Below are positions 1 through 64,000 of a stretch of 64,000 nucleotides of DNA, piece after piece. Every line of letters begins with the position of its first letter. The first letter of the stretch is position 1. The notes under the pieces are model-generated. The model did not search any database, was not told the DNA's origin, and saw only the letters and a program-made list of their open reading frames with translations. Both the position numbers and the translations under genes were made by a program. The DNA comes from Herbidospora daliensis. GTDB taxonomy: Bacteria; Actinomycetota; Actinomycetes; Streptosporangiales; Streptosporangiaceae. The stretch lies in contig NZ_BBXF01000001.1 in assembly GCF_001570585.1 (NCBI RefSeq), positions 1,357,691-1,421,690 on the forward strand, given 5' to 3'.

Positions 1-2267
1 CCTCCGCCGAAGCGCCCACGATCTCCACCCCGACGACCGTCTTCGGCCCGGCCGACCGCACGACGAGCCGTCCGTGCTCGTGTACGGCCGTCACGACCGT
101 CTCCCCGTCGACGTCGCGCACCACGGTACGGGATTCGCCGTCAGGAAGGCCGTACACGAGAAGGGAGATCTCCGGCGTCTCAGTCACGGTCGGGCCGGGG
201 GTCGTGGTGGGGATCAGCGCGCCGTGGCGGCCGTAGAGGGGGATGCGGTCGAGCGGCGGGGCGACGCGGATGTACCGGCCGCCGGTGTGGTGCTCGCCGG
301 TCCAGTGGTCGACCCACGTCCCGGCCGGGAGGTAGACGTCGCGGGTGCCGTCGGCCGAGGTCATCGGGGCGACGAGGAGGTCGGGGCCGAGCAGGTACTG
401 GAGGTCGGCCTGCCAGCTCACCGGGTCGCTGGGCCGGTCGACGCAGAGGGCGCGCATGATCGGCAGCCCGGTCGTCACCGCCTCGACGGCGGTCGAGTAG
501 AGGTAGGGCATCAGCCGGTAGCGCAGGCGCAGCGCCTCGACCGCGCCGCGTTCGGCGTCCTCGGGGAACTCCCACGGCTCGCGGCTGGTGGTGCCGTGGA
601 ACCGCACCAGCGGCGACAGCGCGCCGAACTGCGACCAGCGCACGAACAGGTCGGGCGTGGGCGTGCCGGTGAACCCGCCGGCGTCGTGGCTCCAGAACGG
701 GATGCCCGACAGGCCGTGCGACAGGCCGCCGCGGATGGTGCTGCCCATCGCCGGGTAGGTCGCGTCGACGTCGCCGCTCCACTGCGCCGGATGCCGCTGC
801 CCGCCGAGGTAGGACGACCGCGCCCAGACCAGCCCGTGCCCGGCGACCTCGCGGGTCACCTCGGCGACCAGGTCGTTGAACAGCAGCGAGTAGACGTTGT
901 GCAGTTCCGCGCCGCTCATCCCGTTGTATGCGACCGCCCGCGCGGGCACCCCCTCGGCGAAGTCGGTCTTGAACACCTGGACGCCCTGCTCCAGCAGCCC
1001 CTTGAGCAGCCCGCGGAACCAGACGCGGGCGGCGGGGTTGGTGAAGTCGACGATGCCGCAGGCCGGGTAGGAGCCGTGCCAGGCGTCGGCGACGTAGGGC
1101 TCGCCGTCGCGGGTCAGCAGCAGGTAGCCGCTGCTCGCCGCCTCCTCGAAGGCCGGGCTCAGATGCGAGATGTACGGGTTCATCCAGAGACACACCTTGA
1201 AGCCCTGCGCGTCGAGCTCCCGCAGCATGCCCTCGGGGTCGGGGAACGCCTGCGTGTCCCACCGCAGGTCCGACCAGTGCCCGTCGATCTGCCAGAACGT
1301 GTCGAGGTGCAGCACGTCGCAGGGGATGCCGCGCTCCCGGATCTTCCGTGCCCGTTCCAGCACCCGCTCCTGGCTGTCGCGGAAGAACCCCGAGGAGATC
1401 CACGCCCCGAACGCCCACTTGGGCGGCAGCACCGCCGGCCCGGTCAGCGCGCGCAGCCGCCGCAGCACGTCGGCCGGGTCGGGGCCGCCCAGGACGTAGT
1501 AGTCGATCAGGTCGTCGGGCACCACGATCTGCACGTCGCTGTGGGTCGACTGGCACATGTCGAACTCGACCGGCATCCCGCTGTCGACGACGATCCCGTA
1601 TCCCCGGCTGGACAGGTAGAAGGGCACGTTCTTGTACGCCCGCTGCGACTCCGCGCCGAACGCGTCGAAGTTCCACATCAGCGGCCGCTGCCCGCGTTTG
1701 TCGAGCGGCGTGAACGACTCCCCGAACCCGCCGAACGCCTCGTCGGCCGGGGCCAGGAACGTCTCGTGGTAGGCGACGGTGACCCCGTCGACCTGCGAGC
1801 GGCCGAAGGGCAGCGTGCGGAGCCGTCCGGAGATGTCGGGCCGGCCGGGGTCCTGCTCGGTCAGCACCCGCCCGGCCGGGTCGGTGAAGCGCAGGTTCCA
1901 CGGGTTCAGCCGGATCTCGGCCCGCACGGCCCCCGCGTCGACCACGATCGTGTCGTCGCCGACGGTGACCTCGGCGGACCACCGCACCGGCCGGGTCAGC
2001 CGCAGCGCCCGCGCCGAGCGGGTGCGCGCGTCGGCCTGCTCGCTGAGCTTGACCCGCACGATGCCCTCACCCGCCGCGCTCACCTGGACGACGAGCGACT
2101 CGTCGGTCGTCGTCACGCCCTTGAGGGTGACGCCGCAGGAGTCGGAGGCCACCACCTCGGCCCGCGCCAGCCTCGCGATCCCGCCTTCGCCGTGCTGCCG
2201 CACGGGCAGCTCGGGCGGGTCGGCGACGAAGTACTCGCGCGCGATCAACGGGGGGCGATACGGCATC
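1..2267 (-). CDS. GH31 alpha-glycosidase (alpha-xylosidase YicI-like), 3' end outside window
   Basis: Reading the minus strand from ATG at 2267 gives about 755 residues with no stop before the window edge, so only the extreme C-terminus is missing (YicI-type enzymes are about 770 residues). The N-terminal beta-sandwich is followed by the GH31 barrel. The nucleophile motif KTDFAEG is near residue 434 and the acid/base motif WSGD near residue 498, both as in the YicI alpha-xylosidase branch. No signal peptide is seen, so it probably acts in the cytoplasm on imported oligosaccharides. GGAG lies 7 nt before the ATG. It is divergent from the GH42 gene, which suggests joint use on galactosylated or xylosylated oligosaccharides. 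Alpha-glucosidase activity cannot be excluded. Confidence 0.9.
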
Positions 2268-2348
2268 GCTGCACTCCAACGGTATGGCGGCTGATATGAT
2301 AATTAGTTTGCCGTCCATCCCAACAAACGTCAACGAGAGCGGGAGACG
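2268..2348. promoter_or_regulatory. Divergent promoter region of GH31 and GH42 genes
   Basis: This 81-bp gap between two outward-facing starts is clearly AT-richer than its surroundings, around TATGATAATTAG (about 2295-2306). It must hold the promoters of both glycosidases. I could not define a convincing palindromic operator. The GH42 ribosome-binding site GGGAG sits just before its ATG. Confidence 0.55.
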
Positions 2349-4058
2349 ATGTACTTCGGCGGCGACTACAACCCCGAGCAGTGGCCCGAAGACGTCTGGC
2401 ACGACGACGTCGCCCTGATGCGCCGGGCCCGGGTCAACCTCGTCACGATCGGCGTGTTCTCGTGGAGCAGCATCCAGCCCGCGCCCGGACGCTGGGAGTT
2501 CGGCCGGCTCGACCGCGTCTTCGACCTGCTGCACGCCAACGGCATCGCGATCAACCTGGCCACGCCGACCGCGTCACCGCCCCCGTGGTTCGGCCGCCGG
2601 CATCCCGACACGCTGACCGTCACCGCCGACGGCACCCGGCTGAGCCACGGCAGCCGCGACACCTACTGCGTGAGCGCGCCGGCGTACCGGGAGGCCTCGA
2701 AGGAACTGGCGTCGGTGCTGGCCGAGCGCTACGGCGGGCACCCGGCGCTGGCGATGTGGCACGTCCACAACGAGTACGGCACCCGGTGCCACTGCGACCA
2801 CGTGGCCCGCGCCTTCCGGGCGTGGTTGCGGGCCCGCCACGGCGACCTGGCCACCCTGAACGAACGCTGGACGACCGCCTTCTGGTCGCAGGGCTACTCC
2901 GACTGGGACGAGATCGAGCCGCCCCGGGCCACCCAGTGGTTGCCGAACCCGTCGCAGCTGCTCGACTTCCGCCGGTTCCTCTCCGACGAGATGCTCGCCC
3001 ACTACGTCGAGCAGCGCGACCTGCTGCGCCCGACGGGCAAGCCGGTCACCACGAACTTCGCCTTCGGCGCGTGGGTGCCGGTCGACCACTGGAAGTGGGC
3101 CCGCGAGGTCGACCTGGTGGCCGTCGACGACTACCCGACCGGCGACCTGGCCGAGGAGTCGGCCTTCACCGCCGACCTGGCCCGCTCGTGGGCGGGCGGC
3201 AAACCGTGGATCCTGATGGAGCAGGCGGCGGCCGTCGAATACACCCCCCGACGCACCCTCCCCCGCCCGCCGGGCGACCTCGCCCGGACCACCCTGATCC
3301 ACGTCGAGCGGGGATCGATCGGCGCGATGTTCTTCCAGTGGCGCGCCTCCCGGGGCGGCGCGGAGCAGTGGTTCCACGGCATGGTCCCGCACGCGGGCCC
3401 CGACACCCGCACCTTCCGCGAGATCACCGCGTTGGGCGAGACCCTCGCGGCGCTTCCGACCCCTGCGGCGCGGACCCCCGAGGTCGCGATCGTCTGGGAC
3501 GACGAGGCGTGGTGGGCGCTCCAGGGCCGGGGGTTGCCCTCCCAGGATCTCGACTACCTGGAGGCGGTCAAACAGCCGCATCGGCTGCTCTACCGGGCCG
3601 GGCACCACGTCGCCTTCGTCCACCCGGAACACGATTTTTCGCCATACCGGTTGGTGATCGTGCCGAGCCTGCTGCCGGTCACCGGCACGGCTCTCGCCAA
3701 CCTGGCCGCCCATCGGGGGGCCGTGCTCATGTCCTACTTCTCGGCCGTCACCGACGAGCATCTCCGGGTGCGGCTCGGCGGCCGGCTGCCCGCCTTCGGG
3801 ATCACGATCAAGGAGCACCGCCCCCTCGCCGCACCGCTGACCCTCTCCGACGGCGCCGAGGCTTCGCTCTGGAGCGAGGAGATCGCCCTCGACGGGGCCG
3901 AGGCCGTCGTCTCCTACCCCGACGGCACCCCCGCCCTCACCCGGTTCGGTAAGGCGTGGTATTTGTCCACGCGATTGGCCGACAAAGCCTATGAAAACCT
4001 TCTGACCTGCCTTTTACGCCCTACTTACTGTCCAACCGGTACATATGAGGAGAGGTAA
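2349..4058 (+). CDS. GH42 beta-galactosidase, apparently truncated at the C-terminus
   Basis: 569 residues. The protein opens with the GH42 signature GGDYNPEQWP. The acid/base Glu is in WHVHNEYG (about residue 140) and the nucleophile Glu in ILMEQAA (about 296). The TIM barrel and the trimerisation domain are followed to the segment GKAWYLSTRL, but the expected small C-terminal beta domain is absent: GH42 enzymes usually have 650-690 residues. The last 20 or so residues (from about 3970) use AT-rich codons unlike the rest of the gene and resemble read-through into non-coding DNA. No continuation was found in the other frames, so a 3' deletion is more likely than a single frameshift. Whether it remains active is unknown. 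Cytoplasmic; likely paired with the GH31 gene. Confidence 0.85.
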   Translation: MYFGGDYNPEQWPEDVWHDDVALMRRARVNLVTIGVFSWSSIQPAPGRWEFGRLDRVFDLLHANGIAINLATPTASPPPWFGRRHPDTLTVTADGTRLSHGSRDTYCVSAPAYREASKELASVLAERYGGHPALAMWHVHNEYGTRCHCDHVARAFRAWLRARHGDLATLNERWTTAFWSQGYSDWDEIEPPRATQWLPNPSQLLDFRRFLSDEMLAHYVEQRDLLRPTGKPVTTNFAFGAWVPVDHWKWAREVDLVAVDDYPTGDLAEESAFTADLARSWAGGKPWILMEQAAAVEYTPRRTLPRPPGDLARTTLIHVERGSIGAMFFQWRASRGGAEQWFHGMVPHAGPDTRTFREITALGETLAALPTPAARTPEVAIVWDDEAWWALQGRGLPSQDLDYLEAVKQPHRLLYRAGHHVAFVHPEHDFSPYRLVIVPSLLPVTGTALANLAAHRGAVLMSYFSAVTDEHLRVRLGGRLPAFGITIKEHRPLAAPLTLSDGAEASLWSEEIALDGAEAVVSYPDGTPALTRFGKAWYLSTRLADKAYENLLTCLLRPTYCPTGTYEER

Positions 4059-4084
4059 GGGAACCATCACGGCGGGGGAGAACG

Positions 4085-4258
4085 ATGCTCAAGGTGGTGC
4101 CATCGCTCGCGAAGGTCAGAGACATCACGTCGGCGCTCCGCCGGCGGGCGTCTCACCGCGAGAGCAGGGGCGATTCGACGGTGATCGACCTGCGAGCGTA
4201 CCGCGACGCCAAAATCATCAGATTTCCCCGCACCGGTGGCCCGACCACGGTCGCCTGA
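4085..4258 (+). CDS. Small basic protein, unknown function (57 aa)
   Basis: The ATG at 4085 is preceded by GGGGGAG with 7-nt spacing and opens a 57-codon frame rich in Arg and Lys that ends at TGA 4258. A second ATG at 4045 opens a different frame through the same DNA. The ribosome-binding site favours the frame given here. No domain or membrane segment is recognised. It lies downstream of the truncated GH42 gene and before a terminator. It could be a genuine small gene or a chance frame. Confidence 0.35.
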   Translation: MLKVVPSLAKVRDITSALRRRASHRESRGDSTVIDLRAYRDAKIIRFPRTGGPTTVA

Positions 4259-4320
4259 ACGGCCGTATCAACCCGTGAGGGCCGCGCGGCAATCGGCGCG
4301 CCGCGCGACAGCACAACGGT

Positions 4321-4362
4321 GACGGGGTGCCGGCCGTGCCTGAACACGGTCGCCACCCCGTC
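4321..4362. terminator. Hairpin terminator between convergent genes
   Basis: Perfect 9-bp arms GACGGGGTG (4321-4329) and CACCCCGTC (4354-4362), with a nested CCGTG/CACGG stem inside. It touches the stop codon of the minus-strand CitE-like gene and lies downstream of the plus-strand small gene, so it could end transcription from both sides. Confidence 0.6.
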
Positions 4363-5113
4363 ACGCACTCAGCAGACGGCGGGCTCGGTCGACGACGGGT
4401 TTGTCGACCATCCGCCCCCCGACCACCCCCACTCCCCCGGTCGACGCCGCCAGGACCTCCCGTGCCCAGGCCAGGTCCTCCTCCGACGGCGTGAACGCCG
4501 CCAGCACCGGCCCGACCTGCCGGGGATGCACGCACAACTTCCCCCCGAAGCCCAGCGCGGCCGCGTGCTGCGCGTCCTCGCGCACCCTGTCGTCCGAGGT
4601 CAGGTCGGTGGTCACCCCGTCGAGGGGCGCGGCCGTTCCGGCCGCGGCGGCGGCCAGCACCAGCACCGAGCGGGCGTGCAGCAAGGCCGTGCGGTCGTCG
4701 GGTGACACGCCCAGCTGGGCCGCCAGGTCGACGCCGCCGAAGGCCGGCCGCACCACCCCGGGCGCGGCGCAGATCTCGCGGACGTTGAACAAGCCCGCCG
4801 CGGTCTCGATCAACGGGTAGGCCGTGCCGAAGACGTCGGCGGCCGACTCGGCCTTGGGGATCATCACCGGGCAGCCGAACTCCGTCACCAGGGCCACGTC
4901 GTCGTCGTGCCATTCGGTGCCGCGCGCGTTGATCCGTACCAGGCCGGGACCGCCGCCCGCCAGCCACGCCCGCACGTGCTCGCGCGCCGCCGGTTTGGCG
5001 GCGGGGGCGACCGCGTCCTCCAGGTCGAGGATGATCGTGTCGGCCCCGGCGGCGGCCGCCTTCGCGAACCGGTCGGGACGGTCGCCGGGGACGAACAGGG
5101 CCGCCCGGACCAT
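4361..5113 (-). CDS. HpcH/HpaI aldolase/citrate lyase family protein (CitE-like)
   Basis: 250 residues. Short CitE-like proteins cleave or condense C-C bonds of 3-hydroxyacyl-CoA substrates such as malyl-CoA or citramalyl-CoA, using a divalent metal. Family motifs are visible: FVPGDRPDRFAKA at the N-terminus, DLEDAVAPAAK (CoA/Mg site), RINARGTEWHDDD, MIPKAE (metal Glu) and the GGVDLAAQLG loop. The ATG overlaps the upstream hydrolase stop (TGATG), so the two are translationally coupled. It is the last gene of a run that starts with the ABC ATPase at 10231. Its place beside a CoA-transferase locus suggests it performs the final C-C cleavage of an imported acid. The substrate is unknown. Confidence 0.85.
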   Translation of the reverse strand: MVRAALFVPGDRPDRFAKAAAAGADTIILDLEDAVAPAAKPAAREHVRAWLAGGGPGLVRINARGTEWHDDDVALVTEFGCPVMIPKAESAADVFGTAYPLIETAAGLFNVREICAAPGVVRPAFGGVDLAAQLGVSPDDRTALLHARSVLVLAAAAAGTAAPLDGVTTDLTSDDRVREDAQHAAALGFGGKLCVHPRQVGPVLAAFTPSEEDLAWAREVLAASTGGVGVVGGRMVDKPVVDRARRLLSA

Positions 5114-6813
5114 CAGCCGGGCACCACGGGAAGCAGCAGGTAGGAGGCCGTGTCGCCGCCCGTGTGGATGGTCACCTCGTTGTGGAAGACCTCCGCCGGG
5201 CGGTCGGCCGGGTCGTCGTGCAGGAAGGGGCCGCAGCCCCTGAGCGGGTTGCGGAGGTTCGACAGGTGCCCGGCGGGCTTGTCGTGCTCGTAGTCGCGGC
5301 CGCGTACCTCCAGCACGATCCGGTAGCCCTCCGGCACGACCAGGCAGGTCGGCAGGATCTCCACGTCGAGTTCGTAGACCTCCCCCGGCACCAGCGGGGC
5401 CGGGTTCGTGTGGGTGTGCACGGGCAACCACGGCTGCGACAACTCGGGGTCGAGTTCGCGGTGGGAGGCCCGCAACCAGCCCTGCGCGACCGGGGTGTGC
5501 GGGTCGAGGGCGCCCTGGAAGGCGATCTCCTCCCCCGCCGGGTCGAACACGCGGACCACCAGGAACAGGTCGGCGTCCGAGGTCGACGACGACACGAACA
5601 ACTTCGCCGCCAGCGGCCCGGTGATCTCGGTCGTCTCGGTCAGCGCGGGCAGTTCGAACTGCACGCCGCGTCCCGTGGCGGCGTAACTGACCTGCGCGGG
5701 CGCCGCCGGTTCTCCCAGCGTCATCGCGGCGGCGTCGAGATACTTCCTGGTCCATTCGGTACGGGGGATCGGCCACGCCTCCTCGAACCGGGGCGTGAAC
5801 GTGGCGTCGGGGTGGCGGACCTGCAACTGCACGGGCGGCTGCTTCGACCAGCCGGTGTCCTCGCCCTTGAGGAAGTGGCCGAAGAAACGTTTCTGCAGGT
5901 CGACGCCGTAGTCGGCGTAGAAGAGCGACCAGTGGGTGTCGCCGTGCATCTCCAGCCACTTGTCCTCGGAGGCGGCCCGCAGGTAGCCGTAGGTGTTGCC
6001 GCGCAGGTGCAGTCCCTGGCCGCCCCAGTTGCCCGCCGACAGCAGAGGCACCGTCACCTTGTCCCAGACCGGCGAGCGCTCGCGGTGGTAGTCGTCGTCG
6101 AGCGGGTGGGCCTGGATGCCGCCGCCCAGGTCGGCCCGGTTGGCGGCCAGCTCCTCCTCGGAGAGGGTCTGGGAACCGGTGGCGAGGGCGCCGGTGACCG
6201 GGTTGCGCGGGCCGTTCTCGCCCAGGCCGTGCTGGACGGTCGTGACCTGCATGCCGTACCAGTTGTCCCAGAACGTGGTGCGGATGCCGCCGTGGTGGGT
6301 GGCGTCGCGGTACCAGTCGGCCGCGCCCTCCCACACGATGATCGCCGCCAGGTGGGGCGGCTGGAGGGAGGCGACGTGCCACTGGTTCATGGCGAAGTAG
6401 GAGATGCCGTTCAGGCCGACCTTGCCGTTGCTCCACTCCTGGACGCCGGCCCACTCGACGCACTCGTAGTAGTCGCGCGTCTCCCTCGGCGAGAAGCAGT
6501 CGATCACGCCCGGCGAGGCCCCGGCGCCGCGGGAGTCCACCCGTACGCAGACGTAGCCGTCGGGCACCCACTTCTCCGGGTCGACGACCTCCCACGCCTG
6601 GTAGACGTTGGACGAGCCCGCCAGCGCGTCGGGGTGCTCGGCGGCCATCTTGTTCCAGGCGCTCGGGTAGCCCTCCTGGAACGACAGGCCCTTGGCGTAG
6701 GGGCCGTAGGTGAGCACGACCGGGTGGCGGCCCGGGGCGTCGGGCCGGAAGACGTCGGCGCGCAGCACGACTCCGTCGCCGGTCTCGATCGGCACGTCCC
6801 ATTCGACGATCAT
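5113..6813 (-). CDS. CocE/NonD-type alpha/beta hydrolase (X-Pro dipeptidyl-peptidase S15 family)
   Basis: 566 residues from ATG at 6813. The N-terminal alpha/beta hydrolase domain carries the nucleophile elbow GISY (Ser about 138) followed by the NQW seen in CocE-like esterases. The catalytic His lies in HGDTHW. The C-terminal half is the jelly-roll domain of the S15/CocE family. At the place where CocE has its Asp (GWYD), this protein reads NWGGQG, so the acid residue is not evident. No signal peptide; probably cytoplasmic. It lies 11 nt after the permease stop and overlaps the CitE-like start. An esterase, amidase or lactonase acting on the transported compound is the likely role. An acyl-ester drug or a peptide as substrate cannot be told apart. 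Confidence 0.85.
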   Translation of the reverse strand: MIVEWDVPIETGDGVVLRADVFRPDAPGRHPVVLTYGPYAKGLSFQEGYPSAWNKMAAEHPDALAGSSNVYQAWEVVDPEKWVPDGYVCVRVDSRGAGASPGVIDCFSPRETRDYYECVEWAGVQEWSNGKVGLNGISYFAMNQWHVASLQPPHLAAIIVWEGAADWYRDATHHGGIRTTFWDNWYGMQVTTVQHGLGENGPRNPVTGALATGSQTLSEEELAANRADLGGGIQAHPLDDDYHRERSPVWDKVTVPLLSAGNWGGQGLHLRGNTYGYLRAASEDKWLEMHGDTHWSLFYADYGVDLQKRFFGHFLKGEDTGWSKQPPVQLQVRHPDATFTPRFEEAWPIPRTEWTRKYLDAAAMTLGEPAAPAQVSYAATGRGVQFELPALTETTEITGPLAAKLFVSSSTSDADLFLVVRVFDPAGEEIAFQGALDPHTPVAQGWLRASHRELDPELSQPWLPVHTHTNPAPLVPGEVYELDVEILPTCLVVPEGYRIVLEVRGRDYEHDKPAGHLSNLRNPLRGCGPFLHDDPADRPAEVFHNEVTIHTGGDTASYLLLPVVPG

Positions 6814-6824
6814 TGACAGGGCTC

Positions 6825-7604
6825 CTAGTCCTGGTGGGTCTGCTGCCACGGCGCGACGCGCCGGATCAGCCGTTCGGTTCCGGCGCGGGCGAGCACGCCG
6901 AGGAGGGCCAGCACGGCCACGCCCACGAACGCCTGGTTCTGGGCGAACGAGCGCGCGCTGGTCAGGATGAAGGTGCCCAGTCCGTCGATGTTGGCCAGGA
7001 ACTCGACGGCGGCGGCCCCGACGAGGGCGCGCCCGACGGCGATGTGCAGCCCGGCGACCGCGAACGGCAACGCCGAGGGGAGCACGAAGTCGAGCACGAA
7101 CCTGCCCCTGGGCACGTTGAGCACCCGGGCGACGTCGCCCAGGTTGGCGGGCAACGATCGGGCCCCGTCGGCGGTGGAGACCGCGCACGGCAGGAACGCC
7201 GACAGCGCGATCACGATCACCCGGGTGGTGTCGTCGTAGCCGAACCAGATCGTCGCCATCGGCACGATCGCCAGCATGGGCATGGCGTACAGGCCGCTGA
7301 TGTACGGGGTGGTGAGCTGCCGCAACCAGGTGACGCGCCCGATGAGCAGCCCGGCGGCGGTCCCGGGCACGCACCCGAGCACCAGCCCGAGCACGACCGC
7401 CACGACGGTCTCCCCCAGCGCGGTGAGGAACGCGGCGGAGGTCAGCGTCGGCACCAGCTCGGTGAGCACGCCGGCGGGCGTGGGGAGGTAGTCGGGCAGG
7501 AACGCCGACCCGGCGACCTGCCACACACCGAGCAGGACCACCACGGCGACGACCTTGCCGATCACGTCCTTGCGGACCGGGGCGTCCACGGTCAGGACGG
7601 TCAT
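6825..7604 (-). CDS. ABC transporter permease (SsuC/TauC-like), second of two
   Basis: 259 residues, about six membrane helices. The cytoplasmic EAA-like loop reads LPANLGDVARVLNVPRGR, typical of the nitrate/sulfonate/taurine (SsuC/TauC) permease family. The ATG at 7604 overlaps the stop of the preceding permease by 4 bp. With the first permease it would form a heterodimeric channel for the substrate delivered by the lipoprotein encoded at 8355-9368. Family members import sulfonates, nitrate, thiamine precursors or aromatic acids, so the family alone does not give the substrate. Confidence 0.88.
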   Translation of the reverse strand: MTVLTVDAPVRKDVIGKVVAVVVLLGVWQVAGSAFLPDYLPTPAGVLTELVPTLTSAAFLTALGETVVAVVLGLVLGCVPGTAAGLLIGRVTWLRQLTTPYISGLYAMPMLAIVPMATIWFGYDDTTRVIVIALSAFLPCAVSTADGARSLPANLGDVARVLNVPRGRFVLDFVLPSALPFAVAGLHIAVGRALVGAAAVEFLANIDGLGTFILTSARSFAQNQAFVGVAVLALLGVLARAGTERLIRRVAPWQQTHQD

Positions 7605-8374
7605 TCGGTGCTCCCCTCGCGCCAGGGCGCGAACGCCTTCTCCAGCCGCCGGCCCAGGCCCATCAGCAGGGCCGCGATCACCGACACCAGCACGGTCAGG
7701 CCCAGCACGGTCGCCGAGTCGAACCGGGCCGAGGCCGACAGCAGCAGCCCGCCGATCCCGGTCGCCTGGAGGAAGAACTCGGCGATGAACGTGCCGACGA
7801 AGGCCATCGCGATGCCCTGCCGGATGCCGCTCATCGCGTAGGGCAGGGTGTGCGGGATCAGCACGTCGCGCCACAACGGCCATTCCCCGCTGCGGTGCAC
7901 GCGGGCCACTTCGAGCAGGGTCTTCGGCGCGTGCCTGGCCCCCTCGACCGTGTTGATCAGGATCGGGAAGACCGCGCTCAGGAACACCACCAGCGTCTTG
8001 GCCCCGAAGCCGAACCCGAACGCCGCCAGGATCAGCGGCGCCAGCGCCACGATCGGCACCGACTGGAAGGCGAAGACCAGCCAGCCGGTGCTCCCGCGCA
8101 GCACCTTCGACCGCGACAGCACCAGCCCGTAGCCGACCCCGCCGACGATCGCGGCGGCCAGCCCGACCAGGAACAGCAGCCCGGTGTCGAGCAGCGCGGC
8201 CGGCAGGGTGCCGTCGGACACCATCGCGGCCAGCGCCTCGAACGAGCGGACCGGGGTGGCCAGCAGGACCGGGTCACGCTGGCCGGCGAACTGCCAGGCG
8301 ATCAGCCCGAGCAGCAGACCGGCCAGCGCGACCGCGACGGCGCGGGGCCGCGAGTCACTTCCCGAGCGCTTCAT
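7601..8374 (-). CDS. ABC transporter permease (SsuC/TauC-like), first of two
   Basis: 257 residues starting MKRSG, with an N-terminal membrane helix and the conserved loop GARHAPKTLLEVARV of the BPD_transp_1 family. It overlaps the substrate-binding lipoprotein gene by 20 bp and the next permease by 4 bp, so all are one transcript. Two different permease subunits in one SsuABC-type operon are less usual than a homodimer and suggest a specialised importer. Confidence 0.88.
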   Translation of the reverse strand: MKRSGSDSRPRAVAVALAGLLLGLIAWQFAGQRDPVLLATPVRSFEALAAMVSDGTLPAALLDTGLLFLVGLAAAIVGGVGYGLVLSRSKVLRGSTGWLVFAFQSVPIVALAPLILAAFGFGFGAKTLVVFLSAVFPILINTVEGARHAPKTLLEVARVHRSGEWPLWRDVLIPHTLPYAMSGIRQGIAMAFVGTFIAEFFLQATGIGGLLLSASARFDSATVLGLTVLVSVIAALLMGLGRRLEKAFAPWREGSTE

Positions 8375-9368
8375 CGAACACCGTGAGGTCGACGAAGTCC
8401 TCGTACTCGGGGGCCTTGTCGGCGGCCACGTTCCCAGCCTTCACCTGGGCTTCGACCGCGTGGTCGACCCGGTCGCGGGCCAGGCCCGCGTCGGCCGGCC
8501 AGAACTTGATGCCGACGAACTGGCCGAGGGCCTCCTTGGAGATCTCCGGAGTGCGCTTGGTCATGGTGGCGGCGATGCCGGCCACCTCGTCGGCGTTGGC
8601 CGGGTCGTTGATGAACGTGATCGCCTTGTGGAGGGCCGCCACGGTCTTCACCCAGGCGGGGCGCTTGCCGCCGTCGCCGAGCTCGTCCTGGCGGGTGACC
8701 AGCATCGTGTAGTGGGAGGTCGGGTCGACCTTGGCGAGCGCGACCACCTCGTGGGCCTGCGTCTTCTCGTTGACGGCGGCCAGCTCGTCGGGGTGCAGCA
8801 CGGCGGTGTCGACCTGCCCGGCGATCATGGCGTCGACCGACTGGGGGCCGCCCACGTTCACGGTCGTGATGTCGGCCGGGGTCAGGCCGCAGGAGCCGAT
8901 CATCTGGTTGACCGACAGGGCCTTGGGGGCGCCCGCGCCGTCGACGGCGACGGTCTTGCCCTTCAGGGACGCGCAGTCGGTGACCTTGGGGTCGGAGGAC
9001 GCGATCAGGAACGACGGGTTCTCGTTGCCGAGGATGGCCACCACGTTGCCGCCCGAGGCGCGCAGCGCGACCGCGCCCGAGGTGCCGATGACGCCGCCGT
9101 CGAGTTCCTTGCTCTGGATGGCCCGGCCGACGTCGGCGCCGGTCGGCAGGGGCCGCAGGGTGACGGTGACGCCACCCTCCTTGAAGTAGCCCTTCGACTC
9201 GGCGACGTACGCCATCAGGTTCACGAAGACCGGGGGGATGCCGGGGACGCCGACCGACAGGGTGGTCGCGCCGCCGTCGCCCGAGGAAGAGCCGCCGCCG
9301 CAGGCGGCGAGGGCGGTGAGGGAGACCAGGGCCAGCGCGGCCGCTCCCAGGCGCTTGATCGACAACAT
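8355..9368 (-). CDS. NMT1/THI5-like substrate-binding lipoprotein
   Basis: 337 residues. The signal peptide ends in a lipobox, TALAAC, with the lipidated Cys at about residue 23, followed by a Gly/Ser-rich tether. The mature domain has the NMT1/SsuA periplasmic-binding fold, with motifs GYFKEGGVTVTLRPL, GGVIGTSGAVAL and KGKTVAVDG. It is anchored outside the membrane and captures the ligand for the two permeases. The ATG at 9368 was chosen because it begins the signal peptide; longer open reading upstream has no such signal. Ligand class is unknown: sulfonate, aromatic acid or pyrimidine-type compounds are possible for the family. Confidence 0.88.
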   Translation of the reverse strand: MLSIKRLGAAALALVSLTALAACGGGSSSGDGGATTLSVGVPGIPPVFVNLMAYVAESKGYFKEGGVTVTLRPLPTGADVGRAIQSKELDGGVIGTSGAVALRASGGNVVAILGNENPSFLIASSDPKVTDCASLKGKTVAVDGAGAPKALSVNQMIGSCGLTPADITTVNVGGPQSVDAMIAGQVDTAVLHPDELAAVNEKTQAHEVVALAKVDPTSHYTMLVTRQDELGDGGKRPAWVKTVAALHKAITFINDPANADEVAGIAATMTKRTPEISKEALGQFVGIKFWPADAGLARDRVDHAVEAQVKAGNVAADKAPEYEDFVDLTVFDEALGK

Positions 9369-9415
9369 GTGCCGTCCTTCCCAGGTGCCGCCCCAGGGCG
9401 GGCACCGTTGTGCTT

Positions 9416-10231
9416 TCAGCCCGCCTGACCGGCGTCGGGGGACATGACGAGAGACCAGACGCGTTCGCGCAGCGCGGCGAACTCCTCCGACCTCGCCACC
9501 GCACGGTCGCGCGGATGAGGCAGCGCGACGTCGATGACCTCGTGCACCCTGCCGGGACGGCCCTTCAGCACGACCACCCGGTCGCCGAACAGCACCGCCT
9601 CGTCGATCGAGTGCGTGACGAACAACATCGTGATCGGGTGCTCCTCCCACATGCGGAGCAGCTCGAAGCGCAGCACCTCGGCGGTCTGCGCGTCGAGCGC
9701 CCCGAAGGGCTCGTCCATGAGGAGCACCCGGGGCCGCACGGCCAGCGCGCGGGCCAGGCCCGTGCGCTGCTGCATGCCGCCGGAGAGCTGGTGCGGGTAG
9801 GACTTCTCGAATCCGGAGAGGCCCACCATGCCGATCAGCTCACGCGTGCGGGCGGCGATCTCCTCTTTCGGGAGCCCGCGCAGCCGCAGCGGGTAGGCGA
9901 CGTTCGCCTCGACGGTCTTCCACGGGAACAACCCGAAGTGCTGGAAGACCATCCCGACCCCTTCGGGGGTGCCGTCGACGACCTCGCCGTCGACCTTCAC
10001 ACTCCCCTCCGACGGGGTGAGCAGCCCCGCCACCGCACGGAGCAGCGTCGTCTTCCCGCAGCCGGAGGGCCCGACGACGGAGACGATCTCGCCGGGCGCG
10101 ACGTCGACCCGGATGCCCGACGCGGCGACACGGTCCCCGAACCGCATCGTCACGTCGTCGATGGCGACGGCCGCACCGCCCCTGCCGGGGCTGGTCAGCG
10201 TGGTGGCTTTACGCCGGTCGTGCAGTGACAT
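9416..10231 (-). CDS. ABC transporter ATP-binding protein (SsuB/TauB-like)
   Basis: 271 residues. Walker A GPSGCGKTT, Q-loop FQHFGLFPWKTV, signature LSGGMQQR, Walker B VLLMDEPF and switch His in VTHSIDE are all intact. It is the first gene of the minus-strand run ATPase-lipoprotein-permease-permease-hydrolase-lyase. It faces the alpha/beta-hydrolase and GntR genes across a 61-bp divergent promoter that holds two operator-like palindromes. It would energise the importer encoded immediately downstream. Confidence 0.9.
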   Translation of the reverse strand: MSLHDRRKATTLTSPGRGGAAVAIDDVTMRFGDRVAASGIRVDVAPGEIVSVVGPSGCGKTTLLRAVAGLLTPSEGSVKVDGEVVDGTPEGVGMVFQHFGLFPWKTVEANVAYPLRLRGLPKEEIAARTRELIGMVGLSGFEKSYPHQLSGGMQQRTGLARALAVRPRVLLMDEPFGALDAQTAEVLRFELLRMWEEHPITMLFVTHSIDEAVLFGDRVVVLKGRPGRVHEVIDVALPHPRDRAVARSEEFAALRERVWSLVMSPDAGQAG

Positions 10232-10244
10232 GCGACGTACTGTT

Positions 10245-10256
10245 GCATAATGATGC
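10245..10256. promoter_or_regulatory. Operator-like palindrome A (putative GntR/FCD site)
   Basis: GCATAATGATGC is a 12-bp palindrome with one mismatched pair. It lies 14 bp upstream of the ABC ATPase start, where it would overlap the transcription start of the minus-strand operon. It is a degenerate relative of the sites at 10289 and 13946. Confidence 0.4.
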
Positions 10257-10288
10257 CTTCTATACAAGAGTGATGTGTCATGAGAGTT

Positions 10289-10302
10289 AATAATGCATGA
10301 TT
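10289..10302. promoter_or_regulatory. Operator-like palindrome B (putative GntR/FCD site)
   Basis: AATAATGCATGATT is a 14-bp palindrome with one mismatched pair. Its core ATAATGCATGAT matches the site at 13946 in 11 of 12 positions. It covers the start codon of the hydrolase gene, so a bound protein would block initiation. A TATACA box at 10261-10266 could serve as -10 region. Confidence 0.6.
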
Positions 10303-10991
10303 TCCGGCATCCTGTACTGCTCCTGCACACCCTGGGAGCCTCCGGGGAGACCTGGGCCGACGTCATCGGCGCAGATCAGAGCCGCTTTTCCGCCCCCGAC
10401 CTCCCTGGTCACGGTATGCGCCGAGCCGAGGTGTTCGACACCGCGAAAGCGGTCGCGACCTGCCTGAAAACCGGACCCCGCTTCCACGTCGCCGGCTCGG
10501 GCCTGGGCGCCTACGTGGCCCTGGAGGTGTGCCGAGCCGCACCCGAGCGGGTGGCGTCCCTGGTTCTGGCGGGCTTCCCGGCGGCGGGCGGCCCGGAGCG
10601 CGTGGAGGCGACCGCGAAGGCCCTCCAGGAGCAGGGCGTGGAAGGGTTCGCCACCTCTTATATGCAGAACACTCTCCACCCGGGCGGCGCGGGCTCTCGG
10701 GAGGTCTTCTCCCGGACGTTCCGGGCGATGCGTCCCGAAGGGCTGTTGAGCGCCCTGGCGGCGGCGCTGAGCTGGCGTCTCCCCGAGAGCCGCAGGCCGG
10801 CCATGGTGCTCCGGGGGGAGCACGACGTGCGGGTGGGCGAGGAGGCGGCGCGATCACTGGCCGCCACCCTTGGGGCGGATTACGTTACTCTTCCCCTGGC
10901 CGGGCACGTCGCGTACGTTGACGACCCTCGCGGCTTCCGCGAAGTTCTCGATGCCTTTCATCGCGCCACCGAAGCGCAGGAGGAACACTGA
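10293..10991 (+). CDS. Alpha/beta-hydrolase-fold protein lacking the nucleophile serine
   Basis: 232 residues with the layout of 3-oxoadipate enol-lactonase (PcaD)-like hydrolases: the LLHTLGASGETW oxyanion region, DLPGHG, and catalytic acid and base in GEHDVR (Asp178) and LAGHVAY (His205). At the nucleophile elbow the usual G-H-S-L-G is G-S-G-L-G, so Gly70 stands where Ser should be and a Ser sits one position earlier. Either the geometry has shifted or the protein is not a classical serine hydrolase. Its start codon lies inside an operator-like palindrome. A weak GAGAG precedes it. The stop overlaps the GntR start (TGATG), so regulator and hydrolase are coupled. Confidence 0.85.
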   Translation: MHDFRHPVLLLHTLGASGETWADVIGADQSRFSAPDLPGHGMRRAEVFDTAKAVATCLKTGPRFHVAGSGLGAYVALEVCRAAPERVASLVLAGFPAAGGPERVEATAKALQEQGVEGFATSYMQNTLHPGGAGSREVFSRTFRAMRPEGLLSALAAALSWRLPESRRPAMVLRGEHDVRVGEEAARSLAATLGADYVTLPLAGHVAYVDDPRGFREVLDAFHRATEAQEEH

Positions 10992-11668
10992 TGACCGGCA
11001 GTCCGCGCACCAAACGCGACATCATCGTCGCGGAACTGCGCCGCATGATCTCCGCGGGCGAGCTCGCGCGGGGCAGCCGGATCCGGCAGGACGTGCTGGC
11101 CTCCCAGTTCAAGACGAGCATCACCCCGGTCCGCGAGGCCCTGCGCCTGCTGGAGGCCGAGGGCATGCTGATCAGCGAGCCCCATCGCGGGGTGCGGGTC
11201 GCCGACGCCGACTACGACCGCGTCAAGACCGTCTACCTGCTGCGCATGTCGGTCGAGCCCTACGCCATGCGCCGCGCCTCCCGCCGCCTGTCCCCCAAGG
11301 ACCTCGACCACGCCCAGCGGCTCGTCGAGGAGATGGAGAAGGCCGCCGCCGAGGGCGACCGCGCCACCCTCAACGAGAAGAACCGCCAGTTCCACTTCCT
11401 CTTCTACGACCGCTGCGGCAACGAGGGCCTGAGCGAGGAGATCGCCCTCCTCTGGCAGCGTTTCCCGTGGGACATGCTCCAGGTGGTCGAGAGCCGGGCC
11501 GACGAAGCCTCCCGGGAACACCGCACGATCCTCGACGCCGCCCGCGCGGGCGACACCGACGCCCTGGCCCGAGCGACCGAGATCCACCTGACCAACAGCT
11601 TCCTCGCCCTGGCCCGCCATCTCGTCGGCCACGACGTCCCCGACCCCTATGAGATCGACAACGACTGA
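10991..11668 (+). CDS. GntR family transcriptional regulator, FCD (FadR-type) subfamily
   Basis: 225 residues. The N-terminal winged helix contains SRIRQDVLASQF and ITPVREALRLLEAEGM, the GntR recognition region. The C-terminal all-helical FCD domain has metal-ligand-type histidines in FHFLFYD, EHRTIL and TEIHL. FCD regulators sense organic acids or acyl compounds and usually repress neighbouring catabolic operons. Position between the ABC/hydrolase operon and the CoA-transferase/MBL operon, plus the shared palindromes at 10289 and 13946, make it the likely local regulator. Starts at ATG 10991, coupled to the hydrolase. Confidence 0.92.
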   Translation: MTGSPRTKRDIIVAELRRMISAGELARGSRIRQDVLASQFKTSITPVREALRLLEAEGMLISEPHRGVRVADADYDRVKTVYLLRMSVEPYAMRRASRRLSPKDLDHAQRLVEEMEKAAAEGDRATLNEKNRQFHFLFYDRCGNEGLSEEIALLWQRFPWDMLQVVESRADEASREHRTILDAARAGDTDALARATEIHLTNSFLALARHLVGHDVPDPYEIDND

Positions 11669-11720
11669 CCCCGCTCGGGTCCACGCGCCGGCCGACCGCG
11701 CGCGCATCGGACCGCCCGCC

Positions 11721-12923
11721 CTACGGCCGGTCCACGGCCGGGCGGCCGACCACGCCCGCTGCGGCCAGCTCGGACACCTCTTGTTCCGACAGCCCCAGCT
11801 CCGCGAGCACCTCCGTCGTGTGTTCCCCCACGTCGGGCACGGCCCGGAGGTCCTCCTCCGCACTGCCCGGGTGGAACGGGGAGGTCACCACGGTCGCCTT
11901 CGCGCCGTCCGGGAGCACGGCCGACGACCACCGGCCCGTCGCCCGCGCCTGCGGGTGGGCCAGCACGTCCGGGAGGCGGTTGAGGCGGGCGTTGGGCACG
12001 TCGGCGCGCTCCAGGCGATCGGTCAGTTCGTCGGTCGGCAACGCCCGCAGGGCCGCCTCGACGACCGTTTCCAACCGGTCCCGGTTCCGCAGCCGGTCGG
12101 TGTTGAGCGCGAAATCGGGGTCGCCGGCCAGGGCCGGGTCGCCGACGACGACCTCGCACAACCGCCGCCACTGGCCCTCGTTCTGCACCGCGATCAGCAC
12201 CAGGTCGCCGTCGGCCGAGACGTAAGGGCCGTAGGGGGCGATGCTCGCGTGGCTCAGCCCCGCGGGTTCGGGGGCGGTGCCCGCGTGCGACTGGGCCAGC
12301 AGCAGCGGGCTCATCCATTCGAGCAGCACGTCGAACATGGCCACGTCGATGCGCTGCCCCCGTCCGGTCCGCTCCCGCGAGTAGAGGGCAGCCGTGACGG
12401 CCGACAGCGCGTACGTCCCGCCGCTCAGGTCGGCCAGTGAGACCCCCGGCTTGGCGGGCTGGGCGGGCGTCCCGGTCGCGGTCACGACCCCGGCCTCGCC
12501 CTGGATGAGCATGTCGTAGGCCTTGCGATGGGCGAACGGGCCGCGGGTGCCGTACCCGGACAGGAAGAGCCTGATCAGCCGGGGGTTGAGCGCGACCAGC
12601 TCGTCATCGGTGAAGATGCGGTCGAACGCGCCCGGAGCCAGGTTGCAGACCAGCACGTCGGCCGTGCGGAGCAGCTCCCCCAGCACGCGACGGCCCTCCG
12701 GGGTCTTCAGGTCGAGGGCGACGCTGCGTTTGCCCCGGTTGAGCCAGACGAAGTGGCTGGACATGCCGCCGACGAAGTCGTCGTAGTCGCGGGCGAAGTC
12801 GCCCGACAGGCGCTCGACCTTGATCACGTCGGCGCCCAGGTCGGCCAGGTGCCGTGAGCAGAGCGGCACCGCGACCGCCTGCTCGACCGCGACGACCCGC
12901 ACCCCGGCGAGGTCGGCCCTCAC
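11721..12923 (-). CDS. CaiB/BaiF (class III) CoA-transferase
   Basis: 400 residues from GTG at 12923, which overlaps the upstream MBL-fold stop by 4 bp (GTGA). Class III motifs are present: GADVIKVERLSGD near the N-terminus, LNRGKRSVALDLKTPEGR, and the Asp of SLADLSGG that forms the acyl-anhydride intermediate. Such enzymes move CoA between carboxylic acids. Here it would activate the acid released from the imported substrate, feeding the CitE-like lyase at the other end of the locus. Formyl-CoA-, succinyl- or citramalyl-type donors cannot be told apart by eye. Ends convergent to the GntR gene with a 52-bp gap. Confidence 0.9.
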   Translation of the reverse strand: MRADLAGVRVVAVEQAVAVPLCSRHLADLGADVIKVERLSGDFARDYDDFVGGMSSHFVWLNRGKRSVALDLKTPEGRRVLGELLRTADVLVCNLAPGAFDRIFTDDELVALNPRLIRLFLSGYGTRGPFAHRKAYDMLIQGEAGVVTATGTPAQPAKPGVSLADLSGGTYALSAVTAALYSRERTGRGQRIDVAMFDVLLEWMSPLLLAQSHAGTAPEPAGLSHASIAPYGPYVSADGDLVLIAVQNEGQWRRLCEVVVGDPALAGDPDFALNTDRLRNRDRLETVVEAALRALPTDELTDRLERADVPNARLNRLPDVLAHPQARATGRWSSAVLPDGAKATVVTSPFHPGSAEEDLRAVPDVGEHTTEVLAELGLSEQEVSELAAAGVVGRPAVDRP

Positions 12924-13894
12924 CTCGCGCCCCACGTGAACACGCTGCCGACGGCGGGCTGCACGTAGCGGTCGGCCAGCGCCGCCGACATGTGGGCGTG
13001 GCTGCGCAGGCCGGAACAGTGCATCGGTACGACCGTCTTCACGTCGAGGTCGCGGAACGCCTCGGCGGTGAGCTCCACGTTCTTCGCGGGCGTGGTCGGG
13101 AAGCCCAGGTGGAAGCCGCCCAGCACGGCCCTGATGGGCTTGTCGCCCGCGATCGCCCTGGCCTGGTGGAGCGTGTTGACCACCCCGGCGTGCGCGCAGC
13201 CGGTCAGCACCACCAGGCCCTCGTCCTTGACGTCGATGATCAGGCCCATCTCGTCCATGACCTCGTCGCGGCGGACCTCGCCGGTCGCGGAGACCTGGTA
13301 GAGCCCCGGCTTGCCGCGCTCGAACGGCGGCGCGGCGGCCTCGAACGGGACGTTCCTGGGGATCTCGCCGGTCGTCCAGACGCCCCAGCCGAGGTCGAGC
13401 GGGTCGCGGCTGAGCACCGGCGCGCCGCCGCTGGCCTCGATCTGGCCGAAGGTGAAGGCGGTGTTGTAGACGGGCGAGACCCGGCCGTCGCCCATGACCG
13501 CGTAGCGCGGCAGCTCGGCGTCGTGGTGGGTGGCGACCGGGACCCGGCGGCCGGCCAGTTCGAGGAAGGTGTGCACGCCGCCGAAGTGGTCGGGGTGCCC
13601 GTGGCTGATGACCAGGTGGTCGACCGCGCCGGCGTCCACCCCGAGGACCTTCATGTTGTGCGCGAGCACGCTGCCCGTCAGGCCGGCGTCGAACAGCACC
13701 CGGGTGGTGTGCCGGCCCCGGGTGGCCTCGACGAGCATGCTGATCCCGTTCTCGGCCTGCGGCGGCACCCTCCTGCCGTCGAAGTGCTCGATCAGCCCGT
13801 ACCGGCTGACGCAGTGGTCCGCCACGTCGGGCAGCAGCATGTCGACCCAGTTCTCGACCAGGACGGTGACCGTGACCGAATCGGCCTGGAACAT
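12920..13894 (-). CDS. Metallo-beta-lactamase-fold hydrolase (COG1237-like)
   Basis: 324 residues. The metal-binding motif HGHPDH is present, as is TGCAHAGVVNT, characteristic of the branch annotated as dihydropterin-aminobenzene-phosphate synthase-like MBL proteins. GGAAGGAG lies 7 nt before ATG 13894, which decides this start over a TTG 24 nt upstream. Translationally coupled to the CoA-transferase. A lactonase or thioester/ester hydrolase acting in the same pathway is plausible. The 18-bp palindrome upstream suggests control by the GntR regulator. Confidence 0.85.
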   Translation of the reverse strand: MFQADSVTVTVLVENWVDMLLPDVADHCVSRYGLIEHFDGRRVPPQAENGISMLVEATRGRHTTRVLFDAGLTGSVLAHNMKVLGVDAGAVDHLVISHGHPDHFGGVHTFLELAGRRVPVATHHDAELPRYAVMGDGRVSPVYNTAFTFGQIEASGGAPVLSRDPLDLGWGVWTTGEIPRNVPFEAAAPPFERGKPGLYQVSATGEVRRDEVMDEMGLIIDVKDEGLVVLTGCAHAGVVNTLHQARAIAGDKPIRAVLGGFHLGFPTTPAKNVELTAEAFRDLDVKTVVPMHCSGLRSHAHMSAALADRYVQPAVGSVFTWGAR

Positions 13895-13945
13895 CCGGCG
13901 GCTCCTTCCATCGCACAATTAGGAAGGAACATTACATGATCGATA

Positions 13946-13963
13946 CAGATAATGCATCATCTG
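13946..13963. promoter_or_regulatory. Operator-like palindrome C (putative GntR/FCD site)
   Basis: CAGATAATGCATCATCTG is an 18-bp palindrome with one mismatched pair, 51 bp upstream of the MBL-fold start and just past the stop of the SDR gene. It shares the ATAATGCATSAT core with site B, 3.6 kb away. It would cover the -35 zone of a promoter whose -10 could be TAATGT (minus strand, about 13930). Confidence 0.65.
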
Positions 13964-13968
13964 TCGCG

Positions 13969-14733
13969 TCATGCCTTACGGAAGTAGGACGAGGCCGGCA
14001 CGCCTCCCCTCAGGAACTCCTGGAACGTGATGCGCCCCACGGCGTGCTCGGGCGTGAGCTGGTAGCCCGCGCGGAACGCCTTGCTGACCCGGCCCGGCAC
14101 CAGCAGCTCGACGATCGGCTTCTTCTTCCCCTCGGCCGCGAGGTAGAGCTCGGCCATCTCCCGGAAGCTGAGGACCTGCGGCCCGCCCATGTCGGCGACC
14201 CGGCCGGCCGGGTCGCCCATCGCCAGCGTGGTGAGCTGCGACGACACCTCGGAGATCGCGATCGGCTGGGCCGCCCACCCGAGCGGGACGGGCACGATCG
14301 GCGACTTGGCCATGCTCCGGCAGAGCGAGGCCATGAAGTCGTGGAACTGCGTGGTCCGCAGGATCGTGTACGGCAGCCCGGAGGCCTCGACCATCTGCTC
14401 CACGGCCAGCTTGACCTGGTAGTACGAGTAGGGATGCCGGTCGACCCCGACGATCGAGATGTAGACCACGTGGGTGCCGGGCGCCAGCGCCGACAGCAGG
14501 TTGCGGGCCGCCTGCACGTCGGTCTTGCCGGGCGGCTTGCTGGCGAGGTGGACGACCGTGCCGACGCCCTCCGCCGCCGCGGCGACCCCCTGGCCGGTGA
14601 CCAGGTCGCCCTGGTAGGGCCCGTCGGCGCTACGGGCCAGATTGCGGACCTCCCGGCCCGCCCGCCGAAGGTCCGCGATGACCTGACGGCCCAGGATCCC
14701 GGTGCCGCCGGTGACGAGAATCGTACCGTCCAT
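13969..14733 (-). CDS. NmrA/SDR-type NAD(P)-binding protein
   Basis: 254 residues. The Rossmann motif TGGTGILGRQV is at the N-terminus, with SIVGVDRHPYSYYQVKLAVE in the middle: an atypical-SDR active site in which Tyr and Lys are spaced YxxxK. The family includes NmrA-like redox sensors and quinone or isoflavone reductases. Cytoplasmic. It precedes the MBL/CoA-transferase operon on the same strand, but the operator palindrome in the gap suggests a separate promoter for those genes. It is divergent from the YbjN-like gene. Function is not resolved. Confidence 0.82.
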   Translation of the reverse strand: MDGTILVTGGTGILGRQVIADLRRAGREVRNLARSADGPYQGDLVTGQGVAAAAEGVGTVVHLASKPPGKTDVQAARNLLSALAPGTHVVYISIVGVDRHPYSYYQVKLAVEQMVEASGLPYTILRTTQFHDFMASLCRSMAKSPIVPVPLGWAAQPIAISEVSSQLTTLAMGDPAGRVADMGGPQVLSFREMAELYLAAEGKKKPIVELLVPGRVSKAFRAGYQLTPEHAVGRITFQEFLRGGVPASSYFRKA

Positions 14734-14847
14734 GATGGTTTCCCACCTTTTGAGGCATTTTCAGGATCCATACCCCATCACGACGCGCTGAACGAACTCA
14801 CCCCACAGGCTCATGAATCCGGGGCCCAGGTCTGTCAGGATGGGGGG

Positions 14848-15291
14848 GTGAGCCATTCCCCGGCCGTGGTCCAGCCCGACCAGGAACTGATCATCGAGAT
14901 CCTCAACGAACTCGACATCGACTTCACCTTCGACGCTGACGGCGACCTCGCGATCTCCACCGAGGCGCTCACGGTCTTCTTCCTGTTCGGGTCAGAAGGC
15001 GACCTGTTCACGATCCGCACCTTCTACGACCGCCACTACTCCGTCGACGAGAAGCCCCTGCTGCTCACCGCGCTCAACGAGTGGAACGCCGACACCATGT
15101 GGCCGAAGGTCTACGCCTTCACGCCCGACAACGGCGTGATCCGGGTGATAGGCGACGCCCAGCTCTACATCGGCGCCGGGGTGACCTACGAGCACCTGAT
15201 GACGATCGTCGCCCACTGGGTGAGGTCGGCGATCAAGTTCCACCGCTGGCTCAGCGACCGTCTGGCCTTCGAAGAGGACGACGCCGAATAG
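14848..15291 (+). CDS. YbjN-domain protein
   Basis: 147 residues from GTG 14848. The sequence has the YbjN / type III secretion chaperone-like fold pattern, with ELDIDFTFDADGDLAI, LLLTALNEWNADTMWPKVY and a helical C-terminus ending in acidic residues. Actinomycete members are of unknown, possibly chaperone-like or regulatory, role. CAGGAT, 7 nt upstream of the GTG, resembles a -10 box, so the transcript may be leaderless. The 3' end overlaps the convergent MBL gene by 41 bp. Confidence 0.8.
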   Translation: MSHSPAVVQPDQELIIEILNELDIDFTFDADGDLAISTEALTVFFLFGSEGDLFTIRTFYDRHYSVDEKPLLLTALNEWNADTMWPKVYAFTPDNGVIRVIGDAQLYIGAGVTYEHLMTIVAHWVRSAIKFHRWLSDRLAFEEDDAE

Positions 15292-16027
15292 TCCTGGCCA
15301 GCGCCTCTTCGAGGGTCTTCTGCGGGTACGGCGATCGCGCCACCGCCCCCTCGATGTCGATCTCCCCACGGTTCAGCCGTTCACAGAGCGTCACGATCTC
15401 GGTGATCTCCGCTCGCTGCCGCTCGACGAAGTCGGGCGTCACCGGGTCGCCGTGGCCCGGCACGATCACCCGGGGCGCGGCGTCCAGCATCTTCTCCAGC
15501 GCCATCGGCCAGGCGGCCGGGTAGGAGTCGCCGAACTGCGGCGGCGCGCCCTGCTCCACGAGGTCTCCGGCGAACAGCACCCCCGCGTCCGGCACCTCGA
15601 CGGTGAGGTCGTGGCCGGTGTGGCCGGGCCCGGGATGGCCGAGCAGCACCTCCCTGCCGCCGAGGTCGACGCTGAACGGCGCGCGCAGCGGCAGCACGAT
15701 CGGCGCGGACGCGATGCCGGGGAACTCGCCCGACCATTCGGCGACCTGCTTGTGCGCCGTGTCGACCAGCGCCTCGCGGCAGCCCTCGGTGGCGAAACAG
15801 GTGCCGAAGGCGGCCGTGCCGAAGGCGTGGTCGAAGTGGGCGTGGGTCAGCACGACCGTCCAGGGCAGGTCGGTGACCTCCCTGATCGCGTCGGCCCACG
15901 CGTGGCCGAAGGCCTCGTCGATGCCGGTGTCGACGACGAGACAACCGGTGTCCCCCACGACGAGTCCGAGGGTGAGGTCGAGTTCGGTGTGCCGGCGGAT
16001 CCAGACTCCGTCCGCAACTTCGATCAT
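15251..16027 (-). CDS. MBL-fold metallohydrolase
   Basis: 258 residues. The di-metal motif HAHFDHA, a second His in GHPGPGHTGHDL, and GDLVEQG supply the MBL ligands. It starts MIEVADGVWIRR, as in cyclase/quinoprotein-relay-type and beta-lactamase-like cytosolic hydrolases. No signal peptide, so a periplasmic carbapenemase is unlikely. Convergent overlap with the YbjN-like gene. The upstream gap (16028-16130) separates it from the F420-type gene on the same strand, so it probably has its own promoter. Substrate unknown. Confidence 0.85.
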   Translation of the reverse strand: MIEVADGVWIRRHTELDLTLGLVVGDTGCLVVDTGIDEAFGHAWADAIREVTDLPWTVVLTHAHFDHAFGTAAFGTCFATEGCREALVDTAHKQVAEWSGEFPGIASAPIVLPLRAPFSVDLGGREVLLGHPGPGHTGHDLTVEVPDAGVLFAGDLVEQGAPPQFGDSYPAAWPMALEKMLDAAPRVIVPGHGDPVTPDFVERQRAEITEIVTLCERLNRGEIDIEGAVARSPYPQKTLEEALARTIRRRPLRRPDGR

Positions 16028-16130
16028 GGTCAGTGCTTACCACACCGGAGCCCGGCCCGACCGAATTTCGCTCCGTTGACACCCCGAAAAATCCGGATCA
16101 CACCGCAGAAGTCCGGAGCCGTCCGGCGCG

Positions 16131-16757
16131 TCAGGCTTTGGCGAGCGCCGCGCGCAGCTCCTCGGCGGTGAACCGGGACACGTAGGCGGGCCGGTCACGG
16201 TCGTGCCGCCACCCCTCGGACAGCGGGCCGACGTCCACGACGTCGAAACCGAAGGAGTCGGTCAGGTCGGCGACGACCTTCTTCGCCCCCGGGTCGTCGC
16301 CCGCGATCGGCAGCGCCCGGCGGCCCGGGGTGCCCGGCGGAGTGCCGTCGGACAGCAGGTGGGCGGCCATGATGTTGTTGAAGCCCTTGACCACGCGCGA
16401 GGTCGGCAGATGCTCCTGGAGCAGCCCCGACGGCGTCTTCTCGCCGGAGTCGATCTCCGGGAACCGCCCGTCGCGCTCGAAGTAGTAGTTGTTCGTGTCG
16501 ATCACGATCTTCCCCGCGAGCGGCTCGACCGGGACCTTCGTGTACGCGTGGAACGGCACCGTGACGACCACGACGTCCCCCGCCTCGGCCGCCCCTTCGG
16601 GCGTCGACGCGGACGCGCCCGGCCCGAGCGACCCGACCAGGTCGGCGAGGGTCTCGGGCCCCCGGGAGTTGCTCATCACGACGGTGTGACCGGTGCCGAC
16701 GGCCAACCGGGCCAGCGCCGACCCGATGTGCCCGCTACCGATGAATGCGATGACCAT
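16131..16757 (-). CDS. NADPH-dependent F420 reductase-like oxidoreductase
   Basis: 208 residues. The N-terminal NADP-binding motif FIGSGHIGSALARLAVGTGH is followed by SNSRGPETLADLV and the VIDTNNYY segment of the F420-reductase/ProC-like NAD(P)-binding family. Such proteins use NADPH to reduce F420 or other substrates, but members that lack F420 activity are common. The ATG lies 2 nt after the stop of the beta-propeller gene, so the two form an operon. Confidence 0.8.
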   Translation of the reverse strand: MVIAFIGSGHIGSALARLAVGTGHTVVMSNSRGPETLADLVGSLGPGASASTPEGAAEAGDVVVVTVPFHAYTKVPVEPLAGKIVIDTNNYYFERDGRFPEIDSGEKTPSGLLQEHLPTSRVVKGFNNIMAAHLLSDGTPPGTPGRRALPIAGDDPGAKKVVADLTDSFGFDVVDVGPLSEGWRHDRDRPAYVSRFTAEELRAALAKA

Positions 16758-16759
16758 AC

Positions 16760-17623
16760 TCACGGGAACCAGACCGAAGGGGATGGAATTCCCCCTCCGC
16801 CCTCCAACGCGACCACCCGCAAGGCCCCCTTGGTGACCATGAGCACCCTGCCGTCGCCCAGGTCGTGGATCGCGTAGATCCGCCGTTCGCCCGTGTGCAC
16901 CCGCCCTCCCGCGCCGGTCACCAGGCCGAGCGGCTCCGCGACGAGGAACGGCAGCACCCTCGGCCAGTCGAACGGGCACTCGACGTACCGGACCTCGGGC
17001 GTGGACAGGCGTAACTCCACGACCCGCCGGGACTCGGTCCGGGCCAGGCACCGATCGGCGTCCACGACCCGGAACACCTCGACCAGGTCGGCCTGGTGGA
17101 GCGGTTCGGGCGGCCGCCAGTCGTGCAGCCGGGCTCCGTCACGGGGGCTCACCAGCCAGGCGCGGTCGCCGTGCCCGAGCAGCGCCCGGTCGCCCCAGGC
17201 CGCCGGCAGCACCGTGGCCGTTCTGGCGGGGGTGCACCACGACACCGCCCCGGTCTCCAGCTCGGCCGCCCCCACCGGCGTGTACCCCCGCCAGCCTCCG
17301 AAGAGGACCAGCGGGCCGCACACCACGGCATGCGCGCTCCACTCCCGCGTCGACGCGCACCAGAGCTCCGCGCCCGTGGCCAGATCGAGGCAGCGCAGCC
17401 GCGATCCGCCGACCAGGACCCGGTCTCCTGCCAGCACGATCTCGCGCGGCCACGGTTCGGTCGCCACGTCCCACCGCACCGAGCCGTCGCGGGGATCGAG
17501 GCAGACCAGCCGGGTGTGGCGTTCGTACACGACGATCACGTCACGACGGACCGCGGGGATCGCGGCATATCCGGCGATGTGCAGCGATCTCTCCCAGACG
17601 TGACGCACGGGGTGATCATACAA
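16760..17623 (-). CDS. PQQ-like beta-propeller repeat protein
   Basis: About 287 residues. Repeated motifs such as VCLDPRDGSVRW and RCLDLATGAELWC are blades of a PQQ/WD-like propeller; no PQQ ligands or signal peptide are seen. Probably a protein-interaction or scaffold protein. The start is uncertain: TTG 17623 is adopted, but GTG 17608 in the same frame is possible, and an ATG at 17619 is in another frame that stops early. A 9-bp inverted repeat begins at the TTG. Operon with the F420-type gene downstream. Confidence 0.7.
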   Translation of the reverse strand: MYDHPVRHVWERSLHIAGYAAIPAVRRDVIVVYERHTRLVCLDPRDGSVRWDVATEPWPREIVLAGDRVLVGGSRLRCLDLATGAELWCASTREWSAHAVVCGPLVLFGGWRGYTPVGAAELETGAVSWCTPARTATVLPAAWGDRALLGHGDRAWLVSPRDGARLHDWRPPEPLHQADLVEVFRVVDADRCLARTESRRVVELRLSTPEVRYVECPFDWPRVLPFLVAEPLGLVTGAGGRVHTGERRIYAIHDLGDGRVLMVTKGALRVVALEGGGGIPSPSVWFP

Positions 17624-17649
17624 ACCTCGTCTCCAGCATTGACGAGGTT
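17623..17649. promoter_or_regulatory. Inverted repeat, 9-bp arms
   Basis: AACCTCGTC (17623-17631) and GACGAGGTT (17641-17649) are perfect complements separated by 9 nt. The element lies between the divergent beta-propeller and HTH genes. A regulator-binding site or a 5'-UTR hairpin of the beta-propeller transcript is possible. Confidence 0.5.
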
Positions 17650-17662
17650 TTCTCCCGCCCCT

Positions 17663-17687
17663 ACATTGTCTCCCCTAGAGACGATGT
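17663..17687. promoter_or_regulatory. Operator-like palindrome, 10-bp arms
   Basis: Arms ACATTGTCTC (17663-17672) and GAGACGATGT (17678-17687) match in 9 of 10 pairs around a 5-nt spacer. It lies 55 bp upstream of the HTH gene, just before a TATGAA box (17698-17703) that could be its -10. Autoregulation by the encoded HTH protein is a reasonable guess. Confidence 0.55.
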
Positions 17688-17741
17688 TCCGTCGTGGTAT
17701 GAAGTGACGCACCAGGAGGCCCACAGACGAGTTGAGGCACC

Positions 17742-18122
17742 ATGACCGAGCGATACCTCGGCGTTCTCGGCATCGGCGAGGCGCTGGGGGTGAGCCGGCA
17801 CGCGGTGCACAAGTGGCGGGCCCGCCACCCCGCAGGCTCCGCCCACCCCTTCCCCGACCCTGACGCCGAGATCGACGGCGCCCCCGGCTGGCGCCCCGAC
17901 CGTCTCGGCGAGATCGTGCGCTGGCGTGAGAGCCTGCCCGGCCGCGGCGCCGGCGGAGGGCGCCCGTCCGCGGCCCGGCAGGACTACCTGAAGGCGGCCG
18001 CCGAACGCGGCCTCGACCGTGACGAGGCGCTGCGGGCCCTCGTGACGTTCACCGAAGAGTTCCCCGAGATGACCGAGCCGGAGATCTGCGCCTGGCTCAT
18101 CGAGAGCTGGCGTCCCTTCTAG
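17742..18122 (+). CDS. Helix-turn-helix DNA-binding protein (126 aa)
   Basis: The N-terminal 30 residues, GVLGIGEALGVSRHAVHKWRAR, form a MerR/excisionase-like helix-turn-helix, followed by a Pro-rich hinge with the WRPDRLGEIVRWRESLPG segment common in actinomycete HTH proteins. The C-terminal half is helical and acidic. GAGG lies 5 nt before the ATG. A short in-frame GTG reading just upstream ends on the start codon and may be chance. It precedes a serine hydrolase by 17 nt and may form an operon with it. Confidence 0.8.
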   Translation: MTERYLGVLGIGEALGVSRHAVHKWRARHPAGSAHPFPDPDAEIDGAPGWRPDRLGEIVRWRESLPGRGAGGGRPSAARQDYLKAAAERGLDRDEALRALVTFTEEFPEMTEPEICAWLIESWRPF

Positions 18123-18139
18123 CCGTAAGGCGATGACGC

Positions 18140-19255
18140 ATGCCCCTCAACGGCACGACCGCACCCGGATTCGAACCCGTCCGCGACGCGTTCGCGGCGA
18201 ACTTCGAGCACCACGACGAGATCGGCGCCGCCGTCTGCGTCTACCTCCACGGCGAGAAGGTCGTCGACCTGTGGGGCGGCGTGGCCGACCCCGAGACCGG
18301 CCGCCCCTGGACCGAGGACACCCTCCAGGTCGTCTTCTCCACCACCAAGGCGATCACCGCCGCCTGCGCCCTGCACCTGGCCGACCGCGGCCTGCTCGAC
18401 CTGGACGCCCCCGTCGCCGACTACTGGCCGGAGTTCGGCAAACCCGAGATCCCGGTACGGTGGCTGCTCACCCACCAGGCGGGCCTGGCCGCCCTCGACA
18501 AGCCGGTCACCCCCGCCGAGGCCATCGCCTGGGAGCCGGTGGTCGCCGCCCTGGAAGCCCAGCAGCCCCTCTGGACGCCGGGCACCGAGCCGGGCTACCA
18601 CGCCCACACCTTCGGCTGGCTGGTCGGCGAGGTGGTCCGCCGGGCGTCGGGGCGGACGCTGGGGACCTACCTGCGCGAGGAGATCGCCGGCCCGCTCGGC
18701 CTGGACTTCTGGATCGGGCTGCCGCCTTCCGAACACCACCGCGCCGCCCGGATCGTGTCCCCGAAGATCGACCTGTCGGTCGACCCGGCGACCCTTCCGG
18801 AGGAGCTGCGCCCCTACTTCGACCCGGCGTCGCTGACGATGCGCGCCTCGATGGCGGTGACCCCGTTCCTGAACCACAACGACCCCATGGAACTGGCGGC
18901 CGAGTTCCCCGCCTCGAACGGGGCGGGCAGCGCGCGCGGGCTGGCGGGTTTCTACGCGGCCCTGCTCGACGGGCGGATCCTGAGCCCCGAACTGCTGGCC
19001 GAGGCCACGACCGAGCAGGTCGGCGGGGTCGACAAGGTGCTGCGGGTGCCGGTACGGGTGGGGCTGGGCTTCGGGCTGCCGAACCCGGACGAGTTCTGGT
19101 ACGGGCCGCGCGCCTTCGGCTTCCCCGGATATGGGGGCTCGCTGGGCTTCGCCGACCCCGACCGGGGGCTGGCCTTCGGCTACGTCATGAACCACGGACA
19201 ACATGCGGCGAACGACCGCCGCGCGGCCGACCTCGTGCGGGCCGCCTACTCGTGA
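18140..19255 (+). CDS. Serine hydrolase, beta-lactamase/EstB (family VIII esterase) type
   Basis: 371 residues. The SxxK motif STTK (Ser67, Lys70) and a Tyr in PGYHAHTFGW match the class C beta-lactamase-related esterases; the third motif is GYGGSLGF near the C-terminus. No signal peptide, so a cytoplasmic esterase or lactamhydrolase is more likely than a resistance enzyme. It follows the HTH gene by 17 nt and is convergent with nrdJ across a strong terminator. Confidence 0.87.
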   Translation: MPLNGTTAPGFEPVRDAFAANFEHHDEIGAAVCVYLHGEKVVDLWGGVADPETGRPWTEDTLQVVFSTTKAITAACALHLADRGLLDLDAPVADYWPEFGKPEIPVRWLLTHQAGLAALDKPVTPAEAIAWEPVVAALEAQQPLWTPGTEPGYHAHTFGWLVGEVVRRASGRTLGTYLREEIAGPLGLDFWIGLPPSEHHRAARIVSPKIDLSVDPATLPEELRPYFDPASLTMRASMAVTPFLNHNDPMELAAEFPASNGAGSARGLAGFYAALLDGRILSPELLAEATTEQVGGVDKVLRVPVRVGLGFGLPNPDEFWYGPRAFGFPGYGGSLGFADPDRGLAFGYVMNHGQHAANDRRAADLVRAAYS

Positions 19256-19327
19256 CGGCGGCCCGGTGGGCGCGGCCGGGTGGCGCCGGTTGCGGCCCCG
19301 GCCTCGGCCTCGGTCGGTGCCGGGGTG

Positions 19328-19346
19328 GGCGGAGCCGTAACGGAGA
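19328..19346. repeat. Dispersed 19-bp repeat, copy 1
   Basis: GGCGGAGCCGTAACGGAGA occurs here and, identical, at 54358-54376. Both copies lie in G-rich spacer between the end of a plus-strand gene and the end of a minus-strand gene. Short dispersed element of unknown role. Confidence 0.55.
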
Positions 19347-19351
19347 AAAGA

Positions 19352-19386
19352 AGATCTCCCGGGCCTTCACTCGGCCCGGGAGATCT
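19352..19386. terminator. Strong bidirectional hairpin terminator
   Basis: Perfect 14-bp arms AGATCTCCCGGGCC (19352-19365) and GGCCCGGGAGATCT (19373-19386) around a 7-nt loop, between the serine hydrolase and nrdJ stops. It lies 6 nt past the nrdJ stop codon. Confidence 0.85.
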
Positions 19387-19391
19387 CGGGA

Positions 19392-22214
19392 TCAGCTGCA
19401 GCCGCTGGTGCTGCCGCAGCCTTCGCAGACGTAGCAGCTACCGGCCGGACGCATCTTCGTGCCGCAGGTCATGCACAGCGGCGCGTCGGCGGTGAAGCCC
19501 TGGTGGCCTTCGAGGTGGCCCTCCGACGAGGCCCTGACCGGCTCGGCGATCGGGACCGGCTTGGTCACCGGCGGCTCGATCGGGGCCGACTGGGCCAGCG
19601 CCGCGGTGTCGAGCTGGGCGGCCGGGTCTTCGCCGCGCTGCTGCGCGGCGCGCTCCGACGCCGAGAAGATGCCCAGGGCGGCCCGGTCTTCGTAGGCCAG
19701 GTGGTCGAGGGCCAGGCGGCGGAAGATGTAGTCCATCACCGACTGGGCCATGCGGACGTCGGGGTCGTCGGTCATGCCGGCCGGCTCGAAGCGCATGTTG
19801 ACGAACTTCTGCACGTAAGTGTCGAGCGGCACGCCGTACTGGAGACCGATCGAGATCGCCACGGAGAAGGCGTCCATGACGCCCGCGAGGGTCGAGCCCT
19901 GCTTGGACATCTTCAGGAAGACCTCGCCGAGACCGTCGTCGGGGTAGGACGACGCGGTCATGTAGCCCTTCGCGCCGCCGACCGTGAAGCGGGTCGTGAT
20001 GCTCGGGCGGCTGTTCGGCATGCGGCGGCGGGTCGGGCGGGAGACCTCGATGACCTTGGTCTCGGGCTCGGCGACGACCGCGGCCTCTTCGGTCTTCTTG
20101 CTGCCGCCCGCCGACAGCGGCTGGCCGACCTTGCAGTTGTCGCGGTAGACGGCCAGGGCCTTCAGGCCGAGCCGCCAGCCCTCGAGGTAGACCTGCTCGA
20201 TGTCGTCGATCGTCGCCGACTCGGGCAGGTTGACCGTCTTGGAGATCGCGCCCGACAGGAACGGCTGGGTCGCGGCCATCATCCGGACGTGGCCCATGGG
20301 CGCGATCGCCCGCTCGCCCATCGCGCAGTCGAACACCTCGTAGTGGGCCTCCTTGAGACCGGGGGCGCCGACCACGTGGGAGTTCTGCGCGATGTACTCG
20401 ACGATCGCCTCGACCTGCTCCTCCTGGTAACCCAGCTGACGCAGGGCCCGGGGGATGGTCTGGTTGACGATCTGCATCGAGCCGCCGCCGACGAGCTTCT
20501 TGAACTTGACCAGGGCCAGGTCGGGCTCGATGCCGGTGGTGTCGCAGTCCATCATCAGGCCGATGGTGCCGGTCGGGGCGAGCAGCGACGCCTGGGCGTT
20601 GCGCCAGCCGTTCTTCTCGCCCAGCTTGAGGCACTCCTGCCACTGCTTGGTGGCCTCGGTGTGGATCGCCTTGTCCATCGCGTCGACGGTGCGCACCGCG
20701 TCGTTGGCCGCGGCGTGCTTGCGCATGACCCGCTTGTGCGGCTCGGCGTTGCGCTCGTATCCGTCGTACGCCCCCACGATGCCCGCCAGCTCGGCGCTGC
20801 GGCGGTAGGACACCCCGGTCATCAGCGACGTGATCGCCCCGGCGATGGCCCGGCCGCCGTCGGAGTCGTAGGCGTGGCCGGTGGCCATCAGCAGCGCGCC
20901 CAGGTTGGCGTAGCCGATGCCGAGCTGCCGGTAGGCGCGGGTGGTCTCGCCGATCTTCTCGGTCGGGAAGTCGGCGAAGGTGATCGAGATGTCCATCGCG
21001 GTGATGATCAGCTCGGTCAGCTTGACGAACCGCGCGATGTCGAAGGCGTCGTCGTCGGTGAGGAACTTCAGCAGGTTGATCGACGCCAGGTTGCACGAGG
21101 AGTTGTCGAGGTGGACGTACTCCGAGCAGGGGTTGGACGCGGTGATGCGGCCGGTCTCGGGGCAGGTGTGCCAGTCGTTGATCGTGTCGTCGTACTGGAC
21201 GCCCGGGTCGGCGCACTCCCACGCCGCCTTGGCCATCTTGCGGAAAAGGTCCTTGGCGTCGATCTCCTCGATGACCTCATGGGTGAGGCGGGCGCGCAGG
21301 CCGAACTTCCCGCCGGTCTCGACCTGGCGCATGAACTCGTCGCTGACGCGGACCGAGTTGTTGGCGTTCTGGTACTGCACCGACACGATGTCCTTGCCGC
21401 CCAGGTCCATGTCGAACCCGGCGTCGCGGAGGGCGCGGATCTTGTCCTCCTCACGCGCCTTCGTCTCGATGAACTCCTCGATGTCGGGGTGGTCGACGTC
21501 GAGCACGACCATCTTGGCCGCCCGGCGGGTCGCCCCGCCCGACTTGATGGTTCCCGCCGACGCGTCGGCGCCCCGCATGAAGGACACGGGCCCGCTGGCC
21601 GTGCCGCCCGAGGAGAGCAGTTCCTTCGAGGAGCGGATGCGGGACAGGTTCACACCCGAGCCCGAACCGCCCTTGAAGATCACGCCCTCTTCCTTGTACC
21701 AGTCGAGGATCGACTCCATGGTGTCGTCGACGGCCAGGATGAAACAGGCGCTGACCTGCTGCGGCGACAGGGTGCCGACGTTGAACCACACGGGCGAGTT
21801 GAACGCGAACAGCTGGTGGACCAGCGCGTGCTTCAGCTCGTGGTCGAAGATCTCGGCGTCTTCGTCGCTGGCGAAGTAGCCGTTCTCGACGCCGGTACGC
21901 GTGTAGACCCCCGTCACCCGGTCGACGAGCTGCTTCAGGCTCCACTCGCGCTGCGGCGTGCCGAGCGCGCCGCGGAAGTACTTGGTGGTCACGATGTTGG
22001 CCGCGTTGACCGACCAGGCCGCCGGGAACTCGACCCCGCGCTGCTCGAAGTTGACCGAGCCGTCGCGCCAGTTGGTCATGACGACGTCACGGCGCTCCCA
22101 CTCCACCGCGTCATAGGGGTGGACGCCCTCGGTGGTGAAGATCCGCTTCACCTTCAGCCCCTTGGCCCGCCCACGCCGTGCGCGCGTGGATGTGCCGTTG
22201 ACCGTCTCCGTCAT
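19392..22214 (-). CDS. nrdJ: Adenosylcobalamin-dependent (class II) ribonucleotide reductase
   Basis: 940 residues, about the usual length for actinobacterial NrdJ. It reduces ribonucleotides to deoxyribonucleotides with coenzyme B12, without oxygen dependence. Motifs include [20 protein letters not shown] of the active site, the glycyl-loop-type [17 protein letters not shown] segment, and a C-terminal cysteine cluster ([16 protein letters not shown] and a final GCS) that serves as thioredoxin-reducible and zinc-binding tail. The ATG overlaps the nrdR stop by 4 bp. Expression should be governed by NrdR through the boxes upstream of nrdR. No intein is evident. Confidence 0.96.
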
Positions 22215-22669
22215 GACTCCCCCTTGGCATGTGCCTTGAGTTGCTGGATCTCTGCCTCGAAGTCGGCGAGGGTCTCGAACCCCCGGTAGACCGAGGCGAA
22301 ACGTAGATAAGCCACCTCATCGAGGTCGCGCAGCGGCCCGAGGACCGCGACGCCGACCTGGTGGGCGGGGATCTCGGCGACACCGGACGAACGGATGCTC
22401 TCCTCGACCCTCTGCCCGAGCTGCGCGAGCGAGTCCTCACTGACGGGCCGCCCCTGGCAGGCCCGCCGGACCCCGGCGATGACCTTCTCCCTGGAGAAGG
22501 CCTCGGTCACCCCGCTGCGTTTGCTCACCATCAGCAGGACCGTCTCCTGCGTGGTGAAGCGCCTCCCGCATTCGGAACAGGTGCGCCGGCGGCGAATCGC
22601 CCCGCCGTCTTCCGTCGACCGGCTGTCGACGACCCGGGTGTCGGGATGACGGCAGAACGGGCAATGCAC
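22211..22669 (-). CDS. nrdR: Transcriptional repressor NrdR
   Basis: 152 residues. The N-terminal zinc ribbon [17 protein letters not shown] and [10 protein letters not shown] is followed by the ATP-cone domain, starting [16 protein letters not shown]. NrdR represses ribonucleotide reductase genes when dATP is high. Translationally coupled to nrdJ (4-bp overlap). Two NrdR boxes lie 68-115 bp upstream, so the operon is autoregulated. Confidence 0.97.
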
Positions 22670-22736
22670 GCCGTCGCCTCCTCACTGACCAGACGCTCGC
22701 GCACGCCCCCACATGTGATGAGGTGCGGCAAAGGAA

Positions 22737-22752
22737 ACACAATCTATGGTTC
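22737..22752. promoter_or_regulatory. NrdR box 1
   Basis: ACACAATCTATGGTTC fits the actinobacterial NrdR box pattern (acaCwATATmTwGtgt) with a few mismatches. Its centre is 32 bp, three helical turns, from that of box 2, the usual NrdR arrangement. Confidence 0.65.
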
Positions 22753-22768
22753 GCTCAGTTGACCACGA

Positions 22769-22784
22769 CCACTAGATGTTGTGG
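22769..22784. promoter_or_regulatory. NrdR box 2
   Basis: CCACTAGATGTTGTGG is a good near-palindromic NrdR box. It is upstream of nrdR and in phase with box 1. Confidence 0.75.
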
Positions 22785-22845
22785 TTCCCCAACCCTAGAA
22801 GTGAGTCCCCTAGATCGCAACTCAAACAACACGCCCCTCAGGGGC

Positions 22846-24597
22846 CTACTGACCTGGGACGTCTCGGGGGAGGTAGAGCGTCGTGCCTGGCCGGATGAGG
22901 GGATCGGGTAAGCCGTTCAAATCCATGATCTCGCGAACGAGGACCCCTGCGTCGCGGCCATCGCCGGATGACGTGGCGATGCCCCAGAGGGTGTCGCCCT
23001 CCTGAACGGTGACCGTGGGCAACCCTTCTACGGGGCGGGTGGTGGACGCGGTCACGGCAGCCCGCGTGCCCAGCCAGAGCACGGCCAAACTCAACGCGGC
23101 GATGAGCGCCACCAGCACGATCCTGCCCCGCCTGGTCAGGCGGAGGGGCGGCGTTCCTTCTCTGCCTGTACGGGGGCCTGCGGAGTGGGGCGGGCGTCTG
23201 ACGTCGCCCCATCGGGTGAGCGCTTGCGGGGCGTGGATGCGGTCCTGCCCGGGAGGGCGGCCTGCCTCCTCCCGGGTGGAGGGCCCAGAACGGCCGATGA
23301 CTTCGTCAAGCGTGCCAACCCTGGCATGGCCTGCGGCTACCTCACGGGCGGAGACCTCATTGGCCCCATCACGAACGCGGACCCGATCGCGACCGGCAGG
23401 CCCGGCGAGGCCTGCGGCTCCAGAACCATCAACCCCAGAGCTCCCAGCAGAAGAACTGTCGCGCGCCCGGATGTCTTTGCCGGAGAAGCCGTTACCTCCG
23501 AGTGCGCCCTTGCCGTCAGAGAGGCGCATACCTCCGAACGGTCGAACAATGCCGACGACCAGGCGATCAGCGATGCGAGAAATGACGGATCTGCTCAGCG
23601 TGTCGCGGCCGGCGACTTCAGCCTGGGGAAGACCCTCAGCCGGAGGAGCCATCCGACGCCCCGCATTTGAAGAAGTCTGCGCACAGCGGACACGAGGACT
23701 GGCGTCGTCACCCGCCCGCCGGCCTGATTCGGGGCGTCTGGCATCGGCCACATCGATCGGCTTACGCGGATCCCGGTCGAGACGATTCCGAGAATCGGCT
23801 TGCCCCTGCGATTTCCGCCCTGAACTGGACCTTCTCTTCCCATCGCGCTTCTGACCCACGCGAGTCTCCGAGCCTCGCCTTGGCCCTACCTGCCCGACCG
23901 AATCTTGCCCCCACGTGCCCGAAGCCGCCGCACCCTGCCAGGAATCCGCGTGATCATCTGAATTCCGCGATGGACCTAGATGCGCGGGCGAATTGCGCCA
24001 TGGACCGGACCGAACCACTGAACTCAGCCCTGAGCCCGCTCGACCATCCGCCTCTCGCCCTTCACCTGGACGCGGGCATGTGTCAGGCCACAGGGCGGGC
24101 CGAACCACCGGACTCGGCTTTGCGATCGTTTGGGCACCTCGTGCTTCACCCGGACCCGTGCGCACGTCCGGCCACGGGCCGGGCCGAACCGCCATACCCA
24201 GCCCTGAGCCCGCTCGACCATCCAAATTTCGCCCTTCACCTGGACGCGGGCGTGCGTCAGACCACAGAGCGGGCCGAACCACCGGACTCGGCTTCGAGCT
24301 CGTTCGGGCATCCGAATTTCGCTCTTCGCTCGGGCACCTGGGCACGTCTTGTGCCGTGCCGGACTGAACTGCCGAGCCCTGCCTCGGTACTGTCCGGCCT
24401 GACCCCGTATTCGTCGGCGAGCTTGGCCGTGGACTCGAGTCGTTCTCGGAATCTCCGGTCGGTGGCGCCGGGACCAGAGTGAGGTGGCCGCGCCTTATAT
24501 GGGGGTGTTCCGCCGGGCGCGGATCCGCAGCCCTCGGCGGGCGAGTGTTCGAGTGTGTGAGTGGAGTCGTAGGGGTGTCCTTCTGCGTGGGCTTCAT
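22846..24597 (-). CDS. SOS-linked LysM-domain membrane protein with long repetitive N-terminal region
   Basis: 583 residues from ATG 24597, preceded by GAGGAGG at 7-nt spacing. The first 480 residues are low-complexity, rich in Pro, Arg, Ser and Gly, with two copies of a 58-residue repeat (KPSPVVRPALW, PRPGEGR, DGRAGSGL). A basic stretch RLTRRGR leads into one membrane helix (LVALIAALSLAVLWLG), and the last 55 residues form a LysM domain (VQEGDTLWGIA, LNGLPDPLIRPGTTLYLP) placed outside. The position divergent from lexA is that of Rv2719c/ChiZ of mycobacteria and DivS of corynebacteria, SOS-induced division inhibitors, but those are far shorter. Tandem SOS-like boxes lie 50-81 bp upstream. An SOS-controlled division or cell-wall factor is inferred. 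Confidence 0.82.
   Translation of the reverse strand: MKPTQKDTPTTPLTHSNTRPPRAADPRPAEHPHIRRGHLTLVPAPPTGDSENDSSPRPSSPTNTGSGRTVPRQGSAVQSGTAQDVPRCPSEERNSDARTSSKPSPVVRPALWSDARPRPGEGRNLDGRAGSGLGMAVRPGPWPDVRTGPGEARGAQTIAKPSPVVRPALWPDTCPRPGEGREADGRAGSGLSSVVRSGPWRNSPAHLGPSRNSDDHADSWQGAAASGTWGQDSVGQVGPRRGSETRVGQKRDGKRRSSSGRKSQGQADSRNRLDRDPRKPIDVADARRPESGRRAGDDASPRVRCAQTSSNAGRRMAPPAEGLPQAEVAGRDTLSRSVISRIADRLVVGIVRPFGGMRLSDGKGALGGNGFSGKDIRARDSSSAGSSGVDGSGAAGLAGPAGRDRVRVRDGANEVSAREVAAGHARVGTLDEVIGRSGPSTREEAGRPPGQDRIHAPQALTRWGDVRRPPHSAGPRTGREGTPPLRLTRRGRIVLVALIAALSLAVLWLGTRAAVTASTTRPVEGLPTVTVQEGDTLWGIATSSGDGRDAGVLVREIMDLNGLPDPLIRPGTTLYLPRDVPGQ
24020..24345. repeat. 174-bp (58-codon) direct repeats inside the LysM gene
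   Basis: The segment beginning GCCCTGAGCCCGCTCGACCA at 24027 recurs at 24201, an offset of 174 bp, with further similarity across each unit (GCCCTTCACCTGGACGCGGGC, GGGCCGAACCACCGGACTCGG). The length is a multiple of three, so reading frame is kept. Confidence 0.75.
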
Positions 24598-24646
24598 CGT
24601 GAACCTCCTCGACTGCCCTGCAAGAAGGGAAGAAAGATCGCGCAAA

Positions 24647-24662
24647 TCGAACACGATGTCGA
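24647..24662. promoter_or_regulatory. SOS box-like site 1 (LysM side)
   Basis: TCGAACACGATGTCGA keeps the left half-site TCGAAC of the actinobacterial LexA box (TCGAACrnnyGTTCGA) and a partial right half. It abuts site 2 with no gap. Confidence 0.45.
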
Positions 24663-24678
24663 TCGAACTCCCGTACGA
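24663..24678. promoter_or_regulatory. SOS box-like site 2 (LysM side)
   Basis: TCGAACTCCCGTACGA has both half-sites of the LexA box with one mismatch in the right half. Lies 66 bp upstream of the LysM start and directly adjoins site 1. Confidence 0.65.
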
Positions 24679-24714
24679 TGTTGTACACCACGCCACCGAC
24701 GTTTTCGAGGGCAA

Positions 24715-24730
24715 TCGAACAACTGTTTGA
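24715..24730. promoter_or_regulatory. SOS box (lexA side)
   Basis: TCGAACAACTGTTTGA matches the actinobacterial LexA box with one mismatch. It is 67 bp upstream of the lexA start, which supports the expected autoregulation. Confidence 0.85.
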
Positions 24731-24797
24731 TATTGATCTTGAATCGCGGTAGCGTCGCTCTGTGCGACGCGAGGAACACGGATTGGGAGGTGCCCAG

Positions 24798-25517
24798 GTG
24801 AACAACGACGGGCTGGCCGGCCAGCGCGACGAGAGCGTGAGCGATCTGGCGGTTCGCCGCCGCGACTCGCTCGGGCTCACCCCCAGGCAGCGCAAGATCC
24901 TGGAGGTGATCCGCGACTCGGTCCAGCAGCGGGGCTACCCACCGTCGATGCGCGAGATCGGTGAGGCGGTGCAGCTCACGAGCACGTCGAGTGTGTCCCA
25001 CCAGCTCACCGCCCTTCAGCGCAAGGGCTACCTGCGGCGCGACCCCCATCGCCCGCGCGCCCTCGAGGTGCGCCTGCCCGGCGAGCCGGTTCTCTGGGTC
25101 GACCCCGACGCCGCCGTGGAAGACTCCGCTTTCAACCGCCCGACGGCGGCCTATGTTCCCCTCGTGGGGCGCATCGCCGCAGGTGGGCCGATCCTGGCCG
25201 AGCAGAACCTCGAAGACGTCTTCGCGTTGCCGAAGCAGCTCGTCGGCGAGGGCACCCTGTTCCTCCTCCAGGTCTCGGGTGACTCGATGATCGAAGCCGC
25301 CATCGCCGACGGCGACTGGGTGGTCGTCCGCCAGCAGCCGGTCGCCGACAACGGCGACATCGTCGCCGCGATGATCGACGGCGAGGCGACCGTGAAGACC
25401 TTCAAGCGCAAAGACGGCCACGTCTGGCTGGTCCCCCACAACCCCAACTACGAGCCGATCCCGGGCGACGAGGCGACCGTCCTCGGCAAGGTGACGGCGG
25501 TCCTCCGCAAGCTCTAG
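24798..25517 (+). CDS. lexA: SOS repressor LexA
   Basis: 239 residues. Winged helix ([23 protein letters not shown]) followed by the S24 self-cleavage domain. The scissile Ala-Gly is in RIAAGGP (128/129), Ser163 is in SGDSM, and Lys200 in ATVK. GTG 24798 is chosen because GGGAGG lies 7 nt upstream; an earlier GTG at 24762 is in frame but lacks such a site. LexA represses DNA-damage genes until RecA triggers self-cleavage. Divergent from the LysM gene; a strong terminator follows. Confidence 0.97.
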
Positions 25518-25527
25518 CCACGACCTC

Positions 25528-25570
25528 TACGTTCGGGGCACCCATCCACGCGGCCGGGTGCCCCGACGTA
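25528..25570. terminator. lexA terminator hairpin
   Basis: Arms CGGGGCACCC (25534-25543) and GGGTGCCCCG (25556-25565) are perfect; the stem extends outward by TACGT/ACGTA past a single bulged T. It begins about 10 nt after the lexA stop. Confidence 0.8.
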
Positions 25571-26580
25571 TGAACGGTCCCGCTCAGGGCGACCCAGATC
25601 TACACACACTCGGCTCAGCGCAGCCCTGCCTTATGGCTCAGCGCAGCCCTGCCGTGCCCTGGCACAAGCTCGGCCTGGCAGCTGGTCGGCACCTGTACTT
25701 GGGCCAGCCCATGCTCGGCATACCTCAGCTTCGCCCAGCCCGTGCCCAGCACCTCAATCGGCCTTGTTCTGCATATCGCGGCCACCCACCCAGCTCAGGT
25801 CAGCGCGGCTCAGCCAGCCCAACCTAGGTCAGGTCAGGTCGATGCAGCGCGGCTCGGCCAGCCCACCGGTTTGACGGGCACGATCTCGGTGTCGAGGAGG
25901 TGCGTCGCTCGGCTCAGCTCATTCGCGCAGCCCACGGTAGCTCATCGCACCTCAGCACCTCCACTCGGCCCAACCCGGCTCGGCATACCTCGGATTTGCC
26001 TCACCCACACTCGGCAGGTCAATTGGCCTTGTTCCTCACATCTCGGCTCCACCCAGCCCGTTCGATGCAGCGCGGCTCGGCTAGCCCGCCGGTGGTGACG
26101 GGAACGATCTGCGCGCCGAGGCAGTCCGCCGCTCGGCTCAGTTCAGCTCAATCGCGCATCCCAGCTCGGCTGGGGTGGGGTGCCCGGTGTTTCCGCTTGG
26201 CACCCAAGCTCAGCACCCCCGGCTCGGCACCCCAGGTCGGCATCCCCAGGTCGGCATCCCCAGGTCGGCATCCCCAGGTCGGCATCCCCAGGTCGGCATC
26301 CCCAGGTCGGCGCCCCAGCTTGCCCAGTCAGCCCTGCCTGGCCCAGCCCCGCTTGACCCAGCCCCGCTTGACCCAGCCCCCTTCGGCCTCGCTTGGCCCA
26401 GCCCTGCTCGGCTCTGCTCGGCCCTGCTTCGGCCCTGCTCAGTCCAGCTGGTCCGCCTCTCTGGTCGTTCTCAGGCCGCTACAGGCCCGGCGGGCGCTCT
26501 CAAGGTCCTCCCAATGCCCCGCCCCGACCGTGGCTCAGCTCTGCCGTCGCTCTAGGGGCGGTATTGCCGATGCAGAGTGA
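25571..26580. repeat. About 1 kb repetitive non-coding spacer
   Basis: No convincing gene lies between the lexA terminator and the aminotransferase. The DNA is built of shuffled short words (GGCTCAGC, CTCGGC, CCCAGCCC). A longer duplication is visible: the stretch from TCGATGCAGCGCGGCTCGGC at 25839 to about 25929 recurs, diverged, at 26062-26154 (offset 223 bp), and AATYGGCCTTGTTC occurs at 25756 and 26021. Open frames across it have biased, repetitive translations and no ribosome-binding sites, so I treat it as non-coding. Confidence 0.7.
26234..26317. repeat. 14-bp tandem repeat, six units
   Basis: AGGTCGGCATCCCC is repeated from 26234 in exact 14-bp steps (26248, 26262, 26276, 26290); the unit at 26304 has GCGCCCC at its end. 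A degenerate copy precedes them. Two 15-bp units GCTTGACCCAGCCCC follow at 26351 and 26366. No spacers, so not a CRISPR array. Confidence 0.9.
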
Positions 26581-26604
26581 GATGTCCCGTCATACGCTGT
26601 TTGC

Positions 26605-27708
26605 GTGGACTTTGATCAGTTGACGGTCGAGCAGGCCCGCAGACGCGACGGAACCAAATGGGCTCAGGCCAAGGGCGATGTCATCCCCGCCTGGGTCGCC
26701 GACATGGACTTCCCCGTCGCCGACCCCATCCGCGAAGCGATCATGCACCGGGTCACCACCGACATGGGTTACGCCGACTGGCCCTGGGAGCGGCCAGGGT
26801 TGCCGCTGCCCGAGGTGTTCGCCGAGCGCATGGCCGCCCGGTACGGCTTCCACCCCGATCCCGTCCACGTCAGGCCGTTCACCGATCTCAACCAGTCGTT
26901 GCAGGCGCTGCTCGACGTGCTCACCGAACCCGGTGAGGGTGTGCTCACCCACACGCCGACCTACAACGCCTTCCTGATGACGCTGGAGGCCATGAACCGG
27001 CCCCCGGTCCCGATTCCGCTGGTCCCCGACGGCGACAGTTGGCGGGCGGAGCTGCCGGCCGATCCTCAGGGCGCGCGGGTGCTGCTGCTGGTCAATCCTC
27101 ACAATCCGACGGGGCGGTGCTTCACCCGTACAGAGCTGGAGGAGATCGCCGAATACGCCGATCGGCACGATCTCACCGTGATCTCCGACGAGATCCATGC
27201 CGATCTCGTGTTCGCGCCGAACGAGCACATTCCCTTCGGGCTGCTGCGGCCCGAGCGCACCGTTACGATCACCTCGGCCAGCAAGGCCTTCAACATGGGC
27301 GGATTGCACTGCGCCATCGCGCACATCGGCTCCGCGCGGGTGCGGGAGGCGCTGGCCACGCGTCCGCCGGCTCTCTACGGGTTGCCTAGTGTGCTCGGGG
27401 TCGCCGCTACGGTGGCCGCTTGGCGGCAGTGTGACGCCTGGCTCGACGGGGTCGTGGCCGTGCTCGATCGCAACCGGAAGACGCTGGCTCAGCGGCTGCC
27501 CGCCGGGTGGAGTTATCGGGTGCCGGAGGCGACCTATCTCGCCTGGATCGATACCGGCATTCCGGACGCGGCGGTCGTTCTGGAACAGGAGGCCCGGGTG
27601 AAGGTCGCGTCGGGGTCGATCTACGGTGCGTCCGACACCTGGATCAGGCTTAATTTCGGCACGTCGGGGCCCATTCTGGAGGAGATTCTCGACAGAATAC
27701 GAGGGTGA
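26605..27708 (+). CDS. PatB/MalY-type PLP aminotransferase or C-S lyase
   Basis: 367 residues from GTG 26605. Fold type I PLP enzyme: PADMDFP-like WVADMDFPVADPI at the N-terminus, NPHNPTGR, SDEIHADL, and the PLP lysine in TSASKAFNMGG. These MalY/PatB features point to cystathionine beta-lyase (C-S lyase) or an aminotransferase. No ribosome-binding site is visible before the GTG, so the message may be leaderless. The stop overlaps the next gene by 4 bp (GTGA). Confidence 0.9.
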   Translation: MDFDQLTVEQARRRDGTKWAQAKGDVIPAWVADMDFPVADPIREAIMHRVTTDMGYADWPWERPGLPLPEVFAERMAARYGFHPDPVHVRPFTDLNQSLQALLDVLTEPGEGVLTHTPTYNAFLMTLEAMNRPPVPIPLVPDGDSWRAELPADPQGARVLLLVNPHNPTGRCFTRTELEEIAEYADRHDLTVISDEIHADLVFAPNEHIPFGLLRPERTVTITSASKAFNMGGLHCAIAHIGSARVREALATRPPALYGLPSVLGVAATVAAWRQCDAWLDGVVAVLDRNRKTLAQRLPAGWSYRVPEATYLAWIDTGIPDAAVVLEQEARVKVASGSIYGASDTWIRLNFGTSGPILEEILDRIRG

Positions 27709-28310
27709 CCGACGTTTCTCACTATCTCGGGCTTCTCGCGGACGAATGGCCGTCGTCCCACTGGGGCACCGTCACCTGGATCTCCGGCGTCGAGCTCGAG
27801 ACCGCTCTCGACATTCTCGGCGGCGACCCCGATTCCGAGCTCTCCCTTTCGTTTCACGACTGCCATTCCGCGGCGCTCAAGGATTTCCAGTTGCGCGGCC
27901 CCCTCGGCAGCGAGATCCTGCTCGACCGGGCGGGTCCGTGGCTGGTCTGCATCGAGCCGTTCGGCGACGGCGATGCCATAACGGGCACGCTGCTGGAACT
28001 GTCGAGAAAGGGAACCGCTTTCTCGCTGCAATTCCATCCGGACGATTCTCACACCTTCAGCTACGCCGCCGACGGGGAGGCCCTGGTGGTCGTCCATCGG
28101 ATCGGCGAACCCACGGTCGAGGGGCCGATCTCCCTTGACGAGATCGCCGGTGACCTGGTTGTGCTGGGCGCCGACGCCGAGCCCGTCACCTGGGCGGCGC
28201 ACGCGCTGAACATCGCCGAGCGGCTGACCGGGTTCCGGCTCACCGCCGAATGGCTGCGCGCCGAACACCCCTGCTTCATCGGCACCCGCCGCGGAGCAGC
28301 GCGGGTCTGA
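27705..28310 (+). CDS. DUF6461-like protein
   Basis: 201 residues from GTG 27705, coupled to the aminotransferase by a 4-bp overlap. Motifs WISGVELETALDILGGDP, RAGPWLVCIEPFGDG and ELSRKGTAFSLQFHPDD resemble actinomycete DUF6461 proteins, often found as multiple paralogues near contact-dependent or signalling genes. No membrane segment. Function unknown. Its end overlaps the convergent repeat-protein gene by 35 bp. Confidence 0.7.
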   Translation: MTDVSHYLGLLADEWPSSHWGTVTWISGVELETALDILGGDPDSELSLSFHDCHSAALKDFQLRGPLGSEILLDRAGPWLVCIEPFGDGDAITGTLLELSRKGTAFSLQFHPDDSHTFSYAADGEALVVVHRIGEPTVEGPISLDEIAGDLVVLGADAEPVTWAAHALNIAERLTGFRLTAEWLRAEHPCFIGTRRGAARV

Positions 28311-29667
28311 GCTCGTCCCAGGCCCGCACCTCTTCCGCCAGGTCGGCCGAGGTCAGCAGGGGCAGGGCCGACCGCACGACGTGGATCTGGCTCCTCAGTC
28401 TCCGGGCGAGCCGGATCTCGTCCGGGGAGCGGCCTGCCAATGCGTGGGCCTCCTCCAGAGACGGGATCGTGGCCAGCCAGCGCGCCACGGCCTCATCCAG
28501 AGACGGAATCGTCACCGGCTGGCGCGTCAGGGCCGCGTCCAGAGACGGATTCACCGCCGACCGGCGGGCTGCGGCCTCATCCAGAGATGAATCCGTCATC
28601 GGCCGACGGGCCACATCCATATCCAGACGTGGATTCACCGCCGGCCGGTAAGCAACAGCCCCATCCACAGGCGGATTCGCCGAAGACCGGCAGGCCACAG
28701 CCTCATCCCGAGACGGATCCGCCACCGGCTGGCGGGCCACATCCATATCCAGACGTGGATTCACCGCCGGCCGGTGGGCAACAGGCGCGTCCAGAGGTGG
28801 ATGCACCGCCGACTGGTGGGCGATGGCCGCATTCAGGGACGGGTTCATGGCCGGTCGGTGGGCGATCGCCGCTCTTAGAGACGGCTGTTCGCCGGCTCCC
28901 TCCAGCAGGGCGCCGATCAGGGTGACGGCGGCGAGGTTGGGGCTGTCGATGCCGCGTTCGGCCGCCTGGCGGTCGAGGGCTAGGCGCAGGAGGAACCAGG
29001 TCGGGTCCTGAGCGGGGTGGAGGGCGACCGTTCGGCGGAGGTGGAACCACCAGTCCTGGTCCGGGACGGGGGCGCGCCGGTCGAGCCAGGCGGCGATCTG
29101 TGATTCGTCGCAGGTGAGCAGGTGCCGGATATAGCCGGCGAACTCCTGGTCGCGGCCGTTGAACCGCCGGTAGACATTGGGACTCGTCGGTGCGAGGATC
29201 TTGAGGACGGTGCCGGGAGGTTCGTCCCACACCTCCGGGTCGAGCTGGACCAGGATGCCCATCCGCGCCGTCGGCTCCCAGTACTCGGCAGTGCCCTCGT
29301 TGACCGGGGTGTCTTCCGTCAAGGTGAACCCTCGGGCCTCCACGGCCTCCCGGAGGTCGGCGAAGTCCAGCCGGGCCGGAAAGGCGCCGTATCGCTCGGT
29401 CAGCACCGGTTCGACGTCGCCGTGTTCGGCGAGGTCGGGCAGGCGGTGGGCCTGAGGGCCGAAATAGAGACACTGCCAGGGATCGCGGCGCCGAGAACGC
29501 CACCAGCCGAACTCGATCAGGCCGAAGTCGTGGATCATGTTGGTCGGCTCGTCGAGCGCGGGACCCCGCCCGAAGACCTCCTCGACCTCCGCCGGGGTGC
29601 TCGTGTGGTCGAGGCCAAGCACGGTTCCGGTCGTCACCAGGTCGGCGAAGAAGTCGAGCCCGCTCAA
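28276..29667 (-). CDS. Unknown protein with eleven 14-residue tandem repeats
   Basis: 463 residues. An N-terminal 260-residue region (FGLIEFGWWRSRRRDPWQ, PQAHRLPDLAEHGDVEPVL, FLLRLALDRQAAERGID) belongs to no family I can name. Residues 263-416 are 11 tandem units of 14 residues, pattern P-S-L-D-x-A-V-A-x-R-P-A-V-N. A 45-residue helical C-terminus follows. The TTG at 29667 is adopted because it overlaps the stop of the upstream small gene (TTGA), a typical coupling; the next in-frame ATG would remove 43 conserved-looking residues. No signal peptide or membrane helix. Repeat number is likely to vary among strains. Confidence 0.7.
   Translation of the reverse strand: MSGLDFFADLVTTGTVLGLDHTSTPAEVEEVFGRGPALDEPTNMIHDFGLIEFGWWRSRRRDPWQCLYFGPQAHRLPDLAEHGDVEPVLTERYGAFPARLDFADLREAVEARGFTLTEDTPVNEGTAEYWEPTARMGILVQLDPEVWDEPPGTVLKILAPTSPNVYRRFNGRDQEFAGYIRHLLTCDESQIAAWLDRRAPVPDQDWWFHLRRTVALHPAQDPTWFLLRLALDRQAAERGIDSPNLAAVTLIGALLEGAGEQPSLRAAIAHRPAMNPSLNAAIAHQSAVHPPLDAPVAHRPAVNPRLDMDVARQPVADPSRDEAVACRSSANPPVDGAVAYRPAVNPRLDMDVARRPMTDSSLDEAAARRSAVNPSLDAALTRQPVTIPSLDEAVARWLATIPSLEEAHALAGRSPDEIRLARRLRSQIHVVRSALPLLTSADLAEEVRAWDELRPALLRGGCR
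28420..28881. repeat. 42-bp minisatellite within the unknown gene
   Basis: Eleven imperfect 42-bp units encode the 14-residue repeats. Some pairs are very close (CCACATCCATATCCAGACG near 28609 and again near 28738), which suggests recent duplication; others have diverged. Confidence 0.85.
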
Positions 29668-29918
29668 TCCCGGCCCCGGCGCTCGATCCGCATACGCAGG
29701 TATTCGCCGAGCGGAATGTCAGCACATTTCCGCCAGGACTTGGGCCTCTTGAGGTAGAGACGGCCCGGCTCCGCGACGAGGATCTGCCGATCGCAGTGAC
29801 GGTTCGTGCGGTGGGGATATCGCTTGTTGCGGGAGCTCTTGTCGTTCTCGCCGTAGTCGTTACGACGGTCCTTCGCGTAGCTCAGCCGTTTCTTCTCCTG
29901 CGGCGTCTTGCGGCCCAT
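29664..29918 (-). CDS. Small basic conserved protein (84 aa), unknown
   Basis: Starts MGRKTPQEKKRLSYAKDRRNDYGEND and stays strongly basic to the end (SWRKCADIPLGEYLRMRIERRGRD). I recall similar MGRKTPQEKKRLSY proteins in actinomycetes but cannot name a function. ATG 29918 is preferred over a longer in-frame reading because the similarity begins there. Overlaps the following TTG start by 4 bp. Nucleic-acid binding is possible from charge alone. Confidence 0.7.
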   Translation of the reverse strand: MGRKTPQEKKRLSYAKDRRNDYGENDKSSRNKRYPHRTNRHCDRQILVAEPGRLYLKRPKSWRKCADIPLGEYLRMRIERRGRD

Positions 29919-29964
29919 GGAGTCAACCGTGCCAGCACCTCCAGACGAAACCAATACATTTATC

Positions 29965-30000
29965 CCGCTGACCGGCCGCGCGAACGAGGCCGGTCAGCGG
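29965..30000. terminator. Terminator hairpin after the cellulase gene
   Basis: Perfect 13-bp arms CCGCTGACCGGCC (29965-29977) and GGCCGGTCAGCGG (29988-30000) with a 10-nt loop, 8 nt beyond the cellulase stop on the minus strand. Confidence 0.8.
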
Positions 30001-30008
30001 TCAGGTCG

Positions 30009-31742
<1,734 letters not shown>

Positions 31743-31754
31743 TCAATGCTGCTC

Positions 31755-34208
<2,454 letters not shown>

Positions 34209-34240
34209 GTATGATCTCCTGATTCATCGACACCTGCCCA

Positions 34241-34314
34241 TAAAGAAACCCCCCGGCGCTGAAGCACGAGGGGCGGCCGCGTCGAAGGCTGCTGTCAGCT
34301 CGCTCGACGCGGCC
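34241..34314 (-). promoter_or_regulatory. Candidate transcription attenuator of leuS
   Basis: On the minus strand an 11-bp perfect stem (GGCCGCGTCGA at 34314-34304 with TCGACGCGGCC at 34285-34275) contains the end of the leader frame. It is followed by a C4/G4-based hairpin (about 34274-34248) and TTTCTTT, as in an intrinsic terminator. The alternative antiterminator pairing could not be worked out by eye. Confidence 0.5.
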
Positions 34315-34342
34315 CGGTAAGAAGCAGGTTCGCGGCACGCAT
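34295..34342 (-). CDS. Putative leuS leader peptide (15 aa, three consecutive Leu codons)
   Basis: ATG at 34342 opens MRAANLLLTGPRRAS and stops at 34295. The leucines are CTG CTT CTT; CTT is rare in this GC-rich genome, which fits a sensor of charged tRNA-Leu. The stop lies in the loop of the following hairpin, as in classical amino-acid attenuators. The ribosome-binding site is weak; TACGCT 6 nt before the ATG could be a -10 box of a leaderless message. Confidence 0.5.
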   Translation of the reverse strand: MRAANLLLTGPRRAS

Positions 34343-34534
34343 AGGCCAAGCGTAGCGCAGGAAGCAAGCGGGTTGCGGTCGGCCGCAGACCGACCGCGAC
34401 CCGCGCATCGAATCTGCCCGATCGGACCTGGTCCGACGAATGAGAACGGATCTTACACCGAGAGTAAAGTGGTGATATCGGATGGTGATAGATCCATTGT
34501 GACCTCGGTTGTCCCTTTCGTTTACCCTCATCTC

Positions 34535-36481
34535 GTGAACCCTGTCGACCCGAGGCATGGCCCGGACTTCCCGCAGGCGGACCTTCCGATGCAGGATCCG
34601 CCGACCGACCCCACGGGCGAATCGTTCAGGGGGCTCTTCTCCAGTTTGGCTGCGCCGCCCCCCAGCCCGCATGAGATCATGCCAAGCACGTCTAATTCGG
34701 GCATGATCTCGGGAGGTTCCATGCCCTCGGAGCACAGCGATCCACGGCGCGGCCCGGCCTGGCCGGAAGTCCCGCCAGCCTGGCCCGAGGTGCCGCCGTC
34801 CGCCGCCTCGTACCCGCCGAATCCGGTCGCCCCACCCAACGGCCGGCCTGATCCGGGCCCCTTCGGCGGCCCCGGCCCCTCGCCCGGCGGCTCGTTCCCG
34901 CCCAGCCCGGTCGCCGCGCGGTACGAGCAGCGCCCCGACCACCAGACCGGCCCGCAGAGCCCGCCGATCCCCCAGGCGCAGTTCCAGGAGCACCCGCCGT
35001 TCCCGGTGCCGCCTCCGCCGCCGCCCCCGGTGAGCCCGTTCGGCCCGGCCGACGACTACCCCGCCTTCGGCGCCGCGCAGGCGCAGGATTTCCCGCCCGT
35101 CAGGGCCGGCAGCGGGCCGGTGTTCCCCCCTCCGATGACCCCGCCGGGCTTCCCCGAGCAGCAGCAGCCCGCGCGGCAGCCCGCTCGCGCGAACACGGGC
35201 CCCGGTTTCCCCGAGCTTCCTCCGGAGGAGGGGCCCTGGGCCTCGGCGCCCAACGTCTTCCCGCGTGCCGACGACCGCAACCCGTCGTTCCCGCCGCGCC
35301 CGGTCGAGCCCGGCCCGCCGCCGCAGCAACAGCAACAGCAGCAGCAGCAGCAGCCGTTCTCCTACCAGGAGCCGGCCACCACGTTCGGCACCCCGCGCGG
35401 CCCGTTCGACCCGCGTGTGCCCCAGCCGCCGATGGACCAGCAGCCGTTCCCGCCGGTCCAGGCGCAGGCCCAGGCCGCGCCCCCGCAGCCGGCTCCCCCG
35501 CTGAACCCGCCCGTGACCCCGCCGATGAACGCCCCGATGAACCAGCCCGCGCAGCAGCAGCAGCAGCCGCAGCACGGCTACGGCGGGCCCACCACGGGCG
35601 AGCACCTGGTGCAGCAGCTTCCCGGCGACGACCCTTACAAGCCGTTCGTCACGGCGGGCCAGATCAGCGGCCCGAAGACGCCCCCGGCGGCCCGGCAGCA
35701 GGAGCTGTGGGAGACCGTGTGGGGCGACGGTCAGCACACGACCGACGATGACGACGACGACGAGAAGGGCAAGCCGGTCTGGCTGTTCGCGCTCGTCGGC
35801 TCGGTGCTGGTCGCGCTGATCGTGGCGCTGCTGTGGGCGTTCCTGGCCGGGCCGCTCAGCTCGGCCGCCGAGACCACCGCGGTGCCGTCGGGCAAGCCCT
35901 CGGCCAAGCCGACGTCCACCAAGCCGGCGGCGGCCGCCTCCGGCGGCATCCCTGAGTACGACGGCGAGAAGTCGGCCGTCAAGGGGACCGTCACCGACGA
36001 GACGGCCGGGATCTCGGTCTCGCAGCTCGGCGGCCAGTGGAAGACCGACGCCGACACCCAGACGGTGATGTCGACCTACGGCTACTCCACCCGCCAGTTC
36101 GTCAGCGCCGGGCTCACCTCCAAGGGCAAGCCGTGGTTCGCCACGGTCATGACCGGCAAGCTGCCGGACGACCTGGCCTCGCAGTACAAGTCGCCGACCG
36201 ACATGCGGCCGGTGCTGAACAGCGTGGTGTTCAAGGCCCGGCAGAACATCTTCCCGAAGCCCAACAAGGTCGCCAGGGTCGGCGCGCAGAAGCTGCCCGG
36301 CGGCCTGGGCCAGGCCGCCGCCTACAAGGTGACCGACGACGGCGGCGGGACCCTGGTCGTGGTGGCCGCGGTGAACACCGGCGCCGAGGTCCCGTCGATC
36401 GTCTACATGCAGGTTCCCGATCTGCGCGACGACCTGCTGCCCGACGTCAACACGATCATCGACTCGATCAAGAAGTCCTAG
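34535..36481 (+). CDS. Pro/Gln-rich single-pass membrane protein, unknown
   Basis: About 648 residues from GTG 34535 (start inferred). Roughly 420 N-terminal residues are disordered and rich in Pro, Gln and Gly, with a run of 10 Gln near 35327-35355. A short acidic run (six Asp) leads to one membrane helix, WLFALVGSVLVALIVALLWAFLAG. The C-terminal 190 residues lie outside: a Ser/Lys/Pro stalk, then a compact domain (ISVSQLGGQWKT, FVSAGLTSKGKPWFATVM) of no family I recognise. TACCCT, 6 nt before the GTG, could be a -10 box of a leaderless transcript. Divergent from leuS. The last 4 bases overlap the convergent P450 gene. Confidence 0.75.
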   Translation: MNPVDPRHGPDFPQADLPMQDPPTDPTGESFRGLFSSLAAPPPSPHEIMPSTSNSGMISGGSMPSEHSDPRRGPAWPEVPPAWPEVPPSAASYPPNPVAPPNGRPDPGPFGGPGPSPGGSFPPSPVAARYEQRPDHQTGPQSPPIPQAQFQEHPPFPVPPPPPPPVSPFGPADDYPAFGAAQAQDFPPVRAGSGPVFPPPMTPPGFPEQQQPARQPARANTGPGFPELPPEEGPWASAPNVFPRADDRNPSFPPRPVEPGPPPQQQQQQQQQQPFSYQEPATTFGTPRGPFDPRVPQPPMDQQPFPPVQAQAQAAPPQPAPPLNPPVTPPMNAPMNQPAQQQQQPQHGYGGPTTGEHLVQQLPGDDPYKPFVTAGQISGPKTPPAARQQELWETVWGDGQHTTDDDDDDEKGKPVWLFALVGSVLVALIVALLWAFLAGPLSSAAETTAVPSGKPSAKPTSTKPAAAASGGIPEYDGEKSAVKGTVTDETAGISVSQLGGQWKTDADTQTVMSTYGYSTRQFVSAGLTSKGKPWFATVMTGKLPDDLASQYKSPTDMRPVLNSVVFKARQNIFPKPNKVARVGAQKLPGGLGQAAAYKVTDDGGGTLVVVAAVNTGAEVPSIVYMQVPDLRDDLLPDVNTIIDSIKKS

Positions 36482-37734
36482 AACTCGCAGGTCATGTGCT
36501 TCGTCCCGTTGATGAAGCTGGAGAACAGCCGCTCGGGTGAGCCGCCCTCGATGGTGGGCACCCGGGTGAGCAGTTCGCGGAACATGACGGTGATCTCGCG
36601 CCGGGCCAGGTGGGCCCCGAGGCAGAAGTGCGGCCCGGGGCCGCCGAACCCGACGTGCGGGTTGGGGTTGCGGCCGATGTCGAAGCGCAGCGGGTCGTCG
36701 AAGACGGCGGCGTCGCGGTTGGCCGACCAGTAGTAGAGGACGACCTTCTCGCCCTTCTTGTACTCGTTGCCGTTCATGACGTGGTCGCGGGTGACCTTGC
36801 GGCGCATGTAGTTGACCGGGCTGGCCAGCCGCACGATCTCCTCGACCGCGCCGGGCGCGAGGCCGTCGACGTCGGTGAGCCAGCGCGCCTTCTGGTCGGG
36901 GTTGGTCGTCAGCAGGCGCAGGCCGTACGAGATGGCGTTCCGCGTGGTCTCGTTGCCGGCCACCACGAGCAGGATGAAGAACGAGCCGAGCTCCTGCAGC
37001 GTGAGGCGCTCACCGTCGATGTTGGCGTTGACCAGCGACGAGATGAGGTCGTTGGTGGGGTTCTGCTCGCGGTGGGCGGCCAGTTCGCCGACCATCTGCT
37101 GCAGCTCCATGCCGGCGGTGAGCAGCGCGGTTCCGACGGCCTCGATGTCGCCGACGTATTCGGGGTCCTGCGCGCCGAGGATCATGTTCGAGCGGTCGAA
37201 GACGAACCGGTAGTCCTTCTCCGGGATGCCCATCATGTCGCAGATGATCTTCAGGGGCAGCCGGGCGGCGACCTCTTCGACGAAGTCGCAGCCGGGGCCC
37301 TTCTCCAGCAGGTCGTCGACGATCTTCGCGGCGGCGAGCGCGACGTCGTCCTCGAACTGCTTGATCATCTTGGGCGTGAAGGCCCGGGAGACGATGCGGC
37401 GCAGGCGGGCGTGCCGGGGGTCGTCCATGCTGATCATCGAGCCGAAGTACTCGACGAACTCCGGCGGCATGTCCACGATGTTGGTCGCGCCGCCGTCGCC
37501 CGAGCAGAAGATCTCGGGGGTGCGGCTGGCCTCCAGGATGTCCGCGTGCTTCACCAGCGCGTGGTAGCCCATGCCCTGGCTTGCGAAGGAGACCTGCGGC
37601 TCCTCGTAGAAGGCGGGTTTGCCGAGGTCGCGCAGCAACTGGAAGGAGTGTTCCCGGTCGGCCATCGGCCGCTTCCAGAACTCCCAGTCGGACAGGTCGA
37701 CATCGGCGGCCGAGGTGATCGGCGGCATCGTCAT
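36478..37734 (-). CDS. Cytochrome P450 (CYP124/125/142-like)
   Basis: 418 residues. Oxygen-binding I-helix AGNETTRN (about 259-266), ExxR in EEIVRLASP, and heme Cys371 in FGGPGPHFCLGAHLAR. The C-terminus SPERLFSSFINGTKH resembles CYP125/CYP142 steroid C26/27-hydroxylases, so a sterol, terpenoid or branched-lipid substrate is suggested. GGAGG lies 8 nt before ATG. It follows the GMC oxidoreductase with a 43-bp gap, so the two are probably cotranscribed. No ferredoxin gene is adjacent. Confidence 0.92.
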   Translation of the reverse strand: MTMPPITSAADVDLSDWEFWKRPMADREHSFQLLRDLGKPAFYEEPQVSFASQGMGYHALVKHADILEASRTPEIFCSGDGGATNIVDMPPEFVEYFGSMISMDDPRHARLRRIVSRAFTPKMIKQFEDDVALAAAKIVDDLLEKGPGCDFVEEVAARLPLKIICDMMGIPEKDYRFVFDRSNMILGAQDPEYVGDIEAVGTALLTAGMELQQMVGELAAHREQNPTNDLISSLVNANIDGERLTLQELGSFFILLVVAGNETTRNAISYGLRLLTTNPDQKARWLTDVDGLAPGAVEEIVRLASPVNYMRRKVTRDHVMNGNEYKKGEKVVLYYWSANRDAAVFDDPLRFDIGRNPNPHVGFGGPGPHFCLGAHLARREITVMFRELLTRVPTIEGGSPERLFSSFINGTKHMTCEF

Positions 37735-37777
37735 GAGTGGAGCCTCCGGGGGAGGAAGACCAGAACGAGATTCGGTA

Positions 37778-39319
37778 TCAATGCTGCCATACCAACTCTG
37801 CCGCGCGCTCGGCGATCATGACAACCGGGGCGTGGGTGTGCCCCCGGTTCAGCGTCGGCATCACCGACGCGTCGACCACCCGCAGCCCCTCGACGCCGCG
37901 CACCCGCAGCTCCGGGTCGACGACCGACTCGGCGTCGGCGCCCATCCGGCAGGTCCCCGCCGGGTGGTAGAGCGTCTCCGACCTGTCGCGCACCCATTGG
38001 GCCATCTCGTCGTCGGTCTTCGGATCGGTGTACGGCTCGATCGAGCCGTCGACGTAAGGGGCTAACGCCTCGGCCGTGCCGACGCGCACGCACGCCTTCA
38101 GCCCCTCGACGAGCCGGCGCAGGTCGGCGGGCGCGGTCAGGTAGCCGGGGTCGATGACCGGGTCGCGGCCGTCGAGCGTCACCCGGCCTCGCGACTCGGG
38201 CTGGAGCAGCACCGCCGCGACCGTCAGGCCGTGCCCGGCGGGCGGGGTGCGGCCGTGGTCGACGAACACGGCGGGCGCGAAGATGAGCTCGATGTCCGGG
38301 GCCGGTTCGGCCTCGGAGGTCCTGATGAACGCGACCGCCTCGGCGACGTTCGAGGTCAGGATGCCCTTGCGGCCGACCAGGTAGCTGAGCAGGTTGGGCA
38401 CCGTCTCCGCGCCGCTCATCGTGATGGGCTTCGGGCAGCGGAAGTAGGCGCCGGTGGCCAGGTGGTCCATCAGGTTGGCCCCGACGTTCGGCGAGGCGTG
38501 CACCAGCTTCACGCCGTTGCGCGCCAGGACGTCGGGGTCGCCGATGCCCGACAACATGAGCAGGTGCGGCGAGCCGACCGCGCCGGCCGACACGATGACC
38601 TCCCTGCGGGCGGCCACCCGCTCCCCCGAGCCGTATTCGACCGCGACCGCGCGCCCGTCCTCGACCACGATCCGGTGGACCTGCGCGGCGGTCAGCACGG
38701 TGAGGTTGCCGCGCGACATGGCCGGGCGGAGGTAGGCGTCGGCGCAGCTCCAGCGGTGGCCCCGGTCCTGGGTGACGGGCGTCGGGCCGTAGCCCTCGGT
38801 GGAGCCGCCGTTGAGCTCGTCGAGCCGCGTCATGCCGAGTTCGGCGCACGCCTTCAGGAACGCGCCGGTCGCCTCGTTGGGCGAGCGCAGCTCCGAGACG
38901 TGGATCGGGCCGCTGGTGCCGTAGACGCCGCCGGTGTTGGAGCCGACGCGGTGCTCGGCGCGGCGGAAGTAGGGTTCGACCTCGGCGTACGACCAGCCCG
39001 GGAGGTCCCACTGGTCGTAGTCGAGCGGGTTGCCGCGCAACCACATCATGGCGTTCATCGACGAACTGCCGCCGAGCATGCGGCCTCTGGGCCAGTAGAT
39101 CTCCCGGCCCGACAGGCCCGGCTGGGCCTCGGTGGTGAAGTTCCAGTCGTAGCTCGTGCCGAACAGTTTGCTGAAGGCGGCCGGCATGCGGACCTCCAGC
39201 TTGCGGTCGCTGCCGCCGGCCTCGATCAGGGCGACGGTGACCGACGCGTGCTCCGACAAACGGGCGGCCAGCACACAACCGGCCGAACCCGCTCCGACGA
39301 TGACATAGTCGAACTCCAT
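37778..39319 (-). CDS. GMC family FAD oxidoreductase (choline dehydrogenase-like)
   Basis: 513 residues. The N-terminal dinucleotide-binding motif VIVGAGSAGCVLAARLSE, GMC signature in WPRGRMLGGSSSMNAM, and the catalytic His of YHPAGTCRMG near the C-terminus with NRGHTHAP. Oxidises an alcohol to aldehyde or ketone. Located upstream of the P450 and divergent from an acyl-CoA ligase: hydroxylation, alcohol oxidation and CoA activation would be consistent steps of side-chain catabolism. Substrate unknown. Confidence 0.92.
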   Translation of the reverse strand: MEFDYVIVGAGSAGCVLAARLSEHASVTVALIEAGGSDRKLEVRMPAAFSKLFGTSYDWNFTTEAQPGLSGREIYWPRGRMLGGSSSMNAMMWLRGNPLDYDQWDLPGWSYAEVEPYFRRAEHRVGSNTGGVYGTSGPIHVSELRSPNEATGAFLKACAELGMTRLDELNGGSTEGYGPTPVTQDRGHRWSCADAYLRPAMSRGNLTVLTAAQVHRIVVEDGRAVAVEYGSGERVAARREVIVSAGAVGSPHLLMLSGIGDPDVLARNGVKLVHASPNVGANLMDHLATGAYFRCPKPITMSGAETVPNLLSYLVGRKGILTSNVAEAVAFIRTSEAEPAPDIELIFAPAVFVDHGRTPPAGHGLTVAAVLLQPESRGRVTLDGRDPVIDPGYLTAPADLRRLVEGLKACVRVGTAEALAPYVDGSIEPYTDPKTDDEMAQWVRDRSETLYHPAGTCRMGADAESVVDPELRVRGVEGLRVVDASVMPTLNRGHTHAPVVMIAERAAELVWQH

Positions 39320-39369
39320 CCCTCGTACTTACTCCTCACGCTCGGGCCCGTCCAGGTTTTAGGGTGAGC

Positions 39370-39385
39370 TACGTACCGGTAGGTA
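39370..39385. promoter_or_regulatory. TetR-type operator palindrome
   Basis: TACGTACCGGTAGGTA is a 16-bp palindrome with one mismatched pair, of the TACCNACCGGTNGGTA kind bound by many actinobacterial TetR regulators of lipid catabolism. It lies between the divergent GMC oxidoreductase and acyl-CoA ligase, so both could be controlled together. No tetR gene is in this window. Confidence 0.6.
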
Positions 39386-39425
39386 TGTCGATCCCCGAAT
39401 CTGCCCCCAAGCTAGGAGCGGGCCC

Positions 39426-40949
39426 ATGCTCAACCTGTCGATCGTGCTGGAGGACAGCGCCCGCGAGGCGCCCGACCGCACCGCCGTCGTCTTCGGTGAT
39501 CTGCGGTTGTCCTACTCGTTCGTCAACACCGTGGCCAACCAGGTGGCCAACCTGCTGGTGTCGCGTGGCGTCGGACGGGGCGACAAGGTCGCCCTGGCCT
39601 GCCCGAACTCGCCCTACTTCCCCTTCGTCTACTTCGGCATCCTGAAGGCGGGCGCGACGGTCGTCCCGCTGAACGTGCTGCTGCAGGGGCGCGAGATCGC
39701 CTACCACCTCGACGACTCGCAGGCGAAGGCGTTCTTCTGCTTCGAGGGCACCCCCGAGCTGCCCCTCGGCGAACGCGGGAAGGCCGGGTTCGAGGCGTCC
39801 GGCGCCGAGATGTTCTTCGTGCTGCCGGCGACGCCGCTGGCCACCGAGTCGGAGTTCGGCGAGACGCTGTGGGCCGCCCTCGGCGGGATGAGCGGCGAGT
39901 TCGAACCGGTGCAGACCGACCCGTCGGACACCGCGGTCATCCTCTACACGAGCGGCACCACCGGCCAGCCCAAGGGCGCCGAGCTCAGCCACCAGAACAT
40001 GCTGCTCAACGCCATGGTGTCCGACACGATGTTCCCCTCGGCGGGCGACGACGTCTATCTGGCGACGCTGCCGCTGTTCCACTCGTTCGGGCAGACCGTC
40101 GTCATGAACGGCGGGTTCCGGCGGCGGGCCACGCTGGTGCTGCTGCCCCGGTTCGAGCCGGTCGAGGCGCTGAAGCTGATGAACGCCGAGGGCGTCACCC
40201 TGTTCGCCGGGGTGCCCACCATGTATTGGGCGCTGCTGACGACCGTCCACGCCGGCGGCGGGCAGGTGCCCGCCTCGCTGCAGACCGCCGTCTCGGGCGG
40301 CGCGGCGCTGCCCATCGAGGTGCTGAAGGACTTCGAGACCACCTTCTCCGTGCCCATCCTCGAGGGGTACGGCCTGTCGGAGACCTCCCCCGTGTCCTCC
40401 TTCAACCAGCCGGGCAGGGTGACGAAGGCCGGCTCGATCGGCACCCCGATCTGGGGCGTGGAGATGAAGCTCGTCGACGCCGGGTGGAACACCGCCGAGG
40501 GGATCGGCGAGATCGCGATCCGCGGCCACAACATCATGAAGGGCTACTACAACCGGCCCGAGGCGACCGCCGAGGTGATGAACGACGGCTGGTTCCGCAC
40601 CGGCGACATCGCCACCCGCGACGAAGACGGCTACTACTTCATCGTCGACCGCGCCAAAGACATGATCATCCGCGGCGGGTTCAACGTCTATCCGCGCGAG
40701 ATCGAGGAGGTGCTGATGACCCACGAGGCCGTTTCGCTGGCCGCCGTCGTCGGCGTCGCCCACCCGTCGCACGGCGAGGAGATCAAGGCGTACGTCATCC
40801 TCAAGCCCGAGGCGAGCCTGACCGAGGAAGCCCTGGTGGAGTGGGGGAAGGAGATGATGGCGCAGTACAAGTACCCGCGCGTCGTCGAGTTCCGCGACGC
40901 GCTCCCGATGACCGCGACGGGCAAGATCCTCAAGCGCGAACTGCGCTGA
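39426..40949 (+). CDS. AMP-dependent acyl-CoA synthetase/ligase (FadD-like)
   Basis: 507 residues. ANL motifs: P-loop LYTSGTTGQPKGAE, GYGLSETSP, GWFRTGD, DMIIRGGFNVYP and the C-terminal catalytic Lys region TATGKILKRELR. Activates a carboxylic acid to its CoA thioester with ATP. AGGAG lies 7 nt before ATG. Divergent from the GMC/P450 pair under a shared TetR-type operator, so a long-chain, branched or steroid-derived acid is plausible. Confidence 0.93.
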   Translation: MLNLSIVLEDSAREAPDRTAVVFGDLRLSYSFVNTVANQVANLLVSRGVGRGDKVALACPNSPYFPFVYFGILKAGATVVPLNVLLQGREIAYHLDDSQAKAFFCFEGTPELPLGERGKAGFEASGAEMFFVLPATPLATESEFGETLWAALGGMSGEFEPVQTDPSDTAVILYTSGTTGQPKGAELSHQNMLLNAMVSDTMFPSAGDDVYLATLPLFHSFGQTVVMNGGFRRRATLVLLPRFEPVEALKLMNAEGVTLFAGVPTMYWALLTTVHAGGGQVPASLQTAVSGGAALPIEVLKDFETTFSVPILEGYGLSETSPVSSFNQPGRVTKAGSIGTPIWGVEMKLVDAGWNTAEGIGEIAIRGHNIMKGYYNRPEATAEVMNDGWFRTGDIATRDEDGYYFIVDRAKDMIIRGGFNVYPREIEEVLMTHEAVSLAAVVGVAHPSHGEEIKAYVILKPEASLTEEALVEWGKEMMAQYKYPRVVEFRDALPMTATGKILKRELR

Positions 40950-40960
40950 GACGCAGCGGA

Positions 40961-40989
40961 GGCCGCGCCGGTTCCGTTCCGGCGCGGCC
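40961..40989 (+). terminator. Terminator of the acyl-CoA ligase gene
   Basis: Perfect 11-bp arms GGCCGCGCCGG (40961-40971) and CCGGCGCGGCC (40979-40989), 7-nt loop, followed by GTTT. Confidence 0.85.
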
Positions 40990-41081
40990 GTTTAATGCCG
41001 GATTTTGGATGATTCCGCTGTGGGGAAGCGGGTAGGGAGGCGCGCGTGCCGCCGTAGTCGATGTCGGGGAGAGACAACTCC

Positions 41082-43601
41082 ATGCGCGCGCTCACCGGTT
41101 CGTTACTGCTGCTCGTGACCGGCGCACTCATCACCGGATCGGTGATGGTGCCCGTGTCCACGGCCAGCACCAGTACACCCGCCAAACGCACGACACCGTA
41201 TGTGAAGGGAATCCGGTACGAAGCCGAGAAGGCCGCCATATCCCGGGGCGTCGTCCAGAAACGCCATCGGGGATACAGCGGGCGTGGTTACGTCAACGGC
41301 GCCGACCGCCGCGGCAACTTCGTCGAATGGACGGTCACCCCGCTGGCAGCGGGCACCAACCACGTCCACGTCCGTTACCTGACCGGCCGGACCCTCCAGG
41401 CCGACCTCCTCGTGAACGACGAGGTCGTCGCCGAGGACGTGAAGTTCCGGCCCTCCCGCTGGTGGCGCACCCTCGCCCTGGTGGTCGACCTGCCCGAGGG
41501 CGAGTCGTCGATCCGGATCGTCGCCGCGACGAGGCGGGGCAACCCCCACCTCGACAACATCACCCTGTACGCGGTTCCCGCGCCGCCCACGGCCACGCCG
41601 GAACCCACTCCGGAGCCGGAGCCCACGCCGACGCCGTGCGTCGGCCCGATGCCGCCCGGCGGCGAGACACCGCCGCCCGCACCGGAGGCGACCCCGCCCG
41701 ACGACGGCTGCGTCGTCCCGGAACCGTGCCCGACCTGGACCCCGGAACCCACCCCCTCGGTCCCGCCGTCGGAGACGCCGACCGCCATCCCATCGGAAAC
41801 GCCCTCGGCGACCCCTTCGGTGACGCCCGCTGAGACGCCCTCCGCCCTGGCGGACGTGGCCGCGCGCACGCAGACCGAGGCGACCACGGGCCCGCTGCCG
41901 CCGGCCCCGGAGCCCACGCCGACCGTGACCTGCACCCCGCCGCCGCCGTGTGACCTCGAGGTGGTCCGGCCCATCGACACGGTGCCCGGCTTCCCGGAGA
42001 CCACCGCCCCGCTGCCCGCGCCGGTCCCCTCGGGCCTCCCGGAGAACACGACTCCGGTCCCGACGCCGGACATCCCGACGCCGACCCCGTCGAGCGGCCC
42101 GTCAGGCACCCCGGAGCCGACGCCGTCGAGCGGGCCCTCAGGCACGCCGGAGCCGACGCCGTCCCTGACGGTCACGCCGACCGCGACGCCGACCTGCACT
42201 CCGCCGCCGCCGTGCCCGACCGTGCCGGTCGAGCCCCCGGTGACCGAGACCGCGACGACGTTCACCACCCCGGAACCGATCCCGTCAGTGCCGCCGACCG
42301 AGACTCCCAGCGTGCCGCCGAGCGAAACTCCGACGGTGCCGCCGAGCGAGACGCCCAGCGGCATTCCGACCGTCTCCGAGACGCCGACCGTCACCCCGAC
42401 GCCGACGCCGACGCCGACCTGCACGACTCCCCCGGTCGAGACGCCTCCGGCGACGCCCGAGCCGACGCCTCCGGTGGAGACCCCGCCCGTGACGCCGACG
42501 CCCGAACCCACCCCTCCGGTCGAGACCCCGCCCGTGGACCCGACCCCCACCGTGGACCCAACCCCCACCGTTGAGCCGACCCCGACCCCGACGCCCACGC
42601 CCACCGCTCCCGGTGGGGGCGCCCCCGGGACGCCCGAGGTGGTGTCGGAGCAGTGGACCGTCCCCTGGGACGTCGCCTGGTCGCCCGCGGGTGACTTCGC
42701 GCTGGTCACCGAGCGCGACAGCTTCAAGGTGTTCCGCGTGGCCAAGGACGGCGCGAAGACCGAGGCCGGCACGGTGCCGGAGTCGGTGGGGACCGGTGGT
42801 GAGGGCGGCCTGATGGGGGTGGCCTTCTCGCCGGGGTGGAACGGCGACAGCGACAAGGACGTGTTCTTCATGCACTCCGCGTCCGACGGCAACCGCGTCG
42901 CGAAGATGGAGTACGACGGGACGACCCTCTCGGCGTACACCCCGATCCTGACCGGGATCAGGAAGAGCACCTTCCACAACGGCGGCCGGTTGAAGTTCGG
43001 CCCCGACGGCTTCCTCTACGTCTCCACCGGAGACGCGCAGGAGACCAGCCTCGCCCAGGACCCCGAGTCGCTGAACGGCAAGATCCTGCGCATCACCAAG
43101 ACCGGTGCGGCCGCCGAGGGCAACCCGGACGGGTCGCTGGTCTACTCGCTCGGGCACCGCAACGCGCAGGGCCTGGCCTGGGACTCCGAGGGCCGGCTGT
43201 GGTCGGCCGAACTGGGCGCGAACGCGACCGACGAGCTCAACCTGATCGAGCCGGGCAAGAACTACGGCTGGCCGACGTGCGAGGGGCCGTGTGACGAGCC
43301 GGGCATGACCAACCCGAAGAAGACCTGGTCGACGGCCGAGGCGTCGCCGAGCGGCATCGCGATCGTCGACGACGTCGTCTACATGGCGGCGCTGCGCGGC
43401 AAGCGGCTGTACGCGATCCCGCTCAGCGGCGGCGAGGCGGGCGACCCCGTCTCCTACTTCGCCGACGCCTACGGCCGCCTGCGCGCGGTCGAGCGGGTGC
43501 CCGACGAGCAGGCGATCTGGATCACCACCAGCAACGCCGACGGCAACGGCGGTCAGCCCGACGGCGCCGACCGCATCGTCAAGGTGAGCCTGAACTCGTA
43601 G
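41082..43601 (+). CDS. Secreted CBM-linker-glucose/sorbosone dehydrogenase fusion
   Basis: 839 residues. A signal peptide (SLLLLVTGALITGSVMV) precedes a CBM6/35-like beta-sandwich (IRYEAEKAAIS, GYVNGADRRGNFVEW, HLDNITLY; to about residue 165). Then comes an unusually long Thr/Pro/Glu linker of about 350 residues with a few regularly spaced Cys (TCTPPPPC-type). The C-terminal domain from about 523 is a soluble PQQ-dependent sugar dehydrogenase (WTVPWDVAWSP, GGLMGVAFSPGW, FHNGGRLKFGPDGFLYVSTGD, LNGKILRI). It likely binds a polysaccharide and oxidises sugar ends. ATG 41082 has GGGGAGAG at 8 nt. An ATG at 41061 is alternative. Confidence 0.88.
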   Translation: MRALTGSLLLLVTGALITGSVMVPVSTASTSTPAKRTTPYVKGIRYEAEKAAISRGVVQKRHRGYSGRGYVNGADRRGNFVEWTVTPLAAGTNHVHVRYLTGRTLQADLLVNDEVVAEDVKFRPSRWWRTLALVVDLPEGESSIRIVAATRRGNPHLDNITLYAVPAPPTATPEPTPEPEPTPTPCVGPMPPGGETPPPAPEATPPDDGCVVPEPCPTWTPEPTPSVPPSETPTAIPSETPSATPSVTPAETPSALADVAARTQTEATTGPLPPAPEPTPTVTCTPPPPCDLEVVRPIDTVPGFPETTAPLPAPVPSGLPENTTPVPTPDIPTPTPSSGPSGTPEPTPSSGPSGTPEPTPSLTVTPTATPTCTPPPPCPTVPVEPPVTETATTFTTPEPIPSVPPTETPSVPPSETPTVPPSETPSGIPTVSETPTVTPTPTPTPTCTTPPVETPPATPEPTPPVETPPVTPTPEPTPPVETPPVDPTPTVDPTPTVEPTPTPTPTPTAPGGGAPGTPEVVSEQWTVPWDVAWSPAGDFALVTERDSFKVFRVAKDGAKTEAGTVPESVGTGGEGGLMGVAFSPGWNGDSDKDVFFMHSASDGNRVAKMEYDGTTLSAYTPILTGIRKSTFHNGGRLKFGPDGFLYVSTGDAQETSLAQDPESLNGKILRITKTGAAAEGNPDGSLVYSLGHRNAQGLAWDSEGRLWSAELGANATDELNLIEPGKNYGWPTCEGPCDEPGMTNPKKTWSTAEASPSGIAIVDDVVYMAALRGKRLYAIPLSGGEAGDPVSYFADAYGRLRAVERVPDEQAIWITTSNADGNGGQPDGADRIVKVSLNS

Positions 43602-43611
43602 GAGGAACACG

Positions 43612-43640
43612 GAAGACCCCCGGGAAGCCCGGGGGTCTTC
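43612..43640. terminator. Bidirectional terminator
   Basis: Perfect 13-bp arms GAAGACCCCCGGG (43612-43624) and CCCGGGGGTCTTC (43628-43640) with a 3-nt loop, between the convergent sugar dehydrogenase and tmsB-like genes. Confidence 0.88.
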
Positions 43641-43652
43641 TGCGTGATCCGG

Positions 43653-44912
43653 TCAGGGCCAGTCGAGCGAGGGCCGGAGCGCGACGCCGGACTTGCGGTC
43701 TTCGCCGAGCTTGACGCCGAGCACCTGGTGGAGCTGGACCTTGTTGCGTTCGAAGCCGACGATGCAGCCGGCCATGTAGAGACGCCACACGCGGGCGGTG
43801 CCCTGGCCGACTTCGGCCACGGCCTCGTCCCAGTGGTCGTCGAGGTTCTTGCACCAGTCGCGGAGGGTCAGCGCGTAGTGCTCGCGCAGGTTCTCCTCGT
43901 GGCGGATCTCGTAGCCGAGGTCCTCCATCTCGCGGACCAGCGTGCCGACCGATTCGAGTTCCCCGTCGGGGAAGACGTAGCGGTTGATGAAGCCGGTGCG
44001 GTTGATGGAGCGTTCTTTTCCTGACGGGCGGGTGATGCAGTGGTTGAGCAGCCTGCCGCCCGGCTTGAGTTTGTCGTACAGGAAAGAGAAGTAGCTCTTC
44101 AGCTGGTTGGCGCCGATGTGCTCCGTGAGACCGATGGAGCTGACCACATCGAAGTCGCCTTCCGGAACGTCGCGGTAGTCGGAGAATCGCACCTCAGCGA
44201 GGTCTCCGAGGCCTTCTTCCGCGATGGCCTTCTGCGCCCACTCGGCCTGCTGCTTCGACAGCGTCACGCCGAGCGCCTTCACTCCGTACTCCTTGGCCGC
44301 GTGGCGGACCATGCTGCCCCAGCCGCAGCCCACGTCGAGCAGCCGCATGCCGGGCTTCAGGTCGAGCTTCTTGGCGACCAGGTCGAACTTGGCGAACTGG
44401 GCCTCCTCCAGCGAACTGTCCTGCTCCGGGTAGACCGCGCAGGTGTACGCCATCGAAGGGCCGAGCACCCATTCGTAGAACGTGTTGGACACGTCGTAGT
44501 GGTGGTGGATGGCCTCGGCGTCGCGCTGCTTGGCGTGCCGGCTGCCGAGTTTGGCCATCGCCGACTTCCGCACCTCCTGCGGGGGCAGCGGCACCCGCAT
44601 GAGCAGCGGTTTGGGCCCGAGGGCCCTGATGGCGGCGACCTTCTCCGCGAGCGGCAGGTCGTTGATCGTCAGCGACCACATCCGGTCGAGCAGGGTGTAC
44701 ATGTCGCCGTGCACGTCGAGGTGCCCGGAGACGTACGCCCTGGCCAGCCCCATTTCGCCGGGGGCCTGCGCGAGGTAGGCCACCGCGATGGGCGACTTCA
44801 CCTCAAGCCGGATGTCGGCCATCGACGGGCCCGCCTTGCTCCCGTCGTAGGCGTGGAACTCGATGCCGGCTCCCGTGCCGACGACCTTCTCGAAGATCTC
44901 GGCGAGTGTCAT
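43653..44912 (-). CDS. tmsB: CFA-type fatty-acid methyltransferase (TmsB-like)
   Basis: 419 residues. SAM-binding motif LLDVGCGWGSMV, and CFA/mycolic-methyltransferase hallmarks HHHYDVSNTFYEWVLG and YTCAVYPEQDSSLEEAQ. Pairing with the adjacent FAD oxidoreductase is the hallmark of 10-methylstearic (tuberculostearic) acid synthesis, in which this enzyme methylates oleoyl lipid to a 10-methylene product. ATG 44912 is 7 nt after the upstream stop. A plain cyclopropane synthase would not need the partner. The symbol rests on context and motifs. Confidence 0.85.
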   Translation of the reverse strand: MTLAEIFEKVVGTGAGIEFHAYDGSKAGPSMADIRLEVKSPIAVAYLAQAPGEMGLARAYVSGHLDVHGDMYTLLDRMWSLTINDLPLAEKVAAIRALGPKPLLMRVPLPPQEVRKSAMAKLGSRHAKQRDAEAIHHHYDVSNTFYEWVLGPSMAYTCAVYPEQDSSLEEAQFAKFDLVAKKLDLKPGMRLLDVGCGWGSMVRHAAKEYGVKALGVTLSKQQAEWAQKAIAEEGLGDLAEVRFSDYRDVPEGDFDVVSSIGLTEHIGANQLKSYFSFLYDKLKPGGRLLNHCITRPSGKERSINRTGFINRYVFPDGELESVGTLVREMEDLGYEIRHEENLREHYALTLRDWCKNLDDHWDEAVAEVGQGTARVWRLYMAGCIVGFERNKVQLHQVLGVKLGEDRKSGVALRPSLDWP

Positions 44913-44919
44913 GCGTGCA

Positions 44920-46290
44920 TCACCTTCCCCGTACACACTTCTCATACAGGTCAAGCAGGCGACCGCCGGGGTCGTAGGCCCGCTTGACCGGCCAGTAGGC
45001 CTCCCCGTTGTAGAACTCCCAGAACTCCTCGCGCTCGTAGTAGGAGGACGAGTAGAGGGATTTGTGTCCTTCGAGCTGGTGGACGGCCTGCTCGATCGCG
45101 CGGTTGTAGTAGCCGTCCTGCTGGCCCCGGGGCAGGGCCACCATGCCCCAGAATCCGAAGTTCACGTAGAGGCGACCGGTCTCCAGCGGGTAGAGGGACC
45201 AGTCGCGCGTCGCCCTGAGCGGGCACATCCACACGGGGGTCATCCCGACGTGGTCGACATAGAAGTCCAGGAACTCGGCGCCGCGATCGATCGGCACCTC
45301 GATGTCCTGGATCACCGACTCCTGCGGGGGGTTGCCCCGCCAGCGGTCGATTCGGGCGGTGATGCCGTGCTTCTGGTCGAGGCCGACGAGCTTGCGGTAG
45401 ACGTCGGACCGCATCCAGCGCTTGGGCATCAGGGACCGTACCAGCGGCTGCTGGACGCCGAACGCGCGGGAGCACCAGAACCAGTCGGTGTCCCAGCGCC
45501 AGAGGTAGTCGCGCACGGTCAGCCAGTCGCGGCTGCGGCTGCGCATCGACTGCCAGTAGATGCGCATGCCGGTGTAGTCGGAGGCGTAGGGCGCCCGGTC
45601 GGCGAAGGTGCCGACGGTGATGTACATCTCGTCGCGCGAGTGGTAGGTGCCGTCGACGAAGTCGACCTTCTCGCCCTCGTGCTCGCGCCGCTCGCAGATC
45701 TCCTGCATGGCCAGCATGCACTTGGCCGCGTCGGTGAAGCGCAGGTGGGTGAGTTTCACGTACGGCTTGACCGGCGCCAGCTTGATCTTGATGCGCAGGG
45801 CGTAGCCGAGCGTGCCGTAGGAGTTCGGGAAGGCGTTGAAGAGGTCCGCGTACTCGTTGTCCGCGCGGGCGACGAGGATGCGCCCGTCACCCGTGAGGAT
45901 CTCCAGCTCCTCCACGGATTCGTGGGGCAGGCCGTCTTTGAAGCTCGTGGACTCGATGCCCAGACCGGTGACCGCTCCCCCGAGCGTGATCGTCTTGAGC
46001 TGCGGCACCACGTAGGGCATCAGGCCGTGGGGCAGGGTGGCGTCGACGAGGTTCTCGTACGTCGTCATGCCCTGGACCTCGGCGGTCATCGTCTCCGGAT
46101 CGACGTGGATGACCTGGTCGAGGTCGCGCGCCGAGAGCTTGGCGCCGCCTCCCGGTTCGCGGAAACGGAAGAGGTTCGTGGTGGCTTTGGCCAGTCGTGG
46201 GGCCGAGCCGTCGGGAATCGCCGCGTAGGAGTCGCGAATCTGCTCGACCGCTCTCCTATGGGTGGTCATACTGGTCATGCGCTCGGGCAT
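44920..46290 (-). CDS. tmsA: FAD-dependent 10-methylene fatty-acid reductase (TmsA-like)
   Basis: About 456 residues. FAD PCMH-type domain (TLGGAVTGLGIESTSFKDG, VEELEILTGDGRILVA, GTLGYALRIKIKL) as in the DHCR24/DWF1 branch. In 10-methyl fatty-acid synthesis this protein uses NADPH to reduce the 10-methylene intermediate. Operon with tmsB, 7-nt gap. ATG 46290 is adopted, with GGGGGTGG upstream; ATGs at 46278 and 46269 are in frame. The product would be saturated branched membrane lipids. Confidence 0.82.
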   Translation of the reverse strand: MPERMTSMTTHRRAVEQIRDSYAAIPDGSAPRLAKATTNLFRFREPGGGAKLSARDLDQVIHVDPETMTAEVQGMTTYENLVDATLPHGLMPYVVPQLKTITLGGAVTGLGIESTSFKDGLPHESVEELEILTGDGRILVARADNEYADLFNAFPNSYGTLGYALRIKIKLAPVKPYVKLTHLRFTDAAKCMLAMQEICERREHEGEKVDFVDGTYHSRDEMYITVGTFADRAPYASDYTGMRIYWQSMRSRSRDWLTVRDYLWRWDTDWFWCSRAFGVQQPLVRSLMPKRWMRSDVYRKLVGLDQKHGITARIDRWRGNPPQESVIQDIEVPIDRGAEFLDFYVDHVGMTPVWMCPLRATRDWSLYPLETGRLYVNFGFWGMVALPRGQQDGYYNRAIEQAVHQLEGHKSLYSSSYYEREEFWEFYNGEAYWPVKRAYDPGGRLLDLYEKCVRGR

Positions 46291-46404
46291 GACGCCACCC
46301 CCATGTGTAGTCGTGATAGAGATCTTCCCAAGCGCACCATATCCCCCTAAACCCCCGCATACCAGACTCGACACGTTAAGCGCCGGGAAACTGTCCACAG
46401 CTGG

Positions 46405-47388
46405 TCAACGGCGTTTTACGACCGGGTTCACCCCGTTCACGACGTTGATGACGGGCGCCCCGCCGACCGCCGCCGCGAGGTTCCCGACCACACACTGCAC
46501 GAGCCTGGTCGTCGACTGCGGGGTCACCCCGCCGGCGTGCGGCGACAACAGGATCCGGGGGTCCGACCGCAGCGGGTCATCGGGCGGCAGCGGCTCGGTC
46601 GTGAACACGTCGAGCGCGATCCCGGCCAGCTGGCCCGCCTCGATCAGCGCCTTCTCGTCGACGATCCCGCCCCGGGCCGCGTTCACCAGGAACGAGCCGG
46701 GCTTCATCAGCGCCAGCCGGTTCGCGTCGAACAGGCCCCGCGTCTCATCGGCCAGCGCGACGACGATCACCACGATGTCGCTGCCGGCGACCAGCCGGTC
46801 GAGGTCCTCGTAGACCGCGCCGTACGTCTCCTTCTTGGCCGAGCGCGACCAGTAGGCCACCTCGCAGCCCATCGCCCCGAACATGCGGGCGCAGGCCGCC
46901 CCTATCGGGCCGAACCCGACCAGGCCGACCTTGCACGACGAGAGCTCCCTCGGCTGGAGGGTGAGCTGCGGCCACTCGCCCGCCCGGACCGCGGCGTCGC
47001 CCTGGCCGAGCCGCCGGACCAGCGCGAACGCCGCCGCGACGCACCATTCGGCGACCGCGATGGCGTTCACCCCGGCCGTGTTGGCGAGCGGCACCCCGGC
47101 GTCGGCGAGCGCGCCGAGGTCGTGCCCGTCGACCCCGACGGCGGGCTGCTGGACGAACGCCAGCTTCGGCGCGCGGGCCACCGCTTCGGCGTCGAGGACG
47201 AGCTGGGAACTCCAGTCGCCGACGACGATCTCGGCCTCGGGGAGCAGGTCGAGCACGGCGGCCCGATCGCGGGTCTCGGGGGTGACGACGTCGATCCGGT
47301 CGCCCAGACCGGACAGGAGCCCGCGAACCGCGTCGGCGGGCAGGGGCGGCAGCGCCAGCAACCGCCAGGGACGCCCTAAGTCGGTCAT
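46405..47388 (-). CDS. D-isomer-specific 2-hydroxyacid dehydrogenase
   Basis: 327 residues. NAD-binding GFGPIGAACARMFG, catalytic Arg in NAARGGIVDEKAL, Glu in DVFTTEPLPPDDPL and His in SPHAGG. Reduces a 2-keto acid or oxidises a D-2-hydroxy acid, cytoplasmic; substrate not assignable (glyoxylate, hydroxypyruvate or phosphoglycerate-like). ATG 47388 begins the recognisable domain. Divergent from the racemase-like gene with a 79-bp gap. Confidence 0.9.
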   Translation of the reverse strand: MTDLGRPWRLLALPPLPADAVRGLLSGLGDRIDVVTPETRDRAAVLDLLPEAEIVVGDWSSQLVLDAEAVARAPKLAFVQQPAVGVDGHDLGALADAGVPLANTAGVNAIAVAEWCVAAAFALVRRLGQGDAAVRAGEWPQLTLQPRELSSCKVGLVGFGPIGAACARMFGAMGCEVAYWSRSAKKETYGAVYEDLDRLVAGSDIVVIVVALADETRGLFDANRLALMKPGSFLVNAARGGIVDEKALIEAGQLAGIALDVFTTEPLPPDDPLRSDPRILLSPHAGGVTPQSTTRLVQCVVGNLAAAVGGAPVINVVNGVNPVVKRR

Positions 47389-47467
47389 GCGCTCAGCCTG
47401 CCATGCCCGGTCCGACACGCTGCGGCCGGGTTGCGAGTCGTTGCCGAATGTTGTTCTACTGGCCCTC

Positions 47468-51194
<3,727 letters not shown>

Positions 51195-51257
51195 TTCGGC
51201 GGGCCGTGCGGGTAGGGGCGAGGGTCTTCCACCACGATTTCTGAGGAGAAGGCCCTG

Positions 51258-51926
51258 ATGTACGAAACGCCCACGCACGGCCCGGCCATGCCTCTGGCGG
51301 ACCGGCGCCTGCTCGTCAGCTACGACCGCTACACCGCCGCGCAGAAGACCGTCGACACGCTGTCGGACGCCGGCTTCCCGGTCCAGGAACTCGCCATCGT
51401 CGGCACCGACCTGCGTACCGAGGAGAAGGTCACCGGCCGCCTCACCAACGGCCGCGCGGCCTTAACCGGGGCCGTCAGCGGCGGGGTCTTCGGCCTCGTC
51501 GTCGGCCTGTTCCTGGGCCTGTTCACGACCACGTCCACCTCGTTCGTCGCGCTGGTGTTGTGGTCGATCCTGTGGGGCGCGATCGCCGGTGCGGCGTTCG
51601 GCTTCACCAGCCACCTGTTCCAGGGCGGGGTGCGCGACTTCACCTCCCGCAACTCGATCGTGGCCGGGCGCTACGACGTCCTGGTGACGGCCGGCGTCTG
51701 GGAGCGGGCGCAGACCATCCTGCAGGGCGGCCTCGCCCCGGCCGACACGGTCGTCGTCGCCCGCCCGCCGAGCGCGGGCCCGGTGCCGTCCACGACCCCC
51801 GAACCCGACGGCGACCCGACGGCCCCCCAGCCGGCGCCCACCGACGGGATGACCGCCGAGCACGAGATCCCCGCCCAGCGCAAGGCCGAGGACGCCGACG
51901 CCGACGCGGGCACCCAGCGCCGGTGA
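51258..51926 (+). CDS. General stress protein (YflT-like) with membrane segment
   Basis: 222 residues. An N-terminal YflT-like domain (LLVSYDRYTAAQKTVDTLSDAGFPVQELAIVG) is followed by a Gly-rich hairpin of two membrane helices (GAVSGGVFGLVVGLFLGLF, WGAIAGAAFGFTSH) and a Pro/Asp-rich tail. GAGGAG precedes ATG. A GGGTAG box at 51210 resembles stress-sigma (SigB-type) -10 elements, though its -35 partner is 1-3 nt too close. Confidence 0.8.
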   Translation: MYETPTHGPAMPLADRRLLVSYDRYTAAQKTVDTLSDAGFPVQELAIVGTDLRTEEKVTGRLTNGRAALTGAVSGGVFGLVVGLFLGLFTTTSTSFVALVLWSILWGAIAGAAFGFTSHLFQGGVRDFTSRNSIVAGRYDVLVTAGVWERAQTILQGGLAPADTVVVARPPSAGPVPSTTPEPDGDPTAPQPAPTDGMTAEHEIPAQRKAEDADADAGTQRR

Positions 51927-52084
51927 CCCGAGAGGGCGACACGCCCGGCGGGGGGATCGGGGGTGCCGGTAGGCTCTTCCGGTCCGGCCCGCAGAGCGGT
52001 CGGCGGCCGGTCGGGGGCGGCGCGTCACTCCGGCCGGCGTGTCCGGGCGAACCGAGCGGCGCGCCATGAACCAAGGAGACCCAC

Positions 52085-52459
52085 GTGGCACTCGAGAAGC
52101 CCGAGATCGACTTTCCGGAGGGCCAGGCGCCCGCCGACCTGGAGATCGTCGACCTGGTGGTCGGCGACGGTCCTGAGGCCAAGCCGGGGCACACCGTGAG
52201 CGTGCACTACGTCGGCGTCGCGTTCTCCACCGGCGAGGAGTTCGACGCCTCGTGGAACCGCGGCGACACCTTCCAGTTCCCCCTCGGCGGCGGCCGGGTC
52301 ATCGCCGGCTGGGACCAGGGCGTGGCCGGCATGAAGGTCGGCGGACGCCGCCGCCTCACCATCCCGCCGCACCTGGGCTACGGCAACCGGGGCGCCGGCC
52401 GGGCCATCAAGCCCGGCGAGACCCTGATCTTCGTCGTCGACCTGCTCGGCGTGAGCTGA
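52085..52459 (+). CDS. FKBP-type peptidyl-prolyl isomerase
   Basis: 124 residues from GTG 52085, AAGGAG 7 nt upstream. Single FKBP domain: [59 protein letters not shown]. Cytoplasmic prolyl isomerase, no signal peptide. Stands alone, 82 bp ahead of the DNA ligase gene. Confidence 0.94.
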
Positions 52460-52541
52460 CGTTCGCCCGTTCGTCACGGCCCGGTTCCCGCGAGGGTGCC
52501 GGGCCGTGGCATTGGAAGGTCGGGTACGGCAGGATTACGGT

Positions 52542-54062
52542 GTGTTGCTGATCGATCTTGCCAGGACCTCCGCGGCCGTCGCCGCCGACTCGGCCCGGCT
52601 GGCGAAGATCCGCCACCTGGCCGAACTGCTCGCCCGGGTGGGGCCCGACGAGGCCGAGATCGCCATCGCCTACCTGTCGGGCGAGCTCCCCCAGCGTCAG
52701 ATCGGGGTCGGCTGGCGCTCCCTCCAGGATCTGCCCGAACCGCGGCTGGCCGCGACCGCGACCCTCACTCAGATCGACGCCTTCCTCGAACGCATCAAGG
52801 CCCAGTCGGGCCCCGGTTCGCAGGCCGCCCGCCGCGGCCTGGTCGCCGACCTGTTCGGCGCGGCGACCCGCCAGGAGCAGACCTTCCTGGGCCGCCTGCT
52901 GACGGGCGAGCTGCGCCAGGGCGCGCTCGACGGCGTCATGATCGAGGCCATCGCCAAGGCCGCCGACGTCCCGTCCGCCGAGGTGCGCCGGGCCCTCATG
53001 CTGCGCGGCTGGTTGCCCGCCGTGGGTGCGGCCGCGCTGGCCGGCGGCGTGACGGCGCTGCGCGACTTCCACCTGGAGGTCGGCCGCCCGGTCGCGCCGA
53101 TGCTGGCCCAGAGCGCGCCCACCGTGACGGCCGCCCTGGAGAAGATCGGCGGCCCGGCCGCGATCGAGTGGAAGCTCGACGGCATCCGCATCCAGGCCCA
53201 CCGGTCGGGCGACGAGGTGCGCGTCTTCACCCGCACCCTCGACGACATCACCGACCAGGTCCCCGAACTGGTCGAAGCGGTCAGGGGCCTGTCGGCGACC
53301 GACATCGTGCTCGACGGCGAGGTCATCGCCCTGCGCGACGACGCCAACCCGCTGCCCTTCCAGGTGACGTCGGGCCGGGTCGCCACCCGGGTGGGGCCGC
53401 GCGAGGTGCCGCTGAGCGTCTTCTTCTTCGACGCCCTGCGCGTCGACGGCGCCGACCTGCTCGACCTGCCCGACGCCGACCGCCACGCGGCCCTCACGGC
53501 CGCCGTGCCGCCGTCGCTGATCACGCCCCGGCTGGTCACCGGCGACGCCGAGGAGGGCGAGGAGTTCTTCGCCGAAGCGGTCCGCAAGGGCCACGAGGGC
53601 GTGGTGGTCAAGGCCCCCACGACGGTCTACGCGGCCGGGCGGCGCGGGGCGGGCTGGATCAAGGTCAAGCCCCGGCACACCCTCGACCTGGTCGTCCTGG
53701 CGGCCGAATGGGGGCATGGTCGGCGCGAGGGGAAGTTGTCGAACCTGCACCTGGGGGCGTACGACCCGGAGACGGGCGGGTTCGTGATGCTCGGCAAGAC
53801 CTTCAAGGGCCTGACCGACGAACTCCTGGCCTGGCAGACCCAACGTTTCCTCGAACTCGCCGACGGCCCCACCACGGAGTGGACGGTGCCGCTGAAGCCG
53901 GAACAGGTCGTCGAGATCGCCTTCGACGGTGTGCAGCGGTCGACCCGGTACGAGGGCGGCATGGCACTGAGGTTCGCCCGCGTGCTGCGCTACCGGCCGG
54001 ACAAACGCGCGGAAGACGCCGACACGGTCTCGGCGGTCCGGGCACTACTCCCCCCGGGCTGA
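52542..54062 (+). CDS. ligB: ATP-dependent DNA ligase (LigB-type)
   Basis: 506 residues. Adenylation motif [12 protein letters not shown] with Lys211, DGEVIAL, and [12 protein letters not shown]-terminal DNA-binding and C-terminal OB domains ([26 protein letters not shown]). Length and the N-terminus ([23 protein letters not shown]) match mycobacterial LigB, which decides GTG 52542 over GTG 52506. A non-essential repair ligase beside NAD-dependent LigA is the usual setting. Confidence 0.92.
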
Positions 54063-54381
54063 CAACTCATCGTCGCGGCGCGAGGCGGGCGCGACCAGTC
54101 GGTCCGGCCTGTCTGAGCAGGTCAGGGCTGCGCGGGGCGGGACAGGCGCGAGCAGATCACGCCCGTCGTCGCGGTGCGGGCGCCGACTTGTACGGCTGCG
54201 CGGCGCGAGGCGAGCAGGTCGCGGCTGCGCGGCGCAGGACAGGCGCGAGCAGGTCAGGCTCGTCATCGCGGGTGTGCTCCGTCGTCGCGGCGTGAAGCGG
54301 GCGCGGGGGTTCGCGCCTTGGGCGGGGCTGGGCGGGCGCGGTGGGGGGTGCCGGCCCGGCGGAGCCGTAACGGAGACGGGT
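54063..54381. repeat. Degenerate repetitive spacer after ligB
   Basis: No gene is seen in this 319-bp gap. A 49-bp stretch (GGCTGCGCGGGGCGGGACAG from 54126) recurs, diverged, at 54223-54271, 97 bp on, with shorter copies between. The G-rich end contains copy 2 of the 19-bp dispersed repeat. No clear terminator hairpin was found. Confidence 0.65.
54358..54376. repeat. Dispersed 19-bp repeat, copy 2
   Basis: Identical to 19328-19346 and in the same relation to flanking convergent genes, just short of the stop of the minus-strand gene. Confidence 0.55.
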
Positions 54382-54963
54382 TTATTTGATGAGGCGGATC
54401 GTCAGCGGGTAGCGGAAGTCGCCGTCGGCCAGGGCCGATGCGCCGCCGACGATGGACAGGACGATGCCGAGGACCCAGAACAGCGGGACCAGGACGATGC
54501 CCACGACGGTGAACGGGAGCAGGATCGTGGCGCCGAAGACCGTCAGGTGGAAGTTGAGGGCTTCCATGGCGTGCCGCCGGACGTAGGGCGAGGTGCGGCC
54601 GGCGGTCAGCAGCATGATGAGCGGGCCGACGACGAACAGGCCGGTCAGCGTGATGAGGTGGGCGGCGGCGCCGGCCACGCGGTCGGTTCCGTCGGCGGCG
54701 CGGGCCGGTTGGTCGTGGGGCTTCGGGAAGGCCGTCAGGGTGCGGTGGTGGAGGTCGGCCATGACCGGCATCAGGTCGGCGTGGGTCTGCGCGGTCATCG
54801 CGTGGTCGAGGCGCAGGTCCATCTCGTCCTTGTCGAGGCGGCCCTCGGCGTAGGCGGCCTTGACGTGCTCGACCACCTGGTCGCGGTCGGCGTCGCTGAC
54901 GCGGAGGTGGGTGGGTGGCACGGCCGCGCGCCCCGGCGCTGCGGGTGAGAACGACGTCGCCAT
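54382..54963 (-). CDS. DUF1707-DUF4870 membrane protein
   Basis: 193 residues. The N-terminal DUF1707 domain (LRVSDADRDQVVEHVKAAYAEGRLDKDEMDLRLDHAMTA-type) is joined to a DUF4870 (Tic20-like) domain with three membrane helices (HLITLTGLFVVGPLIML, ILLPFTVVGIVLVPLFWVLG). ATG 54963 starts the recognisable protein and has AGGG nearby; an ATG 63 nt upstream is in frame. Function unknown; such proteins are common in actinomycetes. Confidence 0.85.
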   Translation of the reverse strand: MATSFSPAAPGRAAVPPTHLRVSDADRDQVVEHVKAAYAEGRLDKDEMDLRLDHAMTAQTHADLMPVMADLHHRTLTAFPKPHDQPARAADGTDRVAGAAAHLITLTGLFVVGPLIMLLTAGRTSPYVRRHAMEALNFHLTVFGATILLPFTVVGIVLVPLFWVLGIVLSIVGGASALADGDFRYPLTIRLIK

Positions 54964-55099
54964 GAAAACCCTGCCCTTCGCGGAAGAAAACGCGTCTGCC
55001 TCCTCCATCCTGGCCGACTCCGGCACGGCGCAGAATCGGGGATGACCCCGACGTGTCCCGGAGATCCGCCAGAGGGACGCGCTCCGCCCGATCGGACGG

Positions 55100-55105
55100 T
55101 ATACA
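55100..55105 (+). promoter_or_regulatory. -10 box of a leaderless gene
   Basis: TATACA ends 6 nt before the ATG at 55112, the spacing expected if transcription starts at the start codon. AAGGGG between them could also act as a short ribosome-binding site. Confidence 0.4.
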
Positions 55106-55111
55106 AGGGGT

Positions 55112-55453
55112 ATGAGATGGCGTGACCGCTACGGGCTGCGGCGTAACCGGGGTCCGAAAGTGCAGCGTTTCGACCGGGAGGCCACCGATCAGGACATCGA
55201 GTCCCTGATCGAGTTCGCCAAGTCCCGCATCGGCGTGGAGTTCTACGTCGAACCGGAAACCTTCGCCACCGACACCACCGCCGTCGCGGTCGCCCACGAC
55301 GGCGAATGGACCCGCCGCCGCGTGGGCTCCCCCGCCGTCATCAAGAAGGTCGCCCGCGACCTGCGGCTGCCCGTCTACGACGTGCAGCTCACCGGCTACC
55401 CGGCCCGGATGCGGGCCTACAACGAACGCCGCCGCCAGGCCGACGGGGTCTAG
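55112..55453 (+). CDS. Conserved actinomycete protein (113 aa), unknown
   Basis: Small, charged protein: MRWRDRYGLRRNRGPK, ESLIEFAKSRIGVEFYVEPET, TRRRVGSPAVIKKVARDLRLPVYDVQLTGYPARMRAYNERRR. Similar short proteins occur in streptomycetes, sometimes labelled oxidoreductase without basis. No membrane segment. Ends 4 bp into the convergent DUF4192 gene. Confidence 0.75.
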   Translation: MRWRDRYGLRRNRGPKVQRFDREATDQDIESLIEFAKSRIGVEFYVEPETFATDTTAVAVAHDGEWTRRRVGSPAVIKKVARDLRLPVYDVQLTGYPARMRAYNERRRQADGV

Positions 55454-56472
55454 CCGCCGATCCTCCGCAGCAGCGGGGTGAACCAGCTCATCAGCGGCGG
55501 TCCCATCTCACGGTCGAGCTGTTCGGGGGTCGGCATGCGCTCGCCGACGTCGTCGGGGGTCAGCAGCCGGGCGATGGCCTCGGTGAGGATCAGCGCCATC
55601 GTGTAACGCGGCTCCGCCGCGAGCGCCCGGTCGAGCGCCATCGACGCGAGCGCGCAGTCGCCCGTCCGCCAGGCCGCGGCCGCCAGCAGCGCCGCCGCCG
55701 GGGTGACCAGATTCGGCGACAGCCGCCTGGTCAGGTCGCGCCACAACGCCAGGTGGGCGGGACTGTCGTCGATGAGGGTCCACGCTTCGTCGCGGACCCG
55801 GATCAACCACAACGCCAGGCCCAGCCGCGCGGCGTCGTCGTCGGACAACCGCCCGCCGCGTTCGTGACACTCCACAGCCGACCGCACCCGGGCGAGCCCG
55901 TCGGCCAGGTAGGCGGCCGGGTCGGCCTTCTCCACCCAGCCCCACACCTCGTGTTCGGCCCGCTCGGTCGCGCGGTCCATCGCCGCGCGGGCCGTGCCGG
56001 TGACGGGCGCGACGGTGCGCTCCAGCGCCGCGCGGTCGGGCAGCGCGACCATGCCGCGCACCACGGCCTCGGCCGCGACGGGATGGGCCGCCGCGTCGTA
56101 GTACACGCCGTCCGGCGGGCACGGGTGCAGGTGCGACCAGTAGCGGCCCTCGTGGGCGCGTAACGCGTCGTGGACGGGGAGGCCGGCCGCCGTCAGGAAA
56201 CGCGCCGCGTCGTCGAGGGCGGGCGCGGTCAGCGCAGCTTCGCCGAAGGCGGCGAGCAGGGTCGCGTCGGCCTTCTCGCGGGCGAGCAGCGGGCGCAGGT
56301 CGTCGAGCGCGCCGGGGAGCAGCGGCAGGTCCCAGCGGGTCGCGACACGGACGGCGGCGCGCTCCAGGCCGATGACCACGAGACTGTCGGCGGGGTGGAA
56401 GCCGAGCAGGTAGGGGATGGCCGCCAGGATGTCGGCAGGGGACGACAGGCGGAGCCGGTGGGCGATGGGCAT
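55450..56472 (-). CDS. DUF4192 domain protein
   Basis: 340 residues. The family hallmark is at the N-terminus: RLSSPADILAAIPYLLGFHPADSLVVIGL. A helical region follows with TPR-like spacing near the end (AAWRTGDCALASMALDRALAAEPRYTMALIL). Very common in actinomycetes, function unknown. ATG 56472 is chosen at the domain start; longer readings upstream lack similarity. No good ribosome-binding site is visible. Confidence 0.85.
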   Translation of the reverse strand: MPIAHRLRLSSPADILAAIPYLLGFHPADSLVVIGLERAAVRVATRWDLPLLPGALDDLRPLLAREKADATLLAAFGEAALTAPALDDAARFLTAAGLPVHDALRAHEGRYWSHLHPCPPDGVYYDAAAHPVAAEAVVRGMVALPDRAALERTVAPVTGTARAAMDRATERAEHEVWGWVEKADPAAYLADGLARVRSAVECHERGGRLSDDDAARLGLALWLIRVRDEAWTLIDDSPAHLALWRDLTRRLSPNLVTPAAALLAAAAWRTGDCALASMALDRALAAEPRYTMALILTEAIARLLTPDDVGERMPTPEQLDREMGPPLMSWFTPLLRRIGG

Positions 56473-56613
56473 GGGGCGATCGTGGCGGCGTACGGGCCAG
56501 GAGAAACGGACATGGATCCGGTTGTGGAAAACCGTGTTCGCTGTGGGCATAGCTCTGGAAACCGCAAAAGGAACCGCGCGGCATGGGACGGTTGTGCGTC
56601 GAGGGGAGCAGCG

Positions 56614-57396
56614 TTGACGGGCATGCGAGATGTTCCGGTCACCGACGGATGGTCCGGCCACGAGCGGGCCCGGCTGGAGAGCCTGCTGGCCGGAGAGACG
56701 GTCATCGTCAGCATGAACCGCCGCCGCGGGCATCCGAACCTGATCGCGTGGGCGCGAACCGCGGGCCTGTACGTCCGCATCGACACCCGCAGCGACTGGG
56801 CCAACCCCCACGAGAAGGACGACGTGCTGCGCGGCGAGCAGCTGCGCCGTTTCGAGTCCTACCTGACCGACCGGCCCGAGCTGCTGGCCCGCGTGCCCGA
56901 GCTGCGCGGCAAGGCCCTCGGCTGCTGGTGCGTCCCGGGGCCGTGCCACGGGCAGGTGCTCAAACGGCTCGCCGGGGGCGTGGTCGCCATGCCGTCGCTC
57001 TCCCCGGTCGAACGGGCCGCGCTGGCCGAGGCCGAGGCCGAGATCGAGGCGGCCGGGCTCGGCGGCCTGGGCCGGGTCGGCCACGCTCTGACCCGCATCC
57101 GCGACCTGCGCCTCTACCGGGCCACCCACACGGGCTTCGACGACTACTGCCGGCAGCGCTGGGGCTTCACCCGCCACCACGCCAACCGCCAGATCGCCAC
57201 GGCCGGGCTGATGGCCAACATGGGCCGCAAGCCCGAGCCCCGGCTGACGGCCGTCCGCGACCTGATGGGCGAGCTCGAGGGCGAGCCCACCCCCGAGGCG
57301 ATCCGCCGGTGGATCGGCCTGATCGACGAGGGGATCGCGGAGCTACAGGCGGTGCGGCGGCGGCTGGAAGGCCGGCTGCCCCGGCCCCTGAACTAG
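56614..57396 (+). CDS. DUF4326 fused to a phage/plasmid-like DNA-binding segment
   Basis: 260 residues. Residues about 25-110 are DUF4326 (RGHPNLIAWARTAGLYVRID, LRGKALGCWCVPGPCHGQVLKRL). The C-terminal half (RIRDLRLYRATHTGFDDYCRQRWGF, TRHHANRQIATAGL) resembles segments of phage and integrative-element proteins that contain a helix-turn-helix. TTG 56614 has GGGGAG at 5 nt; ATG 56623 is an alternative. A mobile-element origin is inferred. Its 3' end overlaps the EI24 gene by 54 bp. Confidence 0.72.
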   Translation: MTGMRDVPVTDGWSGHERARLESLLAGETVIVSMNRRRGHPNLIAWARTAGLYVRIDTRSDWANPHEKDDVLRGEQLRRFESYLTDRPELLARVPELRGKALGCWCVPGPCHGQVLKRLAGGVVAMPSLSPVERAALAEAEAEIEAAGLGGLGRVGHALTRIRDLRLYRATHTGFDDYCRQRWGFTRHHANRQIATAGLMANMGRKPEPRLTAVRDLMGELEGEPTPEAIRRWIGLIDEGIAELQAVRRRLEGRLPRPLN

Positions 57397-58149
57397 CATC
57401 CGGTCGCGCACCATCATGGCCGCCCCGGCGACCGCGCACGGCATCGCCGCGATGGCCAGGAACGGGACGAGGAACGTCACGAAGACGGCGGTGCCGAACC
57501 CGAGCGACATGCCCCGGTTCGCCTTGAGCACGGCGAACCGGAACCTGCGCCGCACCCCGCGCCGCTCCATGGCGAGCGCGGTGAGCTCGACGGTCAGGAA
57601 GTATCCGGACACGAGCGCCCCGACCACCGGCACGACCGTCTGCCCCACGAACGGGACGAACCCCAGGATGAACAGCGGGATCGTGAACAGCAGCACGAAC
57701 CAGAGGGTCACCAGGCTGTCCTTGATCGACCGCAGGATGCCGAGCACGAGCGGCGTGTCGTCGTGGTGCACGGGCCCGCCGAGGCTCTCCTCGACCTGCT
57801 CGGAGATCTTCTCGTAGAACGGCTCCCCGATCGCCAGCGAGACCGCCGTGAACAACACGATCGAGAGCAGCGCCCCGACGATGACCAGCAGCACCCCGAC
57901 GAGCGTCCGGAAGAACTCGCGCCAGCCCCAGTTGTCGGCGAACGGCGTCATCCACGCCGCGACGTCGCCGGCGTTGGCCGCCAGCAGCACGAGCAGCCCC
58001 GCGAACAGCGCGAACGCGATCAACGCCGGGATCAGCCCGAACAACCACCAGCGGGGATGGCGGGCCATCCACGCGATGCCCCGCAGGTAGCACCCGACAC
58101 CATCGAAGAACCCACCGGCCTGCCTGCGCACCGGCCCACCACCGACCAT
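57343..58149 (-). CDS. EI24/CysZ-like membrane protein
   Basis: 268 residues with about six membrane helices and the EI24-domain pattern: GCYLRGIAWMARHPRWWLFGLIP, YEKISEQVEESLGGPV, FILGFVPFVGQTVVPVVGALVSGYFLTVELTALAMERRG. E. coli CysZ, of this family, transports sulfate; actinomycete members are uncharacterised. Upstream of maf's stop by 37 bp, on the same strand. Confidence 0.88.
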   Translation of the reverse strand: MVGGGPVRRQAGGFFDGVGCYLRGIAWMARHPRWWLFGLIPALIAFALFAGLLVLLAANAGDVAAWMTPFADNWGWREFFRTLVGVLLVIVGALLSIVLFTAVSLAIGEPFYEKISEQVEESLGGPVHHDDTPLVLGILRSIKDSLVTLWFVLLFTIPLFILGFVPFVGQTVVPVVGALVSGYFLTVELTALAMERRGVRRRFRFAVLKANRGMSLGFGTAVFVTFLVPFLAIAAMPCAVAGAAMMVRDRMLVQGPGQPAFQPPPHRL

Positions 58150-58186
58150 GAGGGCGAGGCTAGCGAATCCGCGGTCTGACCGCGAT

Positions 58187-58783
58187 CTACCGGCTTGTCC
58201 AGAGCTGGGTGACCTCGACGTCGAGTTGGGCGAGCAGCTTGCGGACGAGAGGGAGCGAGATGCCCAGCACGTTGCCGTGGTCGCCGTCGATGCCCTCGAC
58301 GAACCAGCCGCCCAGGCCGTCGAGGGTGAAGGCCCCCGCGACGCGGAGCGGTTCGCCGCTCGCCACGTAGGCCGCGATCTCCGCGTCCGACGGGGTGCCG
58401 AAGCGGACGGTCGTGGCGCAGGTCTCGGCGGCCTCGCGGCCGGTGGCGACGTCGATCACGGTGTGGCCGGTCAGCAGGCGGCCGGTTCGGCCGCGCATGG
58501 AGAGCCACCGTTCCGTAGCCTCCGCGGTCGACGCGGGTTTCCCGTAGGCCACCCCGTCGAGCTCCAGCACCGAGTCGCAGCCGATCACCAGGGCGGGGGC
58601 GGAAATCGTCTCGGCGACCGCTCTGGCCTTGGCCTTCGCCAGCACCAGGGCGAGGTCGGACGGGGTCGGGGCGGTGATCGCCGATTCGTCGACGCCGCTG
58701 ACGATGACTTTGGGCTCCAGCCCGGCGGCGCGCAGAACGCCGAGGCGGGCCGGGGAGGCGGAGGCGAGAATGAGCTCGGTCAC
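58187..58783 (-). CDS. maf: Maf-like nucleotide pyrophosphatase
   Basis: 198 residues from GTG 58783, AAGGTGG 6 nt upstream. Maf motifs: [41 protein letters not shown] and the [11 protein letters not shown] segment. Hydrolyses dTTP/UTP or modified nucleotides (house-cleaning). An ATG further upstream would add 11 unconserved residues. Confidence 0.93.
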
Positions 58784-58891
58784 GTCAGCCCACCTTAGTC
58801 CCGAAGTCGTTTTCATCGTTTGTCAACCGATATGCGGGCTGATGGTCATGAGGGGTACCTTGTCCGGGTTGATGGGCGGCGGGGAGGCCAC

Positions 58892-60745
58892 GTGGCGAAG
58901 GCGAAAGTGCGCGAGAAGGCGCGGTACTGGTTCGACAACACCATGTCCCGGGGAACCGGGGCACTGATCGGCTGGCTGGCCGCGTTCTGCGCCGCGCTGG
59001 TCGTCTCGGCCGCGATGCTCGCCGTCTGGCTGACGCCCGGCGAGGTCAAGAACGGGGTGCCGGGGGCGCTCTGGGCCTCGCTGATGCGTACGCTCAGCCC
59101 GGGGAAGATCGCCTCCGACCAGGGCACCGCGCCCTATCTGGCCATCATGCTGACCGCCTCGCTGGGCGGCCTGTTCTTCGTGTCGCTGTTCGTCGGCCTG
59201 CTCTCGGCGGGGCTGAAGACCAAGGTCGAAGACCTGCGCAAGGGCCGCTCGCGCATCATCGAGTCGCAGCACACCGTCATCCTGGGCTGGTCCGACCAGG
59301 TCTTCACGATCGTCGCCGAGCTCGTGAAGGCGCGGGAGCAGAAGTCGGTCATCGCGATCCTCGCCGACAAGGACAAGGTCTCGATGGAGGATGCCCTCCG
59401 CGACCGCATCCCCGACACGGGCCGGGTCCGCGTCGTCTGCCGCACCGGCCGGCCGACCGAGTCGGCCCACCTCGACCTGATGAACCTGGGCGCGGCCAAG
59501 TCGATCGTCGTGCTGTCGCCCTCCGGCGACGACCCCGACGCCCACGTCATCAAGACGCTGCTCGCCCTGGCCAAACGGCGGGGTGAGCATCCGCCCGTCG
59601 TGGCCGCCATCGCCGACTCGGGCAACATGGCCGCCGCGCGGCTGGCGGGCGGGCCGGGCGTGCACCTGGTCGACTCCGACGACACGGCGGCGCGGCTCAT
59701 CGTGCAGTCGTCGCGGCAGTCGGGCATGTCGGTGGTCTGCATGGACCTGCTCAACTTCGACGACGGCGAGATCTATCTGCGCAAGGCGCCCTCGCTCAAG
59801 GGGAAGACCTACGGCCAGGCGCTCAGCGCGTTCGAGAACGCCACCCTCATCGGCCTGAAGCGGGCGAGCGGCGTCGAGCTGAACCCGCCGGTCGACACGG
59901 TCATCGCCGACGGCGACGACGTCATCGTCATCGCCCAGGACGACTCCACGATCGACCTGGCGGCGCGGCCGGCCGCCGTCGACGAGACGGCGATCGTGAG
60001 CGCGGGCCGTACCAGGCTGGAGCCCGAGCGCACGCTGGTGCTCGGGTGGAACGGCCGCGCGGGCACGATCGTGCGTTACCTCGACGGCTATGTCGCACCG
60101 GGGTCGGTGCTCGACGTGGCGGCCGGGCACCCCGACGCGGGCGCCGGACTCGGCGGGCTGCGCAACCTCACGCTGAACGTGAAGGAGTGCGAGACCACCG
60201 ACCGCTACGCGCTCGAATCGCTCAGCGTCGGGCTCTACCAGCACGTCATCGTCCTGTCGGACGACCGCTTCGAGCCCCACCACGCCGACACGCGCACGCT
60301 GATGTCGCTGCTGCAACTGCGCGACATGCAGACCGTCATGCACGAGCGGTACTCGATCGTCAGCGAGATGCACGACGAGAACAACCGTGAACTCGCCGAG
60401 GTCACCGAGGCCGACGACATCGTCATCAGCGACACCGTCATCGGCCTGCTGCTCGCGCAGCTGGCCGAGAACCGGCACCTGTCGGAGGTGTTCGGCTACC
60501 TCTTCGACTCGCGCGGCTCGGAGATCTACCCGAGGCCGGCGAGCGACTACGTCACCGAGGGCCGTCCCGTCACGTTCGCGACGGTGATCGAGTCCGCCCG
60601 CCGCAGAGGCGAGACGGCCATCGGCTACCGGCGGGCCGATCGCGTCAGCGAAGCGCCCCACTTCGGTGTCGTGCTCAACCCCGCCAAATCAGCCGAGCTC
60701 GAGTTCGCGGCCGGTGACAAGGTGATAGTGCTGGCGGAGCGTTAG
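58892..60745 (+). CDS. CASTOR/POLLUX-related ion channel protein
   Basis: 617 residues from GTG 58892, GGGGAGG just upstream. Two N-terminal membrane helices (IGWLAAFCAALVVSAAMLAVWL, APYLAIMLTASLGGLFFVSLFVGLLSAG) are followed by two RCK-like nucleotide-binding lobes (TVILGWSDQVFTIVAELVKA, RTLVLGWNGRAGTIVRYLDGY). Matches the CASTOR/POLLUX/SYM8 family, known in plants for nuclear cation flux and found uncharacterised in actinomycetes. Probably a K+ or Ca2+ channel gated by ligands. Ends 4 bp into the DUF937 gene. Confidence 0.87.
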   Translation: MAKAKVREKARYWFDNTMSRGTGALIGWLAAFCAALVVSAAMLAVWLTPGEVKNGVPGALWASLMRTLSPGKIASDQGTAPYLAIMLTASLGGLFFVSLFVGLLSAGLKTKVEDLRKGRSRIIESQHTVILGWSDQVFTIVAELVKAREQKSVIAILADKDKVSMEDALRDRIPDTGRVRVVCRTGRPTESAHLDLMNLGAAKSIVVLSPSGDDPDAHVIKTLLALAKRRGEHPPVVAAIADSGNMAAARLAGGPGVHLVDSDDTAARLIVQSSRQSGMSVVCMDLLNFDDGEIYLRKAPSLKGKTYGQALSAFENATLIGLKRASGVELNPPVDTVIADGDDVIVIAQDDSTIDLAARPAAVDETAIVSAGRTRLEPERTLVLGWNGRAGTIVRYLDGYVAPGSVLDVAAGHPDAGAGLGGLRNLTLNVKECETTDRYALESLSVGLYQHVIVLSDDRFEPHHADTRTLMSLLQLRDMQTVMHERYSIVSEMHDENNRELAEVTEADDIVISDTVIGLLLAQLAENRHLSEVFGYLFDSRGSEIYPRPASDYVTEGRPVTFATVIESARRRGETAIGYRRADRVSEAPHFGVVLNPAKSAELEFAAGDKVIVLAER

Positions 60746-61335
60746 ACGCGCTGGCCCCGCTGCGGCTTGTTCTTCGGCTTGGCACCACCCTGCGCCTGAG
60801 CGCCACCGAAGATCTTGCCGAGGACACCGCTGAGCATGTCGCCGAAGCTGCTCGTGCTCATCGCCGACTCCTGGCGGCGGAGCTCACGGGCCATCGCCGT
60901 GGCGTCCATGTGGTTGGCGTCGATCCGCTGGGCCATCATGGCCATCGCCATCGGCGCGACCATGGCCATCATCTTCATGATGGCGCCCGAGTTCATGCCC
61001 ATGAACTGGGCGATGCCCTCGGCGGCCTGACGGCTGCCGGGGACTCCGAGGACGTGGGCCAGGATGCGCTGGCCGTCCTGGTCGTTGGCCAGGGCGGCGA
61101 TGTCCCTGAAGGGGTCGGCGGACGAGTGGTCGTCCATGGCGGCACGCAGCGACTGGGCCCCCTTGGGCTCGCCGCAGTTGCGGGCCATGCCGCAGATGAC
61201 GGTGGCCAGGCAGGCCTGGATGGCCGGCTTGGCCGACTCGGCGTCGGTCCCCAGGAGGGACGCCATCTGCTGGATCCCCTGCGGGCCCAGCTTGGAGATG
61301 ATCTCTTCGTGCATCGACTGACTCGACTGACTCAC
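60742..61335 (-). CDS. DUF937 protein
   Basis: 197 residues from GTG 61335, GGGGGAG at 8 nt. Helical, Met- and Ala-rich (GAIMKMMAMVAPMAMAMMAQRI), ending in Gly-rich MLSGVLGKIFGG and a basic tail. DUF937/YidB-like proteins of unknown role. No signal peptide. Convergent with the channel gene. Confidence 0.82.
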   Translation of the reverse strand: MSQSSQSMHEEIISKLGPQGIQQMASLLGTDAESAKPAIQACLATVICGMARNCGEPKGAQSLRAAMDDHSSADPFRDIAALANDQDGQRILAHVLGVPGSRQAAEGIAQFMGMNSGAIMKMMAMVAPMAMAMMAQRIDANHMDATAMARELRRQESAMSTSSFGDMLSGVLGKIFGGAQAQGGAKPKNKPQRGQRV

Positions 61336-61426
61336 GGTCGGTTCTCCCCCGTTTCAGAAGTGTTCCGCGAGTGATCTGCCCTGCCCGATTTAGGGCTAAT
61401 GCCTGCTTTGCACCAAAAGACCTCTT

Positions 61427-62056
61427 TTAGCTGCCGAGGCCCGCCTGTCTCGCCCGCACCACGGCCTGCGCGCGGTCGGCGACCTGCAGCTTGGCGAAGA
61501 CGCTGGTCAGGTGGTTCTTCACGGTCTTCAGGCTGAGGAACAGCGTGCGGGCGATCTCGGCGTTGGTCTTGCCGTTGGCGAGCAGGTCGAGGATCTCGCG
61601 CTCCCGCTGGGTCAGCTCGGGGAAGGGGCCGGTGCCGGGGCCGGTCGTCAGGAAGCGGCGGATGCGCCGGGCCACGGCGGGGCCGTACACCGCCTCGCCT
61701 CTGGCGACCGCGGCGACGGCGGCGAGGAAGTCCTCACCGGCCGTGCCCTTCAGCACGTAGCCGCGGGCGCCGGCGCGCAGCGCGGCGAAGACCGACGCGT
61801 CGTCCTCCGACATCGTCAGGACCAGCACGCCCAGGTCGGGGCGCTGGTCGACGAGGCGCCGGGTGGCCTCCAGGCCGCCCACGCCGGGCATGACCAGGTC
61901 CATCACGACGACGTCGGGGTTCAGCCGCAGGGCCAGTTCGACGGCCTCCTCGCCGTCGGCGGCCTCGCCGACGACCTCGGCGCCGGCCACCTGCTCCAGG
62001 AGGGCGCGCAGGCCGTGTCTGAGGAGGGGGTGGTCGTCGGCGAGGAGGACTTTCAC
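61427..62056 (-). CDS. NarL/LuxR-type response regulator
   Basis: 209 residues from GTG 62056. Receiver domain with DD (7-8), phospho-acceptor Asp53 in VMDLVMPGVGG and Lys in GYVLKGT; C-terminal LuxR HTH LTQREREILDLLANGKTNAEIARTLFLS-type. GTG overlaps the kinase stop by 4 bp, so kinase and regulator are made together. Target genes unknown. Confidence 0.94.
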   Translation of the reverse strand: MKVLLADDHPLLRHGLRALLEQVAGAEVVGEAADGEEAVELALRLNPDVVVMDLVMPGVGGLEATRRLVDQRPDLGVLVLTMSEDDASVFAALRAGARGYVLKGTAGEDFLAAVAAVARGEAVYGPAVARRIRRFLTTGPGTGPFPELTQREREILDLLANGKTNAEIARTLFLSLKTVKNHLTSVFAKLQVADRAQAVVRARQAGLGS

Positions 62057-63957
62057 AGCGGGAGCACCGCCTTCACTGTCGTGCCGTTCGCGGAGGTCCG
62101 GCTCAGGGTGCCGCCGAGTTCGGCCGCGCGGTCGCGCATGCTGCCGCTGCCGACTCCCTCGACGAGGGGGTCGGGCAGGCCGCGGCCGTCGTCGGCGACG
62201 GTCACCGTCAATTGTCCGGCCCCGGCGGTCGCGCTGATGTCGATACGACCGGCCTGCGCGTGCTTCAGGGAATTGGCCAGCGCTTCTTGGACGATTCGAT
62301 AGGCCGCCACTTCGACAGCCGCCGAGAGTTCGGGCAGGTCGGAGACGGTGACGGTGACCTCGGGGCCGATCGCGTCCAAACCGAGGTCTTCGAGGGCGCC
62401 GGCCAGGCCGAGTTCGTCCAGAGCCGGGGGACGCAGGCCCTGGACAATTCTCCGCACGTCCGCGACCAGCGTCTGGGTCAGCTCGCGCACGTTCCTGACC
62501 TCCTCGCCGGGGGTCGCCGCCTCGATCAGGTAGAGGCCGATGCCGATCGCGGCCAGCCCCGGGCCGAGGCCGTCGTGCAGGTCGCGGCGCAGGCGGCGGC
62601 GTTCCTCCTCGCGGGCCCTGACCAGGTCGGCGCGCGACTCGCGGACCTCCCGCGCCAGCCGCGCCGCCGCCAGCGCGACCGCCAGGTGCCGGGCCAGGTC
62701 GGTGAGCACGGCCAGGTCGGCGCGCGACAGCGGCTCCCCCGGCGAGCGCGGGGCCGCTCTCAGCTCGCCCTCGTGCCGCCCGCTCGCCGTCAGGGGGAGC
62801 TGTACGGCTCCGCCCACCCTCCGGCCGGTCTCGGACACGGTCACGCCGTCGGCCGACACCACCGCCACCCACGGCAACCGCAGGGTCGAGGCGACCGTTT
62901 CGGCCGCGTCGTCGAGCAGACGGGTGGGGTCGGCGGCGGCCTCAAGGCGTACACCCAGCTGGTTGAGCGCGGTGACCGGGTCGCCGCGGTGGCCGAACAA
63001 CCACCGGCCCACCGCCTTCTGCAGCGCGGCCCGCAGCGGCGCGAACGCGACCGCGACCACCGCGGTGGCGACGAGGGTCTCGGTCGAGGCCACGAGCGCG
63101 TGGGCGGTGGCGACGACCCCGAGGTAGAGCGCCAGCAGCAGGCCGGTCAGCAGCGCGTAGACGACGGTCCGGCGCAGCAGCACCTCGATGTCGAACAACC
63201 GGTAGCGGAAGATCGACACGGCCGTGGCGACCGGCACCAGCGGCAGCGCCACGGCCAGCAGCGCCACCCCGATCTGCGGCCGGGCCGCCAGCAGGGTGTC
63301 GGCGACCACCGCCGCCGCGAGCGTCACCACGGCCGCGAAGACGGGCAGCAGCCGCCGCAGGTCGCGCCGGAGCCGGGTGGCCAGCGCCGCCGCGCCGCCG
63401 ACGCCCAGCACCGTCACGACAACCGCGAACGCGGTGGTGGCGTGCGGCTCGGTCGGGATGAACCCGAAGGGGTTCGGCCGCTCGGCCCCCCACACCCAGA
63501 TCCGGTCGCGCAGCATCAGCACGACGTGCAGCGCCGCGAGCGCCCCGATCATGAGCCCGGCCGGGAGCCGCCAGCGGCGCGACGGGAGGCGGCCGTCGGG
63601 CAGGTAGAGCGGCAGCAGCAGCAACGACCCGAACCCGGTCAGGAAGACCCAGTTGGTGACCCAGGCGGCGGCGAGCGTGCCCGGCCACCCGTGCGGCTCC
63701 CCGAAGGCCGCGTAGCCGCCCGCCAGTGCTTGCAGGGCCATGCCCGCGCCGCCGAGGCAGAACAGCCAGCCGACGGGGTGCCGGGGCCGGGCGGCGGCGA
63801 TGAGCGCGCCGGTCAGCGGGTAGGTCAGGCCGACGACGGCGTCCAGGACCAGGTAGTCGGTGTCGGCGAGCTCGACCCCGGCGGTCAGCACGACGCCGAC
63901 GACGACGGCGACCGCGCACAGGACGGGCACGATCCAGGGCCATCGGACGGTCGGCAT
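62053..63957 (-). CDS. NarL-system sensor histidine kinase, multi-pass
   Basis: 634 residues. About eight N-terminal membrane helices (from IVPVLCAVAVVVGVVLTAGV to LLTGLLLALYLGVVATAHAL), a GAF-like linker (LDDAAETVASTLRLPWVAVVSADG), the HisKA_3 motif [19 protein letters not shown] with the phospho-His, and the ATPase lobe ending ADDGRGLPDP and GSGSMRDRAAELGG. LiaS/DesK-type kinase sensing a membrane or soluble signal. ATG 63957 is adopted. The last 43 bases of the window hold only its upstream region. Confidence 0.93.
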   Translation of the reverse strand: MPTVRWPWIVPVLCAVAVVVGVVLTAGVELADTDYLVLDAVVGLTYPLTGALIAAARPRHPVGWLFCLGGAGMALQALAGGYAAFGEPHGWPGTLAAAWVTNWVFLTGFGSLLLLPLYLPDGRLPSRRWRLPAGLMIGALAALHVVLMLRDRIWVWGAERPNPFGFIPTEPHATTAFAVVVTVLGVGGAAALATRLRRDLRRLLPVFAAVVTLAAAVVADTLLAARPQIGVALLAVALPLVPVATAVSIFRYRLFDIEVLLRRTVVYALLTGLLLALYLGVVATAHALVASTETLVATAVVAVAFAPLRAALQKAVGRWLFGHRGDPVTALNQLGVRLEAAADPTRLLDDAAETVASTLRLPWVAVVSADGVTVSETGRRVGGAVQLPLTASGRHEGELRAAPRSPGEPLSRADLAVLTDLARHLAVALAAARLAREVRESRADLVRAREEERRRLRRDLHDGLGPGLAAIGIGLYLIEAATPGEEVRNVRELTQTLVADVRRIVQGLRPPALDELGLAGALEDLGLDAIGPEVTVTVSDLPELSAAVEVAAYRIVQEALANSLKHAQAGRIDISATAGAGQLTVTVADDGRGLPDPLVEGVGSGSMRDRAAELGGTLSRTSANGTTVKAVLPL

Positions 63958-64000
63958 GCGGCAATTGTGCGGGTATCCGCAGGTGGAGGGAATGGGACCA

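Follow-up and report, generated by a model that had tools for sequence, protein, structure and literature searches.

The window, a stretch of 64,000 nucleotides from an 8.5-Mb actinomycete genome, carries a leuS gene preceded by a short leader region. The gene (31755–34208, minus strand) starts with GTG and encodes a leucyl-tRNA synthetase of 817 aa (NCBIfam TIGR00396, 937 bits; cut-off 548); an AGGAG Shine-Dalgarno sequence is read directly at 34216–34220. Among the named matches listed, the first 250 residues of this LeuS show 87% identity with Nonomuraea, 85% with Thermoactinospora, 83% with Streptosporangium and 81–82% with Actinomadura. All elements of the leader lie on the minus strand, in the order TACGCT, six bases, ATG, leader open reading frame (ORF), a first hairpin (H1), a second hairpin (T), TTTCTTT, 33 nt and the leuS GTG. 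Positions 34241–34342 span the leader ORF, both hairpins and the U-tract.

The leader ORF (34295–34342) comprises 15 codons and encodes the peptide MRAANLLLTGPRRAS, with its ATG at 34342, 134 bp before the leuS GTG at 34208, and its TGA stop at 34297–34295. Leu6 to Leu8 are read in this ORF from CTG CTT CTT (34319–34327), the putative control codons, referred to below as Leu1, Leu2 and Leu3. A spacer of 5 nt (34314–34318), which has the same length in 51 of 51 aligned leaders, separates the third Leu codon from the conserved core of H1. H1 (34275–34314) is an 11-bp perfect stem with the arms GGCCGCGTCGA (34314–34304) and TCGACGCGGCC (34285–34275), the last base of the spacer, 34314, being also able to pair as the outermost pair of H1. 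The leader stop codon sits in the H1 loop. T (34248–34274), an intrinsic-terminator-like GC hairpin with a fold of −16.8 kcal/mol, follows directly after H1 and leads into an interrupted U-tract, TTTCTTT, at 34242–34248, which is read directly and has T-rich counterparts at the same place in related leaders. The initial annotation had described the 15-codon frame with its Leu triplet, the stop codon inside an 11-bp perfect hairpin and the second GC hairpin followed by TTTCTTT, and all of these parts are there.

With regard to the window alone, the evidence is uneven. ORFs of 6–20 codons with three consecutive Leu codons occur three times in the 64-kb window, against 0–1 in each of 10 dinucleotide shuffles, so the leader ORF by itself carries little weight. 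The fold of the 141-nt region is modestly better than that of shuffles (z = −2.5, with 5 of 200 shuffles as good). Simple consensus scans of positions 34100–34700 found neither a promoter nor a terminator, because the U-tract is interrupted and the promoter falls short of the full sigma-70 consensus, and no Rfam family, T-box or other, matched at its gathering score anywhere in the window. A covariance model built from 51 leaders, R1, of which the window leader is itself one row, assigns 81.8 bits (E = 8.4e-19) to the leader site, the next matches in the window having E values of 0.1 and 0.16. A second short Leu-run ORF, MGLLLTGRR followed by a stop codon, is located at 28664 on the minus strand; it has no R1 match and probably arose by chance.

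The upstream regions of leuS were collected from seven genomes of the genus, from the family and from 80 loci of named records. The same or nearly the same leader peptide with three consecutive Leu codons is present in 7 of 7 genomes of the genus. In the family, 142 of 150 genomes have a LeuS match at E ≤ 1e-40, and 90 loci representing 66 genera were fetched. A total of 73 candidate leader rows was obtained, of which 66 were kept because they combine a run of three Leu codons with a T that folds at better than −10 kcal/mol; the counts of 66 leave out L030, L035, L051, L059, L067, L076 and L140, and L051 and L067 exhibit no recognised T. T ends within 115 nt in 63 of the 66 leaders, and 51 of these 63 make up alignment A1 after removal of near-duplicates. 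The third Leu codon is CTT in 59 of the 66 leaders, compared with 1.6% of the Leu codons in the 5' parts of the leuS genes that follow (579 Leu codons, counted over codons 1–200 of leuS in the related loci used), which confirms the rarity attributed to this codon.

R1 matches 65 of the 90 family loci at E ≤ 0.001, in 46 of the 66 genera, many of these loci being rows of the model; two of the 46 genera match weakly, with the ORF start lost (L129–L131, L133), and the family search gave no match in 25 of the 90 loci (20 of the 66 genera). Among the named records, 78 of the 80 loci were searched, L006 and L069 having no upstream DNA, and 21 match, 13 of which are model rows. These include Thermoactinospora, Nonomuraea, Streptosporangium, Actinomadura, Nocardioides, Arthrobacter, Pseudarthrobacter, Microlunatus and, weakly, Cellulosimicrobium; none of L071–L081 (11 loci, two from Eggerthellaceae and nine from other phyla) is matched. 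In a sample of the class, matches at E ≤ 0.01 were found in 170 of 296 genomes and 77 of 105 genera, a total that includes leaders of ilvB and cimA. The best 30 of these class loci were fetched, and all lie ahead of leuS, with Streptomyces-like genomes among them. In a sample of the phylum, 17 of 246 match at E ≤ 1e-6, 14 of them in the class; two of the three others lie before leuS and one before a leuA-like gene, identified by eye, whose protein is 30% identical to CimA. Alignment across related genera, which the initial annotation had proposed as a check, finds that many genera of the class have kept the Leu triplet and both hairpins. The device is widespread in actinomycetes, and its layout is strikingly constant.

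Both hairpins are supported by covariation. In the 51-row alignment, 91.7% of the cells are paired and 13 of 19 pairs are changed on both sides; the covariation score is 0.321 compared with 0.201 in shuffles, none of 500 shuffles reaches any of five measures, and all six slid versions of the structure are far lower (39–51% paired). For H1, there is at least one sequence for 8 of 11 pairs in which both partners differ and still pair, and 91.5% of the cells are paired, while T exhibits 5 of 8 pairs changed on both sides and 91.9% of cells paired. Leaders ending LLLT or LLLS directly before the stop still have the H1 core, GCCGCG/CGCGGC, even though the core there coincides with the stop codon or lies past it. 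The Pro-Arg that often follows the Leu run is therefore best attributed to a constraint on the RNA and not on the peptide.

The spacing between these elements is just as constrained. In the 51 aligned leaders, the number of unpaired nucleotides between H1 and T is 0 in 25, 1 in 24 and 2 in 2. When the ends of H1 are set by folding each leader, the spacer measures 3–5 nt in 63 of 66 leaders and the H1–T gap −1 to 2 nt in 65 of 66, the folding-set H1 end sharing one base with T in 10 of 66. The length of the H1 loop is free, from 4 to 26 nt in the alignment. Outside the alignment, L150, L157 and L175 have long insertions in this loop, with the arms and the closeness to T kept. Conservation carries the case far beyond chance: the leuS leader is real and conserved, and very probably a leucine attenuator.

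The leader transcript probably begins with the leader ORF itself. A −10-like box, TACGCT (34349–34354), lies 6 nt upstream of the window leader ATG, and each of the 66 leaders has a TANNNT that ends 6–7 nt ahead of its start codon (200 mononucleotide shuffles: mean 2.7, maximum 7). An SD-like tetramer precedes the ORF in just one of the 66, and the window leader has no Shine-Dalgarno site. The natural reading would be that transcription starts at or beside the ATG and that the ORF is leaderless; the position of TANNNT and the published leaderless start of S. lividans leuL2 are the grounds for reading the leuS leader in this way. The start signals just before the leader speak against a transcription start downstream of 34295, which had been considered as a way to refute the attenuator, and a further start is possible.

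The same chassis is found in front of other genes. The weaker R1 matches were fetched for 20 genomes, and the downstream genes were assigned by tblastn, NCBIfam and by eye: of 20 loci, 11 lie before cimA, two before leuS, six before ilvB and one before leuA. The ilvB leaders (L266, L267, L273, L276, L279 and L282) exhibit Ile-Leu-Val codons and the same layout of spacer, H1 and T. Their downstream genes are acetolactate synthase large subunits according to NCBIfam in L266, L267, L276 and L279 (partial proteins, below the cut-offs), and L273 and L282 were read by eye. The L279 leader, VRTRILVVMQRAG, resembles the published ilvL of S. lividans. The genome carrying the window has a cimA leader of its own, MFNGLLIIGRRAG (L257, G000:C4:446353-446451, minus strand), with H1, T and Ile codons, and its downstream gene is a citramalate synthase (TIGR00977, 607 bits; cut-off 450). 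In alignment A2, which comprises 11 of 12 cimA leaders (in L271, left out, the model match does not start at the start codon), the last Ile codon lies 5 nt from the H1 core in 10 of 11.

A model of the cimA leader matches 116 of 196 genomes of the class at E ≤ 1e-5, a total that includes some leuS and ilvB leaders. In each of its best 30 loci, a leader with Ile codons lies 118–228 nt ahead of cimA. A title search of the literature found no report of an actinobacterial cimA leader. As a separate observation, cimA leaders such as L264, L265, L275, L291 and L294 exhibit a conserved GTGGCACACT-like sequence ending 6–7 nt before the start, a promoter look different from that of leuS. Two leaders on this chassis precede leuA or a similar gene: MTNLLLT in L272, where the downstream protein is a 37% match to CimA and a 2-isopropylmalate synthase by NCBIfam, and MSQNLLLT in L285, before a leuA-like gene identified by eye. 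Both peptides end directly at the stop codon. Since Leu-Leu-Leu is found at leuS, Ile at cimA and Ile-Leu-Val at ilvB, codon-specific control is favoured; that the control codons follow the pathway on a fixed scaffold is the strongest argument for it that the sequences offer. One layout thus links leuS, ilvB and cimA.

Attenuators of leuS were predicted in S. avermitilis and S. coelicolor in 2005 by Seliverstov et al. (PMC1262725), who class these Streptomyces leaders as classical attenuators that have both an antiterminator and a terminator hairpin. The S. lividans leuL2 peptide, MRAVRLLLSEPR, was placed by RNA-seq in 2021 and reported as leaderless (PMC8079986). The doubt expressed in the initial annotation as to whether a leuS attenuator had been described is removed by these two reports. 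The Streptomyces attenuators have in common with the window leader the position before leuS, a Leu-run leader peptide, hairpins and a U-tract, and the Streptomyces-like loci fetched here exhibit the same Leu-run pattern, spacer, H1 and T; these loci are probably from Streptomyces, as the peptide in L233 is identical to leuL2. They belong to another family, and the window peptide runs three residues past the shared Pro-Arg. In contrast to the 2005 description, which includes an antiterminator hairpin, H1 is conserved here and no conserved alternative pairing to T was found.

The leuS attenuator is therefore not new as a kind; what is added here is the rigid geometry, the lack of a visible antiterminator and the codons that follow the pathway. 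Lopatovskaya et al. (2010; Mol Biol 44:128) may already extend leuS attenuators beyond Streptomyces. The Streptomyces leuS leader is one case of a device that occurs in much of the class and that the covariance model finds.

The LEU element of actinobacterial leuA likewise comprises a leader ORF with a Leu run, but it is described as a pseudoknot in which the run pairs with the leuA Shine-Dalgarno sequence (PMC1262725), and the chassis leaders of L272 and L285 are unlike it. In the ilvB-II motif of Corynebacterium, a uORF lies over hairpin P1, hairpin P2 is a terminator with a U-tract, and the proposed antiterminator consists of the lower P2 strand and the P1 loop (PMC10272879); the equivalent pairing is not above chance in the leuS leaders. 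The ilvB1 leader of M. tuberculosis, compared here by its published description, shares a run of amino-acid codons in the leader ORF and a terminator with a U-tract, and differs in gene and codons. In that leader, a ribosome at the stop codon is said to mask the antiterminator, mutually exclusive hairpins are predicted, and replacing the regulatory codons by Ala codons gave low, uninducible expression (PMC13236596). The latter result implies that a ribosome at the stop codon means termination, which agrees with the polarity favoured below for leuS. For the ilvB leader of S. coelicolor, codon substitutions without effect on regulation are cited in PMC1262725, so the published codon tests of ilvB disagree, and the geometry shared by these leaders offers a frame for comparing them.

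In our view, with a probability of about two in three, the leader attenuates transcription by means of the ribosome, matching leuS to the charged leucyl-tRNA available, and includes a switch between H1 and T. The ribosome would load on the leaderless 5' end and meet CTG CTT CTT. When leucyl-tRNA is plentiful, it would reach the stop codon and cover much of the 5' arm of H1, so that T could form alone and RNA polymerase would stop before leuS. When leucyl-tRNA is scarce, the ribosome would wait at Leu1 or Leu2, shortly before H1; the hairpin left folded, 0–2 nt from the base of T, would then keep T from zipping up in the RNA exit channel and allow readthrough into leuS. Leucine would probably be the signal and T the terminator.

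The extent to which a ribosome would open H1 was estimated with a footprint of 26 nt, the estimate used in PMC13236596. Out of a mean of 10.8 H1 pairs in 66 leaders, 0.7 are lost with the ribosome on Leu1, 3.6 on Leu2, 6.5 on Leu3 and 8.4 at the stop codon, and at least 6 pairs are lost in 0, 0, 60 and 59 of the 66 leaders, respectively. From these losses, a stall on Leu1 or Leu2 keeps most of H1, whereas a stall on Leu3 and a ribosome at the stop codon both break it. The window leader would lose 1, 4, 7 and 6 of its 11 pairs at the same four positions. This speaks against the favoured model in one respect, as a stall on Leu3, the most CTT-biased codon, would look like a ribosome at the stop codon in the window leader. 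In the late-stop leaders L003, L142, L151, L154, L157 and L204, a ribosome at the stop codon breaks only 0–3 H1 pairs.

H1 and T are compatible in the free RNA, so the proposed clash between them has no basis in base pairing; the fixed abutment of the two hairpins would suggest a steric switch. A more specific proposal is that a single chassis, made up of a leaderless codon run, the 5-nt spacer, H1 and a terminator adjoining it, serves leuS, ilvB, cimA and in places leuA with no base-paired antiterminator, the folded H1 blocking T sterically within the RNA exit channel. We regard this version as tentative, and doubtful as a whole. If it is true, the signal would be carried by distance and not by complementarity, and an untranslated leader would lead to readthrough and not to termination.

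The first rival to this attenuator model is a switch of the trp type, in which a stalled ribosome breaks H1 and the 3' arm or loop of H1 pairs with T as an antiterminator. It agrees with the published prediction for leuS of S. avermitilis and S. coelicolor, and a stall on Leu3 would open much of H1. The folding energies of 63 leaders point the other way: the mean cost of losing T is 13.9 kcal/mol with the ribosome on Leu1, 13.9 on Leu2, 10.5 on Leu3 and 8.9 at the stop codon (14.7, 14.7, 11.7 and 9.1 kcal/mol in the window leader). The cost is thus higher when stalled than at the stop, the reverse of the E. coli trp, thr and leu controls, where the stalled cost is clearly below that at the stop (for trp, about 3.5–6 against about 12 kcal/mol). 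The E. coli his control is weak, with 16.9–19.5 kcal/mol stalled, about 20 at the stop and a lowest value of 13.0 beyond it. All four E. coli leaders share with the leuS leaders a leader peptide with regulatory codons before a terminator; trp, thr and leu, and weakly his, exhibit a base-paired alternative to the terminator when stalled, which the leuS leaders as a group do not.

Complementarity between the H1 3' arm and the T 5' arm, and between the H1 loop and the T 3' arm, is at or below that of shuffles, and no conserved base-paired alternative to T in the leucine-stalled state was found among the 63 leaders by folding energies. With the stalled cost above the stop cost and no extra complementarity, either the switch does not operate by alternative pairing, or it works through something that these methods fail to detect. 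On the other side, the cost of losing T falls below 3 kcal/mol at some footprint position in 18 of 63 leaders, for example −0.5 kcal/mol in L143, 0.2 in L003 and 2.2 in the window leader; in the free RNA, it is below 3 kcal/mol in 8 of 63. Taken together, a trp-type switch is unlikely, with perhaps a little more than one chance in five. Of the attenuation layout named by the initial annotation, the ribosome-mediated part remains the best reading for leuS, but the leader is not clearly of the trp type, since H1 is nearly intact with the ribosome on Leu1. Folding, which the annotation had suggested as a check, revealed no base-paired antiterminator that is conserved. That none is visible in 63 leaders turns the way in which these attenuators switch into a concrete, testable question.

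Two other pairings exceed shuffles. The stretch of Leu codons pairs with the 3' arm of T (13.65 compared with 11.92, sd 0.30), and, with a smaller excess, the leader 5' end pairs with the 3' arm of H1 (12.27 compared with 11.29, sd 0.35). The former is probably a by-product of the pyrimidine-rich Leu codons, as CTC would pair better than the favoured CTT and a stalled ribosome would cover the stretch; it may act when the leader is untranslated. A pairing of the Leu codons with GGGCAGG past the terminator, in the minimum free energy fold of the window region, is kept in only part of the relatives. The equilibrium probability of T with the ribosome masked, with means of 0.91–0.97 in all states, was dropped as an argument against an antiterminator because T is favoured in the E. 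coli controls too, so the measure does not discriminate.

Alternatively, H1 could mainly serve to pause transcription until the first ribosome has caught up, control being exerted through pausing. The first hairpins of the E. coli his and trp leaders are pause hairpins of this kind. In 37 of 51 leaders, a U and then a G follow 10–11 nt after the H1 stem, compared with 9.4 on average and never more than 19 when the loops were shuffled 500 times, and this spacing resembles that of hairpin pauses. Nevertheless, the excess may not mean pausing, as the letters of the T loop are constrained by T and the leaders are related, and pausing alone does not decide termination. Pausing as the main role of H1 has, in our estimate, odds of about one in five. 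It is compatible with the attenuator model, in which the conserved U-G may give the ribosome time.

It could also be that the leader is translated without codon control of leuS, T setting a constant readthrough fraction or tracking the rate of translation or growth. Leaderless ORFs respond to general ribosome supply, which would fit this view, as would the S. coelicolor ilvB substitutions cited above. Against it, codon identity tracks the downstream pathway in three groups of genes, and CTT prevails at Leu3; the absence of codon control is accordingly improbable. Finally, a chance ORF next to two ordinary GC-rich hairpins, to which the three Leu-run ORFs of the window and its modest fold could point, is refuted by the conservation and covariation across the class and hardly deserves further consideration.

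In sister genera, the leader appears to decay stepwise. Two Leu codons are left in L123, L126, L138, L153 and L198 and one in L149; the start is lost and the U-tract degraded in L129 and L133, and the model gives no match in L120, L122, L134 and L136. Under trp-type rules, an untranslated leader with a strong T would starve an essential gene. As T looks weakened where the leader is untranslated, the decay does not decide between the models. A different kind of change is seen at loci where the same leader precedes a LeuS only 38–41% identical to that of the window over the part compared (L228, L232, L233, L235, L243, L245, L247, L249 and L251–L256, Streptomyces-like genomes among them), which suggests that the leader was kept while the enzyme behind it was exchanged or underwent an ancient divergence.
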